Origin: Medicago truncatula
Lineage: Eukaryota > Streptophyta > Magnoliopsida > Fabales > Fabaceae
DNA: 64,000 nt
Assembly: GCF_003473485.1 (NCBI RefSeq)
Contig: NC_053048.1
Location: forward strand, 9,051,501-9,115,500
Direction: 5' to 3'
A model generated the notes under the pieces. That model was not told where the DNA came from and did no database searches. It saw nothing but the letters and a program-made list of their open reading frames with translations. A program made the position numbers and the translations under genes. Each line of letters opens with the position of its first letter. The first letter of the stretch is position 1. This document shows positions 1 through 64,000 of the stretch, piece after piece.

Positions 1-33
<33 letters not shown>
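1..33. repeat. (TA)n microsatellite
   Basis: Pure alternating TA from the left edge to about base 33. It is cut by the window edge, so its true length is unknown. Confidence 0.95.
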
Positions 34-37
<4 letters not shown>

Positions 38-147
38 AATTTTGTTTTCATTATTCTTTCAAAAGTGCTACAGATGGAGAGAGTAGTATGTTCGGAATAA
101 TTAGAATAAGAAAAAGTAGTATTATTAGTAGTAATTAAGTTTCATAG

Positions 148-278
148 TTTTTTTGGTCAAATAGTCTAGTGACTAGAAATTCACCATTTTAAGGTGAATA
201 AATGGAACGTCCGAGAATCAAACACTAACCCCTACATATATTATGGAATGAACCTAACGCGAGTTAAGCTCATAGAGA
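148..278 (-). mobile_element. tRNA-derived SINE copy, degenerate
   Basis: Read on the minus strand, the head has a tRNA-like A-box region (GAGCTTAACTCG), followed by ATAATATATG, a degenerate B-box region, the palindromic piece CACCTTAAAATGGTG and an A-rich tail ending in GACCAAAAAAA. The same head occurs in the copies at 30930 and 50704, which supports one SINE family. The B box has decayed and I see no clear target-site duplication. Confidence 0.55.
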
Positions 279-368
279 GATAGTTTATTTTCATTGTTAG
301 AGGTATAAGATTATTACTGAGAAGTTATTTTTATGTTATTTTCTTTGTTCCTAATTCTTTGGATTACA

Positions 369-1130
369 GTTGTTAAAACGGGCTGGTTCGTATGGGCAAA
401 CACGTTTAACCTAATTAATTATAGGGTTTGGGCCTTAAATTTTAAGCCCGAATTTTTATAGGGATTTTTAGCCCGAGATTGAAAAGCCTGGTACCCGTTA
501 GGGCTAGCCCGAACGGGCCGCGGGTAACCCGTTACCTCGCATAACAAAAAAAAATCCTATATATTATATATATTTTTTAAATAATTCTTTACTTAGTTGA
601 TTATCAAAGTAAAAAAAATAAAAGTGAAAATTCAATGAATTTACAAACAAATATAAAAGTAATATAAAATTATATTAACTAATATCGTTACTTATAATTT
701 TAAAGATCGAATATATAAATATCTATAACCATAACGTATGTAATTTATTTATACTTTATTCTACGTTTTAGTTTACGACGTTTGTACGAAAATGTTTACA
801 ATTTTTTTGTGTTAAACATTATTTAAACATATTAAAAATATTAGTTATAGGAGTATCTTATAGTACCTTTTTATTTATTTTTTTAAAAAGTAATTTTTAA
901 CAGGGGCCGGCCAGTTTAGTCCGTTGCCGTGTAGGGTCTAGTTCTCGGGTAGTATTTTTAACAGCTGGATGTTTGAAATGTTTTATGCATAAATATGAAG
1001 AATATTGTAAAAAATAAACCATTTTAACAGCTCTACTTTGGATGTTTGAAATTGGGAAGTGACCTATTATAGGTAAAACACGAAGTCCTTTAGGGCCGAC
1101 CCCAAATGGACCGGATAGTCCGTTTTAACA
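369..1130. mobile_element. Degenerate GC-island transposon remnant, possibly hAT-like
   Basis: The outer ends form a short inverted repeat (GTTAAAACGGGCT near 372, and its complement near 1115-1127). Islands rich in GGGCC and CCCG motifs (about 470-540, 900-955 and 1090-1120) stand out from AT-rich sequence, as in the better preserved element at 28400. A piece starting TTTTAACAGCTCTACTTTGG occurs twice, 101 bp apart (1022-1075 and 1123-1176), so the right end is rearranged. No target duplication could be fixed. Confidence 0.35.
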
Positions 1131-1495
1131 GCTCTACTTTGGATGTTTGAAATTGGGAAGTGACTTATTACAGGTAAAAAAAAAATTTATTTGTATTTTT
1201 TTACGAAAATTCAAATCGTAAACATAGAAATAATGAATGAAAGTTTATAGGAAAAATACACAAAAGGATAAAATATTGTTCAATTATCAAATAATTAAAA
1301 TGATCAGTTTTATTATAGAAAAATGCTAATAAGTGATACTTGAAAATAAGTGTAAAATAGAAATGACAATTGTTAGCAAGACGCTTTATTAGATACAAAA
1401 TATTAGTGTTCTTACGACATTGTTTAAGCATCTAAAATTTAGTAAGTTTTACCTTGAAAATTGTGTAGTTATGACTTTTACATATATTTAACTTA

Positions 1496-1801
1496 GGGTT
1501 AAATTTATTTTTTATCCCTATAAATATATCAATTTTTATTTTTAGTCTCTATAAAATTTTCAATCACAATTTTTTGTCCTTATTTTTAAGTTAATTTTTA
1601 TATTATTTAATGAGATTTTGCATAAATGTGAAGAATATTGTAAAAAATAAACAAAATTGAATCCTACATATGAGTTTACTTTAAAGTAGGGACCAAAATT
1701 GAATATGGAAAATTTTTTAGGAACTGAAAGTTGAAGAAAATTTTAGATGGATTAAAACAAAAAATTGACATATTTATAAGGATAAAAAACATATTTAACC
1801 C
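1496..1801. mobile_element. MULE-type MITE with perfect 9-bp target duplication
   Basis: The 306-bp element begins GGGTTAAAT and ends with its complement; the inverted repeats match over roughly 50 bp. The 9-bp sequence TTTAACTTA flanks both sides exactly (1487-1495 and 1802-1810). Nine-base duplications are typical of Mutator-like transposases. There is no coding capacity, so it is non-autonomous. Confidence 0.85.
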
Positions 1802-2271
1802 TTTAACTTATACATCGTCAAACTTTTTTTTCGTGGGTTTCTTAAAAAACGTTATTAGGGTCCATTAACTTATATATTCATCAAACTTTCTTTTCGTGCG
1901 TTTCTTAAAATACATTCTTATAGTAAAACCCTTATTAAATTAGTAGTAACATACTTCAAAAAATACATATATCAGCTTTTAGCAGTAGAACCTAAACGTT
2001 TCCGCCGTCTTTTCAGCCCTTCATACTTTCTCACTCTTTCAACAAACAAGACTTCATAAACCTTACTCCACGTCAACTCTTCTCTTCACGCAGGTAACTC
2101 TCTCAGCAAGAACCTATTTCTTTGCAATTTACAGATTACTTCTCTTTTTTCTTTTTCTTTTTTCTCTATTGTCTCTTCAATTAATGTCTTTTCTCTTTTT
2201 TATTTGCTCGTTTTCTTTTGAGTTTCTCTTCAACTTAGGGTTTCTATTTCTTTCAACTTAGATTTTGAACA

Positions 2272-2751
2272 GGGTTAAATAAGTGTTTTGTCTCTAAAAA
2301 AATTACCAAATTTTGATTTTCTTCTTTACAAATTTTTATTTTTTGCACACAATTTTAGTCACAGTTGATAAGTCAATGCTTGTTTTTGAATGTTTTTTGT
2401 TTCAATATGTTTAAAACGTTATAAAAAATTCATCCGAAAAAAGAGCTCAAAATTTGATCAGGGTTGAAATTTTCGATACTTTTATCTTAAACTTTTGAAC
2501 TTTAAACATATTTGATTCATTTTGAAAAATTCTAAATTTTTGTAAAGAAACTTGTTATGTTGTTTTAAACATGTCTATAAATATTATTCAGAAAATTTAA
2601 ACATTTAAGGATAAAAACATGCCACTTTTGAAAAGAAAACTGTAAATAAAACACTATGCTGGGAAATTTATAGGGATAAAAACATGCCACTTAATTTTTT
2701 TATGGGACAAAAAACTTGATAACTTTTTAAGGATGAAAAACTTATTTAACC
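2272..2751. mobile_element. MULE-like terminal-inverted-repeat element upstream of the first HSP70
   Basis: The left end GGGTTAAATAAGTGTTTTG is matched by the complement of the right end (AGGTTAAATAAGTTTTT), with more than 40 bp of imperfect pairing. Flanks share TTTGAA, consistent with a decayed target duplication. It belongs to the same broad family as the element at 1496. It lies between a CT-rich leader-like stretch ending at a candidate donor (CGCAG/GTAACT, 2094/2095) and the HSP70 start, so it may sit in a leader intron. Confidence 0.6.
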
Positions 2752-3050
2752 TTTGAAATTTTTCAAGTATAAAAAATATTATAAGGGAAAATTGCAACTA
2801 CAATGCTATGAACATATCCATTTAGGTGGGAATTTGGTTATTTGTAATCTGTTGTTGTTTTCCGTATGCCGCTATCTTTCTGCTGCCGATGTTGTTCTAT
2901 TGTTTCATTTTCCGCATCTGAAGCTGAAAACTGCATCTGATTTTTATGCTGTTGTTGTTGTTTTCTCATTATTTTACGTGTCTCTCACTCTTCCTAAGTG
3001 TAGGAATTTAAACCCTTTCAACGATATACTTCATTCCCTTGAAAAAGGAA

Positions 3051-5185
3051 ATGGCCAAAAAATACGAGGGACCTGCAATTGGAATCGACCTTGGCACAAC
3101 ATATTCATGTGTAGCAGTTTGGGATAGTCAAATTAATCGGGCTGAGATCATCCACAATGAGCAAGGGAACAGAATCACACCTTCTTGTGTTGCTTTCACT
3201 GACGCACAAAGGTTGATTGGTGATGCTGCCAAAAACCAGGCTTCCTCTAACCCATCCAATACTGTCTTTGGTAACTTATCCTCTTTTACTCCTGCCTGGA
3301 TTATAAACTACTTTAGTTAGTATTATTTCTCTGCTGCGTTTTTGGCCTATAGAGCACATGCAAATGACATGGCACCGACACTTACACGTATACATTAAGT
3401 ATTTTAACGTTGCTTCATGCCTCGGTGTCATGTTTGTATTGGACTGGACATTGACATGTGTTAATTATTGCACATGCCTTTGATGTAAAGTGCAAGTGCT
3501 TCGTAACTTTTAGCTGAAGAAAACAAAATATATGTTACCGCTATTTTTATTTATTTGCAGATGTAAAAAGGTTGATTGGAAGGAATTATAGTGATCCAAT
3601 AATTCAGAATGATCTAAATATGTGGCCCTTTAAGGTAATTGCTGGTCGTGATGACAAACCCATGATTGTTGTGAAATACAAGGGTGAACAAAAGCAACTT
3701 TTTCCTGAGGAAATATCGTCTATGGTCCTGACAAAGATGCGAGAGATTGCTGAGGCATATCTGGAATCATCTGTCAAGAATGCAGTCATTACTGTGCCCG
3801 CTTATTTCAATGATTCTCAGCGTAAATCCACCAAAGATGCTGGTGCCATTGCCGGCCTTAATGTAATTCGGATAATCAATGAACCAACTGCTGCAGCTTT
3901 TGCGTATGGACTTCAAAAGAGAGGTAACTGTGTTAAAGAGAGAAACATTTTCGTATTTGATCTTGGTGGTGGTACATTCGACGTGTCTATACTCAAAATT
4001 AAAGGTGAAGTCTTTGAAGTTAAAGCCACTGCCGGAGACACACACCTTGGAGGAGAGGACTTTGATAACAGAATGGTGGAATATTTTGTAGAGGAAATCA
4101 AGAGGAAGAACAAGGTAGACATTAGCGGGAACGCTAAGAGTCTTAGAAGGTTAAGAACCTCTTGCGAAAGAGCAAAAAGAACACTCTCATTTGCAGTTGA
4201 TACCACAATTGAGGTAGATGGTTTATTTGAAAACTTCGATTTTTGTTCATTGATAACTCGTGCGAGGTTTGAGGAACTCAATATGGACCTCTTTATGAAG
4301 TGTGTGGAGACGGTGAATACGTGTCTTAAAGATTCAAATATGGATAAGAGCAATATAGATGATGTTGTCCTTGTTGGTGGCTCCTCTAGGATTCCAAAGG
4401 TGCAGCAACTATTACAGGACATTTTTAAGGCGAAGGAACTGTGTAAGAGCATCAACGCTGATGAGGCTGTTGCTTATGGAGCAGCAGTCCAGGCTGCATT
4501 GTTGTGTAAGGGTGTTTCTCCAAACTTGGTGATATTAGATGTTACACCACTTTCACTTGGAATATTAATAAATGGAGATCTGATGAGTGTTGTGATTCCT
4601 AAGAACACTACCATTCCTGTAAAGAAGACAGAAGATTTTGAAAAAAGTGAAGACAACCAATCCTCTATCCCGATTAAGGTTTGTGAGGGTGAAAGGACAA
4701 GGGCTAGTGATAACAACTTGTTGGGTTTGTTTTATCTTGATTGCAACCCTTCTAATCCTCGAGGCCATTCTTTGAATGTTTGTTTTGACATAGATGCTGA
4801 TGGTATCTTAATTGTATCTGCTGAGGAAGAATGTACTGGAAATAAGAAAGAGATTACTATAGCAAATAATACGCGGAGATTGTCACCTGAGCAGATTATG
4901 CGAATGATTCGAGAAGCCGAGAAGTACAAGGCCGAAGATGAAGAGTACCAGAAGAAAGTTAATGCAGTGAATGCTTTGGATGATTATGTTTACAAGATAA
5001 ACAAGGCTTTGAAGAATATTGATAGAAGTGCAAAGCTTTGTCCTGAAGAAAAAATGAAGATCAATTTGGAATGTTCAAAGGCAAAAGATATACTTGATTC
5101 AATCAAAGAGAAGGAGACAGCGGTGTTCGTGAATTGTTTGAATAAGTTGAAGAGTGTGGTAAAGCCCATTCTCCAGATTGACTAG
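3051..5185 (+). CDS. HSP70-family chaperone, cytosolic type without EEVD tail (copy 1)
   Basis: Exons 3051-3270 and 3561-5185 give 614 residues. The intron (GT at 3271, AG at 3559-3560) splits the Asp codon after NTVF. HSP70 chaperones bind exposed hydrophobic peptide in an ATP-driven cycle. Visible motifs are [13 protein letters not shown] near the N-terminus, [24 protein letters not shown] and [13 protein letters not shown], then a substrate-binding domain (TPLSLG, NNLLG) and a shortened helical lid. Lys of DVKRLIGR, Glu of NEPTAA and the GGGTFD loop are present, so ATPase activity looks intact. The protein ends KPILQID, with no GGMP tail or EEVD. The linker reads NLVILD instead of DLLLLD. 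The ATG at 3051 begins MAKKYEG as in the other copies; the upstream in-frame codon at 3039 is TTG. Remnants at 30770, 32175 and 40398 resemble this copy most. Confidence 0.93.
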
Positions 5186-6444
5186 CTAGTTATTATTTTC
5201 TGCTTTATGTGTGTGAAATTTGCAAAAATTATGAAACATATTATCTAATATAGTTTAATGTTAGTTTACTTTCTGTTATTGATCCGATCCTTGCACTAAT
5301 TAGTTATATATCTCTCTTCCACTGATTGCTAAATGGAGAGTGCTGTTCATTGTTCATTTGTTTAGATTACCGGTTTCTAGGATTCGTTTAGGAAGCCAAC
5401 CTCTGCAGCAATAAATATATTGGGGACTTTTGTTACCTCCTGGGACTGTGGAATTGGCTTGTAATGTTAACTACGAAACTATTCAAAAGGTTGTGGCATA
5501 GTCACAAGTACATTCGTGGTACGAAACATGTAAAGAATTCGGTATGTATGGGGTATATAGGTTTGGTACGCGTCGTTCTGTGGTATCAATACTGCCTAGA
5601 TAAGTATAGTAAGCTATAAAGAAATTTTAAAGAAAGAGATCTTTTTCGGTATTCACTTGACACAATCTTTTTTTATATTCACTTTTCTTTCACCATTTTT
5701 TTCTTTTTCTATCGATATATTTTTGGAAGAGACATTGTATTTTCTTCAAGCTTCAAAGATATTTTATGCAAAATTTCTTTGCATCACCAAAGGTTTTCCT
5801 TTATCTCATACTCAACCTTGTCTTCCTCTTTCTTCGATCTTCATTTATCGCAGTTCACCGATTCAATGATTTCAAGGAATTATAGAAAAATTTGTTCGAA
5901 CCAATTCACAAAAGTACCACAAACCTATACGCAAGTACCAATTTGCGGTTCACAACAGGTCAAGAGAATTATATGACTATGAGTTGTGGGAATTTTGGGT
6001 TGACTTGTAATACCCCACAATATGTTTTGCATTACGCTCTTGTTCAGTCAAGAAAGACCGAGTAAAAGATTATCTCAACCATAACTATTATTTTAATTTG
6101 TTTTTTACCCTGCTCTTGTAAAGTAGTTAATTTGACCATTGGGGTTTTTATACATTGAGCGGAAGTGAAGTAGTAAATCTTCATCAGAAGCATTCACTTC
6201 TTCACACTAAATAAAATTCAATATTGTTGAAAGCCCGCGAGAAAGAATTGTTACCAACAAGATCAACGACGTGTGGTTTAATTACTTGATGATATGTTAT
6301 ACCGAACAAGAGATATTCAAGTCATTTGATGATATCGATATTATTCGAACATTCAACGCAAAGAGGGTCTCGGAAAGGGCATTTACCTCCTAATTTTATT
6401 TAGCACACTATCGGCAAGTTATGTTTCCATCTCTCTTATTTCAA
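5186..6444. other. 3' flank of HSP70 copy 1 and AT-rich intergenic sequence
   Basis: The first 150 bases resemble the flanks of pseudogenes at 32.1 kb and 41.2 kb, so they were copied with the gene. From about 5600 the sequence is pyrimidine-rich, then featureless. I see no supported gene. Confidence 0.5.
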
Positions 6445-7425
6445 ATTGTACTTTTGACAATAATGCCTTTTTACATGGAGACCTCCACGAGGAAGTCTAC
6501 ATGTCTTTGCCTCCTGGTCTTAAATTTCCTCATGATAATAATGGTTTTACCAAAGTGTGTAAGCTTCATAAATCCATTTATGGTCGTAAACAAGCAAGCA
6601 GACAGTGGTATTCCAAATTGTCTGAGTCTCTTATTTCTCTTGGATATACTCATTCTATTGCTGATTATTCATTGTTTACTACGCAACATGACGTTCATTT
6701 CACTGCTTTACTAGTTTATGTTGATGACATAGTACTCACAGGTAATAATTATTCTGAAATTCAACAGGTAAAATCTTTTCTGCATAATAAGTTTAAAATG
6801 AAAAACCTTGGTTCTCTTAGATATTTCCTAGGTATTGAAGTTGCTAGATCTCCTAGTGGCATCATGATAAATCAGAGGAAATACACCCTAGAATTATTGG
6901 ATGACACTGGCTATCTAGCAACAAAACCTTCCAACACTCCATATGATTCATCCTTAAAGCTTCACTGTTCTGATTCAAAATTATTTGAGGATGAATCATA
7001 GTTTAGGAGACTTGTTGGAAGGTTACTTTATTTAAACATAACTAGACCGGAGATAGCTTTTGCTGTCCAGCAAATAAGTCAGTTTGTTTCTAAGCCCAAA
7101 CAAGTTCATTATAAGGCTGCAACTCGCATCCTCCAATATTTAAAATCTTGTCCTGCTAAAGGACTGTTTTATTCTTCTTCTGCTGATTTATCTTTATCAG
7201 GTTTTGCAGATTCCGACTGGGCTACTTATCCTACTTCGAGGAAATCTGCCAGTGGCTATGCTGTATTCATTGGATCCTCTCTGATTTCGTGGAAATCAAA
7301 GAAGCAGAACACCGTATCGCGATCTAGCTCGGAGGCTGAATACAGAGCCTTAGCCAGCCTTACTTGTGAGATTCAATGGCTTCATTACATCTTCAAAGAT
7401 CTTCACATCACTTTTACCAAACCGA
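6445..7425 (+). mobile_element. Ty1/copia reverse transcriptase-RNase H fragment (pseudogene)
   Basis: Translation shows NNAFLHGDLHEEVYM, LHKSIYGRKQASRQWY and the RT catalytic motif YVDDIVLTG (about 6718-6745), then FLGIEVARS, ITRPEIAFAV, and the RNase H region with ADSDWA and SSSEAEYRAL. This order is diagnostic of a Ty1/copia pol 3' half. An in-frame TAG at 6999-7001 interrupts it. No LTR, integrase or gag adjoins. At about 7425 it runs directly into HSP70 exon 1 sequence, so the right edge is a rearrangement junction. It is dead. Confidence 0.9.
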
Positions 7426-8544
7426 CATCGGTGATGCTGCTAAGAATCAGGCTTCTTCTAACCCTACCAACACTGTCTTTGGTAAATTTCTATTCTCTAG
7501 TATATACATACTTTAGTTGATTAATGTTATTATCATGGTTTTAAAAGCGGTTGCAGTTATGCCGCAAATTTTTATATTGTTGATAATTGTGGTCAAATAA
7601 AGTTGTTGTAGTATCAAGTATGTGTATATTATGATTAAGACCACATCAGAAGTATTATGTTGTCACGGCCTAGGTTCAAATTGTAATCACACCCTATATA
7701 ATTGTTATTTTAATTAGCTGGAAAAAAAGAAGTGTTATGGGAAATAATTATTAATGTTTTCTTTCAGATGCTAAGGTTAATTGGTAGGAAGGTTTTTTGT
7801 TTCTGTTGTTCAAAATGATATGAAGTTGTGGCCATTCAAGGTCATTGGGGTGAATGACAAACCCACGATTATTGTTAAATACAAGGGTGAAGAGAAGCGT
7901 TTTTGTGCCGAGGAAATATCATCTATGATCCTTTCGAAGATGCGAGAGGTTGCAGAGAAATATTTAATGTCCCCCCGTAAAGAATGCAGTTGTTACTATG
8001 CCTGCTTACTTCAATGATTATCAGCAAAAAGCCACCATAGATGCCGGGGCCATTGCTGGCCTTAATATACCCCGGATATGGCCTTGACAAGAGGACAAAT
8101 TGTGCTGAAGAACGAAATATATTCATCTTCGACTAGAGGTATGCTTTGACATCAATGAAAATGGCATCTTAATCATTTCTGCTAGTGAAAAGTCTACTGG
8201 TAATAGGACTGAGATTCCAATAACTAATGATAAAGAAAGATTGTCATCTCAACAAATTAAAGAAATGACTAGAGACGCTGAAAATTACCGTATTGAAGCT
8301 GAGAAATTCCTAAGGAAGGCCAATTTAATGAATGGATTAGACTATTGCATTTACAAGATGAAGAATGCTCTAAAGAATAAGGATATTAAACTAAAGCTCT
8401 CTTCTCAAAGAAAATGACAAGATCAATCATACAATTACGAAGGCCACAAATTTGCTTGACTGTGACAAACAAAGTGAAATATATGTTCTGGAAAATCATC
8501 TGAAGGAGCTTGAGAGTATATTCCAACAAATACTAGGCGAGTAA
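7426..8544 (+). pseudogene. HSP70 pseudogene fused to copia debris (copy 2)
   Basis: The piece starts inside exon 1 at the codons for IGDAAKNQ, keeps the donor at 7481/7482 and the acceptor at 7767/7768, then exon 2. A 2-nt loss just after the acceptor shifts the frame (DAKRLIG is broken), another shift lies near MSPVKNAV at about 7970-7985, and a deletion near 8075 removes INEPTAAA. A large deletion at about 8133 joins IFIFD to the late substrate-binding domain ([10 protein letters not shown]), losing most of the nucleotide-binding domain. The surviving 3' end is closest to copy 3 (13479-15533). The last codons are displaced by a MITE, and translation would stop at 8542-8544 inside it. No functional product is expected. 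Confidence 0.92.
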
Positions 8545-9417
8545 ATAGTCAATTTCCCCCCTGAAATTGTAAGTTTCATCAATTACCCCCCTGAAATTAA
8601 CAAAACTTCAATTACCTCCCTAAAATTTCACAATGTTAGTCAATTTACCCCCTCCGTCAAATTTTTCTGTTAGTGAACATAACGTTTTGCAAATACCCCC
8701 CTGAAGTTTTGCACTTATGTGCAAAATGCCCCTCAAACTTAAAAATTTATATTATTTTTTTCTTAAAAACAAACAATTAATAGTTAAATATTAAAGCTAA
8801 CTATTAATTTTGGAGTTTGGAAAAACTACATACATATATACATCAAAATAGGGAAAAATGTGTATTTTTAAAGTGACAATAATGGTTATTTCTAATAGAC
8901 AAATTATTATTTTTAGAGGTTTATAAACAAATTAATAATCAGATTTAAATTTATATTTTCTCCTTCACCATCTTAGTCTTTTAACTCCTCCAACTCCTTC
9001 AACAATTTGCTCAAACCATTTAAACTACACAACCCTCAATATTAATCCACAAATCATCCTATTATTGTCACTTTAAAAAATACATATTTTTTCCCATTTT
9101 TGAGCCTATTTTGATGTATATATGCATGTAGTTTTCTCAAATTCCAAAATTAATAGTTAGTTTTAATATTTAACTATTAATTGTTTGTTTTTAAGAAAAA
9201 AATAATATAAATTTTTAAGTTTGGGGGCATTTTGCACATAAGTGCAAAACTTCAGGGGGGTATTTGCAAAACGTCATGTTCACTAACAGAAAAATTTGAC
9301 GGAGGGGGTAAATTGACTAACGTTGTGAAATTTCAGGGGGGTAATTGAAGTTTTGTTAATTTCAGGAGGGTAATTGATTAAACTTACAATTTTAGGAAGG
9401 AAATTGACTATTTACTC
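8539..9417. mobile_element. Near-palindromic MULE-type MITE inserted at an HSP70 stop codon
   Basis: The 879-bp element has inverted arms of about 350 bp starting GAGTAAATAGTCAATTT and a centre of about 180 bp. Near-identical flanks AATACTAGGC (8529-8538) and AATAATAGGC (9418-9427) are a 9-10 bp target duplication with one difference. Removing it restores codons matching the copy 3 ending QQIIGRYV and its stop, which proves the insertion site. No transposase is encoded. Confidence 0.9.
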
Positions 9418-9999
9418 AATAATAGGCAGATATGTTTAGTTTTTAGTTTTGACAATTGCTTTTTAAAATTGTTGCGTTGAAACCATCACTTAGGTACTTC
9501 TGGCTTCATAAATTGAGTGGAGAAATACATTTTTAAAAGTTGATCTAAATTTCTGAATTGAAGATAAGATGAGCACTGATTCTATCACTGATAAGCCACT
9601 CTCTGTACCATTCTGTACTTGCCAAACATTTATCTGGTGTCTTCATGTATACTGTCTATTATAGTTGTGTCTGCTTCAAGTTGAAAATGCCTCAACCAAA
9701 TTAAGTTAGGTAAATAATCAATTTGGTCACTCAAATTAAGCACTCGTATCAACTTAATCCCTTATTTTGTAAACATTTTAGAATAGTTTCTGACTTATCT
9801 ATATATTGATCAAGTTAGTCCCTTTGTTACTTTTATTCTGCGAAATAATGATATCTTATGTTAAGGGACATACACACAAATTTTATTATATGTTAAGGAA
9901 CATACACACTGAATCTGAGCATATGGATTTCAACCGAAAATACAGTGCCTTTAGTACCACTTGCTAATTTAAACACATTATGATCAAAATGTGTTATTA

Positions 10000-11175
10000 T
10001 AACAAGTGATATTTGGATTCAAATGGTGCATATTGTACAATCTATTATTGGACAAATGGCCTAACCTAAAATGTCATAAAGCTGAATTGGAATGACATAA
10101 TGAGATTGTACATTGCTGGAATTACAAGAATATTGTACAAGATTTATTGATGAAACATAAAGTGCTAAACTAATAGGAGAAGAATGGACTTTCAAGTTTC
10201 AACCTGTAAAGTTCATCAACCAGCTTATGGAAACCAATCATCCTCTGAGAATTCACACCCTAAATCACACAGTTTTGATCAGTGAAGTTAACATGACATT
10301 TCAAGGAATTACACGGCTTAGAAACTGATATCAAATTTAGTTTGAAAAGTAGAGAATATATTACATGCATAATGAACTAAGACAAAATACCATTTGGTAA
10401 AATTTGATAGGTTTAATTTTGTAAACGGAACTAAACAGATGAATGGAAGAACATATATGATCATTGGCACCTGAGTCAATGATCCAAAATTCAGAATTAG
10501 AGTTTAAAGAAAATGAAATAGCACTTTGGATACCTGAAGTGGATAGATCAACATATGAAGAACCTTGATCAAAGGAGAAGTAACCTGATTTAAACTGGAT
10601 GTAGCAGGAGGAGCATGTAAACTTGCTTGTTCGAACAAGGATAAAAGATGGTCATACTTCTCTTGATAAAAACTAGAATTTGGAATTGTTGATACAACTT
10701 CACCAGCACCAAGTGTATGAGATGCTTCATAAACTTCACCACTAGAAGCATTCACAGAACACTACTTTTGGATGTCCGCGCTTCTAGTAACATTATTCCA
10801 AGTGTATTGAACTTAGAAACATTTGGATGTCCATGCTTCGAGTAACATTATTCCACGTGGCCATGTCTATTGCAAAAGGTACGAAACCTTGAACCATTTT
10901 TGTTACTAGAAGAACCTTTACCCCGACCATAGGTTTTTCTTGATTTAGAGCATCAATAAGAACATTGGATTCATCAAGAGATGAAGGGTGAATAACTGCA
11001 ACATTTTTGTTTTCTTCTTGAATCACTAGAGAGTAAACCTTGTTAAGAAAAGGTCAAGGATCCATCAAAAGAACTTGGCTTTTGGCAATAGAAAACTGAT
11101 CATTTAAACCAGTAAGAAATTGAATGACTTGATTGAAACCTACATTGTGGTAAGCAAGTGAAAGAAGGCATAAGA
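10000..11175 (-). mobile_element. Ty1/copia gag, zinc knuckle and protease fragment (pseudogene)
   Basis: Read on the minus strand from 11175, the order is a gag stretch (FLTGLNDQFSIAKSQVLL, VIQEENKNVAV), a zinc-knuckle remnant (FCNRHGHVE, stop, CYSKHGHP), the aspartic protease motif WIIDSGANDHI (10457-10491), and a GAG-pre-integrase region (MIGFHKLVDELYRL, then AL, stop, HFRLGHLS near 10050-10083). Several stops and frameshifts are present. It occupies the spacer of the first inverted duplication. It could be the missing part of the element at 6445, but the orientation is opposite. Confidence 0.85.
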
Positions 11176-11465
11176 CGGTGTAAATGTAATTTTTCCCTTT
11201 TTTTTTTTTGGTCACCAATTTTTTTTCCCTTTCTTTTAATTTCCAAAATCAATTTTTTGTTTTTTAAAAATTATATTTACACACGTGGCAAAAATTAAAT
11301 GAAGACATGTCATCAAAATCAAACACATCATCGCTAAAACACATAGGGGCCTTCAAATCAGAAAGGGGGAAAAAGATGGGGTGCAAAATCGCTCGTTTAA
11401 TAACATGGGGTGCAAAATCGCACAATTGGTAAAAGATAGGGATGAAAAGTGCAATTAAGCCTAAA
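11176..11465. repeat. Unclassified insertion between copia and HSP70 fragments
   Basis: A poly-T run at 11200-11212 and the repeated text GGGGTGCAAAATCGC (near 11378 and 11406) mark a short repetitive insertion. Its right edge abuts the HSP70 fragment at about 11465. Family not recognised. Confidence 0.3.
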
Positions 11466-11730
11466 TTTTTTCTCACTTGCGATCATTGTGTCACCCTCAT
11501 AAACTTCAATTGAGACACTGAGTTGGTCATCATAGCATGTTCGGTATACGTCTTTCTTTTTTACAGAAATGATCGAATTCTTGGGAATCTTTACACTCAT
11601 GATATCTCCTTTACTGTCGTACCAAGAGACAATGAAGTAACATCTTCCAGCACCAAATTAGGTACATTCTTAATACCTTCGCAAAGCAAAGAAGCCTGAA
11701 CAGCTGCATCAATATCATTTGTTTTTTAGA
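11466..11730 (-). pseudogene. HSP70 fragment: end of NBD, linker and start of SBD
   Basis: Minus-strand reading gives AAVQASLLCEG, NVPNLVLEDVTSLSLG, a frameshift, then MSVKIPKNS and VYEGDTMIASEKKF. This spans the end of the ATPase domain, the linker and the first strands of the peptide-binding domain, about 90 codons. The canonical TPLSLG has become TSLSLG. It lies inside the spacer of the first inverted duplication and is nonfunctional. Confidence 0.85.
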
Positions 11731-12689
11731 GGACCAAGGTACTTAAAAAATTGGTTTTTCAAAATTACGTACAAACATTGCCTAAACAACCGAATACTTG
11801 GGTCCGTCCCCGACTAAAGATTAGTCATACCAACTAGATTGGCATCAATAACCCAAAATGACAAACCACAGGTATATATATCCGGCAAAGAAAACAACCT
11901 TACAACCAGTTTTTCACATTTGAATTCAGTGAACAAGTGAATGCTTCTAAATGATGAGCATTTCAATTCAGATATATTATTTAACCTGAAAATTTATCCC
12001 TCCACTTCTTCTTAAAGTATTAAGCAATTGGATAAATTTACTATTTCCTTTCACAATGCTTAATTTGTTTCGAAAACATGGTTTAAAAGGTGAAGAGAGT
12101 GCAAAACTGTTATGAACAAGGTCACTAGCAACAATGAAGCAACAAATACGAGGCCCAAGAGAGCAATGGTCAAAATAATTGTAAAAATTATCATTAAAAA
12201 TTGGAATCACTATGTTGCCATTAAGTAGTCTAGAATGATCTTGCCTATATAAGATTTAGTACTTTATCTATTACAATCATCAACGAAATTAAGTCTAGAA
12301 ATAAGAGTGAGTTTATCCTTATCAAGAACTTTCTGATTAGGATGTACCAGCTAACAGGTGATAACTGATAACTTGATCATTCATTGACTAAATAAGAGCA
12401 GAGTGGAAGAATACATTTTGAGACATTATAATGCAGACTACAATTCCAAAAAACATGTTCTATATATGTATGTAGTTTTGAAGCTAAAGTTTTAGAACCT
12501 AAATAGCTATAAAGACAAATCAGGCTTCCAACTATGTTTAAAGCTAGAGGGACAACCAAAAAAATCTTTGTTAGTGATTTTAAATTTGCACACTATGAAA
12601 TCTTGAAAATAGTTACGATAGAGAGGTCGAGGAGATTATTCGATGACATAAATTATCATCTGTCCTCTGTACTAACACATTTTGCCCAT
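11731..12689. other. Intergenic spacer; part resembles HSP70 3' flanks
   Basis: Text near 11930-11980 (GTGAATGCTTCTAAATGA) and near 12335-12355 resembles the flank pieces at 19.7-19.9 and 20.3-20.5 kb, suggesting a relic 3' flank of another HSP70 copy. Short open frames here match nothing I recognise. Confidence 0.35.
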
Positions 12690-15375
12690 AATATGTATAA
12701 ATTATCGAGTGGTACTAAAGGCGCTGTATTTTGAATCTCAACTAGAATCTGAAGTTTTCAAAGGTACATAAATTTCTCAAGATTTCATAGAATAAGAGAG
12801 GAACAACACATCTATTGTAAATTTTTAATTTGAAATCCTAGCTCAGATCAGTGTGTATGTTCCTTACCATATAATAAAATTTGTGTGTTTGTCCCTTAAC
12901 ATAACATATCGTTATTTCACAGAATGAAAATAATCAAGGGACTAACTTGATCAAGATATAGATAATTCGGAAACTATTCTAAAATGTTTACAAAGTAAGG
13001 GATTAAGTTGATACGAGTGCCTAATTTGAGTGACCAAATTGATTATTTACCAAGACTTTAGATCAATTTGAAGCAGACACAACTATAATAGACAATATAC
13101 ATGAGCACACCAGATAAATTTTTGGCAAGTACAGAATGGTACAGAGAGTGGCTTGTCAGTGATAGAATCAGTGCTCATTCTATCTTCATATAATAATATC
13201 AATGCAAATTATGAAATGGTAATAGTTTCCCATACCTTAGTAGCACTGCATCTTGCAACCAATCAATTTATAAGTATTATAAGTTCAATTCAGAAATTTA
13301 GATCAACTTTTAATAATGTATTTCTCCAATCAATTCATGAAACCAGAAGATAAATTTATAAAGAAGGATGATAGAATAAGTGGAGGCATTTCATAACTAA
13401 TAACTGAAATGAAAAAATAAGCACCTAAGTGATGGTTTCAACGCAACAATTTAAAAAACCAATTGTCAAAACAAAAAACTAGACATATCTTCCAATGATT
13501 TGTTGGAATATACTATCAAGCTCCTTCAGATGATTTTCCAGAACATCAATTTCACTTTGTTTATCACTGTCAAGCAGATTTGTGGCCTTCGTAATTGCAT
13601 TATTGATCTTGTCATTTTCTTTAGATGAGAGATTTAATTTAACATCCTTCCTCTTTAGAGCTTTCTTCAGCTTATAAATGCAATGGTCTAATCCATTCAT
13701 TACATTGGCCTTCCTTAGGAATTTCTCATCTTCAATACGGTAATTTTCAGCTTCTCTAGTCATTTCTTTAATTTGTTGAGACGACAATCTTTCTTTTTCA
13801 TTAGTTATTGGAATCTCAGTCCTATTACCAGTAGATTTTTCACTCGCAGAAACGACTAAGATTCCATTTTCATTGATGTCAAAGCATACCTCTAGTGGAA
13901 GACCACGAGGAGCAGCTGGGAGCCAAAGATTAAAAGAACCAAGCAGATTGTTGTCACTTGCTCTTGCTCTCTCACCCTCATAAACAATAATAACAGAAGA
14001 ATCTTGGTTATCTTCCGTTGTCTTATAGGTCTGTGTTTTCTTGACGGGAACGGACGTGTTCTTAGGAATCACAACAGTCATCAGATCTCCTTTTATTGCC
14101 AGGCCTAGAGACAATGGGGTGACATCTTGAAACACCAAGTTTGGAGCATTCTTAAAGCCATCACATAATAAAGCAGCCTGAACGGCTGCGCCATAAGCAA
14201 CGGCCACATCAGGGTTGATGCTCTCGCATAATTCCTTCTCATTGAAAAACTCCTTCAGCATCTGTTGTACTTTTGGAATTCTAGAGGAGCCACCAACAAG
14301 AACAACATCATGGATAGAACTCTTGTCCATCTTGGCATCATTATGACAACTCTCAACAGTTTCCAAACATTCGATGAACAGATCCATATTGATTGCGTCA
14401 AATTTGGCACGAGTGATTGATGAAATAAAGTCAATGCCATTAAATAAAGAATCTAATTCAATGGTGGTGCAAGAAGCAAAAGATAGTGTCCTTTTTGCTC
14501 TCTCGCATGCCGTTCTCAACCTCCTTAAGGCTCTTGAGTTTCCAGTAATGTCCACCTTGTTCTTCTTGTTAAATTCTTGTGCAAAGTGGTCCACCATTCT
14601 ACTATCAAAGTCCTCTCCTCCGAGGTGAGTGTTTCCAGCGGTGGCTTTAACATGAAAGACCTTATCCTTAATTGTAAGGAGAGACACATCAAAAGTTCCA
14701 CCACCAAGGTCGAAGATGAATATATTTCGTTCTTCAGCACAATTTGTTCTCTTGTCAAGGCCATATGCGAGAGCAGCAGCTGTTGGTTCATTGATTATCC
14801 GGATGATATTAAGGCCAGCAATGGCCCCGGCATCTATAGTGGCTTTTCGCTGATAATCATTGAAGTATGCAGGCACAGTAACAACTGCATTCTTTACAGG
14901 GGACATTAAATATTTCTCTGCAACCTCTCGCATCTTTGTGAGGATCATCGATGATATTTCCTCAGCACAATAACGCTTCTCTTCACCCTTGTATTTAACA
15001 ATAATCATGGGTTTGTCATTCACCCCAATGACCTTGAATGGCCACAACTTCTTATCATTCTGAACAACAGAATCAAAAAACTTCCTACCGATTAACCTCT
15101 TAGCATCTGGAAAAAAAGAATTATTAATGGATTACAATTTGGACCTAGACCGTAACGACATCATACTTTTGATGCCGTTTTAATCACAATATACACAAAC
15201 TTGATACTACAAAAACATCCATCATAAAAATTTGCGGCATAACTGCAACCGCTTTTAAAACCATGATAATAACATTAATTAACTAAAGTATATACAAAAG
15301 AATAGAAATTTACCAAAGACAGTGTTGGTAGGGTTAGAAGCAGCCTGATTTTTAGCGGCATCACCAATCAACCTT
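12690..15375 (-). repeat. Arm 2 of convergent inverted duplication (partner 7426-9997)
   Basis: The complement of this stretch matches arm 1 through exon 1 end, intron, coding 3' end and 3' flank. This arm keeps the intact gene. Confidence 0.85.
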
Positions 15376-15533
15376 TGATCATCGGTGAAAGCAACAAAAG
15401 AAGGTGTAGTTCTGTTTCCTTGATCATTGTGAATAATCTCAACTCTATTGTGTTCATCAAGCCACACAGCAACACACGAATACGTTGTTCCAAGGTCTAT
15501 TCCCACTGCAAGTCCTTCGTGTTTTTTCGCCAT
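13479..15533 (-). CDS. HSP70-family chaperone without EEVD tail (copy 3)
   Basis: Exons 15533-15314 and 15106-13479 encode 615 residues. The ATG at 15533 gives MAKKHEG. The intron is 207 bp, GT-AG, phase 1, at the site shared by the family. ATPase motifs are complete: [45 protein letters not shown] and [13 protein letters not shown]. The linker is [13 protein letters not shown]. The substrate-binding domain is full, but the protein stops at FQQIIGRYV, so the disordered tail and EEVD co-chaperone motif are absent. Its closest relative here is the pseudogene at 7426, its mirror copy. It probably acts in cytosol or nucleus: no signal or transit peptide and no KDEL-type ending is visible. Subfamily function is not known from sequence alone. 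Confidence 0.94.
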
Positions 15534-15727
15534 GATCTTTCAAGTAAACAAAAAACTCAACAAAAAAAAAAAAGAAGCTAAAGTATGAACCCTAACGTGT
15601 ACTGTGTTATACGATGTATTCACCAGAAATCTCAGAGCAACGCTAACTTATAAGATGTCTTCAAAACCAGAAAACACCTTTTATTTTGGAAACAATCCAT
15701 ATTCCATCCATCGCCTATCTAAACAGC

Positions 15728-15736
15728 CTATTTATA
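15728..15736 (-). promoter_or_regulatory. Candidate TATA box of HSP70 copy 3
   Basis: TATAAATAG on the minus strand, about 195 bp upstream of the ATG at 15533. I found no perfect heat-shock element (inverted GAA units) beside it. Confidence 0.4.
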
Positions 15737-18240
15737 AATTAATGATCATTTTATGAAATAAATTTTTATTTGTCATTATTTATATTTTAGAAAACACCAT
15801 CTCATAAGAAAAAAAAAACATCATTTCATTATTTATATGAATTATATTAAATTTTTAACATTTTCTCATAAAAAAGTAATCAATATTCTTCATTATGATC
15901 AATAAAAATTCAAAAAAAAGTAAATTTTATTTTATTGACGCTTTTGGTAAATAAGATTTAATTATTATAATTGTCAATGATAGAAAATAATTATTTTTCC
16001 TTCAAAAAACAATCAATTTAATTATTATTTTAATATTTGGTGTACCGGTACACTCAAAATGTTGAGTGTACCATATAATTTGCCTTGTTTGTTATATATT
16101 CGAAAAACAAAACAAAAAAAAAAAAATTAATTCTTTGTTACCTAAAGTTTTTTTTTTTTTTTTTTTTGTGGATTAGTCAAAACTAATTTAAAATAGGTTT
16201 AATTAATTGGTAGATGAAACTTGAGAATTTTTAAATACGTCTCTACACTAAAAAAATTATAATAAAATTTTTAAATTATTTTATGTTTTTCAATAAGGAC
16301 ATCTATCTATTCTATAATTATGAAACTTAATATTTACCGAAAATACAATCTTATCCCTTCTAAATATTTTGACACGTCATCAAAATTATATCCAATTATA
16401 TCCTTTTGTGTGTTTGGTTTCAATCTCCCTCTATTTTTTTCTCTTACAAACAAATTAAAATAAACTCACTCGATAAAACACACTAACTTAATCTTTTTTA
16501 AAATAATAAATAAACTTAATCTTAAACCCAATCAAAACAAATTTTCCTATAATTCAACTTCTAATTATCTAAAGAGTTTAAAACAATTTTTTCTCTATAA
16601 TAAATACAGAAGTTAATGACTAACAAAAATACAATTTTGTCCAACTTAATCTTTGGACACCTCATATTATATTTACCCTTTTGAGTCTTTTGTAATAAAA
16701 ATCCTATTTAGATGAGAGAGAAAATAACTTTCAAAAAATTGATGTGATTCTGTAGCGAAAAATTTCTTTTATATTGTTGATTCTTAACAATTTAAATTAT
16801 ATTTTATAAAAAATATTTTATTATAATAAACAAACACAAAAGATTTTTCTAAAGAACAAAATAGATTCTATTTTTTTTTAAAAACACTAACGAAAATTTA
16901 TATATTATCAAATATCAAAATTATTTTTATTTTAATCCATATCAAACGGGCCCTATGAGGTTTGTAATAACTTTTAAAAAATCACTTTAAAGATTGTATA
17001 TGTTTGTTTGTTATATTCTCTCTCTAAAAAAAATGTTTGTGTGTTTGTTATAATTATAAAAATAAAAAAAAACAGGATCAACAATAAATCTTAAAACAAC
17101 CTCAAAGTATAAAATAACATAATTTTGAGAAAATTACAAAATAATTGCCACTTATAGATTATACGGGATTAATATTTATATTAACTATACAACTATTTTT
17201 TTTAGAAAATTTCACATTTTCAAAATTGATTGTTTTGTATAGATAATTTATCATTGCTGTTTGTTTATCTTAATATGATATTATAAAATAATATTTTTCA
17301 TTTTACCAAAAATAAAATCATTGTTTTAGATCGTTAATTATTATAGACTTTAGAAGTATAACTATTAAAAACATTGGATAAATTACCAATGAGTCATTAA
17401 ATAATATAGTTGTACAATGCATACACGTGACACGTAAAAAGATTTTTATCATCAACGAGATCTTGATTATTTATAATATTTTTACACATTTTTTTTCTAC
17501 CACTTTATAATATTTAATAAAAACTATTTCAAATTATTTTATCATGAGCAAATTAATTCTTAAAAAAAACATGAGCAAATTAATCTTTCAAAAAAAATCA
17601 TGGAGTTATAATTTACTAACAAAACACTAATCTCCCTTATTTAGTTATCAAAATGACAAACTCTTCCGTTATAATTTAACGTGGTTTAAGCTTTGTTAAT
17701 TCTATTTTTTTAGCAATTAACTCTTCTTTATACGAGTATGAACTCCCTTAATTTTGAACCTTCTTTTTTCCCAAAAAGTAAGAGTAGCAAAGAGATACAA
17801 CTTTAAAATGTAACCTAGATAAGAGAGAGAACAAAAAAATGGAGGGGGACTAGGCCAAAACCTCCCCAATCTAGAAAAAAGCAACAATTAGGCAATCCCA
17901 TAAGATTCTTCACAAAAGGCTCTCTCATAAAGGAGGGCAAGTCTAACCAAACTATATAAGAGTTCAAAGAGAGCACAATGGTTTCCTTTCCTATAGATAT
18001 GAGTGATCATTATGTTCATTTGTCTAATCAGAATGTTGCAATTATCCTATCTATTCTTTAAGGAACATAACATCAAAGAAGATTTCTTGAAAACCTGAAC
18101 AACTAGAGATGAGTTAGTCTCCAACCAATCTTAAGACATTGGTGATTTTTCAAAACTAAAGAGATCACTCATTGTTCCTTTGGCAATGTGGTTTAATTTT
18201 TAAACTCTAATTTAATAAAACAGATATATCGATGATTATT
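15737..18240. other. AT-rich intergenic region without supported genes
   Basis: Very AT-rich, with poly-A and poly-T tracts (for example 16150-16168). One notable short palindrome, GTGTACCGGTACAC near 16041-16054, is followed by GAGTGTACC. No coding signal seen on either strand. Confidence 0.6.
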
Positions 18241-18322
18241 TCCTTTTTATTAGTCAACCACAACGTCCTTCCATCTCTATATTCTCTTTTAGTCTCTTCT
18301 TTAATTGTTGATGTTTGATTCT

Positions 18323-18448
18323 ATTTGTTGGTAAAAATAATTGTTATTGTTTCTCCATTGCGAGTAAACAACCTCATTCAACTTTATTTGTTGGTAAAAA
18401 TAATTGTTATTGTTTCTCCATTGCGAGAAAACAACCTCATTCAACTTA
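18323..18448. repeat. Tandem duplication, two 63-bp units
   Basis: Units begin ATTTGTTGGTAAAAATAATT at 18323 and 18386 and differ by only a few bases. Open frames on both strands here are created by the repeat and look spurious. Confidence 0.85.
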
Positions 18449-18699
18449 TTGCCAAAAGAGAAAACATAAACAAGATATATCAAACCAATATGACTGAAAT
18501 TAAATTGTGTATTTGGAAGGTTATTGAAATGAAATTGGATAAAATTAGACAGTGTGCTTGTGTTGTTCAAGAAAATCTCAAGAAGGTCGATGTAATTTCC
18601 CTTTTATCATTAAAGTCATCTTTATCGTTAATCTTTTTTCTATTTCTCAATGCATATAACATTGCAATTCACTATGACATATGACCCCTACTTCGACGT

Positions 18700-18748
18700 C
18701 CAACCTGTGCGGAGCACGTGCCCGTTCCTAGCACGGGTTTGTTGCTAG
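18700..18748 (+). mobile_element. Helitron-like 3' terminus
   Basis: A GC hairpin (CCCGT, 7-base loop, ACGGG) is followed after 7 bases by CTAG at 18745-18748 and then T. A subterminal hairpin plus CTRR and a following T is the Helitron 3' end signature. I could not place the 5' TC end, so the element's length is unknown. It ends right at the PPR remnant. Confidence 0.55.
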
Positions 18749-18837
18749 TAAGATTGTAACCTACAGCCTGTTCAAAAAAAAAAAAGTTGGCTCTTAAGAT
18801 TGTAACCTACAGCTTGTTCAAAAAAAAAAAGATTGTA

Positions 18838-19312
18838 ACCTACAGTTCGCTTATTCATGGACTTTGCAAATCGGAGAAAATATATGTTGTTTTGGATCTT
18901 ATAGATGAATGCATGATAGATGTCAACAAGCTGACATAATCACTTACACTTCTTTATTTGATGCATTGTTCAAAAACCATAAGGTTTACATGGCAATTGC
19001 ATTATTGAAGAAGATCAAAGACCATAGAATTGAACCATATATGTTCATATACACACTACTTGTTGATGGACTATGCAAAAATGGAAGACTTCAAGACACG
19101 CAAGAAGTTTATCCGAATCTTACGATTAAAGGCTATCGTTTTGAAGTTAGGATGTACAGTACTATGATGATTACTGGGCTTTGTAAAGAGAGCTTGTTAT
19201 ATGAAGCGTTGTCCTTACTCTCAAAAATGGAAGACAACGGGTGCAATCCTGATGGTGTAACTTGTGAAATTATTGTTCGTGCTTTTCCAGCTTCTTCGCC
19301 TGCAAATGTTTA
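18838..19312 (+). pseudogene. Truncated pentatricopeptide-repeat (PPR) gene
   Basis: Successive degenerate 35-residue repeats are visible: SLIHGLCKSEK, then ADIITYTSLFDALFKNHK, then YTLLVDGLCKNGRLQD, then YSTMMITGLCKESLLYEAL, then PDGVTCEIIVRAF and a stop. This is the P-class, restorer-like organellar RNA-binding family. Only about 4-5 repeats of a protein that normally has 10 or more remain. A single-base loss near 18908 breaks the frame between LIDE and MHDRC. The 5' edge is at repeated text ATTGTAACCTACAG (18753, about 18800 and 18833) next to the Helitron end, so the gene was truncated there. Not expected to work. Confidence 0.85.
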
Positions 19313-20760
19313 AGTATGTAAAGTAATTTCACTCAAAGGAAGTTACATTATTATTAGATATATCATGATTGAGTGTATAACTAAACTAAAGGTACTAAGG
19401 AAGTGTGTAAGAACTATGAAGAACATTTAAACTTTTATATTTATGTATATAAATGACAAGGTGTTGTAGTTATCTTTGTTCAGGACAGATTTTATTGAGA
19501 AGTTAATGGAGAAGTGAGAGACTAGTTAATTTTTTTTATGGGAACCAAGAAGTTCTAGAAGTGATGCTGCAAAAATAGGAAAATTGTGATTTGTTTAAGA
19601 AGTGAGATGTTCTTCTAACATGCATTGTTAACTTCATGACTTCCTCTATTGATCACAATATAGATATTCTAAGGCCAATCGAGATATTTATCTTTATAAA
19701 TCAATAGAAGTCAATACAATTCGAAATTATAAACATAGGGGAATACTTCTAATGATTACTTAAAGTCAGAAATATAGATTAACAAGATGATTTATCAGTT
19801 CACTTCCACTCTAATGTATGCAGTCAACGAATAATTTTACTCCCTTTACAAAGGTAAACATCTTTTATAGACTTATTTTAAAAGGTGTGGGAATAATTAC
19901 ACTGCATAACGTTCTGATTAATTAGGATGGACCAACAAAGATAAAATCAGACCTGAATTATATTTGAATAAAGAGGAACAATATACAATTTTATCAAATT
20001 TGTACAGTTCCAAATAAATGATATGATTTACTTACAATAAATAAGTTGCTTGCCTTTCCATTAGTATATTTTGATGAAATGCCGATAACGTTAGCTCTGG
20101 TGCTAACTTTACAACATACAACAGGAAACAGGAAATGAAACATATTAAAAGGAATAGAGTTTATATATAGAAACTAAAAGACCTCCACATTCCAATGGCA
20201 TGCAAGTTATGAAAAAGAGAATAATTTCCGAGTTCTCACACCTTAACAGCCCTACACACCTCACTATCAATTTTTTAGTTTTCAATTCAGTAGTGAAGAG
20301 GTGAGTGTTTCTAATGAGAATTTCAAGTCAGAAATATAAATTAACGTGAATAATTGGCACTTCACTTCCACTCAACGTATAAAGCCAGCGAATATACGCC
20401 GTTTACAGTGCTTAAACAGTTTTTTCAAGACTTCATTTAAAAGGCGTGTTTATTTACAGTGCAGTACTTTCTGATTAGAATGGACCAGCAGGTGGAAAAA
20501 GAACGATGAATCTACAAGCAGGAAGGGAAAAGCAACAATAGTAATAATGTAAAGTTTCTTCTCTAATTAAGCGTTTAAACAAGATGGGTCAAGTAATTCT
20601 TGAGGGACATCTAGCTCTACTAGAATTCAACCACATATCATTATATCAACTTGAAGAACAGATTATTTGCTCAAGTTAAGCATCAAAAAAGGATAAATGG
20701 AGCACAGGATCCTTAGAAGGGTCTTGATCTGGAAGCAAAGTTTCATGGATTATTCTAAAA
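19313..20760. other. Intergenic; contains a duplicated HSP70 3' flank
   Basis: Sequence at about 19740-19930 and 20300-20500 is a diverged direct duplication: shared AAGTCAGAAATATA, TTCACTTCCACTC, TTCTGATTA and ATGGACCA in the same order about 560 bp apart. A third relic lies near 11.9-12.4 kb. No gene seen. Confidence 0.5.
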
Positions 20761-23181
20761 CTAGGAAATATGACAGAAAAGAGAAACAATTTTGAGTAAC
20801 ATTTTTAACATGTTCGTCAGCTCCTTGAGATGATGCTCAAGAACATCTATATTTATCTGTTGGTTATTCTTATTCTTATCAAGCAAATTCATGGCCCCAA
20901 AAATTGCATTGTTGATCTTTTCACTTTCTTGAGGGGAGATGATTAGATTAACATCCTTCGTATTCAAAGCATTCGTTATATTCTTAACGCAAGAATCCAA
21001 TGCACTCATTACCGTGGCCTTCCTTAAAAATTTCATATCTTCCACAATTTTGAGTAACATGTTCAACATGCTGTTCATCTCCTTAAGATGATGCTCAAGA
21101 ACATCTATTTCTATATGTTGGTTATTCTTATTCATTTCGAGCAAATTCATGGCAACAATAATTGCATTGTTGATCTGCTCACTTTCTTGAGGGGAGAGGA
21201 TTAGATCAACATCCTTCATATTCAAAGCACTCTTTATATTGTAAACACAAGAATCCAATGCGCTTATTACTTTGGCCTTCCTCAAAAATTTCATATCTTC
21301 CACACGGTATTTCTCAGCTTCTTCAATCTTTTTTTCAATTTCAAACTTTGACAACCTTTCTTTCTCATTAGTGATGGTGATCTCGTTCAGAATTCCAGTG
21401 GTGATATCCTTACCAGAAACAGTTAAGATACCATTTTCATCAATGGAAAAGCATACCTCCAAGGGCTGACCACGGGGACCTGGAAGGCAAGAAAGTGTAA
21501 ATAAACCAAGCAGATTATTGTCACTAGCTCTTGGTCTCTCACCCTCATAAACAATAATAGAGGCACCACAATTATCTATAGCTGTACAATATCCTTTAGT
21601 ATTTTTGACAGGGATGGAAGTGTTCCTAGGAATCACCACATCCATGATATTTTCCCAATATGTTGCTGTTGCGATACCAAGTGACAATGGGGTAACATCA
21701 CGTAGCACCAAGTTGGGGACATTCTTAAAGTCTTCACTCAAAATAGCAGCCTGAACAGCAGCGCCATATGCAATAGCCTCATCTGGGTTGATATTCATAA
21801 ACAAAGCCTTCCCCTTGAAAAACTCTAGCAATAGATCCTGCACTTTGGGAATCCTAGACGAGCCACCCACGAGTACAACATCATCAATATCATTCTTGTA
21901 TATCTTTGAATCTCTGAGACAACTGTCAACAATATTGATACACTCATTGAAAAAGTCCATATTAATTTCCTCAAATTTAGCACGAGTGATTGATGAAGAA
22001 AAGTCGATTCCCATAAATAAAGCATCTACCTCAACAGTGGTGACAAAAGTAAAAGAGAGTATCCTTTTTGCCCTCTCACAGGCAGTTCTCAACCTCCTTA
22101 AGGATTTTGGGTTACCGCTAATTTCCACTTTATTCTTCTTTTTGAACTCCTCTACAAAGTAGTACACCATTCTGTTATCAAAGTCTTCTCCCCCTAGGTG
22201 CGTGTTTCCAGCAGTGGCTTTTACGTCAAAGACATCACCCTTAATTGTGAGTATAGACACATCAAAAGTACCACCACCAAGATCAAATACCAAAATATTC
22301 CGTTTACCATCATAGTTACTTCGCTTGTCAAGGCCATATGCAATAGCTGCGGCAGTAGGTTCATTGAGTATCCGAATGACGTTAAGTCCAGCAATGGCAC
22401 CAGCATCTATGGTTGCTTTTCGCTGAGAGTCATTGAAGTATGCCGGCACAGTAACAACGACATTTTTGACGGGTGATCCAAGGTATGCCTCTGCAATCTC
22501 TCGCATCTTTGTAAGAACCGCAGATGATATTTCCTCAGCACAAAATTGCTTCTCTTGACCTTTGTACTTAACAGTAATCATGGGTTTGTCATTAACACCA
22601 GAAGTAACCATGAATGGCCACAACATGATATCCTTTTGAACAATAGGATCACTATACTTCCTACCAATTAACCTCTTAGCATCTAAAAAAAAAATAATAA
22701 AGATATTAATAGTAAATTCTCATCATTTATTTGTGCAAATCAAGTTTTAAATTTTGGTTCACAATCACAGGATTATAGTAATCGCATCAGCCAATGATTG
22801 ATTGTGACACAACTACATTTGAGTAGCATCTAGTGATTTTCATTATGATAAAAAAAAAAAAAAAAAATTAATCTCTAAATTATCAAAAATCAATTAAAAA
22901 AAATAGATAACAAACAAACCCTAAATGCATGAAGTAATAGAGAATAAAAATAGAAATTTACCAAATACAGTGTTTTCGGGGTTGGTAGCAGATTGATTCT
23001 CAGCTCCATTGCCAATCAACCTTTGATAATCAGTGAAAGCAACAACAGAAGGTGTAGTTCTATTGCCTTGATCATTGTGAATAATCTCAACTCTATTGTG
23101 ATCGTCAAGCCACACAGCAACACATGAATAGGTTGTTCCGAGGTCTATTCCGACAGCACGTCCCTCGTATTTTCTTGCCAT
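20761..23181 (-). CDS. HSP70-family chaperone with duplicated lid (copy 4)
   Basis: Exons 23181-22962 and 22682-20761 encode 713 residues, about 90-100 longer than its neighbours. The ATPase domain is complete ([59 protein letters not shown]). The linker is [13 protein letters not shown]. The substrate-binding core is present with a small insertion ([12 protein letters not shown]) after TPLSLGIA. Residues about 534-619 and 620-705 are two tandem copies of the helical lid, each beginning [10 protein letters not shown] and ending LLKI. The tail is VSLFCHIS, without EEVD. Whether the doubled lid closes normally over substrate is unknown. Likely cytosolic: no targeting signal seen. Confidence 0.93.
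20788..21303 (-). repeat. In-frame 258-bp tandem duplication of the HSP70 lid
   Basis: Coding copy 1 is 21303-21046 and copy 2 is 21045-20788, exactly 86 codons each. By eye 67 of 86 residues are identical. Both copies are open and neither has a stop, so the duplication is not brand new yet has stayed translatable. Confidence 0.93.
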
Positions 23182-23263
23182 AACCTGTCAACGAAACAAG
23201 ATAAAGAAAATTTAAGAGGTTAGGAGAATGTTTATGTTTTGTTCTGACACTGAATAACGCTTT

Positions 23264-23271
23264 CTTAAATA
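23264..23271 (-). promoter_or_regulatory. Candidate TATA box of HSP70 copy 4
   Basis: TATTTAAG on the minus strand inside the longer text GTTTCTCCTATTTAAGAAAG, shared in near-identical form with the promoter at 36416. It lies about 83 bp from the ATG at 23181. Confidence 0.5.
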
Positions 23272-23717
23272 GGAGAAACAAAATGTTGAAATATTAATGT
23301 GATTGTACGAGAACATTACTCGAGCGTTATGTTTCCGTGATTTTTGGATTCTTCCAAATTTGGAATGTCATAAACATCTCTCGAGTTTACTTTATTTTTG
23401 TTTTAATTTTTTTTTAGGGAATCTCTCGTGTTTACTTTTCAGCCAAATTTAATGTTAAAATTAGCACTTGAACAAAAAAAAAAAAGACAATAACCAATAG
23501 AATAATGCCATTTCAATTAAATGATCTATGTCAGCATTATTAAAAAAAAGTTAAAATTAGCACTCTTATCTTTTTTTTCATTGTACTATAAATAATTTTT
23601 TTTTTTTGTACCAAAAAGAATAAAAAGAAATAAGTTTTTTTTTTTTTATAATTAAAACACTTTTTATGCATACAACCTATCTGAACACACCAAAAAAAAT
23701 CAAACCACTTGCTTATA
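23272..23717. other. AT-rich upstream region of HSP70 copy 4
   Basis: Contains poly-A and poly-T tracts; no gene or clear heat-shock element seen. Confidence 0.5.
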
Positions 23718-24167
23718 CTATCTCCGTTTTAAAATACATACCGCAATTTTACAATGTGCACTATTCACATAATTTACTTTTACCATTTTTTTTTTATCTA
23801 ATATATAAATACAAATGTTATCATGTATGTTGTTTAATTTGTCTCAAAAAATATTTTTAAAATATCATTTTTTTTATATTTTTTTATTATATATAATTAA
23901 ACATAGAAAAATGATAAACTGTGCCCTCATGACATTGGTTAAGCAACCAAAACAAGTGACTTTTTTATAAAAAAGTGGTATAATTATTACTTAATCAAAA
24001 GTTAAAACTTATTTTTTTAAGACAAATTTTCTATTTATAGTTTCCTTAACCATTGTCTTTGAGAACACTGGTTAGCAAGACCCTTAAAGATAAATGGTCA
24101 AATTGTGTATTGACATGTGTACCGTGGTTGACTGCTACATGTATTTCGTATTTTGGAACGGAGGGAG
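23718..24167. mobile_element. Stowaway-like MITE (Tc1/mariner type)
   Basis: The ends are CTATCTCCGTTTTAAAATAC and the complement of CTCCCTCCGTTCCAAAATAC, flanked by TA on both sides (23716-23717 and 24168-24169). The CTCCCTCCGT end and TA duplication are Stowaway hallmarks. Internal text is related to the element at 51461. Non-coding. Confidence 0.75.
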
Positions 24168-25914
24168 TAGCAATTAAGTTTGTTTGAGCAAAATAGATTG
24201 TTGATGTCACACACCTATAGCGTTTCTTTCAAGGATTTAACACTTGAGATTATAACGTAACACAATTTCTCTCATTTTTATCTCATATTCATAATTGAAA
24301 AAATTAAATAATAATTTTTTGTTGATGCAAGTGGAAATATTAATTAACAATATGCAATTTTTTTAGGGGAATTAAAAATACGAAATTAATGTTAGGGAAA
24401 AAGTCCAAAGGGGAGTTTGAAGGGGAAGGCCGGTGACCACGGGGAGGGAAAGAGTGGTAATGTTGTGTGTTAGTAGTTGTATGGTGGTGGCGTAGGTGTG
24501 TACTAATGCCTCCCTTGGGCATGTGCCAGGCACCCCGGGCACACAGAATAAACGCTCATGCGCTTCGGGCATGCTAAAATAACACCTATACGCCTCAGGC
24601 GTGTAACCAATACTCTGTATAACATGTATGATCTTTAGGAAAATTGAGGACCAAATTGACAACAGGAAGGACGTTAGATCCCACCCAACTAATTAGTTAA
24701 ATGAACCCGTAACTCATAATTAATAATTGTATGAGTTAATCCAACAAGACAAAAGAGGGGATTCAAATAGTCCTAATTGCCGCTAAAATCTACAATCAAA
24801 ATCCTTTAATTTTCTATAATCAAATCAGCTGCTAAATAATTTGCTTAATCAAATCAAACTCCCCCATTTTTATTTGCTTTTATTTACTATTTAAATAATT
24901 TGATTTACATTCTCTACCATTGGAAGAAATTTGGTTAAAGTTCCCTTTTCTATGTTTTTTGTTTACCATAAACTAAAATTTAAATCACTTGATTCTTAAG
25001 TGATATAAGGTAAATATGACTTATTTGTCTCATTTATTTGATGCTACCGTGTTTTACTTTGAAAATTAAAACTAAAGATAGCTTACATTGTTGATACTGA
25101 CACAGTTTCTTTATAATTTCTTCAAACTATCTATCTTTTTTATTTATACGTTAAAATAAAGTTTGGGATTCCACATATTAGCATTCAGTCCTTAAGTTTA
25201 AAGTGTCTATGTTAGTAAAATAGTATAAAACATGAGGTTTGAAGAAGCAAGAACTTGCAATGATTAGCAGCAGCACTGAACATTTTCTAAAGCTTTTTAT
25301 TAACTTATGCATCTAAAGCTCTTAAGAAAAGGGACCGATTCAAATCCTAATTTGGATCTATAAACGACCAAATACAAATCCTAATACAGTTACTTGTCAA
25401 TGAAGCAAGAACTTGTCAATGTTTAGCAGCACCATCAAAAACAGTTATGAATATAATCATAAAACAAATGCAAGATTTCACAGCAATGAAGTAACATAGC
25501 AGAGGACAACAAATAAACAGAATTGTAGAATCAAATTGCCGACAGAGTCATAATATACTCGTTTATGTATTAATAATGTCATGTCCTTTTCATAATGTAA
25601 CATACTTTAGTCTGATATAACTAAGAGTATATTTACTATTTCTACATCTTAAAGATGTCTAACTCGATTAAGGTTTCAAACCACATATCAACTAGAAGCA
25701 CAAAGATTATTTGCTCAACTAAAGCACCACAAAATATTATTAACTAGAGCACAAAAATCCTGAGAAGGATCTTCTGGAAGAATGATTTTCAAATATGCTA
25801 CTCAAATTAGAATACGAAAAGAAAAAACCCATAACAGAAACAATCAAGTAAAATGTTCAAAACAACCTTTTCCTAACTTAAATACTATGTTTAAGAACTT
25901 TCAAAATGAAGACA
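24168..25914. other. Intergenic; a GC-palindrome cluster and no supported gene
   Basis: At about 24500-24610 several short GC palindromes occur close together (CACCCCGGGCAC, ATGCGCTTCGGGCAT, ACGCCTCAGGCGT). An open frame across them on the minus strand has no recognisable domain. Text resembling AAGCAAGAACTTG is repeated near 25245 and 25405. The rest is AT-rich and featureless. Confidence 0.45.
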
Positions 25915-28077
25915 TCAATTGAAAAGATATCCTAAAAAAGAAGATTTGTGCTTATTCTCAATGCCAGTATTGACTACAAGCTTTTCCAACATGATTTCCA
26001 GCTCCTTCAGATGATCCTCAACAACATCTATTTTCTGCTGTTTGTTATTCTCATGAAGCAAGTTTGTTGCCAAGGTAGTTGCATTGTTGATCTTTTCCCT
26101 TTCTCCACGGGAGAGGTTTAAATTAACATCCTTCTTTTTTAACGCATTCTTCACTTTGTAAACACAATAATCCAAATCATTCATTACTTTGGCCTTCCTT
26201 AAAAATTCCTTATCTTCCATACGGTATCTCTCAGCTTCTTCAATCATTTTGTTAATTTCAAATGTTGACAATCTTTCTTTTTCATTGTTTATGGTGATCT
26301 GGTTCATATTTCCTGAAGATATTTCCTTAGCCGAAACTGTTAAAATGCCATTTTCATTGATTGAAAAACATACCTCCAAGGGAGTGCCACGAGGAGCACC
26401 TGGACGGCAAGAAAGTTTGAACGAACCAAGCAGATTGTTGTCTAGCGCTCTTGCTCTCTCACCCTCGTAAACACGAATCGAGACAACACCATTGTCACAA
26501 CCAGTTGCATATCCTTTTGTCTTCCTGAGAGGCACAGTAGTGTTCCTTGGAATCACTACACCCATGACATGATCAACATCTACTGCGATACCAAGTGACA
26601 ATGGGGTAACATCTTGCAGCACCAAGTTTGGGACATTCTTAAAGCCTTTGCTTAAAACAGCAGCTTGAAGAGCTGCACCATAAGCAACAGCCTCATCTGG
26701 GTTGATACTCTTGTATAAAACCTTCTTTGGGAAAAGGTCTTGCAATAGATCTTGCACTTTGGGAATCCTAGACGAACCACCCACAAGAACAATATCGTCA
26801 ATATCACTCATCTGTATTTTTGAATCGCTAAGACAACTCTCAACAGTTTTCATACACTCATTAAAAAGATCCATATTCATTTCCTCAAACCTGGCACGAG
26901 TGATTAATGAACAGAAGTCTATTCCCTGAAATAAAGAATCGACCTCAACAGTGGTGACAAAAGCAAAAGAGAGTGTCCTCTTTGCCCTCTCACAGGCAGT
27001 TCTCAACCTCCTTAAGGATTTTGGGTTACCACTAATGTCCACTTTATTCTTCTTTTTGAACTCCTCTACAAAGTAGTTCACCATTCTGCTATCAAAGTCC
27101 TCTCCTCCAAGGTGAGTGTTTCCAGAAGTGGCTTTTACTTCAAAGACATCACCCTTCATTGTAAGGATAGACACATCAAAAGTACCACCACCAAGATCAA
27201 AGACCAAAATATTTTGTTTACCATCACAGTCACCTCTCTTGTCAAAACCATATGCAATAGCTGCAGCAGTAGGTTCATTAATTATCTGAATGACATTAAG
27301 GCCAGCAATGGCACCGGAATCTATGGTGGCTTTTCGCTGAGAATCATTGAACTATGCAGGCACTGTAACAACAGCATTCTTCACAGGTGACATTAGATAT
27401 GTCTCTGCAACTTCTCGCATTTTTGTAAGTACCATAGATGATATTTCCTCCGCACAAAAGTGCTTCTCCTGACCCTTGTACTGAACATTAATCATGAGTT
27501 TGTCGTTCACACCAGCGATAACCTTGAATGGCCACAACATCATGTCTTTTTGAACAACTGAATCACTAAACTTCCTACCAATTAATCTCTTTGCATCTGA
27601 AAATAGAAAGTTATCAGTAGTAATTCTCATCCTTCATTTGTTTAGTTAACATAGCAATTGCATATAATTCTTGAACATCTTTATCAATAAACCATTGTTA
27701 AAAGAATATATATATTTTGATTATGATAAACAAATACACAATAATTTCTGTTTTAAAAGCTTCTGAAAATTAATCTCTAAATTATTAAATATCAAAATCA
27801 ATTTTTTTTTAATAGGCAACAAACAGTAATTGGTAGAGAATACAAATAGAAATTAACCAAAAACAGTGTTTACAGGATTGGTTGCAGCCTGATTCTTAGC
27901 AGCATCACCAATCAACCTTTGATCGTCAGTGAAAGCAACAAATGAAGGTGTTGTTTTGTTTCCTTGGTCGTTGTAGATGATCTCGACTCGATTGTGATTC
28001 TCCAGCCACACAGCAACACACGAATAGGTTGTTCCAAGGTCTATTCCAATAGCACGTCCTTCGTACTTTATCCCCAT
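25915..28077 (-). pseudogene. HSP70 gene with a single premature stop (copy 5)
   Basis: Exons 28077-27858 and 27596-25915 form one frame of 633 sense codons if one stop is ignored: TAG at 27354-27352, codon 155, replacing the Tyr of VPAYFND seen in all other copies. Splice sites, motifs ([47 protein letters not shown]) and the linker [13 protein letters not shown] are otherwise preserved. One other unusual change nearby is VIQIINEP instead of VIRIINEP. The C-terminus ends SFLGYLFN, without EEVD. Reinitiation downstream would start after the first phosphate loop and could not make a working ATPase. Alternatively the stop is a sequence error or a natural polymorphism. Confidence 0.88.
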
Positions 28078-28248
28078 GATCGTTCAAATAATCAAAAGAA
28101 GCTGAAAAAACTTAAAACTCAATTCAAAATTTGCAGCAACCTAATTTTGAAACAGTAGTTCTTTTTGTGTTTCCGAAAAGTCAAACATCTAAGTTTGTAA
28201 ATACTAACCTTGGTTTACTAGGTTTTACGGCAACGCTGTAGCGATGGA

Positions 28249-28311
28249 AATATATAGGTGACACAAGAAATAGGGTTCCAAACTAGCGAAGTTATAGGAA
28301 ATTTCAGAGAA
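28249..28311 (-). promoter_or_regulatory. TATA box and candidate heat-shock element of HSP70 copy 5
   Basis: TATATATT on the minus strand (28249-28256) lies about 170 bp before the ATG. About 42-55 bp further upstream, 28298-28311 reads GAA, AT, TTC, AGA, GAA: two perfectly spaced inverted units plus a third one base out of phase, a plausible heat-shock factor site. It is the best such site I found in the array. Confidence 0.4.
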
Positions 28312-28399
28312 ATAGGGTTTACTTTTCAAGCAAGCTGCAGGTACTGTAGTAGAGTTTTATACAAGAAGTTGCTATGTTTACTCCAACCTCCCCTATTAA

Positions 28400-29015
28400 T
28401 AGGGATGACAAAGCGGGCCGGCACGCCCCGTTTAGGCCCGCTCCATCTAAGTCCGCTTAAAATAGGACGAGACGAGTCGAGTCAAATTAGGTGACTGAGT
28501 CCAAAATCTTACTACGTCCCGTCTAATGGCGGACAAACGATTTGGCGGGCCGGCCCGCCAAACAAAGAACTTTGTTTTTTTAGAGAGCCAAAAAACAATT
28601 TTTCTAATGCATTTATTTTACAACTTAATTGTTACAAAAAATATATGTTGCTTTTATCGTGAAAAAATATAAAAGAATAGGCATCGAATAAATTTCGGGT
28701 AAAACCAAGATAATTAACAAATTATCGAACTCAACATCGTACTAATAGCAAAATAAGAAAAATAGGTCAACATAAAACAAATAGTAAAAAAAATCCAACA
28801 ACCAAAATAAATCCAAAAGATAAAATAAATCTAAAAAAAATGGAAAACAAGTTAAGCGGGGCGGCCCACCCCAACCCGTGTCTGCCCCATTTTTTCAATG
28901 ATTTAAACGGGGCAAGCCAACTATTGGAAGCGAGTTCAAAACTTCGACTCAGCCCGCCATAAATAACGGGCTAAACGAGCCAGCCCGACATGTCGGCCTT
29001 GTTTTGCCACCCCTA
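28400..29015. mobile_element. hAT-type MITE with GC-rich ends
   Basis: The 616-bp element starts TAGGGATGACAAAGCGGGCC and ends with the complement of TAGGGGTGGCAAAACAAGGCC. Flanks CCTATTAA (28392-28399) and CCTATTAT (29016-29023) form an 8-bp target duplication with one difference, as expected for hAT. Subterminal GGGCCGGCCCG motifs are rich at both ends. No transposase frame. Confidence 0.85.
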
Positions 29016-29329
29016 CCTATTATATCTCGCTTTAAACTATCAATCTTTATCTTTATCTTTATCTTTATAATACTAAAAGTTAAAAACTCTTCCCAAACCC
29101 TAATCCCGCCTTTTTTGGCGGGTCTAAGAATTTTTTATGAAAAAAATAGTCTACAATTAAACCGGGGATAATATACTTACATTATCCAACTTTAACCACT
29201 AAGGCACTTCCATTTTTGTTGAAATATTATTGTTTTCAAAATTGATATACAGTACCAAATCATTTTTTTTTAACGCGACAAACACCTAGCGGTTCCTTTC
29301 TCATAGCAGTTATTTTTTAGGCTTAATTG

Positions 29330-30560
29330 ATCAGCCGGTCCCTTAACTTAATTCTTTGTTCCAGAATGGTCCCATAACTAAAAAACGTCTCAAAGTGGTC
29401 CCTTAAATTTTCTACCGTTATATGTTTTGGTCCCTCCCGTCAGTTTTTAACCCTAAATGTCTAAGGTGAATCAAAATTGTAGGTGGTCCACCATATACCT
29501 TAATAAATTTTTTAATTTAAACATTTTGATCTTTTATTTAAATAGAAATTTTCTAATGTTATATGTTTTGGTCCCTTCCGTCAGTTTTTAACCCTAAATG
29601 TTTAAGGTGGATCAAAATTGTAGGTGGTCCACCATATACCTTAATAAATTTTTTAATTTAAACCTTCTGTTCTTTTATTTAAAAAGAAAACCGTTGGATC
29701 ATACTTATCTATTGTATCTTACCGTGAATCGACCTACAACTAATTTTTCCCCTTTTCCTTCATCTTCTTCCTTCAACTTTTCATCATCTTCAAACTAACA
29801 TTCATAAAAAAAAAAATCAGAAAAACAAAACACACATGAATTCAACATCAAAACTCATCATCATCATCATCATCATCATATTCTTCTTCTTCTCATAACT
29901 AAACTACTACCATCAACAACACTAATAAATTCAGGTTTTTATCCTCCATAACACTTGCACAACAACTAATTTCACAAAACCACTACCTAAATCTCGTATT
30001 CTTCTCCCTCTCTTAAAAACTGAAATTATCATAATCCAAACTCACAACAACTAACATCCACCTCTCTTTCATTCAAACCCAAAATCAAAAATCGAAGTCA
30101 TAACCTCACTGCCTCCTAATCATTCAACCCCAAAATTAAAATCTAAATCAAAAGCACAAAATTCTCAATAGTGGAAAATAAGCTTGTGTGTGAAACTTCG
30201 ATGGAAATAAACTTGTGTGTGAAAATAAGCTTGCGATTTCACTGCCACCCTTTCAAAGAAAACGGCTTTGGCTTTGAGATTTCGTTGTAGAAACTTCCTG
30301 TGGTTAACCTCGCTGCCATGAATTTCCAATCTGTTCTGTATGGTTGTAGCGAGATCAAGGTTTTGAGGATTTCAACGCTTCTTCATCTTCGCCGACTTCG
30401 AGTTTCTGCATAAGTAGAGACTTTAAAGCTTCAATGGATTCGTTGTTCGTTTTGAGGAATTTGAACACTGCTACAGTTGCAAAACTTATGGGGCTGTTTT
30501 GTAGTTTTTTATCTTAGGAGGCCAAAATCGCAAACCCGTAATGACACTAGGGGATGTAAA
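29330..30560. repeat. Repetitive element with 141-bp tandem duplication and possible gene scrap
   Basis: Text at 29417-29557 is repeated at 29558-29690 with few changes (TTATATGTTTTGGTCCC, then GGTGGTCCACCATATACC). The opening GGTCCCTTAAC style resembles the end of the MULE-type element at 52359. Downstream is a CT- and CA-rich leader-like stretch. The right boundary is uncertain and no matching inverted end was found. Confidence 0.45.
30355..30489 (-). other. Possible captured coding fragment
   Basis: Forty-five codons are open on the minus strand, with coding-like composition: AVFKFLKTNNESIEALK, then LMQKLEVGEDEEALK, then a stop. It is charged and helical-looking, unlike the surrounding repeats. 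It may be a host gene scrap carried by the element around it. I do not recognise the family. Confidence 0.25.
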
Positions 30561-30769
30561 TAGATATCCATGGGCGTGGATAATATGATATCAGTGTCTA
30601 CAGATTTTAAGATATCTACGGATATATACACAAATCCATGGATAACAATCATTTTTTTTATAATTATCTAAAAATTTACAGCAAAAGTTAATCATATTCG
30701 TTTTTTTTTTCTTTTTATGAAAAGATAATAATATCCATACATTACAATAACAATATTCACACATAGTAT

Positions 30770-31081
30770 GTTCAATGTCTGCCACATGTTATTGTTCGAC
30801 ACCGGCATGATACCAATATATGTGACTACCTTTAATTGCTTTTACTTTTTCAGTGTCAGGGCTGTGTGTCAAGTGTGCATGATCTCAGCCAAATTAGTTT
30901 GACCATACCATATGTAACAACACATGAGTGTCCTCGCGAGCTTAGCTCAGTTGGTAGCAAGAATGCATAATATATGCAAAGTTCAAGTTTCAAATCCCGG
31001 TCATCAAAAAAAAAAAATAGCCACACATGAGTAGGTTATGCCAAGGTCAATTCCAATTGCAGATTTGTATTTTTTAGCCAT
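30770..31081 (-). pseudogene. HSP70 exon 1 remnant split by a SINE
   Basis: From 31081 the minus strand reads MAKKYKSAIGIDLG, then ITYSC up to the SINE at 31022. On the other side (30929 downward) it resumes with a decayed reading through the AVW region. A deletion then joins it to intron-like text with the CGGTGTCGAACAATAAC motif, shared with remnants at 33.08 and 40.53 kb. Nothing downstream of exon 1 remains. It is closest to copy 1. Confidence 0.8.
30930..31022 (+). mobile_element. tRNA-derived SINE with perfect 10-bp target duplication
   Basis: The A-box region GAGCTTAGCTCAGTTGGTAG, then GCATAATATATGC, a B-box-like GTTCAAGTTTCAAATCCCGG and an A-tail at about 31007-31018. ACACATGAGT flanks both sides exactly (30920-30929 and 31023-31032). 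The duplication is HSP70 coding sequence, so it landed in the pseudogene. The internal part is shortened relative to the copy at 148. Confidence 0.85.
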
Positions 31082-31264
31082 TCACTTCAGAAGAGAAAGA
31101 GAGACATATCAATGTTGAATGATTCAGGTTTGTATTAATATCCATTAAATGGAATATGAAAGTTATCTGAATGCGTCCATGTTTCTATTAAAGGTTTTAT
31201 GACTTCTTATACTTCCATAACTGCCACATTCGATCAAGCATTTAAATTATGATCAAGCATTCGA

Positions 31265-32000
31265 TCCAGTGCATTCGTTGCTTTGTTCTTCGCTATGATT
31301 TTTGTGATCTTTGACACGGTAACACTCAGCTTCTTGAATCAATTTGTTAATTTCTTCCATTAACAATCTTTCTTTGTTGTTTGTTATTGTTGTCTCGTTG
31401 GTACTTCCAGTGGATTGTTCCTTAGCAGTAACAGTTAGGATTCAATTTTCATGAACAGAAAAGCATACATCAAAAGACGGCCGCAAGGAGTAAGGGTAAA
31501 ATGAGAATAAAAGAACCTAGCAGATTTTTCTACAATTTGGTCACTAAATTATCGATCCCTACTTAATTTTTCTATAAAATTTCAAGGCTTCACTCAACAA
31601 TTCAGTCTGGACTGCCACACCATAAGCAGCCACTTCATCAGAGTTAATGCTCTTGCATAGAACTCTTGCCCGTCTTGGCATAATGGATAGAACTTAAATC
31701 AACTTAAAAAATTCTTGTAATAGTTGTACTTTCGGAATTCTAGAGGAGCCACCAACAAGGACAACATAATGGATAAAACTCATGTCCATCTCGGCAGTAA
31801 TAAGACAACTCTCAACAGTTTCCAAACACGTTGAAAAGATCCATATTGATTTCATCATACTTGGCACGAGCGAAGGATAAAAAGAAGTTTAAGCGCTGAA
31901 ACAAAGAATCTACCTTAATAGTGGTGACAAAAGAAAAAAAATATTGTCATTTCGTCTCCATCGCACACCGTTCCCAACCTCCTTATGGCCCTTGCGTTCA
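31265..32000 (-). pseudogene. HSP70 internal and 3' remnant
   Basis: Minus-strand reading begins around the RRL region of the ATPase domain. It continues through a recognisable [13 protein letters not shown] region (about 31730-31770), skips to the end of the substrate-binding domain (about 31440-31500) and reaches the lid, where homology stops at 31265. Many frameshifts and deletions. It is the mirror copy of 41405-42453. Confidence 0.85.
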
Positions 32001-32174
32001 CAATAGCATCAGTGGAAAATACAATGCACACATTTCTGATTTTGATTAGAAAAAGTTGGACCAGAGATATAAAACTTAGTACAAAGATCAATTCAATAAC
32101 TGGAAATAAACAAACATTAAACTATATTTAGATAGTATGGTTCATAATTATTTCAAAATTCACACACGTAAATC

Positions 32175-33250
32175 AATCTCGACAGTGGCTTTTAGATACT
32201 TTTGAACTTATCCAAACAGTCCTTGAACACCTCTTTCTTATTTTGTTGGCTAGAATAAAGTAGAATTTTGGCATTTGAAACTGCAAAATTGATCTTTAAT
32301 TCATCTTGTTTGTGAAGCTAAGAACCAATACCCTCCAAAGCCTTGTTTAACTTGTAAACAAAATAATCCAGAGCATTCACTGCTTTAACTTTTTTCTAGT
32401 ACTTTTCGTCTTCAGCCTTGTATTTCTCAGATTCTTCAATCATGCTTATGAAGCTATGAAGCAACAATGATGCTCTTACACAGATCCTTCCCATTGTAGT
32501 TGCTGCACCATTTGTAAAAAGGCCCGTATTCACATATTCACTGTCTCCATACACTTTGTAAAAAGGTCCATATTGATTTCCTCAAACCTCGCACGAGTTA
32601 TTGATGAACAAAATTCAATATTTAAAGGAAAGCATCTTCTACTCGAAGGTAAGTCCCTCCGGCAGTGTCTTTACCTTCAAAGACTTCAACTTTAATTATG
32701 AGTATAGACATATCAATTGTGCCTCCATCAATATCAAATATGAAAATATTCCTCTCTTTTGAAGCCCATGTGCAAAAAAAAAGCAGCAGCATCAGTTAGA
32801 CAGAAATAAGGTGCGAATTACATTAAGGTTGGCAATGGCACCAGCCTCTTTGATGGCCTTAAGGTGAGAATCATTCAAATAAGCTGGCACTATAACAATT
32901 GCATTCTTGACAGAGGATTCCGAATCTCTCAAAACTTTGAGGACTGTAGACAGAAATAATAGGATCATTCCGAATGAGCTTAGAGGGCCATAACATTAGA
33001 TCATTGTGAATAGTTGGATCACTATAGTTCCTTGACATGGAAGGCATGTCCAATGTCTGAAACATGTTATTGTTCTACACCGGCGGGCTGTTATATGTGC
33101 CTGATTTTAATCACTTTTACTTTTTCAGTGTGAGGGCTGTGTGTCAAATGTCTGTTGGTTCGTTGTGCATGATCTCAGCCAGATTAGTTTGACCCTACCA
33201 TATAGCTACATACGAGTAGGTTGTGCGAAGGTCAATTCTAATTGCAGGCC
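32175..33250 (-). pseudogene. HSP70 remnant related to copy 1
   Basis: From 33250 the minus strand reads a decayed AIRIDLRTTYSYVAIW, then an intron relic, then [17 protein letters not shown]. Pieces of the ATPase domain follow (a GGTID-like relic near 32710, RARFEE near 32590) and a lid end near 32175-32420. Most of the protein is deleted or shifted. It lies between copy 9 and the remnant at 31265 and is the counterpart of 40398-41217. Confidence 0.82.
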
Positions 33251-33997
33251 ATAATTATTGAATGATTCAGGTTTGTTTTAATATCCATGAACTGAAATGG
33301 AGTATGAAAGTTAGCAGAACGTGTCCATGTCAATATTAAAGTTAAAGGTGTTGTGACTTCTTTTACTGCCATAATTGCCACAATGGACAGAGCGTTCGAA
33401 TTAAGGTTACTATTAAAAAATGTATTTTATAAAATTTCTATAATAGATATAACATAGATAGATAAGATCATTGAAATAACTTCAAGCAACAGATACAAAT
33501 CATCTTAAAATACTCATCATTCTGTATATGTTAGACTCTATATTGACAGTTTGAAGCAGCTAAAAAATGAAAATATTCTCACACCTTAGCAGTGTCAATG
33601 TTTTATATTTGATGTTCAGTTTCTATATAATTAAGAGAATAAATTCATGTTATTTTTCCTCTTATAACGAAGCATCTAAAGATGATGAGGCAAGTCAGTT
33701 CTTGAAGATGTGCTCTAGAAAGGTTTCAACTTAAATCACAAAGATTATTTACTCAAAACTAGAATAGTGTCTGAGAAGGATCAGATCCTAAAGTAAAAGC
33801 TTTGAAGGATGCTGCTAAAACTAGAATAGAGTCAGCATGGTTTACAATACAGAAAACAGAAAGAGGAAGAAAAGAAAAAAAAAACCGGTAACATGTGAAA
33901 CACAAACATTAACATAAACTTCAATGCTATTAGATAATGATAATAAAACTAAAGGTCTGCATTCAGCACTTTCAAAAGCAAGACATCACTTAAAATC

Positions 33998-36298
33998 TTA
34001 TCCAAGAAAAATAAAATTATTAGCCTTGGATATAAGGTGTTTCGACATTCTCTCCAGCTCCTCCAGATAACCCTCAAGAACATCTATTTCTTTCTCTTTT
34101 TTATTCTTATCAAGCAAATCCATAGCAACAGTAATTGCATTGTTGATCTTTGCAATTTCTTGAGGGGAGAGAATCAGATTAACATCCTTCTTCTTTAAAG
34201 CCTTCTTCATATTGTAAACACAAGAATCTAATTCACACATTACCTTGGCCCTTCTTAAAAATTGCATATCTTCCACATGGTATTTCTCAGCTTCTTTAAT
34301 CATTTTTTCAATGTCGAACATTGACAACCTTTCTTTGTCATTGGTTATGGTGATCATGTTCATATTGCCTGTGGATATTTCCCTAGCAGTAACAGTCAGG
34401 ATACCATTTTCATCAATTGAAAAGCATACCTCCAAGGGCTGGCCACGGGGACCTGGAAGACAACGAAGCCCAAATGAACCAAGCAGATTATTGTCAGCAG
34501 CTCTTGGTCTCTCACCCTCATAAACAAGAAAATTGACAAGGCACTGGTTATCATAAAGGGTGGAATATCGACTTGTCTTCTTGACAGGTATGGAAGTGTT
34601 TCTAGGAATCACCACACTCATGATATGTTCAATACTTACAGAAATACCAAGTGACAAAGGGGTCACATCTCGTAGCACCAAGTTGGGGACATTCTTACAG
34701 CCTTCACTCAAAATAGCAGCCTGAACAGCTGCACCATAAGCAACAGCCTCGTCTGGGTTGATACCCATGAATAATTCCTTCCCCTTGAAATATTCTAGCA
34801 ATTGTTCCTGCACTTTGGGAATCCTAGACGAGCCACCGACAAGTACAACATCATCAATATCATTCTTGTATATCTTTGAATCCCTGAGACAGGTGTCAAC
34901 TATATTCATACACTCATTGAAAAAGTCCATGTTAAGTTCCTCAAATTTAGCACGAGTAATTGATGAACAAAAGTCGATTCCCGTAAATAAAGCATCTACC
35001 TCAACAGTGGTAACAAAAGCAAAAGAGAGTATCCTTTTTGCCCTCTCACAGGCAGTTCTCAACCTCCTTAAGGATTTTGGGTTCTGACTGATGTCCACTT
35101 TATTCTTCTTTTTTAACTCCTCAACAAAATAGTTCACCATTCTGTTATCGAAGTCCTCGCCCCCAAGGTGAGTGTTTCCTGCAGTGGCTTTCACTTCAAA
35201 GACATCACCCTTAATTGTGAGGATAGACACATCAAAAGTCCCGCCACCCAGATCAAAGACAAAAATATTTCGGCTACCATCACAGTCATTTCTCTTGTCA
35301 AGGCCATATGCAATAGCTGCCGCAGTAGGTTCATTGATTATCCGAATGACATTAAGTCCAGCAATAGTACCAGCATCTATGGTGGCCTTTCGCTGAGAAT
35401 CATTGAAGTAAGCTGGCACAGTAACAACGGCATTCTTGACCGGCGACCCCAGATATGCCTCCGCAACCTCTCGCATCTTTGTAAGCACCATAGAAGATAT
35501 TTCCTCAGCACAAAAGTGCTTCTCTTGACCCTTGTACTTAACAGTAATCATAGGTTTGTCATTAACACCAGAAATAACCTTGAATGGCCACAACAATATA
35601 TCTCTTTGAACAACGGGGTCACTAAACTTCCTACCAATTAACCTCTTAGCATCTGCAAAAATAGCAATTGCATACTAATTAGGGTTTAAAAAAAAATGTT
35701 TTCAAAAGTGACATCAAGAATATTTACACAACTGCATTTGAGTAGTTACTTTAAAACCCAATTTCAATACATGATTTTAACGATGATAAAGAAATAGTAA
35801 ATTTCCATCATTCATCATTTATCCAGCTAATTAGGGTTTTAAAAAAATGTTTTCGACAGTGAAATCAAGAATCTTTACTCAACTGCATTTGAGTAGTTTC
35901 TTTAAAAACCAATTTCAAGACATGATTTTAACCATGATAAACAAACACAATATACCTTCTTTTAAAAAGAAATCTCTAAATTATTTATATCAAAAGCAAT
36001 TTTTTTCAAACCAACAACAAAAGAAACCTAAATACATTCATGAAGCAGTAAATAATAGAAATAGAAATAGAAATTTACCAAAGATAGTGTTTTCAGGGTT
36101 AGTAGCAGATTGATTCTTAGCAGCATCGCCAATCAACCTTTGTTCATTGTTGAAAGCAACAAAAGAAGGTGTTATTCGGTTTCCTTGATCATTGTGAATA
36201 ATCTCAACTCTTTGGTGTTGATCAAGCCACACAGCAACACATGAATAGGTTGTTCCAAGATCTATTCCCACTGCACGTCCTTCGTATTCTTTTGCCAT
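33998..36298 (-). CDS. HSP70-family chaperone without EEVD tail (copy 9)
   Basis: Exons 36298-36079 and 35652-33998 encode 624 residues. The start gives MAKEYEG like the other copies; an in-frame ATG nine codons upstream (36325) is possible but lacks family support. Motifs are intact: [46 protein letters not shown] and [13 protein letters not shown]. The linker is [13 protein letters not shown]. The lid ends [10 protein letters not shown], with no EEVD. It is close to copy 4 but has one lid. A damaged mirror copy, lacking exon 1, lies at 38855-39942. The first intron (426 bp) contains a 151-bp direct duplication. Likely a cytosolic or nuclear ATP-driven chaperone. Confidence 0.94.
35675..35955. 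repeat. 151-bp direct duplication inside the copy 9 intron
   Basis: Units starting CTAATTAGGGTTT at 35675 and 35826 share CAACTGCATTTGAGTAGT and most of their length. The mirror copy near 38.68-38.82 kb has a single unit, so the duplication arose after the arms separated, or was lost from one arm. Confidence 0.8.
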
Positions 36299-36415
36299 GA
36301 TCTTTCTTCTTTTGATGGAATCCATGAAAATAAAAACTCGAGGTGAAAAGATTAGGAAGAAGAAAAACTTTTAGGGTTTTTTTTGTTGCTGTTGAAAGTA
36401 AACTTGTAACCCTTT

Positions 36416-36423
36416 CTTATATA
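36416..36423 (-). promoter_or_regulatory. Candidate TATA box of HSP70 copy 9
   Basis: TATATAAG on the minus strand within GTTTCTCCTATATAAGAAAG, nearly the same 20 bases as upstream of copy 4. It lies about 118 bp before the ATG at 36298. No perfect heat-shock element seen nearby. Confidence 0.55.
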
Positions 36424-37244
36424 GGAGAAACAAAAGAGTGTCCTTAATAGTGGTGCGTTATATCCGAATGAGAAATGGTGAATTCTTTTAGAGGATGAAA
36501 AAAAGAGAGAAAGAAAGAAAGAAATTTTATCAATTTTTTTTATCAAATTTTTAATACAAATGACAAAACGTGTCACCATAACTGAATTTGACACAATACG
36601 TGGGCAGTGGGCACTAATAAACCGTTATTTGCTTTCTTTCAATGTTTTTTCGTTGGTAAAATATAAAAATTAAATGAATATACTTTTTTTGAAAGAATTA
36701 ATTAATATACTTTGTTTTGTCAAAAAGAAGAAAAAAAATGCGTTGCCACATTAAGTATAATGAATATGATAATTCATAATTTTATATTTATCAATTGACG
36801 TGACAATATATCATTCAGATACATATGTAAAATAAGTGTACACTAATAAAGTATATTAATTAAATTTTAAAAATTCCTTAAAAAAACTAAAAATAAATAA
36901 TGTTTCTTAGTAAATAAAACGGAAATCTCTTTGATTATATTGTTGGTAGATTGTAAATTTCCTTATTTTAATAACATTCTTTTTCGTGTATTTGCACGGA
37001 CCGGTAACATTGAATAATTATTATAAAAATAATTACATTGATAATATTGTAAAATGTTCATAAATATTAAATAAAAATTATCAGCATTAATGTAATGTTT
37101 CTATTAAAAAAATATTTCTTATATGACAAAATTCATTAAATATTTGCATCACGTCCGTTGTGAATTTCATTTGCTTATATTTGTAGTAGCAAATTTTTAT
37201 ATACCGATTTGATTTTTTTTTTTTTTGAGGGAATATACCGATTT
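36424..37244. other. AT-rich spacer of the divergent inverted duplication
   Basis: No gene seen. A degenerate copy of the downstream 139-bp repeat is recognisable at about 37080-37180. Confidence 0.5.
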
Positions 37245-37740
37245 GATAAAATTTTGAAAACTCACGACTGTTTTCAAAATATGAACATTAATGTAGTGTT
37301 TCTATTAAATGTATATTTTTGTTTATATGTAAAACTTTGTTAAATATTTTCACCGTGCCCGTTGTACATTTGAAAGTTGATATGATAAAATTTTGAAAAC
37401 TCGCGACTGTTTTCAAAATATGAACATTAATGTAGTGTTTCTATTAAATGTATATTTTTGTTTATATGTAAAACTTTGTTAAATATTTTCACCGTGCCCG
37501 TTGTACATTTGAAAGTTGATATGATAAAATTTTGAAAACTCGCGACTGTTTTCAAAATATGAACATTAATGTAGTGTTTCTATTAAATGTATATTTTTGT
37601 TTATATGTAAAACTTTGTTAAATATTTTCACCGCGCCCGTTGTACATTTGAAAGTTGATATGATAAAATTTTGAAAACGTATAACTGTATTTCTAAAATA
37701 TATATATAAACATTAATGTAATGTTTCTAGTAAATACTTT
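37245..37740. repeat. 139-bp tandem repeat, three full units plus a decayed fourth
   Basis: Units start GATAAAATTTTGAAAAC at 37245, 37384, 37523 and 37662, exactly 139 bp apart. Units 1-3 are nearly identical. Each begins with a 10-bp perfect stem (TTTTGAAAAC and GTTTTCAAAA) around an 8-base GC-bearing loop, and ends with a short GC box (CCGTGCCCGTTGTAC). It occupies the spacer between the inverted arms. Confidence 0.95.
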
Positions 37741-38012
37741 TATTATTTTATATGCAAATTAGTGAGGTGAATAGATTAATCGATGACGTATTAGAAAAAA
37801 TATGGTGAGATTTGTGAGGATAATAAATTATTTTCTTATATTCTTGCAATAATAGAAGAGAATAAATTACTTTCATATATTTATGTTACAATACATTGTT
37901 TTTCCGATTATTTAATAGCAAATTATCCATGAAGACCACGAAATTTGTGAGATGAAGAGTCTAAACGATGACATGTTAGACAAAATGGTGGACTTAAGTT
38001 TTTTTATTAGTA

Positions 38013-38273
38013 CTTCCTCTGTCCCAAATTATATGTCACTTTATTAAAAAAAAATTGTCTCAAATTATACGTCGCTTTACAATACAAATAAAATATTAAT
38101 GTTACTTTTCCTATTATATTCTTAACTATTTATTACTATCTCTTCTTTCAATTCCTTCATTTATTTTTCCGATATAATTTTTTAAGGACAATTTTGTAAA
38201 AAAAATCATAATATCTCTTCTTTCAAAACGTCACAATCTGGAAACGTGATACAATTTGGGACGGAGGGAGAAG
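38013..38273. mobile_element. Stowaway-like MITE
   Basis: The ends CTTCCTCTGTCCCAAATTAT and the complement of CTTCTCCCTCCGTCCCAAAT, flanked by TA at 38011-38012 and 38274-38275. The 261-bp element lies in the spacer of the inverted duplication and encodes nothing. Confidence 0.7.
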
Positions 38274-38854
38274 TAGACAGGGAGCCATGTAAGCATTCCT
38301 CACTTTCATCTCCGAGAATAGCATTCCTCAATTTCATAATTTGAAGGGATACTTCCTCTAAAAAAATGCACTTAGTCAATTCATTGAGTTACTTTTTTGG
38401 AGAACATTTGTATAATTGTTCTGCCATATCTCTTTAAATTCTAATTTTAGCTTTTACTTGTTTAATGAGGCATGAAACACGATTGAAAACAATATGCAGC
38501 CGTGTGCACTTATAAGATCATTTTCAACTCTCTGCCTTCATTTATTTCATTGAGATGAAGCCTTTCTTTTCTGAAACCTGTTTCCTGCGGATTTTGCCAA
38601 GGATTAAGGTTCCCAGGTAATACCTTCGTAGGTAATTGTTTCCTGGGTAATTCTTTTAAAAGGAAGGTATATTGTGTTTGTTTATCATGGTTAAAATCAT
38701 GTACTGAAAAATGGTTTTAAAGAATCTACTCAAATGCAGCTGTGTAAAGATTCTTGATGTCGTTAACATTTTCTTAAAACCCTGATTAGTATGCAATTGC
38801 TATTTTAGCTGGATAAATGAATGATGGGAATTTACTATTAATGTTATTTTTGCA

Positions 38855-39942
38855 GATTGTTAATTGGTAGGAAGTTTAGTGATCCGGTTGTTCAAAGAGA
38901 TATATTGTTGTGGCCATTCAAGGTTATTTCTGGTGTTAATGACAAACCTATGATTACTGTCAAGTACGAAGGTCTAGAGAAGCAATTTTGTGCTGAGGAA
39001 ATATCTTCTATGGTGCTTACAAAGATGCGAGAGGTTGCGGAGGCATATCTGGAGTCACCGGTCAAGAATGCCGTTGTTACCGTGCCAGCTTACTTCAATG
39101 ATTCTCAGCGAACGGCCACCATTGATGCTGGTACTATTGCTGGACTTAATGTCATTCGGATAATCAATGAACCTACTGCTGCAGCTATTGCATATGGCCT
39201 TGACAAGAGAAATGACCGTGAAGGTAACCGAAATATTTTTGTCTTTGATCTGCTATTTTGAGCAAAGGCTTTAAGAATGTCCCCAACTTGGTGCTACGAG
39301 ATGTTACGCCATTGTCACTTGGTATTGCTGCAAGGATTGAACATATCATGAGTGTGGTGATTCCAAGAAACACTTCCATACCTGTCACAAAGACAAATCG
39401 ATATACCACCTTATATGATAACCAGCGCATTGTCCTTGTATTGCATATGGCCTTGACAAGAGAGACCAAGACCAAGAGACCAGCGCGTTCATTTACACTT
39501 CCTTGTATTCCAGGTCCCCATGACCACCTTATATTGCATCCTAACTGTTACTGCTAGGGAAATATCCACAGGCAATATAAATGCTATCACCATTACTAAC
39601 AACAAAGACAGGTTGTCAATGTTCGACATTGAAAAAATGATTAAAGAAGCTGAGAAATATCATGTGGAAGATATGCAATTTTTAAGAAGGGCCAAGGTAA
39701 TGTGTGCATTAGATTCTTGTGTTTACAATATGAAGAACGCTTTAGAGAAGAACAATGTTAATCTGATTCTCTCCCCTCAAGAAATTGCAAAGATCAACAA
39801 TGCAATTACTGTTGCTATGGATTTGCTTGATATGAATAAAAAAGAGAAAGAAATAGATGTTCTTGAGGGTTATCTGGAGGAGCTGGAGAGAATGTCGAAA
39901 CACCTTATATCCAAGGCTAATAATTTTATTTTTCTTGGATAA
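38855..39942 (+). pseudogene. HSP70 pseudogene, mirror copy of copy 9
   Basis: It lacks exon 1 and any promoter. After the intron acceptor the exon 2 start is damaged (DAKR lost), then [14 protein letters not shown] and the NBD are open to IFVFDL near 39250. There a deletion of roughly 200 codons joins it to [16 protein letters not shown] in another frame. A second rearrangement at about 39430-39545 removes part of the substrate-binding domain. The last 130 codons, from [11 protein letters not shown] to [10 protein letters not shown] and the stop at 39942, are intact and almost the same as copy 9. Confidence 0.92.
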
Positions 39943-40397
39943 GATTTTAAGTGATGTCTTGCTTTTGAAAGTGCTGAATGCAGACCTTTAGTTTTATTAT
40001 CATTATCTAATAGCATTGAAGTTTATGTTAATGTTTGTGTTTCACATGTTACTTTTTTTTTTCTTTCTGTTTTCTGTATTGTAAATCATGCTAACTCTAT
40101 TCTAGTTTTAGCAGTATCCTTCTCAGACTTAATAATCTTTATGAATTTACTTGCCTCATCATGTTTATATGCTTAATTACAGGGAAGTGACATTAATTCA
40201 TTCTCTTAATTAAATAGAAACTGAACATTAAATATCAAATATTGACTGTGAGTTGCAATTATTTAAGTGAATATTCTCATTAACAGTATAATATTAACAT
40301 GGACACATTCAGATAACTTTTATATTCCATTTGATAGATATAAAAACAAACCAGAATCATTCAACAACGATATGTCTCTCTTTCTCTTCTGAAATGA

Positions 40398-41217
40398 ATG
40401 GCTAAAAAATATGAGGGGCACATGCAATTGGAATTGGCCCTGGCAAAACCTACTCATGTGTAGCTATATGGCAGGGTCAAACTAATCTGGCTGAGATCAT
40501 GCACAATGAACTAATAGACATCAGTACAAGCTTGCCGGTGTCGAACAATAACACGTTTCAGACATTAGACATGCCTTCGATTTCAAGGAAGTATAACGAT
40601 CCAATTACTCAGAATTATCTAATGTTATGGCCCTCTAAGCTCATTCAGAGTGATCCGATAATTTCTGTCTACAGTCCTCATAAAGATTAAGAACCTCGTG
40701 TGAAAAAGAAAAAATAACATCTGCGTTTGCTGTTGATACCATTACTGAGATAGATGTTTTCTTTGGAAAATATTGATTTTTGTTCATCATAACTCGTGCG
40801 CGGTTTGAGGAACTCAATATGGACCTTTTTACCAATGAATGGTGCAGCAAATATTCCAACGGGAAGGATATGTTAAATGTATATTTTTAACATAGATGCT
40901 GAGGGAGACTCTACTGAGAAAATCATGAGCATGATTGAAGAATCTGAGAAATACAAGGATGAAGATGAAAAGTACTAGAAAAAAGTTAAAGCAGTGAATG
41001 CTCTGGATTATTTTGTTTACAAGTTAAACAAGGCTTTGGAGGGTATTGGTTCTTAGCTTCCCAAACAAGATGAATTAAAGATCAATTTTGCAGTTTCAAA
41101 GGCCAAAATTTTACTTTATCGGAGCCAACAAAATAAGAAAGAGGTGTTCAAGAACCGTTTGGATAATTAGATGAAGAGTACCGTAATCGTAAAAGCAATA
41201 TCCAGATTGATTTACTA
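40398..41217 (+). pseudogene. HSP70 remnant related to copy 1
   Basis: It starts MAKKYEG with a frameshift right after, then recognisable TYSCVAIW. A deletion joins this through intron-relic text (CGGTGTCGAACAATAAC) to SRKYNDPITQNYLMLWP. Further deletions and stops follow: [12 protein letters not shown] near 40795, then lid pieces from about 40915 to the end. The 3' end matches copy 1's ending and 3' flank. It lies on the right inverted arm, and its left-arm counterpart is 32175-33250. Confidence 0.85.
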
Positions 41218-41404
41218 GTAATTTTCGAATTTAGGCATGTGAAATTTGAAATAATTATGAACCATATTATCTAAATATAGTTTAATGTTAGTTTATTTCC
41301 AGTTATCGAATTGATCCTTGCACTCAGTTTTATATCTCTGGTCCAACTTTTGCCAATCAAAATTAGAAATTTGTGCACTGTATTTTTCACCGATGCTATT
41401 GTGA

Positions 41405-42453
41405 GCGCGAGCGCAAGGACCATAAGGAGGTTTGGAACGCATGCGATTGAGACAAAATGACAATATTTTTTGCTTTTGCCACCACCTTTAAGGTAGATTC
41501 TTTGTTTCAGTACTTAAACTTCTTCTTATCCATCGCTCGTGCCAAGTTTGAGGAAATCAATATCAATCTTTTCAACGAGTGTTTGGAAACTGTTGAGAAT
41601 TGTCTTATTGATGCCAAGATGGACATAAGTTTTATCCATTATGTTGTCCTTGTTGGTGGCTCCTCTAGAATTCCAAAAGTACAACTCTTACAAGAATTTT
41701 TCAAGTTGATTTAAGTTCTATCCATTATGCCAAGATGGACATGAGTTCAATGCAAGAGTAGTAACCCTGATGAAGTGGCCACTTATGGTGCGGCAGTGCA
41801 GACTGAATTGTTGAGTGAAGGCTTGAAATTTTTTAGTTCACAGACTAAATTGATGTAACTTTCATTGTTTAGGAGTCTATTAGTTGATTTAAATAGTTTA
41901 GGGACTAAATTAACGAGGGGATCAATAGTTTGGTGACCAAATTGTAGATAACAAATGCGGCTTCCTAATCAAGGTTTCAAAGGGTGAGAGAAAAATCTGC
42001 TAGGTTCTTTTATTCTTGGTTTCCCCTTACTCTTCGCGGCCATGTTTTGATGTACGCTTTTCTGTTCATGAAAATTGAATCCTAACTCTTACTGCTAAGG
42101 AACAATCCACCGGAAATACCAACGAGATAACAATAACAAACAACAAAGAAAGGTTGTCAATAGAAGAAATTAACAAATTGATTCAAGAAGCTGAGTGTTA
42201 CTGTGTCAAAGATCACAAATTCATAGTGAAGAACAAAGCAATGAATGCACTGGATCACTCCCTTTACAGGTTGAGAAATGCTTTGCAGAATGATGATATT
42301 AATGTAAAGCTGTCCTCACTATATTTGTTCGACGAGTATATTAATTTAAAGCTTTCCTCACTACAAAAGGATCAGATTGAAATAAAAGTTCTGAAAGATC
42401 ATCAAAAAAAGCTTGCAAATTTATTTATAAACATTATAGCCAAAATGTGCTAG
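41405..42453 (+). pseudogene. HSP70 internal and 3' remnant, mirror of 31265-32000
   Basis: It begins at a decayed RRL region, then [31 protein letters not shown] and [13 protein letters not shown] in frame to 41690. A break follows, then YGAAVQTELLSEG near 41790. An AT-rich piece at 41835-41960 replaces the linker region. The last 100 codons (TGNTNEITITNNKERL to IIAKMC, stop at 42453) are open. It carries a short internal duplication, KLSSLYLF and KLSSLQKD. Confidence 0.87.
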
Positions 42454-42603
42454 TTTATTTTTAACTCAATCTAGTTTGATAGATGTGCACAAGTTCACTA
42501 CTTGGATGGAGGACAATTTATGTCATTAAATAGAGCCTATTTTCTAGATGACATAAAGTGCAAATTTAAAATTTGTAGCAGTGATTTTTTTTGTTGTCCC
42601 TCT

Positions 42604-42960
42604 TGTTAGTTTTGTTACTAATTCAAGTTTAGATTAGTGATAATCATGTTTAAATGGTTAATCACACTTCAGTTAGTTTGTTTTGAAGTTTGTTACTAGG
42701 TTGTTAGAGTGTAGCTAATAATTGTTAGAGTTTGTTACAATTGCTTGTGCTTCAAACTACCTAACTAAGTCTGTATATAAGCTATTATTCTTTGTACATT
42801 TGTTTACAATCAATAATACAACTACTTTTTCTTTCAATCACATAATCTTTCTCTTCTCTCAATCTCTCTAAATACACAAATACACAAAAACCAGAAAACC
42901 CTAGAATTGTTTCTTGTTGTTTAAGCTTCCTACTTGCGCTAACAAATTGGCATCAAGAGC
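42604..42960 (+). mobile_element. Ty1/copia-type LTR with primer-binding site
   Basis: The LTR runs from TGTTAG at 42604 to CTAACA at 42944 (341 bp), with TG and CA ends, a TATA-like GTATATAAG at 42771 and a CT-rich leader. Three bases later a tRNA-Met-like primer-binding site (TGGCATCAAGAGC) begins at about 42948. No gag follows, so only the 5' end remains. Confidence 0.75.
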
Positions 42961-42994
42961 ATGTGGTTTCAATCAAAACTCTTTGTCATTTTAA

Positions 42995-43025
42995 AAAAGT
43001 CTTGAGGTATTCAATCAAGACTTTT
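42995..43025. repeat. Short hairpin
   Basis: A perfect 11-bp stem, AAAAGTCTTGA against TCAAGACTTTT, with a 9-base loop. A partial second copy of AAAGTCTTG follows near 43040. Possibly the end of a MITE. Confidence 0.5.
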
Positions 43026-43195
43026 CATCACTTAAAAAAAGTCTTGTGGTATTCAAAATCATTTAAACTTCGAAGGATTGTTTAATAAATTGGATTTTGA
43101 TGGATTTTGTGGGATTTTGTAGTGTAATTTTAACAAGAAAAAATCTTTTATGAAAAGATGAGATTTCTTGAGATTGTTTTTCTTTTAAAGTTACT

Positions 43196-43326
43196 ATCTA
43201 TTTCTTCTCCCTTCTCTCTCTTTCCCCCTCCCCCTCCCCATTCTCTCCTTTCTCTCTTCGTTTTTCTATCTCTCCATTCTCTCTCTCTCTCATCTCTCAT
43301 CCCCCCTCTCTCCCTCTCTCTATCTC
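43196..43326 (+). repeat. CT-rich low-complexity tract
   Basis: Almost uninterrupted pyrimidine on the plus strand with (CT)n runs. The overlapping open frame is an artefact of composition. Confidence 0.85.
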
Positions 43327-43393
43327 ATAAAAAAATAAAAAATTGTATTGAGAATATTATGATAGAGAGTATGTTGTAATCAATGTTTCGCAA

Positions 43394-43523
43394 ATCGAGT
43401 GTTAACTCTCCGAGATTACCGAGTTAACGTTTTTAGGTACCAAAATCGTGTTAACTCTAAGGTAAACTCGGTTTCTGGTAAAAATCGAAAGGTTTGACGA
43501 GTTTGACTGAGTTAACACTCGAT
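43394..43523. repeat. Small inverted repeat built on GAGTTAAC motifs
   Basis: ATCGAGTGTTAACTC at 43394-43408 pairs exactly with GAGTTAACACTCGAT at 43509-43523. Between them are further GTTAACTC, CTCGG and GAGTTAAC motifs, so the whole 130 bp is internally symmetric. It may be a MITE remnant. Confidence 0.6.
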
Positions 43524-44089
43524 AAACTCGTGTAAACTCGACCGATTTGTAAGGGCTGACACAATATATTTTTTGAAAGATTTGTAAGTGCTGGCATAAT
43601 TTTAAATATGTACAATTGAATTTTGTGGAAATAACATTTTTAACAAATAAAAAATGTGTATTGAGAATAATGTGTGTTAGAGTGTTTTTTAGTCTCTTAA
43701 AATCTTATAAAATTCATAAAATTCTTAAAATTTTAAAATCAATAGTAAAAGAATTTTTTATTGGTTTTATTTTTCTTTATTCAAATGCTAGAATTTATTT
43801 ATTCATTATTTTTATCGTTCATGCTTGTAAGTTTGTTCTTTTTTCCCTAAAGTTCATTGAATCCTTTAAAATTTTAAAATCCCATAAAATCGTTTGAAAT
43901 TCTTGAAAGTCAATGTGATAAATCATTTAAAATCTTGAGTGTATATAGTCTTTTACATAAAAAAAATCTTTTAAAATCTCACATAATCAATACAAATCTC
44001 GCAGTCTTTTAAAATTTAAAAACTTTTTTTATTAAAATAGTATTTTAAAATTCTAATATAATAGGAAGCCAATGATTCATTCACAAAAA
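43524..44089. other. AT-rich spacer with repeated CTTTTAAAATC motifs
   Basis: Many short repeats of the AAAATCNTTTAAAAT type at 43690-44030. No gene seen. Confidence 0.45.
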
Positions 44090-44620
44090 CATGGAACAGC
44101 ACTTGAAAAATAAAACTCAGCACTGAACTTAACCGCCGGAAAACGCAGCCGGAGTTACTCGCTTCTCAACTCAGGTAACTTTTCTCTCTACTTCTTCTTC
44201 ATCGTTCAACTATTGCTTTTCAACGCATTCCAAAATTTGAAGATCTGAATACGTAACCGCTTCAATTTTTGTTTTTGAATCTCACCGTTACTTTCTACAT
44301 TGCTTTGTTTTGGGTTTTCATTTTCAACACAAAGGAAAATTATAGTTTCGTAGCATTTTTTTTTATGTGTTATTAAAGGGTTTATCCATTCCATAGTTTT
44401 TTTAGCAGAGGTGGAAGAGTAGTAATTTAATTGTGGAACAGTGCATCGTTATGTTCATGAATATAGAAAAATTAAACAAAGTTTCTTTAGTGATATATGT
44501 TGCTTTTATATAATGAATCAATTGCTTTCGTATTTGTGCATTTTGAAGTTTCAAAGTTTGGAATTTGAATGAATTTTGGGTGAAATTGAAACAGAAAAGT
44601 TGAGAAGAAGAAGAAGAATA

Positions 44621-47600
44621 ATGAATCGTAAATTTGGAGGTGGAAAACAACCAACTGGGACACCTTCACTGCCTTTGTCTTGTGTTGTTGTTATCTTTTC
44701 ACTTCTTGCTGGTGCTTCTGTTGTTCACAATATCTATAAACCTAACCTTGTAAGCTTCTTCTTACTTATCACTCTTTCATCATTCATTTTTATTAGTTGG
44801 TTATGTATCAGTGTCGTGTTTGGTGTCCGTGTCTGTATCAGAGTGCTTCATAGTCTATAACACTTAAGAAAATGAAAGTGATTAAATGTAACCATGTGTC
44901 AAAGTTGTGTCTGTGTCAGACACTACACTGACATGTATTGATCGCTGGACACACCTTTGATTTAATGTGTCAATGTTACATATGTCATAACATGTAGGCA
45001 GGGAGGTTATATGCTTGATTGAAACATATACACATTTGAAATTTAATTTATTTCTAAACTTATATTTATTTATTTTTTGGAAAATCGGTATTCCGTCTAA
45101 GGACTGACTAATCCGGGGGACCAATCACACCCTCCACTAGCGTAGGATCATATTGAAGGCATAGCAAAACTCTGTATGGACTGACCTAACACAGGAATTG
45201 TTTGTACCTTGGGGCTTCGAACCTGAGACCTAGAGAGGAGCACCCTCCTAGGTCTCAAGCCTACACCACCAGGCCTACACCTATGAATTTGATTTTGGTT
45301 GAAAGTAAGTTGAACATAAAGTGGTTTTTGTCTGGATAGTTTAGATCAAAGTTGCTTTTGTGTGTGTATATATGTCTGGCACTTTAATTAAATTTAAAAT
45401 TGATTCGTTGTTGCCGTAGAATTTAGAAATTTTAGCTTTTAGGTAGAATTGATTTTGGAACTGAAATCAATTTTGACTTCCCTAAACTTGATTCTGGTAG
45501 TTCTAGACTTAAAACCACACACAGGCTAGGTTATTTTACCACTTACCAATCTCATGCTTTACCAAGTTTGATGAAACTAACGTTATGAAATAAGTGATAG
45601 AAAAGGAGATTGGAAAAATAAGCAAAAGGGCGAGAATGTTGTATCAGCCCAAATCCTGATGAATAATAAGTCCATCATTCATATTCCTTAGAATGCATTT
45701 TTGAATTATGCATAAATGTTCTTTGAATGTAATAGTATAGATAACCATAGACAAGAGTCCCTGAGAATGAGGGTATTTTATAGCAAACCTGAGAATGAGT
45801 GTTTGATCTAAGTTTCAGTAATAAAAATAAAATATAGTAAGAATATAAAATATAACAGATTTTTTGAATGCCTACCACCTAAATTATCGGCAATCCCCCA
45901 AATAATGAAAGTATAGGAACAGTAAAGTGAGTTTTAGGTGGACAATACTGAAATTGAAAACAGAAACATCTAAAATGACTAAAAGAACATATAAAAAAGA
46001 TTTGAAACAGTAGCCAATGTTTATTGAATTTGAGGTAAGAACTTGCAACAATAACATTTTGACAGAAAAAGAATATAAAAAATGAAGATTTATAAAAAAA
46101 AAAAAAAAAATCTTCCGACTTTTCCTTTATCAAAGGTTGGAAAAATAGCCTTATTACAAATAGTGAAATAGAATGTGAGTAGTTTGAATGTGATTAGTTA
46201 GACTGCAGAATATGGACATTGTATCATTGCCATCATGTTCCTGAAGTAGAAGCTAGGGTTGACCTTGGTAGCAATACGCCAAGTTCAATCAAGGCCCTGT
46301 GTGTATAAGGTTGGGGTTTTCTGAATAGAGAATTGAAGAAGTCCTTCAGCCGTGCACTGTATAGACTATAGACGACTTATAGTGAGTGTTTAGCGTGAAT
46401 GAGTTACTTCTCTTCTACGTATCAGAGGTATTCCTTTTATAGAGGGGTTGCATAACCTCTTTCCCCTATGATACAGGGAGCTCAAGGCCGGATATGGCTC
46501 CAGTAGACCGTTAGTGCCATATCCGGAGTCCATCATGGGTTGACTGTGTATAAGGACACGTGCGAAGCGTGTTCTCTTCAGCTGGTAGTCAGGTCATGGG
46601 TTAGCGAGTTTGGATTTTGGGCCCTGACTTCAGGTATTGGGCCAGGCTAACTCTAGCATATTGGTTGAGCTATGAAGTGTAATTATGATGGTCCAATTAC
46701 TAATCATGTTATACTTTTATATTATAAGGTTAATGGGTTGATTTGAAATTAGAAGGATAAGGTTATAATTATAATTTTGCTTAGTGCAGGGCATGAATTT
46801 TAAGGTATCTATATCAACGAAATTCTATATCTTTGAGAAGATATATAGTCTTAATCTGCTTTGGTAGTGGTATTAGAGCATTGTAATTGGTAAATCAAGC
46901 ACAGGGAAAGTGAGGGATGAATTTTCTATAATGACTTCTATATCAGCAATGATCTATATTTGTTGACTTTGTTCCGTTTTCAAAGGTTGAAAAAAACAGA
47001 AGAAAAAACAGCCTATTGGTGTTAGACTATAGGTCCATAATCAAATTAAATCATTAACAAACGTCACATGTTCATTACTCATCTCTATAACAGTAAGTGA
47101 ACTGCAAAAATTTAATGGATTTGCATAAAAGCATTCTTATACTTCTATAGAAAATCGACAACTGACTTTTCAATAAGTTGAAGTATATGTTATGGTTTAA
47201 AGTTAGAACTTTTTATCAGTAGCTGTTATTGCTTCTGCTGCAGTTGTTTATATTTTCTGTTGAAACAGTTTTTTCGAGCTTGCCTATAGCTAACTGCTGA
47301 AGAAAAACCTGGACCAGTTAAATGTAGAAAATAATCTCATTATCCATCAGAACCAACTTCATAAAGAAGGGTAATATTTGCCTATGAAAATTTGAAACTT
47401 ACCACAGCCGAATGACCCTAGCGTTGATAGTTTAACTCTCCTTGGCAGGTGAAATTTTTGACGTGAGATCGAATTGGTAGCCATCTGAGTTTCTTAGCAT
47501 GTAGCAAGTCTTTAAAGTTGAGATTTAGTGATTAACTCCTCTTGAATTTAACCCCTCCATGTATATAAACTTTCTGAATGAAGATAACGGGACAAAAAAA

Positions 47601-48372
47601 CATATTAGATACAATAAAATAAAATAATATAAAAATTTAAGTCAATTCAGATTTCAGATAGGATTTTAAGGCACATTTTTAGATTAAAAAAAGCTAGTCA
47701 TGTTTTGCTTTAGCCATAAAGTATATCATGTAAGGGATTATTTTGAGCCTTGTAAATGTATTTTAGATTAGATTAGACATTGACCTTGTTGTCAAGATGG
47801 ATTGCGGTGGCAGATTTTTGACTTCCGCCATGGCCAATTTCAGAAGGATGGTGGCACCATGATGTTTTATGGAAGCATAAAATGTCAGGTTTTTACCTTT
47901 TGACCATGCTCTACCATTGTTTTGATTTGACCACTTGACAATACATCTCAAACATTAAGTGATAGTCCATACAACCTTCAGTTCAAGTCACTGTATCCAA
48001 ACATTGTGATGAAGATACTGTAGTTGTAAATATACATTTATATTTTTCTTCAAGTTCCTTATCATATCATCTATTGTCACTCTGAATTTTATTCATCTAC
48101 ACGTTGCATTGTTGAGACTGAAGTGAGAAACCATTGATGAAATAATAACCTCTAATAATTTTATAAAATGCAATCACTTGGATAAGTAGTCATAGATGTA
48201 TAACCATCGAGCTTCCTTAATTTTCTCTCATCGTCAATTATGACGCGCACTTTACTCTCTGAGGAACATCGGCACTTTAATGTTGTTATTAACTCATTGT
48301 TTTTTTATGTAGACACTGCCCCCAATTGATGGAGTTGATGGTACCAAGAAGAAACTAGATGAGAAAGAATGA
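44621..48372 (+). CDS. 62-aa single-pass membrane micropeptide, Brawnin/UQCC6-like
   Basis: Coding exons 44621-44749 and 48313-48372 (GT-AG, phase 0) give 62 residues. A probable leader exon ends at 44174 (CTCAG/GTAACT), with a leader-intron acceptor near 44594. A hydrophobic segment (LSCVVVIFSLLAGASVV, about residues 19-35) is followed by HNIYKPNLTLPPIDG and a lysine- and acid-rich tail. The pattern GA-VVH-Y-P-LT-P resembles animal Brawnin (C12orf73/UQCC6), a mitochondrial inner-membrane factor for complex III assembly. That homology is my recognition from memory, not a search. The N-terminus is basic with no acidic residue, compatible with mitochondrial import. The 3.56-kb intron holds a SINE and an LTR-like insertion. 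Confidence 0.72.
45075..45290 (-). mobile_element. SINE-like insertion in the micropeptide gene intron
   Basis: On the minus strand, GGCCTGGTGGTGTAGGCTTG resembles a tRNA A-box region and GGTTCGAAGCC matches the RNA polymerase III B box about 45 bp further. The 3' part has CCGGGGG-type text. No clear target duplication found. Confidence 0.5.
46240..46690. repeat. GC-richer, LTR-like insertion in the same intron
   Basis: Base composition is distinctly richer in G and C than the flanks. An inverted pair, CCGGATATGGC and GCCATATCCGG (about 46482 and 46527), stands out. It resembles an LTR or TRIM fragment in style, but no boundaries or coding motifs are visible. Confidence 0.35.
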
Positions 48373-49511
48373 TCAGTTTCAGTACTTTTAATATCGCTTC
48401 GATGAGCAAATTTTGAGGGAAATTTTTTAGTGTATGTGCAATTAATCCAGAGATGCAGAGGATTGTTCTTCTCAAACGGTTACTTTATATTATATTAGCT
48501 TTAGATAATAGAGTTCTGTTTGGATAAACAGCTCAATTAAACACTTATAGCATAGATGTTTATCATAGAGTTTATGTATAAGTTATTTTTGTAACAAAAG
48601 ATATAATAAAGTCAAATTATTTTCATACAAGTTATGCTGGTGAACTTGCGGAAATAAGTTGTAAACAATTTGCGGACATGTCATAAGCTGTTTTCGTAAG
48701 TTTTCTCAAACAATTTTGTCAGTGTTTATGCTAGTAAATAATTTCAAACAAGAACTAATTATGGAAGAGTCTAGATTGGAAACTTGATGGTTTCCCCAAA
48801 AGTTGAGAATGGGGGAACGGATTATGGACTTAGCCAAAGTGTGAGCAGTCATGTTCGTTTATCGCCTAACAGTAGATAGTAATATTAAGAGAGACTAAGT
48901 TTTGGGTAATTTTCAAATTGTACTTGCCATATTCATTTTTAGTGCATGAGTGTTTTAACATACACTGTATCTGTGAAATTAATATTTTTTTTGAGATTCA
49001 GAGAAATAAATTCTTTCAAATGTCTGTCCCTAAGATATAAATTAGTGTGTACGCTTCTTTAATCATTAAGCAAATTTCTTGTGTTCTTAACCTGGTAGCA
49101 GTATCTTGCTGTTTGAGATTATAAAATATGATGTTGGACCAAAAAACAGAGAATAAGGTATTATTCTATTGTGGCACTGGCTAATATAAAACATCATGTT
49201 GTCCATGATAAATTACTCTTTTATTCAATTTGAACAGTTAGATTATGAAAGTTCATTAAATCTTATCATACACTCTCTTCATCAAAAGTTTCCCCTTTCT
49301 CTCTCCTTCATTTCCTCTCTTCATCTTTCATCATTCCCTACCTTTCCAGATTCTTGCAATATCATGATACCATGCACACCAATAGAATTCAGAGTTAATA
49401 TATGTGAATTACATAGATTTAAGATACTATTATTTTTATTAGTTAGATTTAAATATTATTGATACCAGTGGTCATATAAAATACAGCTTGGTTCATCTAC
49501 TATGCACCATT
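48373..49511. other. 3' flank of the micropeptide gene and intergenic sequence
   Basis: No convincing open frame or RNA gene. Confidence 0.5.
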
Positions 49512-49792
49512 TGTAATATTGAAAAAAATCCAAGTCCCACATCAGATAGATAAGACTCTTGATAAGAGTTTATAAAGAAGAGGCAATCTTCAACATATAA
49601 GTCGGTTTTGTAAGAATGAGTTAGGCCTCAAATTTCAACATGGTATCAGAGCTTGTCGAATTCAAGGGCCATCAACCTATTCACGCAACCAAGATCAAAG
49701 AGTGTTGGGCGTGAGGGTTTATAAAGAAGAGACAATCCTCACCTTATAAGCCGATTTTGTAAGGACGAGTTAGGTCTCAAATTTTAATATGT
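49512..49792 (+). mobile_element. TRIM-type miniature LTR element
   Basis: A first LTR (about 49512-49640) with AAGTCCCACATCAGATAG and TTTATAAAGAAGAG is followed directly by the primer-binding site TGGTATCAGAGC (49641-49652), a tiny internal region, then a second partial LTR repeating TTTATAAAGAAGAG, CTTATAAG and GAGTTAGG. No coding capacity. Target duplication not seen. Confidence 0.75.
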
Positions 49793-50703
49793 AAGACCAC
49801 TACAACTACTAATAATGTTTATTATCCATTTATTTATAATTATTATTTTATTTTTTCTATTTTCTATTCTATATTCCCTTCTTCCATTTCAGATGAGTAT
49901 TTTTAGAAATAATTTATTGTTTTTATTTTATACTATTGCCAACCATATTGGAATGACATGCACAAGTAATACCCCATTGCATTTTTTTTGCTTAAAAAAA
50001 TCTTATATTCTAATAACATTATTTGCTGGCAAATAATATTTTTTTGGTGCAAGGTCACATAGTGTTTATATAAGAGTTTTCTTCATCCACCTTCTTTCCA
50101 ATCCCTCTCAAATATTTGCTGTCAGTCTTACATTAGGAGGATTTGACAGAGCATATTCAGTTAGGATTCAACAAATTTGTAGTGCTAGACAACTATTTTT
50201 GGTTGGCTAGGTTACATGTATATATTAATTGTAAAGTGTATACTAAATTGAAAATTGATCTTAAAAAAAGTTGCATATCCTATTGAGATGGTTTACCTAG
50301 AAATAGAATCTTTCATGGTTGCCAATCCATGATTAGAGGAAAGAAGTTCTTTTTATCTTTTTGTGGTCCATTCCTTTTTTTTATTTTTTATGTGTGTGTA
50401 GGAGAGTAAGAATAGGTTATTGACTCCAAGCAAATTCTACTCTTTCTCAAATTCACACATTTTGTTGAATAAATTTTCTTCCTTAATCCAATCCACTTGT
50501 TTTTTTTTTTTTTGAGAAAGTTATGTTGTTAGTTTAGTCCAATGTGGCAATTTCCTTTATGATTTTGATTTTAGCCATGTGAGTTAGGCTTGTAGGAGAG
50601 ATTTGAGTATATAAATATAAAAAAGAAATAATAATATTTCCAAAATTATAATTTTTAAAATATGAAAAATTGGTGTAGAAAGTTTATCTACAGACATAAA
50701 TCA
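49793..50703. other. Intergenic, AT-rich
   Basis: No gene or repeat boundary supported. Confidence 0.5.
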
Positions 50704-50772
50704 TGTCCTCGTGAGCTTAGCTCAGTTGGTATAGACAATGCATAATATATGCAAGATCTGAAAGATATGAGT
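50704..50772 (+). mobile_element. Truncated SINE head
   Basis: The text TCCTCGTGAGCTTAGCTCAG, then TTGGTATAGACAATGCATAATATATGC on the plus strand, matches the head of the SINE at 30930. It stops before the B box. Confidence 0.65.
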
Positions 50773-51460
50773 CATTAATAAACACAAATATATATTTAAT
50801 GAAGTAGTGGTCACTCAAGAAAACATTCATATAAATCTAATACTCATTTCTAAGCTTTCACAACTTCATTTGGGAAAGAAAAAAATATCTATTTTCATCC
50901 ATTTATACAATTTTTTTGTTCATATAAAGAAAATTAACTCATAGGCATTGACAGTGTAATAAAAATTGCTTACACTAACAGCCAATCATAAATGTTCAAT
51001 TATATCTATTTTATAAATGACACATATGATGATTGTGATTTGTTAACAATATGAGCTTCTTACAACAATGTATGGAAATTAAACACTTTAATTGTTCTTT
51101 TCTTTATCTAGATCCACAATCACATCATGTCTATTTGTACACTTTTTACAAAAAGCAATGACCATGACCAACAAATAGGGCTAACCCAATTAGTACAAGA
51201 CACTATGGAATCAAATCTAGTTTTTCAACTCATATTGATAATGGTTAAAACTTCAATTTTGTATGAAGTCACTAAAATCAATATACAAACTCTTTCTTAT
51301 CATTATATTGATATAAAGTTTTCATGACTGCAGTTTAACAGTAATTAATCTTTGTCGAAATTTGTGGGACACACAAGGTGAGCTCTCTCTATTCAACTGA
51401 TTTTTTCCTTACGTATGAGTCAGGAATCGAATCCCTAATCACGGTTTAAGGAGCCAAGTA

Positions 51461-51718
51461 CTCCATTCGTTTTAAAATACATGTCCAATTTTTGAAATGT
51501 GCATTATTCACTTGACTTACTTTGACCATACTTTTTAACTAATATATAAATACAAATATTAGCAAAGATGTTGTTTGATTTGTCTCAACAAATATTTTCA
51601 AAATAGTAAATTTTTATAATTTTTTACTTTAGATAATTAAAGATATTAATAATCAAAATTATACACATTGACATGTGTGAAGTGATTGATTTAAACATGT
51701 ATTTTGAAACGGATGGAG
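51461..51718. mobile_element. Stowaway-like MITE
   Basis: The ends CTCCATTCGTTTTAAAATAC and the complement of CTCCATCCGTTTCAAAATAC, flanked by TA (51459-51460 and 51719-51720). The internal sequence shares ATATATAAATACAAAT and TTTGTCTCAA with the element at 23718. It is inserted next to text resembling the B-box end of a SINE (51405-51445). Confidence 0.8.
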
Positions 51719-52358
51719 TATCATTCTATTGACAACTCTGTTGTGTAAATGTGATTGAGTGAAATTGCTGACCGTGGTTTAAGCATAGTGTGCTCCCCTA
51801 ACTGCCGTTTTAATGCACCATTTTTTAATTATTTTTGTGTATGCCAACAAACATAAAAATACAATTGGGCTATTTTTTTATTCAACACTTGAGTTTACTT
51901 GAAGAAGTTTTCAACTCGATTGCAGTCACATTATCAATTAACATAACATAATTTTCTGGAAACGTTACTTTCATAAAAGGAATTATACTCCCCCTTGCAA
52001 TCATCGATGTTGTTGTTTTTTGTTAATTAATTATCAACAGTATGTTTGCTTTATTTAAGTGACAATAAATTATTAAAGAGGTTGATCTCTTAAATAATAT
52101 TTTGAAACATCGCTGAAATAATTTAAATGATGCAATGATATATCTTTTTAGTAAGGAAATGTTAATGAGTTATTTTAGTTTGTAGGGTTGGAACCCTAGA
52201 ACTTAGTACACATTTGATTTGATGTCCCTCAACTCATAAACACCGAGTTTTAATTGTTTCATTTGAATGTCATTCATCATCGGTGTTTTTTATGTTTTTG
52301 CTCATATTTTTCTTTTAATTAATTGTTATCTTTCATTTAAATAAATAAATTATTGTAA
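51719..52358. other. Intergenic, AT-rich
   Basis: No supported gene. Confidence 0.5.
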
Positions 52359-53592
52359 GGTTTAAATGTTCAATTGGTCTCTTAAGTATTTGATATTGAT
52401 TTGATTCCTTAACTAAAAAAAAGACCGCTTGAGTACTTTATCTTTATCCTTGTTACCTGTTTTTGTCCCTTTTGTTACAAAAATTCAAAAAAAAAAACGT
52501 TAGGGTTTGTATTATTCATCTTCTTCCTTCTCCTTCAATTCTCTTCTTCATGATCTTTATCATCAACAACACACCAATCCAGAAAAAAAAAATCTTTTTC
52601 ATGATCTTCATCAAACCTATAAACATAATCAATTTTATAACTCAATCAACAACCAATTTTTCCATTCAAAAACATCCATTTCAATCTAAACAACACAATT
52701 TCTCAATCTCCCTAAACCAAATCAACCAAAATCTTCATATATATTTCCTTTTTTTTTCTTTAGATTTAATAACAATGGAAAAATCAACCAAAATCATCAA
52801 AACATCCACAACAACAACAACTAGCATCAACATCTGCAACAAACAATCACAACAACTCGTTAACCACAACAACAAAATCGATCACCAACAACAACAAAAA
52901 CCAACAACAACAACAACAACAAAACACAAGAACAAAAATCTATGATTTATCTTTTCATAACAAAATTCCAGTTTTCCTTTCCAAAATGGGTTGCGCCCCA
53001 ATTTCATTCTAGACTCACAAGCTCCACATCTCTGTAAATTTAAAGAGAATAACATTTTTGCAATGGAATTTGAGAAATTTATGTGATGAAAATCAGAAAA
53101 TTTCTTAAATGATGTTGTTTCGATTTTTATGTGCTTTACTGGTGATGGATTTCGATTTTACTGGTGTTGGGTTTCGATTTTACTGGTGCTGGATCTCAAA
53201 TTGTACGGATTTGGTGGGTGCTGGTTCGATTTGAGTTTTTGTTGTTCTAATGGGTTCAATTGTTTTGTTTATGTCATGAAAGCTTCAACCTGAGTTGTTG
53301 TTGTTGTTGTTGGTGGTGATGATTGTTTTTAGTAGATTTTTTTTCTTTCTTTCTTTCTGGATTTAATTGGTGAATATGATGAAGATTTTGATGAAGATGA
53401 TAAAAAAATAAATTCCAGAGCCAATGTCAAAACGCCACGTGTACCACACTTAACGTCTTTTTATTAAATCTAATGGGATTGACCAAATAGTGTAACGAAA
53501 ATTAAATTAAAGTACTCAAACGGTCTTATTTTAGTTAAGGGACCAAAACGATACCAAATAAATACTTAAGGAATCAAAAGAGCATTTAAACC
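52359..53592. mobile_element. 1.2-kb MULE-type element with low-complexity cargo
   Basis: Inverted ends begin GGTTTAAATG and match over about 80 bp (TTCCTTAAC, AAGACCG, TTGAGTACTTTA). Flanks TTATTGTAA (52350-52358) and TTATTTTAA (53593-53601) form a 9-bp duplication with one difference. The interior has CT-rich leader-like text, then a frame rich in Thr, Gln, Asn and Lys. This may be a Pack-MULE carrying a host gene's 5' end, but the cargo is too simple in composition to identify. Confidence 0.7.
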
Positions 53593-53601
53593 TTATTTTA
53601 A

Positions 53602-54349
53602 CTAATCATTCATCCATCATTTTTTCTCATCTAAAATACACTAAAATCCACTGTTATTTCTCATCTAAAATACACTAAAGAAACTAATAACATCAAATAT
53701 CAATAACATCCAAGTGAACTCGTACTTGAGACTAATATAACGACGGTAAATAGCGATTCTAAAAATAAGTAGTTAAACCTAACTGATTAGTAAATTTTAC
53801 TTAAACATAGATTAGTTGAGTTTACCAAATTAAAATCATGATTGGATAAACTCTACTATTTTACTCGTCTTTCGGTCAAATTTCATATCGACAAACATTT
53901 TTTTTCAGAAATCAAAAGTTAAATAGAAAAAGTAAATAAGTAAGGTTTTTTATATTTGATAGAGTAAATAAGTAAGGTTAGAGAGCTCTGGTAAAATAAA
54001 CATAAAAGATTACTCTTGCCGATATGATATGAGTAAAATAAAAACCCAAAAAATACATTAAAAAAGGAAAAACAAGCTTATGAGAAAAGTACATGAAAAT
54101 TAACACACTACCAATTTAAACACACAAATAAAAATTTAAAAAAGAAAGAGCAAAAATAATAAATAAAAAATAGCAAAAAGTATTCACAAAAAAGGAAAAA
54201 CAAAAATAGCAATACCTAAATAAGTGCCAAACACTATGGAAAGCGTTACTTTCATTTTCGATTCAAAATAACAATCCAACGGCTCACATTGCATCTCTTT
54301 CTTCTTATATTCACAATTCCCATTTTCCATTTTCATTTCGTCTTTTTTG
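53602..54349. other. AT-rich region upstream of actin
   Basis: Contains the presumed actin promoter, but I cannot place a convincing TATA box with certainty. Confidence 0.4.
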
Positions 54350-54357
54350 TTTGTTAG

Positions 54358-54430
54358 AGTCTCTCTCTCTCTGCTCTCTCTCTCTCCCACACACAAACAC
54401 ACACACACACACTCTCTCTCTCTCTCTTCG
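54358..54430 (+). repeat. (CT)n and (CA)n microsatellite in the actin leader
   Basis: Runs of CT, then CACACACA, then CT again, within the transcribed leader inferred from the donor at 54491/54492. CT-rich leaders are common in highly expressed plant genes. Confidence 0.8.
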
Positions 54431-54582
54431 CCTCTGTGCATTTTCTCTCCTTCTTTGCCTTCCATCACCCTCGGCATTTTCCTTCCCAAAGGTATAATTC
54501 TTTTCATTGATCTGTTTTCTTCTTGTTTGGATCTGTTTTTGTTTTTTCGCATTTGAATTTTGATTGAATTTGTTGTTGATTT

Positions 54583-54975
54583 AGGTAGATTTGAAATGGG
54601 TTGTTGTTAGATTTTGATTTATTCAATTGTATATAATAAAATTTTCATTTTTAACTATTTTTGTGTTTTTCATATTTGAATTTTGAGTTATTTCTTAATT
54701 TGATTGATGGGTGTTCTTGATTTTGGTTTTGATTAGGTAGATTTGAAATGGGTCATTGTTAGATTTTGATTCATTCAATTGTGCATAAGAAAAATTTCAT
54801 TTTTACCTTTTTTTGTAAGTTCGGATAAAAATAGAAATTTGATGTCATGTTTGAGTTGGATTCTTGTCATATTTTATGTTCATTTGTTCTTGATTAGTTA
54901 GATTTCAAATGGGTCATTGTTAGATTTTGATTTATTCCATTGTATATGATATATGATAAAATTTTCATTTTTAAT
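54583..54975. repeat. Three direct repeats in the actin leader intron
   Basis: Related text (GTAGATTTGAAATGGGT, then TTAGATTTTGATT, then CATTTTTAA) recurs at about 54583, 54736 and 54896, with spacing of about 153-160 bp. The element lies in the intron between the leader exon and the ATG exon. Confidence 0.8.
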
Positions 54976-55671
54976 CATTTTTTATATTTGGATCATTTTA
55001 ATTGATCGATCTAGGTGTTTATTTAATTTTGAAGGGACAAAAAAGAAACAATTTTGATTGGTTTATTAACCAACATTGTGTTTGTGCTTTTGAGATTCTT
55101 TATAGTTAATGGAGATGGATCTATCATTGTTAAGCTTGGTTCTATGAAAAGTTGTTTTCAGATGTTTGTGGAAAGAATCTGAACTGTTGTTTTGATGTTG
55201 ATACAACATTACTTTTTGATATGATTCAATTATTTAGCGATATTTGAGGTGAAAAGTGAAATTTGGTGGATCTGCTTATCAAAATTAGAAAGAATAGATT
55301 CCGAAAAGGAAATATGATAATGCTTTGTTTTGTGGACCCTTTGGTGTTTTCCCACTCTCTTAACTACAAACTATTTTGGTTATTGAACTAGGTGTATATA
55401 TGGTTTTGCATTTGCATGAGGTAAAATTGATTTTTAAATTGTTTTGATGTTTTAATATTGTTTTTGAAGCTTTTGACTTCCAAAATATTTTTTAGCCTCA
55501 AATTAATTGTTCAACTCACTTTATAATCAATAAATTTTCGGTTTCAGGAAAAAAAAATCAGATAGATATAGTAAGTGAGGTAAGTGGAGGGTGAAAAGCT
55601 TAGTTGGCACTGTTTATGGAAACATCACACTTCTACTAACTAATTTTCATTTATCCAGCAGATAGTAGACG

Positions 55672-58408
<2,737 letters not shown>

Positions 58409-59853
58409 GCTGCTTCTACTGTTTTGAGAGAAAGAGGGAAAGACTAGTGTTGTGAATCAGCCAGAAGCATTGCAACTTGTAGCAACCCTTTAAATTCATT
58501 ATTATTTGCTTTTGTTATCTTTTGTTCATGTTATTATTCTAAATGTTGGAGTGATTATGAGGAGTTGTTTTTTAAAATGGTCCTGTTATTTTCAGTAATA
58601 TTTTGATGAGTTCATTTTTTTGACTGGTTCATTCTGCGTATGAACTAAATGGGATTATCAAATTACCACGTTTGATATATATTCAAAATTTATTTATTAT
58701 CCTTGATTGTTGGATTACAAAAAGAACTTTGAAACTAAAAACAATTTGGTTAATTAAGTGTTAATCTTGTGGTGTTTGTTGTATGTTATGAAAAAGAGGT
58801 CAATGAAAAATCTATTCATATACTTATGTAACAAGCAAAATAACAGACATCAATCAATGAAACGACGACAAAGGACAAAAGCATCACATTCACATGCTTT
58901 TGTTTTGAAGAAGCTTTCTAATGATTGGAAGGTGCAAACTACAAAGTTGTCATGTACCTTCTATTAGAAAACTTTTTCAAAACTGCAATGTCCTGCTAAA
59001 CATTTTCTCATTGCTTATAGCATTCAGTGCATTGTCTGAGACATTGAAATACCAGCTGATTCTGTTGATAAATCAGGATTGTGATCTCCCGCTACTTTGA
59101 TAGCGAAACCGAGTTACTTGTTGCACAACCTTTTTGGAACCGTTGGCCGCAGTTTGCTGGCAACTAGGTCAGCAAGAATACCATTGGAAGACCAAAGTAG
59201 AAAGCCCTAGAGAATTTGCTGACGATGATCCTTTAACTGAACTTGAGCGACTGAAATAGTGTTGTCACGGTTAAAGGTGAGTTTGCTGGAACCACCAGCG
59301 ATGGCGTTAGCTTCCTTCTTCTTGTGTGGTTTCTTTTTTCTTTTTGCATAACTAACCTTCTGCCAACCGTGTTTGGCGGTGTGAGATCTGCCGTCAGATT
59401 CAGCGGGGGCGGAGATGGATCCAAAGGGTGCCTAGTTTCTTGGTACTCAAGGTTTGTTATTAATACCTGTTAATTAAATTGAGGTTCTGAATTAACTTTA
59501 TGTTTATGGTTCCGAGTTACCTCTATGAGAATGACTATCTTATATGAGTTACCTCTTGATGGTTGAGATAAAAAAAAAGTAACATATGTACCTCACCTTA
59601 TTCATAAACTCATTTCCCTTTTCATCTTCTCCTGACAATCAGAATTTTTTATACCATTTCTCTTTTACAAATTGTATTAAGTTAAAGACTCAACATCATG
59701 TACAAAACAGAAGGAAACCCAATGCGATCAAATAGGAAGAAGCTTGTATTTATATTCTGGATGAGAAATGACTAAACTTTACACCCAAAGGTTCCCACAA
59801 TGAAAAGTATAACAAAGTAGCAAAGATGAAATAGAAGTACAAGAAAATATAGT
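58409..59853. other. Actin 3' flank and intergenic sequence
   Basis: The actin 3' untranslated region probably ends by about 58600. The stretch at 58990-59450 has higher GC and a short minus-strand frame (59233-59424) without a recognisable domain; it may be a gene relic. Confidence 0.45.
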
Positions 59854-62800
59854 CTAATAGCCAATAAGGGCACTTAAAACTGCCTCTTGTTGAATTATAT
59901 TCTTCAAAACAGCTTTGGAGCATGTCAATTGATGCTTAAGATCCTCCACATGTTGACTTAAAATCTCTATCTTCAAATGCAACACTTCAACTTCCTTGGT
60001 AACCTGTTGCTTGGAATCCAATAATGTTTGCATGGCGTCTTGCGATATTTGTATATCAGGAAACATAGCCCGTCTTTCGACACTATCCAACCAATCCTTA
60101 TCAAAACCAAAGTTGCGCGCATCTAGTAGTAGCTCCACAAATTCAGAGTGGCATGAACCTAATACATCCAAGACACTATGAGTTTCAAGGAATTTCAATA
60201 GCTCAGCCAGTAAGTTGTAGGCACAACCCTTGAATCTATTACGCAGTGAATTTAAGTTCTTCTTCAACACTTGTTTCGCTAACCTGATTAAAATTAAAAA
60301 GATGTTTAAGATTGCAGTATAATTCAATTCTTTCATTGACAAAATGTCAAAAAGAATACTAGCAAGGAGTAACTACTTGTATAGGTGGCTCATTCTTTGT
60401 TACTGAAAAGGTGGACAATGTTTCTGCTACATTTTTTTCTGATGTAGTAGAACCCTCCAACTAATTGCGTATCATAAAAATGTAAAATTTAGTTGCATGC
60501 AGCATATTTGTAAGAAACACTTGAAATAAAATATTTTTCTTTTTTAGCTTTATATGCACAATGCAGTGGTACGATATTACATGATTTACCTGAGAAGGTT
60601 TGCCGGCAATATCAGTTTCTCCAAGTGGACGTTGTTTGTCCATCGATTGTTCATTCATCAATTCCTGTAACAAGAACAGAAGCATTAATGATCTTCACCT
60701 ATTAATTACATCAATTAAGAACAGAAGATTTGATTGTTTATATATCCTCTAAACAAATGTTATGTTTTTGTTGCTATAAATATTAATGCATGATATGTAA
60801 TTATTTACAGCCAACGTGTAATAGTTTAAAAAATATTGGATAGAGTGTGTACCGTAGATGTAATCACATAAACTAGAAAGATCATTTTCAAGTGAATTCC
60901 TTGGGCATGACAGAGGCTTGGAAGATTTTCAAATACTACATATTCTAGATTTGGAATCTCGACTTTCTCATCACGACCTTCACTTGCAAATATTTCATCC
61001 AGCTCATCTGCTTCTCTTATGATCAGAACATTTAGCTCAGGAAGCTCGTTACATATGGAGACTGGAAAGACATATTTCAACATGTCGCACTTTATCACTA
61101 CAAGCCGTTCTAGCTTTGGGAAGCATGTCTTTGTTGTAGACATAAAATTTGAGGATTTATTTTTATTCTCCAAATCATCTTCAATAATATGCTTCAACTC
61201 TTTGCATTCTTCAATTCTCATATAAAGCAACTGTGGTAGACACCTTATTATAGAAGTAGAGAAAACAATTTTCAATTTTTCACATCGCTTGACTAATAAA
61301 TATGTAAGGTTTTGGAGGGAGAACAAATTTTTGGGAGCCACAAAAAGGCATGTCATCATAGGAAGAACATCCAAATCAATAAACTCCAAAGCTAAGTTCA
61401 TTTGCTGTTCATTTATTTCATTGATACAAAAAATGGTACATTATTACATTGTCTTAGTGAACACTTTTTGGTATTTAGTGATTGATACAAAAAATAATAA
61501 AATGTATCAATAGTTTCTTATTAAAAGAGTAGAAAAAATATAATGGAAGAAGAAGAAGAAGAAGATAGAGAAGGAGGTGAGAGGGCTAACCATTAAGTTG
61601 TCCTGTTGTTGATCCTCAGACTCAGAAACCAATGGGATTTTAGTACTTGTGTTACTCCTCAATTTGTGCCCATATTTTTTACCGCAACTGTATATATCAG
61701 TTCATGAAAAGATATTGAATTTGATTGGGTCTGATTGTTCTTGTTGCTCAGAAGCATCTCCAGAAATGGAAGGTGGCTTCTTAATCGACAAAGACATTGT
61801 ACGATTACATTCTGGAAAAATGTCGATCAGAATCGGTATGTCACTGAGCTCCATTTTTTCGAGGGATTCAAGCTTGAGATCTTGGCCAAATATGTATTTC
61901 AGCTTATCACAACTTTTTATTGTGATGGATATTAGTGCCGGACATTTCTGAAACACTGAGAGAAACGGAAGTATTAATTCAAAGCTTGGACATTTCTCAA
62001 TACTAATAACTTCCAGTTTCTGAAACATTAAGCCTTGACTTGTGCTGTCATTATCATCATCAACTATTTCACCTCTCGATTCCTCCCCTTTTCTTACATC
62101 AATTATTATGTTTTCAAGAAGCGCAATCAATTATTTTCAGTGTCTCCAACAACAATAGGCTTCGAGCAGTTGACGAAATAGGGAGATCAACATCGGACAT
62201 CTTTTCAACGACACGCTCTTTAGATTGAATAGGTTTAGGTTGCACTTAAATAAGCTTTGCAAATGTTTACAATCCTTGATGTACAGCTTCTCTAAACTTT
62301 TCAGAGAGTCAAAGGAAAGAGGACCATTGCACAATTCTTCCAAATTATCCATTCCTTTGAGAACTAGTACAACTAACTTGGAGAAGACAATTGATACATG
62401 AGAATCAATATGCTTAGTGTCTAAGAGGCATTGTAGTTGTGAAATGCATCTTAAATGAAGCTCAACTAGATCATTCATACCATGATCGATAGGAACAATC
62501 TCAGGTATGATATTTCTCCATCCCCCCTCGATTCTTCTTAGTCTAAGAACCTCTGCTGCTTGCATACAGTACTTAAGTGTTATTTGAGAAAGGAAAACCT
62601 CATCTTTGTATATAAAAGACACACACTTCAACGAGAAATCATCCTCTGAACTCGAATATTCATCGATATGAAACCTCTGCAATTTTGGGAAAGTTATTTC
62701 TCGGCAAAAATCATTAAAACTATCTCTGAAATACAACTCTTCAAGTGATGAGCATCCTTCAATCACCTCAAAAGGATCATTCCTTACAATTTTACAGCGT

Positions 62801-64000
62801 TTGAAATGCAATAATCTGAGTTTCTCTAGTTTTGTGATTTCATGCGGCAGTTCATCAATTTTACAATGATCCAAATCAAGCGTCTCAAGACTTTGTAGGT
62901 TTCCCAAAATAGAGATGTCACCCAAAATGACATTGGCAAAGACAAGAGATCGAATATTCTTCAACGACTGAATTGAATGAGGTAATGATAGAGATGGACT
63001 AGAATACTTATCATAGATTAGGTAAAAAACTCGAAGGCCTGTACTATTTTCAAAAAATGAATTCGGGACTTCGATTTTCAAATCGTGGCAGTTTTCATCC
63101 TTATGCGCAGTGACAATTAGAATCTCAAGCTTGGAACCATCAAGCATAAAGGAAAACACATCCTTAAGCTTGCCTTCACATAACAAATATTTAATATTTG
63201 TCTCCCTTTCAACCATTGCCTTTTGATTTTTATCATACAACTTCATTGTTTGAATCTCTTTGCTCGCTATCCATTGGGCTGCATCACGAACCATGTCATG
63301 CATTTGCACTCTAGTTTTTTTGGCCTCCAACAATAAACAAGAATCAAGGAGTTTATTTTTAGATATAACAACTTGGCTTCGAGCATCTTCGTAGTTGGCA
63401 TAATCGTCCCCAAAAAGGCCTCCTTCGATGGCAAGTCTGGTTAACCTTTCGATAGGAATTTTTTCATCTTCTTGAAATACAGAACACAGGAGGAATAGTC
63501 TCTTGGCCTTCTCATCCTTCATATTATCATAGCTAAACTTCAAGCATTTATAAATTTTAACCAGATCATCATCAACATTGTGCATTGGCATATGTTTCTG
63601 CAAGAATTTTAAGGCCCATTCCCACTCTTCCGGACGTTCTATGCCCTTCAAACTACTGGCGATAGCAGTAATTGCAATTGGCAACCTTTTGCATTCATTT
63701 GCAATTTTTCGGCCCTTGTCAAGCAAATTTTTAGTTGAAATTTCGTGTAGACCAGCATGCCTTTTGAACATGATCCATGCGTCTTCTTCAGATAAGAGAT
63801 CGAGTTGGATTGTCTTTCTGCATCCTAATCTGTTACACACCAAGAGATTACGCGTGGTTACAAGAATCCTACAGCCTTTGTGATTGTCACCGTATGGAAT
63901 CCCAATTTCATTAAAATCGATGTCTCCCCACACATCATCCAATATTAGAAGAATCTTCTCACCATTGGTTAATCTGCTCCATAGTTTTTTGGGTCGGTCT
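59854..64000 (-). pseudogene. CC-NBS-LRR resistance gene, 3' part, with in-frame stops
   Basis: It runs off the right edge, so the P-loop and N-terminus are not seen. From the edge: kinase-2 (KILLILDDVW), RILVTTRN, a GLPLA-equivalent (KRLPIAI), an MHD motif (QMHDMVRDAAQWI, about 63290), then leucine-rich repeats to about 61600. The main exon is interrupted by TGA at 62139-62137 and TAA at 62133-62131, probably from two nearby compensating frameshifts, and by TGA at 61704-61702. Further likely exons are 61404 to about 60853, 60664-60590, 60460-60377 and about 60283-59854. The last ends in a coiled-coil-like stretch (VEVLHLKIEILSQHVEDL). The family senses pathogen effectors and triggers cell death. 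It could be a pseudogene or partly misassembled; exon joins after 61404 are tentative. Confidence 0.82.

Follow-up and report, generated by a model that had tools for sequence, protein, structure and literature searches.

Among the moving parts of protein folding, the helical lid of Hsp70 has been studied intensively, and a gene of Medicago truncatula that encodes this lid twice in a row raises the question of how such a protein arose and whether its second copy works as a lid at all. The gene lies within a window of 64,000 nucleotides (C7:9051501-9115500), the whole stretch of DNA analysed here, to which all positions given without a contig refer. A GT..AG splice model from 22962 to 22682 yields a single open frame of 713 aa, hereafter the double-lid gene, whose second exon is contained in a stop-to-stop frame of 652 aa (20761-22719). 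Its features are as follows:

23181-22962, minus strand: exon 1, with the start codon at 23181-23179, coding for the N-terminal portion of the NBD.
22961-22683, minus strand: intron at the DAKR codons, splitting TVF from DAKRL.
22682-20761, minus strand: exon 2, with the remaining NBD, the linker, SBD-beta, lid A, lid B, the tail and the stop codon (20763-20761).
21301-21699, minus strand: SBD-beta and the initial portion of the long lid helix, in single copy, beginning DVTPLSL and with eight predicted strands.
21300-21043, minus strand: lid A, the first in the protein, 86 codons, starting inside the long first helix of the lid and extending to its last helix.
21042-20785, minus strand: lid B, the second unit, 86 codons.
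20784-20764, minus strand: C-terminal tail translated as SLFCHIS, EEVD absent.
21302-21304, unstranded: ACA microhomology of 3 bp after the second DNA copy, the same ACA that opens both units (20786-20788 and 21044-21046).

Exon 2 alone matches the PF00012 profile with 571 bits (cut-off 20.6; profile positions 64-591 of 599), the match comprising residues 1-541 of 640 and reaching only through the first lid. When a 215-aa query beginning shortly before the lid was compared with solved structures, its residues 1-119 matched Hsp70 chains, among them Heat shock protein 70A of 7n6g (E 7.8e-19, residues 1-119) and Heat shock 70 kDa protein 1A of 7kw7 (E 1.4e-13, residues 2-119). Lid A occupies residues 37-122 of this query, and residues 37-119 align to solved Hsp70 lids. 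Both the profile match and this alignment confirm that, as the original prediction had it, the repeated piece is the helical lid of an HSP70. The double-lid gene is a truncated cytosolic-type Hsp70 with two abutting in-frame lid units. Matches to the heat-shock-element pattern (at most one mismatch) number 26 against 35 expected by chance, with none between 21149 and 25766, and hence give no sign of heat control for this gene; a search of the whole window against Rfam gave no match.

At the DNA level, the repeat consists of two direct copies of 258 nt placed head to tail (20786-21043 and 21044-21301, spacing 258) with 88% identity (227/258 nt in this register). Aligned in codon phase, lid A and lid B share 67/86 aa and 226/258 nt, their 32 differing sites falling 7/8/17 at codon positions 1/2/3, and both units are devoid of stops and frameshifts. 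The original prediction had thus described two in-frame 86-codon segments, 67 of 86 residues identical and with no stop, exactly; its coordinates (20788..21303) located the repeat, with the ends 2-3 nt off. The units abut exactly and, in a comparison of the flanks, similarity outside their edges is at background level. The presence of ACA at both unit starts and just after the second copy fits a microhomology-type tandem duplication. A chance origin of the repeat is excluded by its self-match: in a scan for internal repeats by diagonal scoring, which recovers the known lid repeat as a positive control, the off-diagonal score is 334 for the double-lid gene, whereas the remaining 45 Hsp70-like frames reach no more than 50 and 12 shuffled sequences no more than 42.

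The architecture had been called unusual, and it is indeed rare in this genome (429.9 Mb in 42 contigs searched). The genome search with PF00012 gave at least 61 match rows, such counts being lower bounds with 53 of 251 candidates scored. We compared 40 regions covering 42 of these rows, plus eight rows inside the window; 11 more lie outside this comparison, six at C2:17.65-17.75 Mb (profile positions 1-404 only) and five at C8:46.457-46.459 Mb. The compared loci and the window contain 50 frames of at least 250 aa, and an internal repeat occurs in one of the 46 that are Hsp70-like. A two-lid query, with all 80 candidates scored, matched 55 places in the genome, a single one of which covers both units; it reaches only lids fairly similar to lid A or lid B, and canonical lids do not appear among its 55 places. 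Residues 1-181 of this query are matched over two-lid length by the double-lid gene only: the row at C2:7610218-7610490 is listed for residues 2-178 yet spans 273 nt, which is one lid length, and the row pairs at C1:33.15 and C1:33.41 Mb likewise remain within about one lid length. There is therefore no second double-lid gene among the 55 lid matches. A duplicated Hsp70 lid was not found in the literature searched by titles and abstract openings, which is weak evidence of its absence from print.

The double-lid gene belongs to a tandem cluster with at least 13 exon-2 matches to PF00012 at C7:8.956-9.087 Mb. One of the Hsp70 copies in the window (25918-28077, minus strand) has an otherwise open exon 2 with one in-frame TAG, located between VPA and FNDSQR in a conserved NBD stretch. 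Two fragments on the plus strand (38859-39252 and 39533-40074) show 95-96% complementarity with portions of the Hsp70 gene at 34.0-36.3 kb and apparently represent a recent inverted partial copy, now broken. Broken Hsp70 copies at 31301-33245 (minus strand) and 40418-42450 (plus strand) contain three segments mutually 92-95% complementary, which suggests an inverted duplication. The window also contains a tandem array (37240-37691) with a period of 139 bp and copies 95-99% identical, as well as an inverted repeat of 230 nt (8539-8768 and 9188-9417, 90% complementary, 419 nt apart) that may be a small transposon or a hairpin source. Other C-termini were observed elsewhere in the genome: in another cluster, the Hsp70 frames L040 and L041 (625-628 aa, C6:11.71-11.75 Mb) carry a different extension with a rather hydrophobic end (GDITGIVSS..), and L020, L021, L024 and L030 have an acidic serine-rich tail (DEESDSD or similar) where EEVD would stand.

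The two lids arose by duplication within the double-lid gene itself. In a tree with 23 relatives, lids A and B are sisters with an ultrafast bootstrap of 100 and branch lengths of about 0.07 each, and each of them has a two-residue insertion at columns gapped in all 33 relatives with enough lid aligned; two of these 33, both in L036, have one extra residue beside the insertion columns in the tail comparison. The sister grouping and the common two-residue insertion place the duplication inside this gene and rule out another paralogue as the source of lid B. Between A and B, the NG86 estimates are dS 0.265 and dN 0.110, dS being 0.169 by LWL85 and 0.307 by YN00. To the four nearest paralogues, dS is 0.33-0.49 for the NBD, 0.32-0.51 for the lid and 0.27-0.49 for SBD-beta. 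Since the lowest SBD-beta value (0.267, to the nearest paralogue, L038) equals that between A and B, the relative age relies on the other domains and the tree. The duplication is most likely younger than the split of the gene from its relatives and, very roughly and according to the branch lengths, about half as old; gene conversion between A and B would make it look younger than it is. We propose that in one member of the tandem array, already a truncated cytosolic Hsp70, 258 bp (86 codons) were duplicated in tandem a single time within the gene, which would have doubled the lid from inside its first long helix onward, with the 3-bp microhomology at the ends. A unit length divisible by three and the position at the C-terminal end kept the frame open.

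What the second unit adds to the protein can be approached from its predicted structure. The AlphaFold2 model of 312 residues of the double-lid protein (eight-row alignment; mean pLDDT 79.1, pTM 0.45) contains eight beta strands in residues 5-109 and helices at 118-159, 170-191, 198-245, 248-253, 256-277 and 284-311, block pLDDT being 70-93 over residues 131-310. Helix 198-245 is continuous from lid A into lid B. In the model of the single-lid paralogue at 34.0 kb (mean pLDDT 71.8, pTM 0.43, eight strands; helices 117-159, 169-186 and 195-217), the counterpart of this helix ends at 217. Lid A is thus predicted to have the usual layout, with its last helix continuing into the first helix of lid B, which is predicted to repeat the pattern; all lid-only rows of the eight-row alignment lined up with lid A, so that the prediction of lid B drew on hardly any sequences aligned to it. 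Structure prediction, proposed at the outset as a check, therefore yields the lid helices twice, joined by one continuous helix, and leaves their placement, that of lid B included, uncertain given a pTM of 0.45. The nearest folds found by Foldseek are Hsp70 SBDs (best 6zhi, E 1.9e-15), with query TM-scores of 0.25-0.35 among the 50 matches listed, and in view of these low scores we do not interpret the orientation of the lid in the model. The repeat unit begins at model residue 134, inside helix 118-159, and consequently the opening stretch of that helix (helix A, the hinge) is missing from lid B. Nor does lid B have a separate beta-sandwich on which it could close. This anatomy does not support the original view of the second copy as a second lid acting in series.

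Selection was examined with codon trees of five sequences for the NBD and SBD-beta and of six for the lid. On the gene's own branch, omega is 0.128 for the NBD (omega=1 rejected, p=1.2e-10) and 0.285 for SBD-beta (p=0.025 against 1). Imposing neutrality over the last 50%, 25% or 10% of the NBD branch, in synonymous time, worsens the fit by 2dlnL of 23.9, 11.8 and 4.1, respectively; neutrality is rejected across the last half and the last quarter and marginally disfavoured for the last tenth. Together with the low NBD omega, this rejection of recent neutrality implies that the gene is no old dead copy, and the protein has most likely been maintained after the lid doubled. For the lids, omega is 0.30 on the lid A branch (p=0.06 against 1) and 0.70 on the lid B branch (p=0.62 against 1), neither of them significantly different from the one-ratio lid value of 0.536, and no lid-branch contrast is significant. 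The dN/dS comparison between the lid copies, another of the checks proposed, gave a pairwise GY94 omega of 0.43 that is not significantly below 1 (2dlnL 3.25, p=0.07). At the 19 sites where A and B differ, the state of the nearest relatives is kept at seven by A, at seven by B and at five by neither; given this even count and the lack of a significant lid-branch contrast, we do not regard lid B as clearly the decaying copy. At one position, lid B has a lysine in place of the tyrosine found in 32 of 33 relatives. In a simulation of substitutions without indels, 16 hits leave about 62% of neutral copies free of stops, and the open frame is mild evidence for constraint. Omega against the four nearest paralogues is 0.12-0.17 for the NBD and 0.43-0.79 for the lid, and these fast-evolving family lids help to explain how a lid duplication could be tolerated. 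The claim that the double lid has been tolerated or selected for some time thus stands as regards the frame, which remained open during the divergence of the two copies (dS between A and B 0.17-0.31, according to three methods), and the NBD, under strong purifying selection; it does not extend to selection on lid B itself.

With the gene structure and the maintenance of the NBD established, the whole probably reflects an intragenic tandem duplication by which a T1 Type II truncated Hsp70 acquired an appendage of helices at its C-terminus, lid B being most likely tolerated. The NBD, linker, SBD-beta and lid A are all still present, and the protein would be an ATP-driven peptide-binding chaperone using lid A, which keeps its helical connection to SBD-beta and so should serve as the lid. 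Canonical Hsp70s have a flexible EEVD tail at their C-terminus, and it is there, at the end of the protein, that lid B would hang, most likely folded into another bundle of helices that carries on from the last helix of lid A, if the predicted helices pack as expected. Located behind lid A and without the hinge, lid B could not share the place of lid A simultaneously and would extend the protein. At most weakly constrained, it might retard the movement of the lid or present a surface for binding other proteins; slower lid opening, dimerisation and partner docking are possible roles. In C. elegans Hsc70, according to the accessible part of PMC3315512, lid truncation altered ATP turnover and co-chaperone binding and abolished folding.

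It appears rather unlikely that lid B has been selected for an added function such as changed substrate release, dimerisation or a binding surface replacing the EEVD tail. The NBD tests indicate maintenance of the protein over roughly the period that has passed since the lid doubled, omega between A and B (0.43) lies close to that of the family lids (0.54), the frame is open despite 32 differences, and other T1 members have C-terminal extensions of their own (L040 and L041 here, and Type IV in the accessible part of PMC10687569), but omega on the lid B branch is not significantly below 1, the tyrosine conserved in nearly all relatives has been lost from lid B, and the 55 lid matches include no second gene of this kind. 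Likewise rather unlikely is a maintained Hsp70 in which two lid bundles follow one another and the second has replaced the EEVD tail as a novel C-terminal module, altering lid kinetics or partner binding. We regard as improbable that the locus is unexpressed or recently dead and the double lid a by-product of its decay. Several broken Hsp70 pieces occur in the window (tblastn), an in-frame stop interrupts the neighbour at 25.9-28.1 kb, and T1 transcripts are scarce in four other species, with hardly any detected in Arabidopsis and very low levels in sunflower, peanut and Litsea (accessible part of PMC10687569); however, the start, the splice sites and the 713-aa frame are intact, and the NBD omega on the gene's own branch, with neutrality over its last quarter or half rejected, speaks against decay, a death within about the last tenth of the branch being only marginally disfavoured. 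The dense array of similar genes makes misassembly possible in principle, yet the doubling of one lid by misassembly or by joining paralogous reads is extremely improbable: an artefact would give identical copies or a match to another locus, whereas the copies differ at 32/258 sites, their 78% amino acid identity compares with at most 68% to any other lid match found among the 55 places, and A and B group in the tree with a common insertion. Should the second lid be no more than a tolerated appendage, as we favour, it would exemplify how new C-termini arise from fast-evolving lids in truncated plant Hsp70s. A natural double-lid protein in a gene under selection also provides a ready-made test of the contributions of the lid end and the C-terminal tail.

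Canonical plant cytosolic Hsp70s (for example L010 and L012 of this genome) resemble the double-lid gene along the alignment in NBD, linker position, SBD-beta and first lid, but they have a single lid and a glycine-rich tail ending GPKIEEVD, and the double-lid gene has neither; the glycine-rich CTD is absent from its protein. Lid A is 43-64% identical to the 15 nearest of the 33 relatives compared and 29% identical to the single canonical lid of L011 given by tblastn. The linker reads DLLLLD in the canonical Hsp70s aligned and NLVLRD in the double-lid gene (21697-21714, minus strand), L038, L042 and the copy at 33998-35674, a change in the allosteric interdomain linker common to all four truncated members aligned. 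As far as the accessible part of PMC10687569 describes this group, the double-lid gene fits the 'T1 Type II' truncated cytosolic Hsp70s, which it resembles in its cytosolic-type NBD and SBD-beta, DAKR intron, lack of EEVD, deleted CTD, atypical, divergent lid and large tandem cluster, an assignment based on EEVD absence, the DAKR intron and the CTD/lid form, with a tree that took in the lids of truncated members only. The same source places the intron at DAKR in plant full-length cytosolic Hsp70 and T1 genes, with T2 genes devoid of it, and describes Fabaceae as T1-rich, naming Medicago truncatula as one of the species whose T1 cluster exceeds 10 genes. The double-lid gene differs from Type II in having the lid unit twice, a duplicated SBD-alpha not being described in the accessible part of PMC10687569. 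It also recalls the T1 Type IV of Laurales, in which, in that same part, an atypical lid is followed by an extra C-terminal extension, helical in Group B. Conservation of the extension among species is a criterion of Type IV there, and the extension here, lid B, has been seen in one genome; moreover, the Group B extension contains a conserved leucine-rich helix, whereas that of the double-lid gene is a copy of its own lid.
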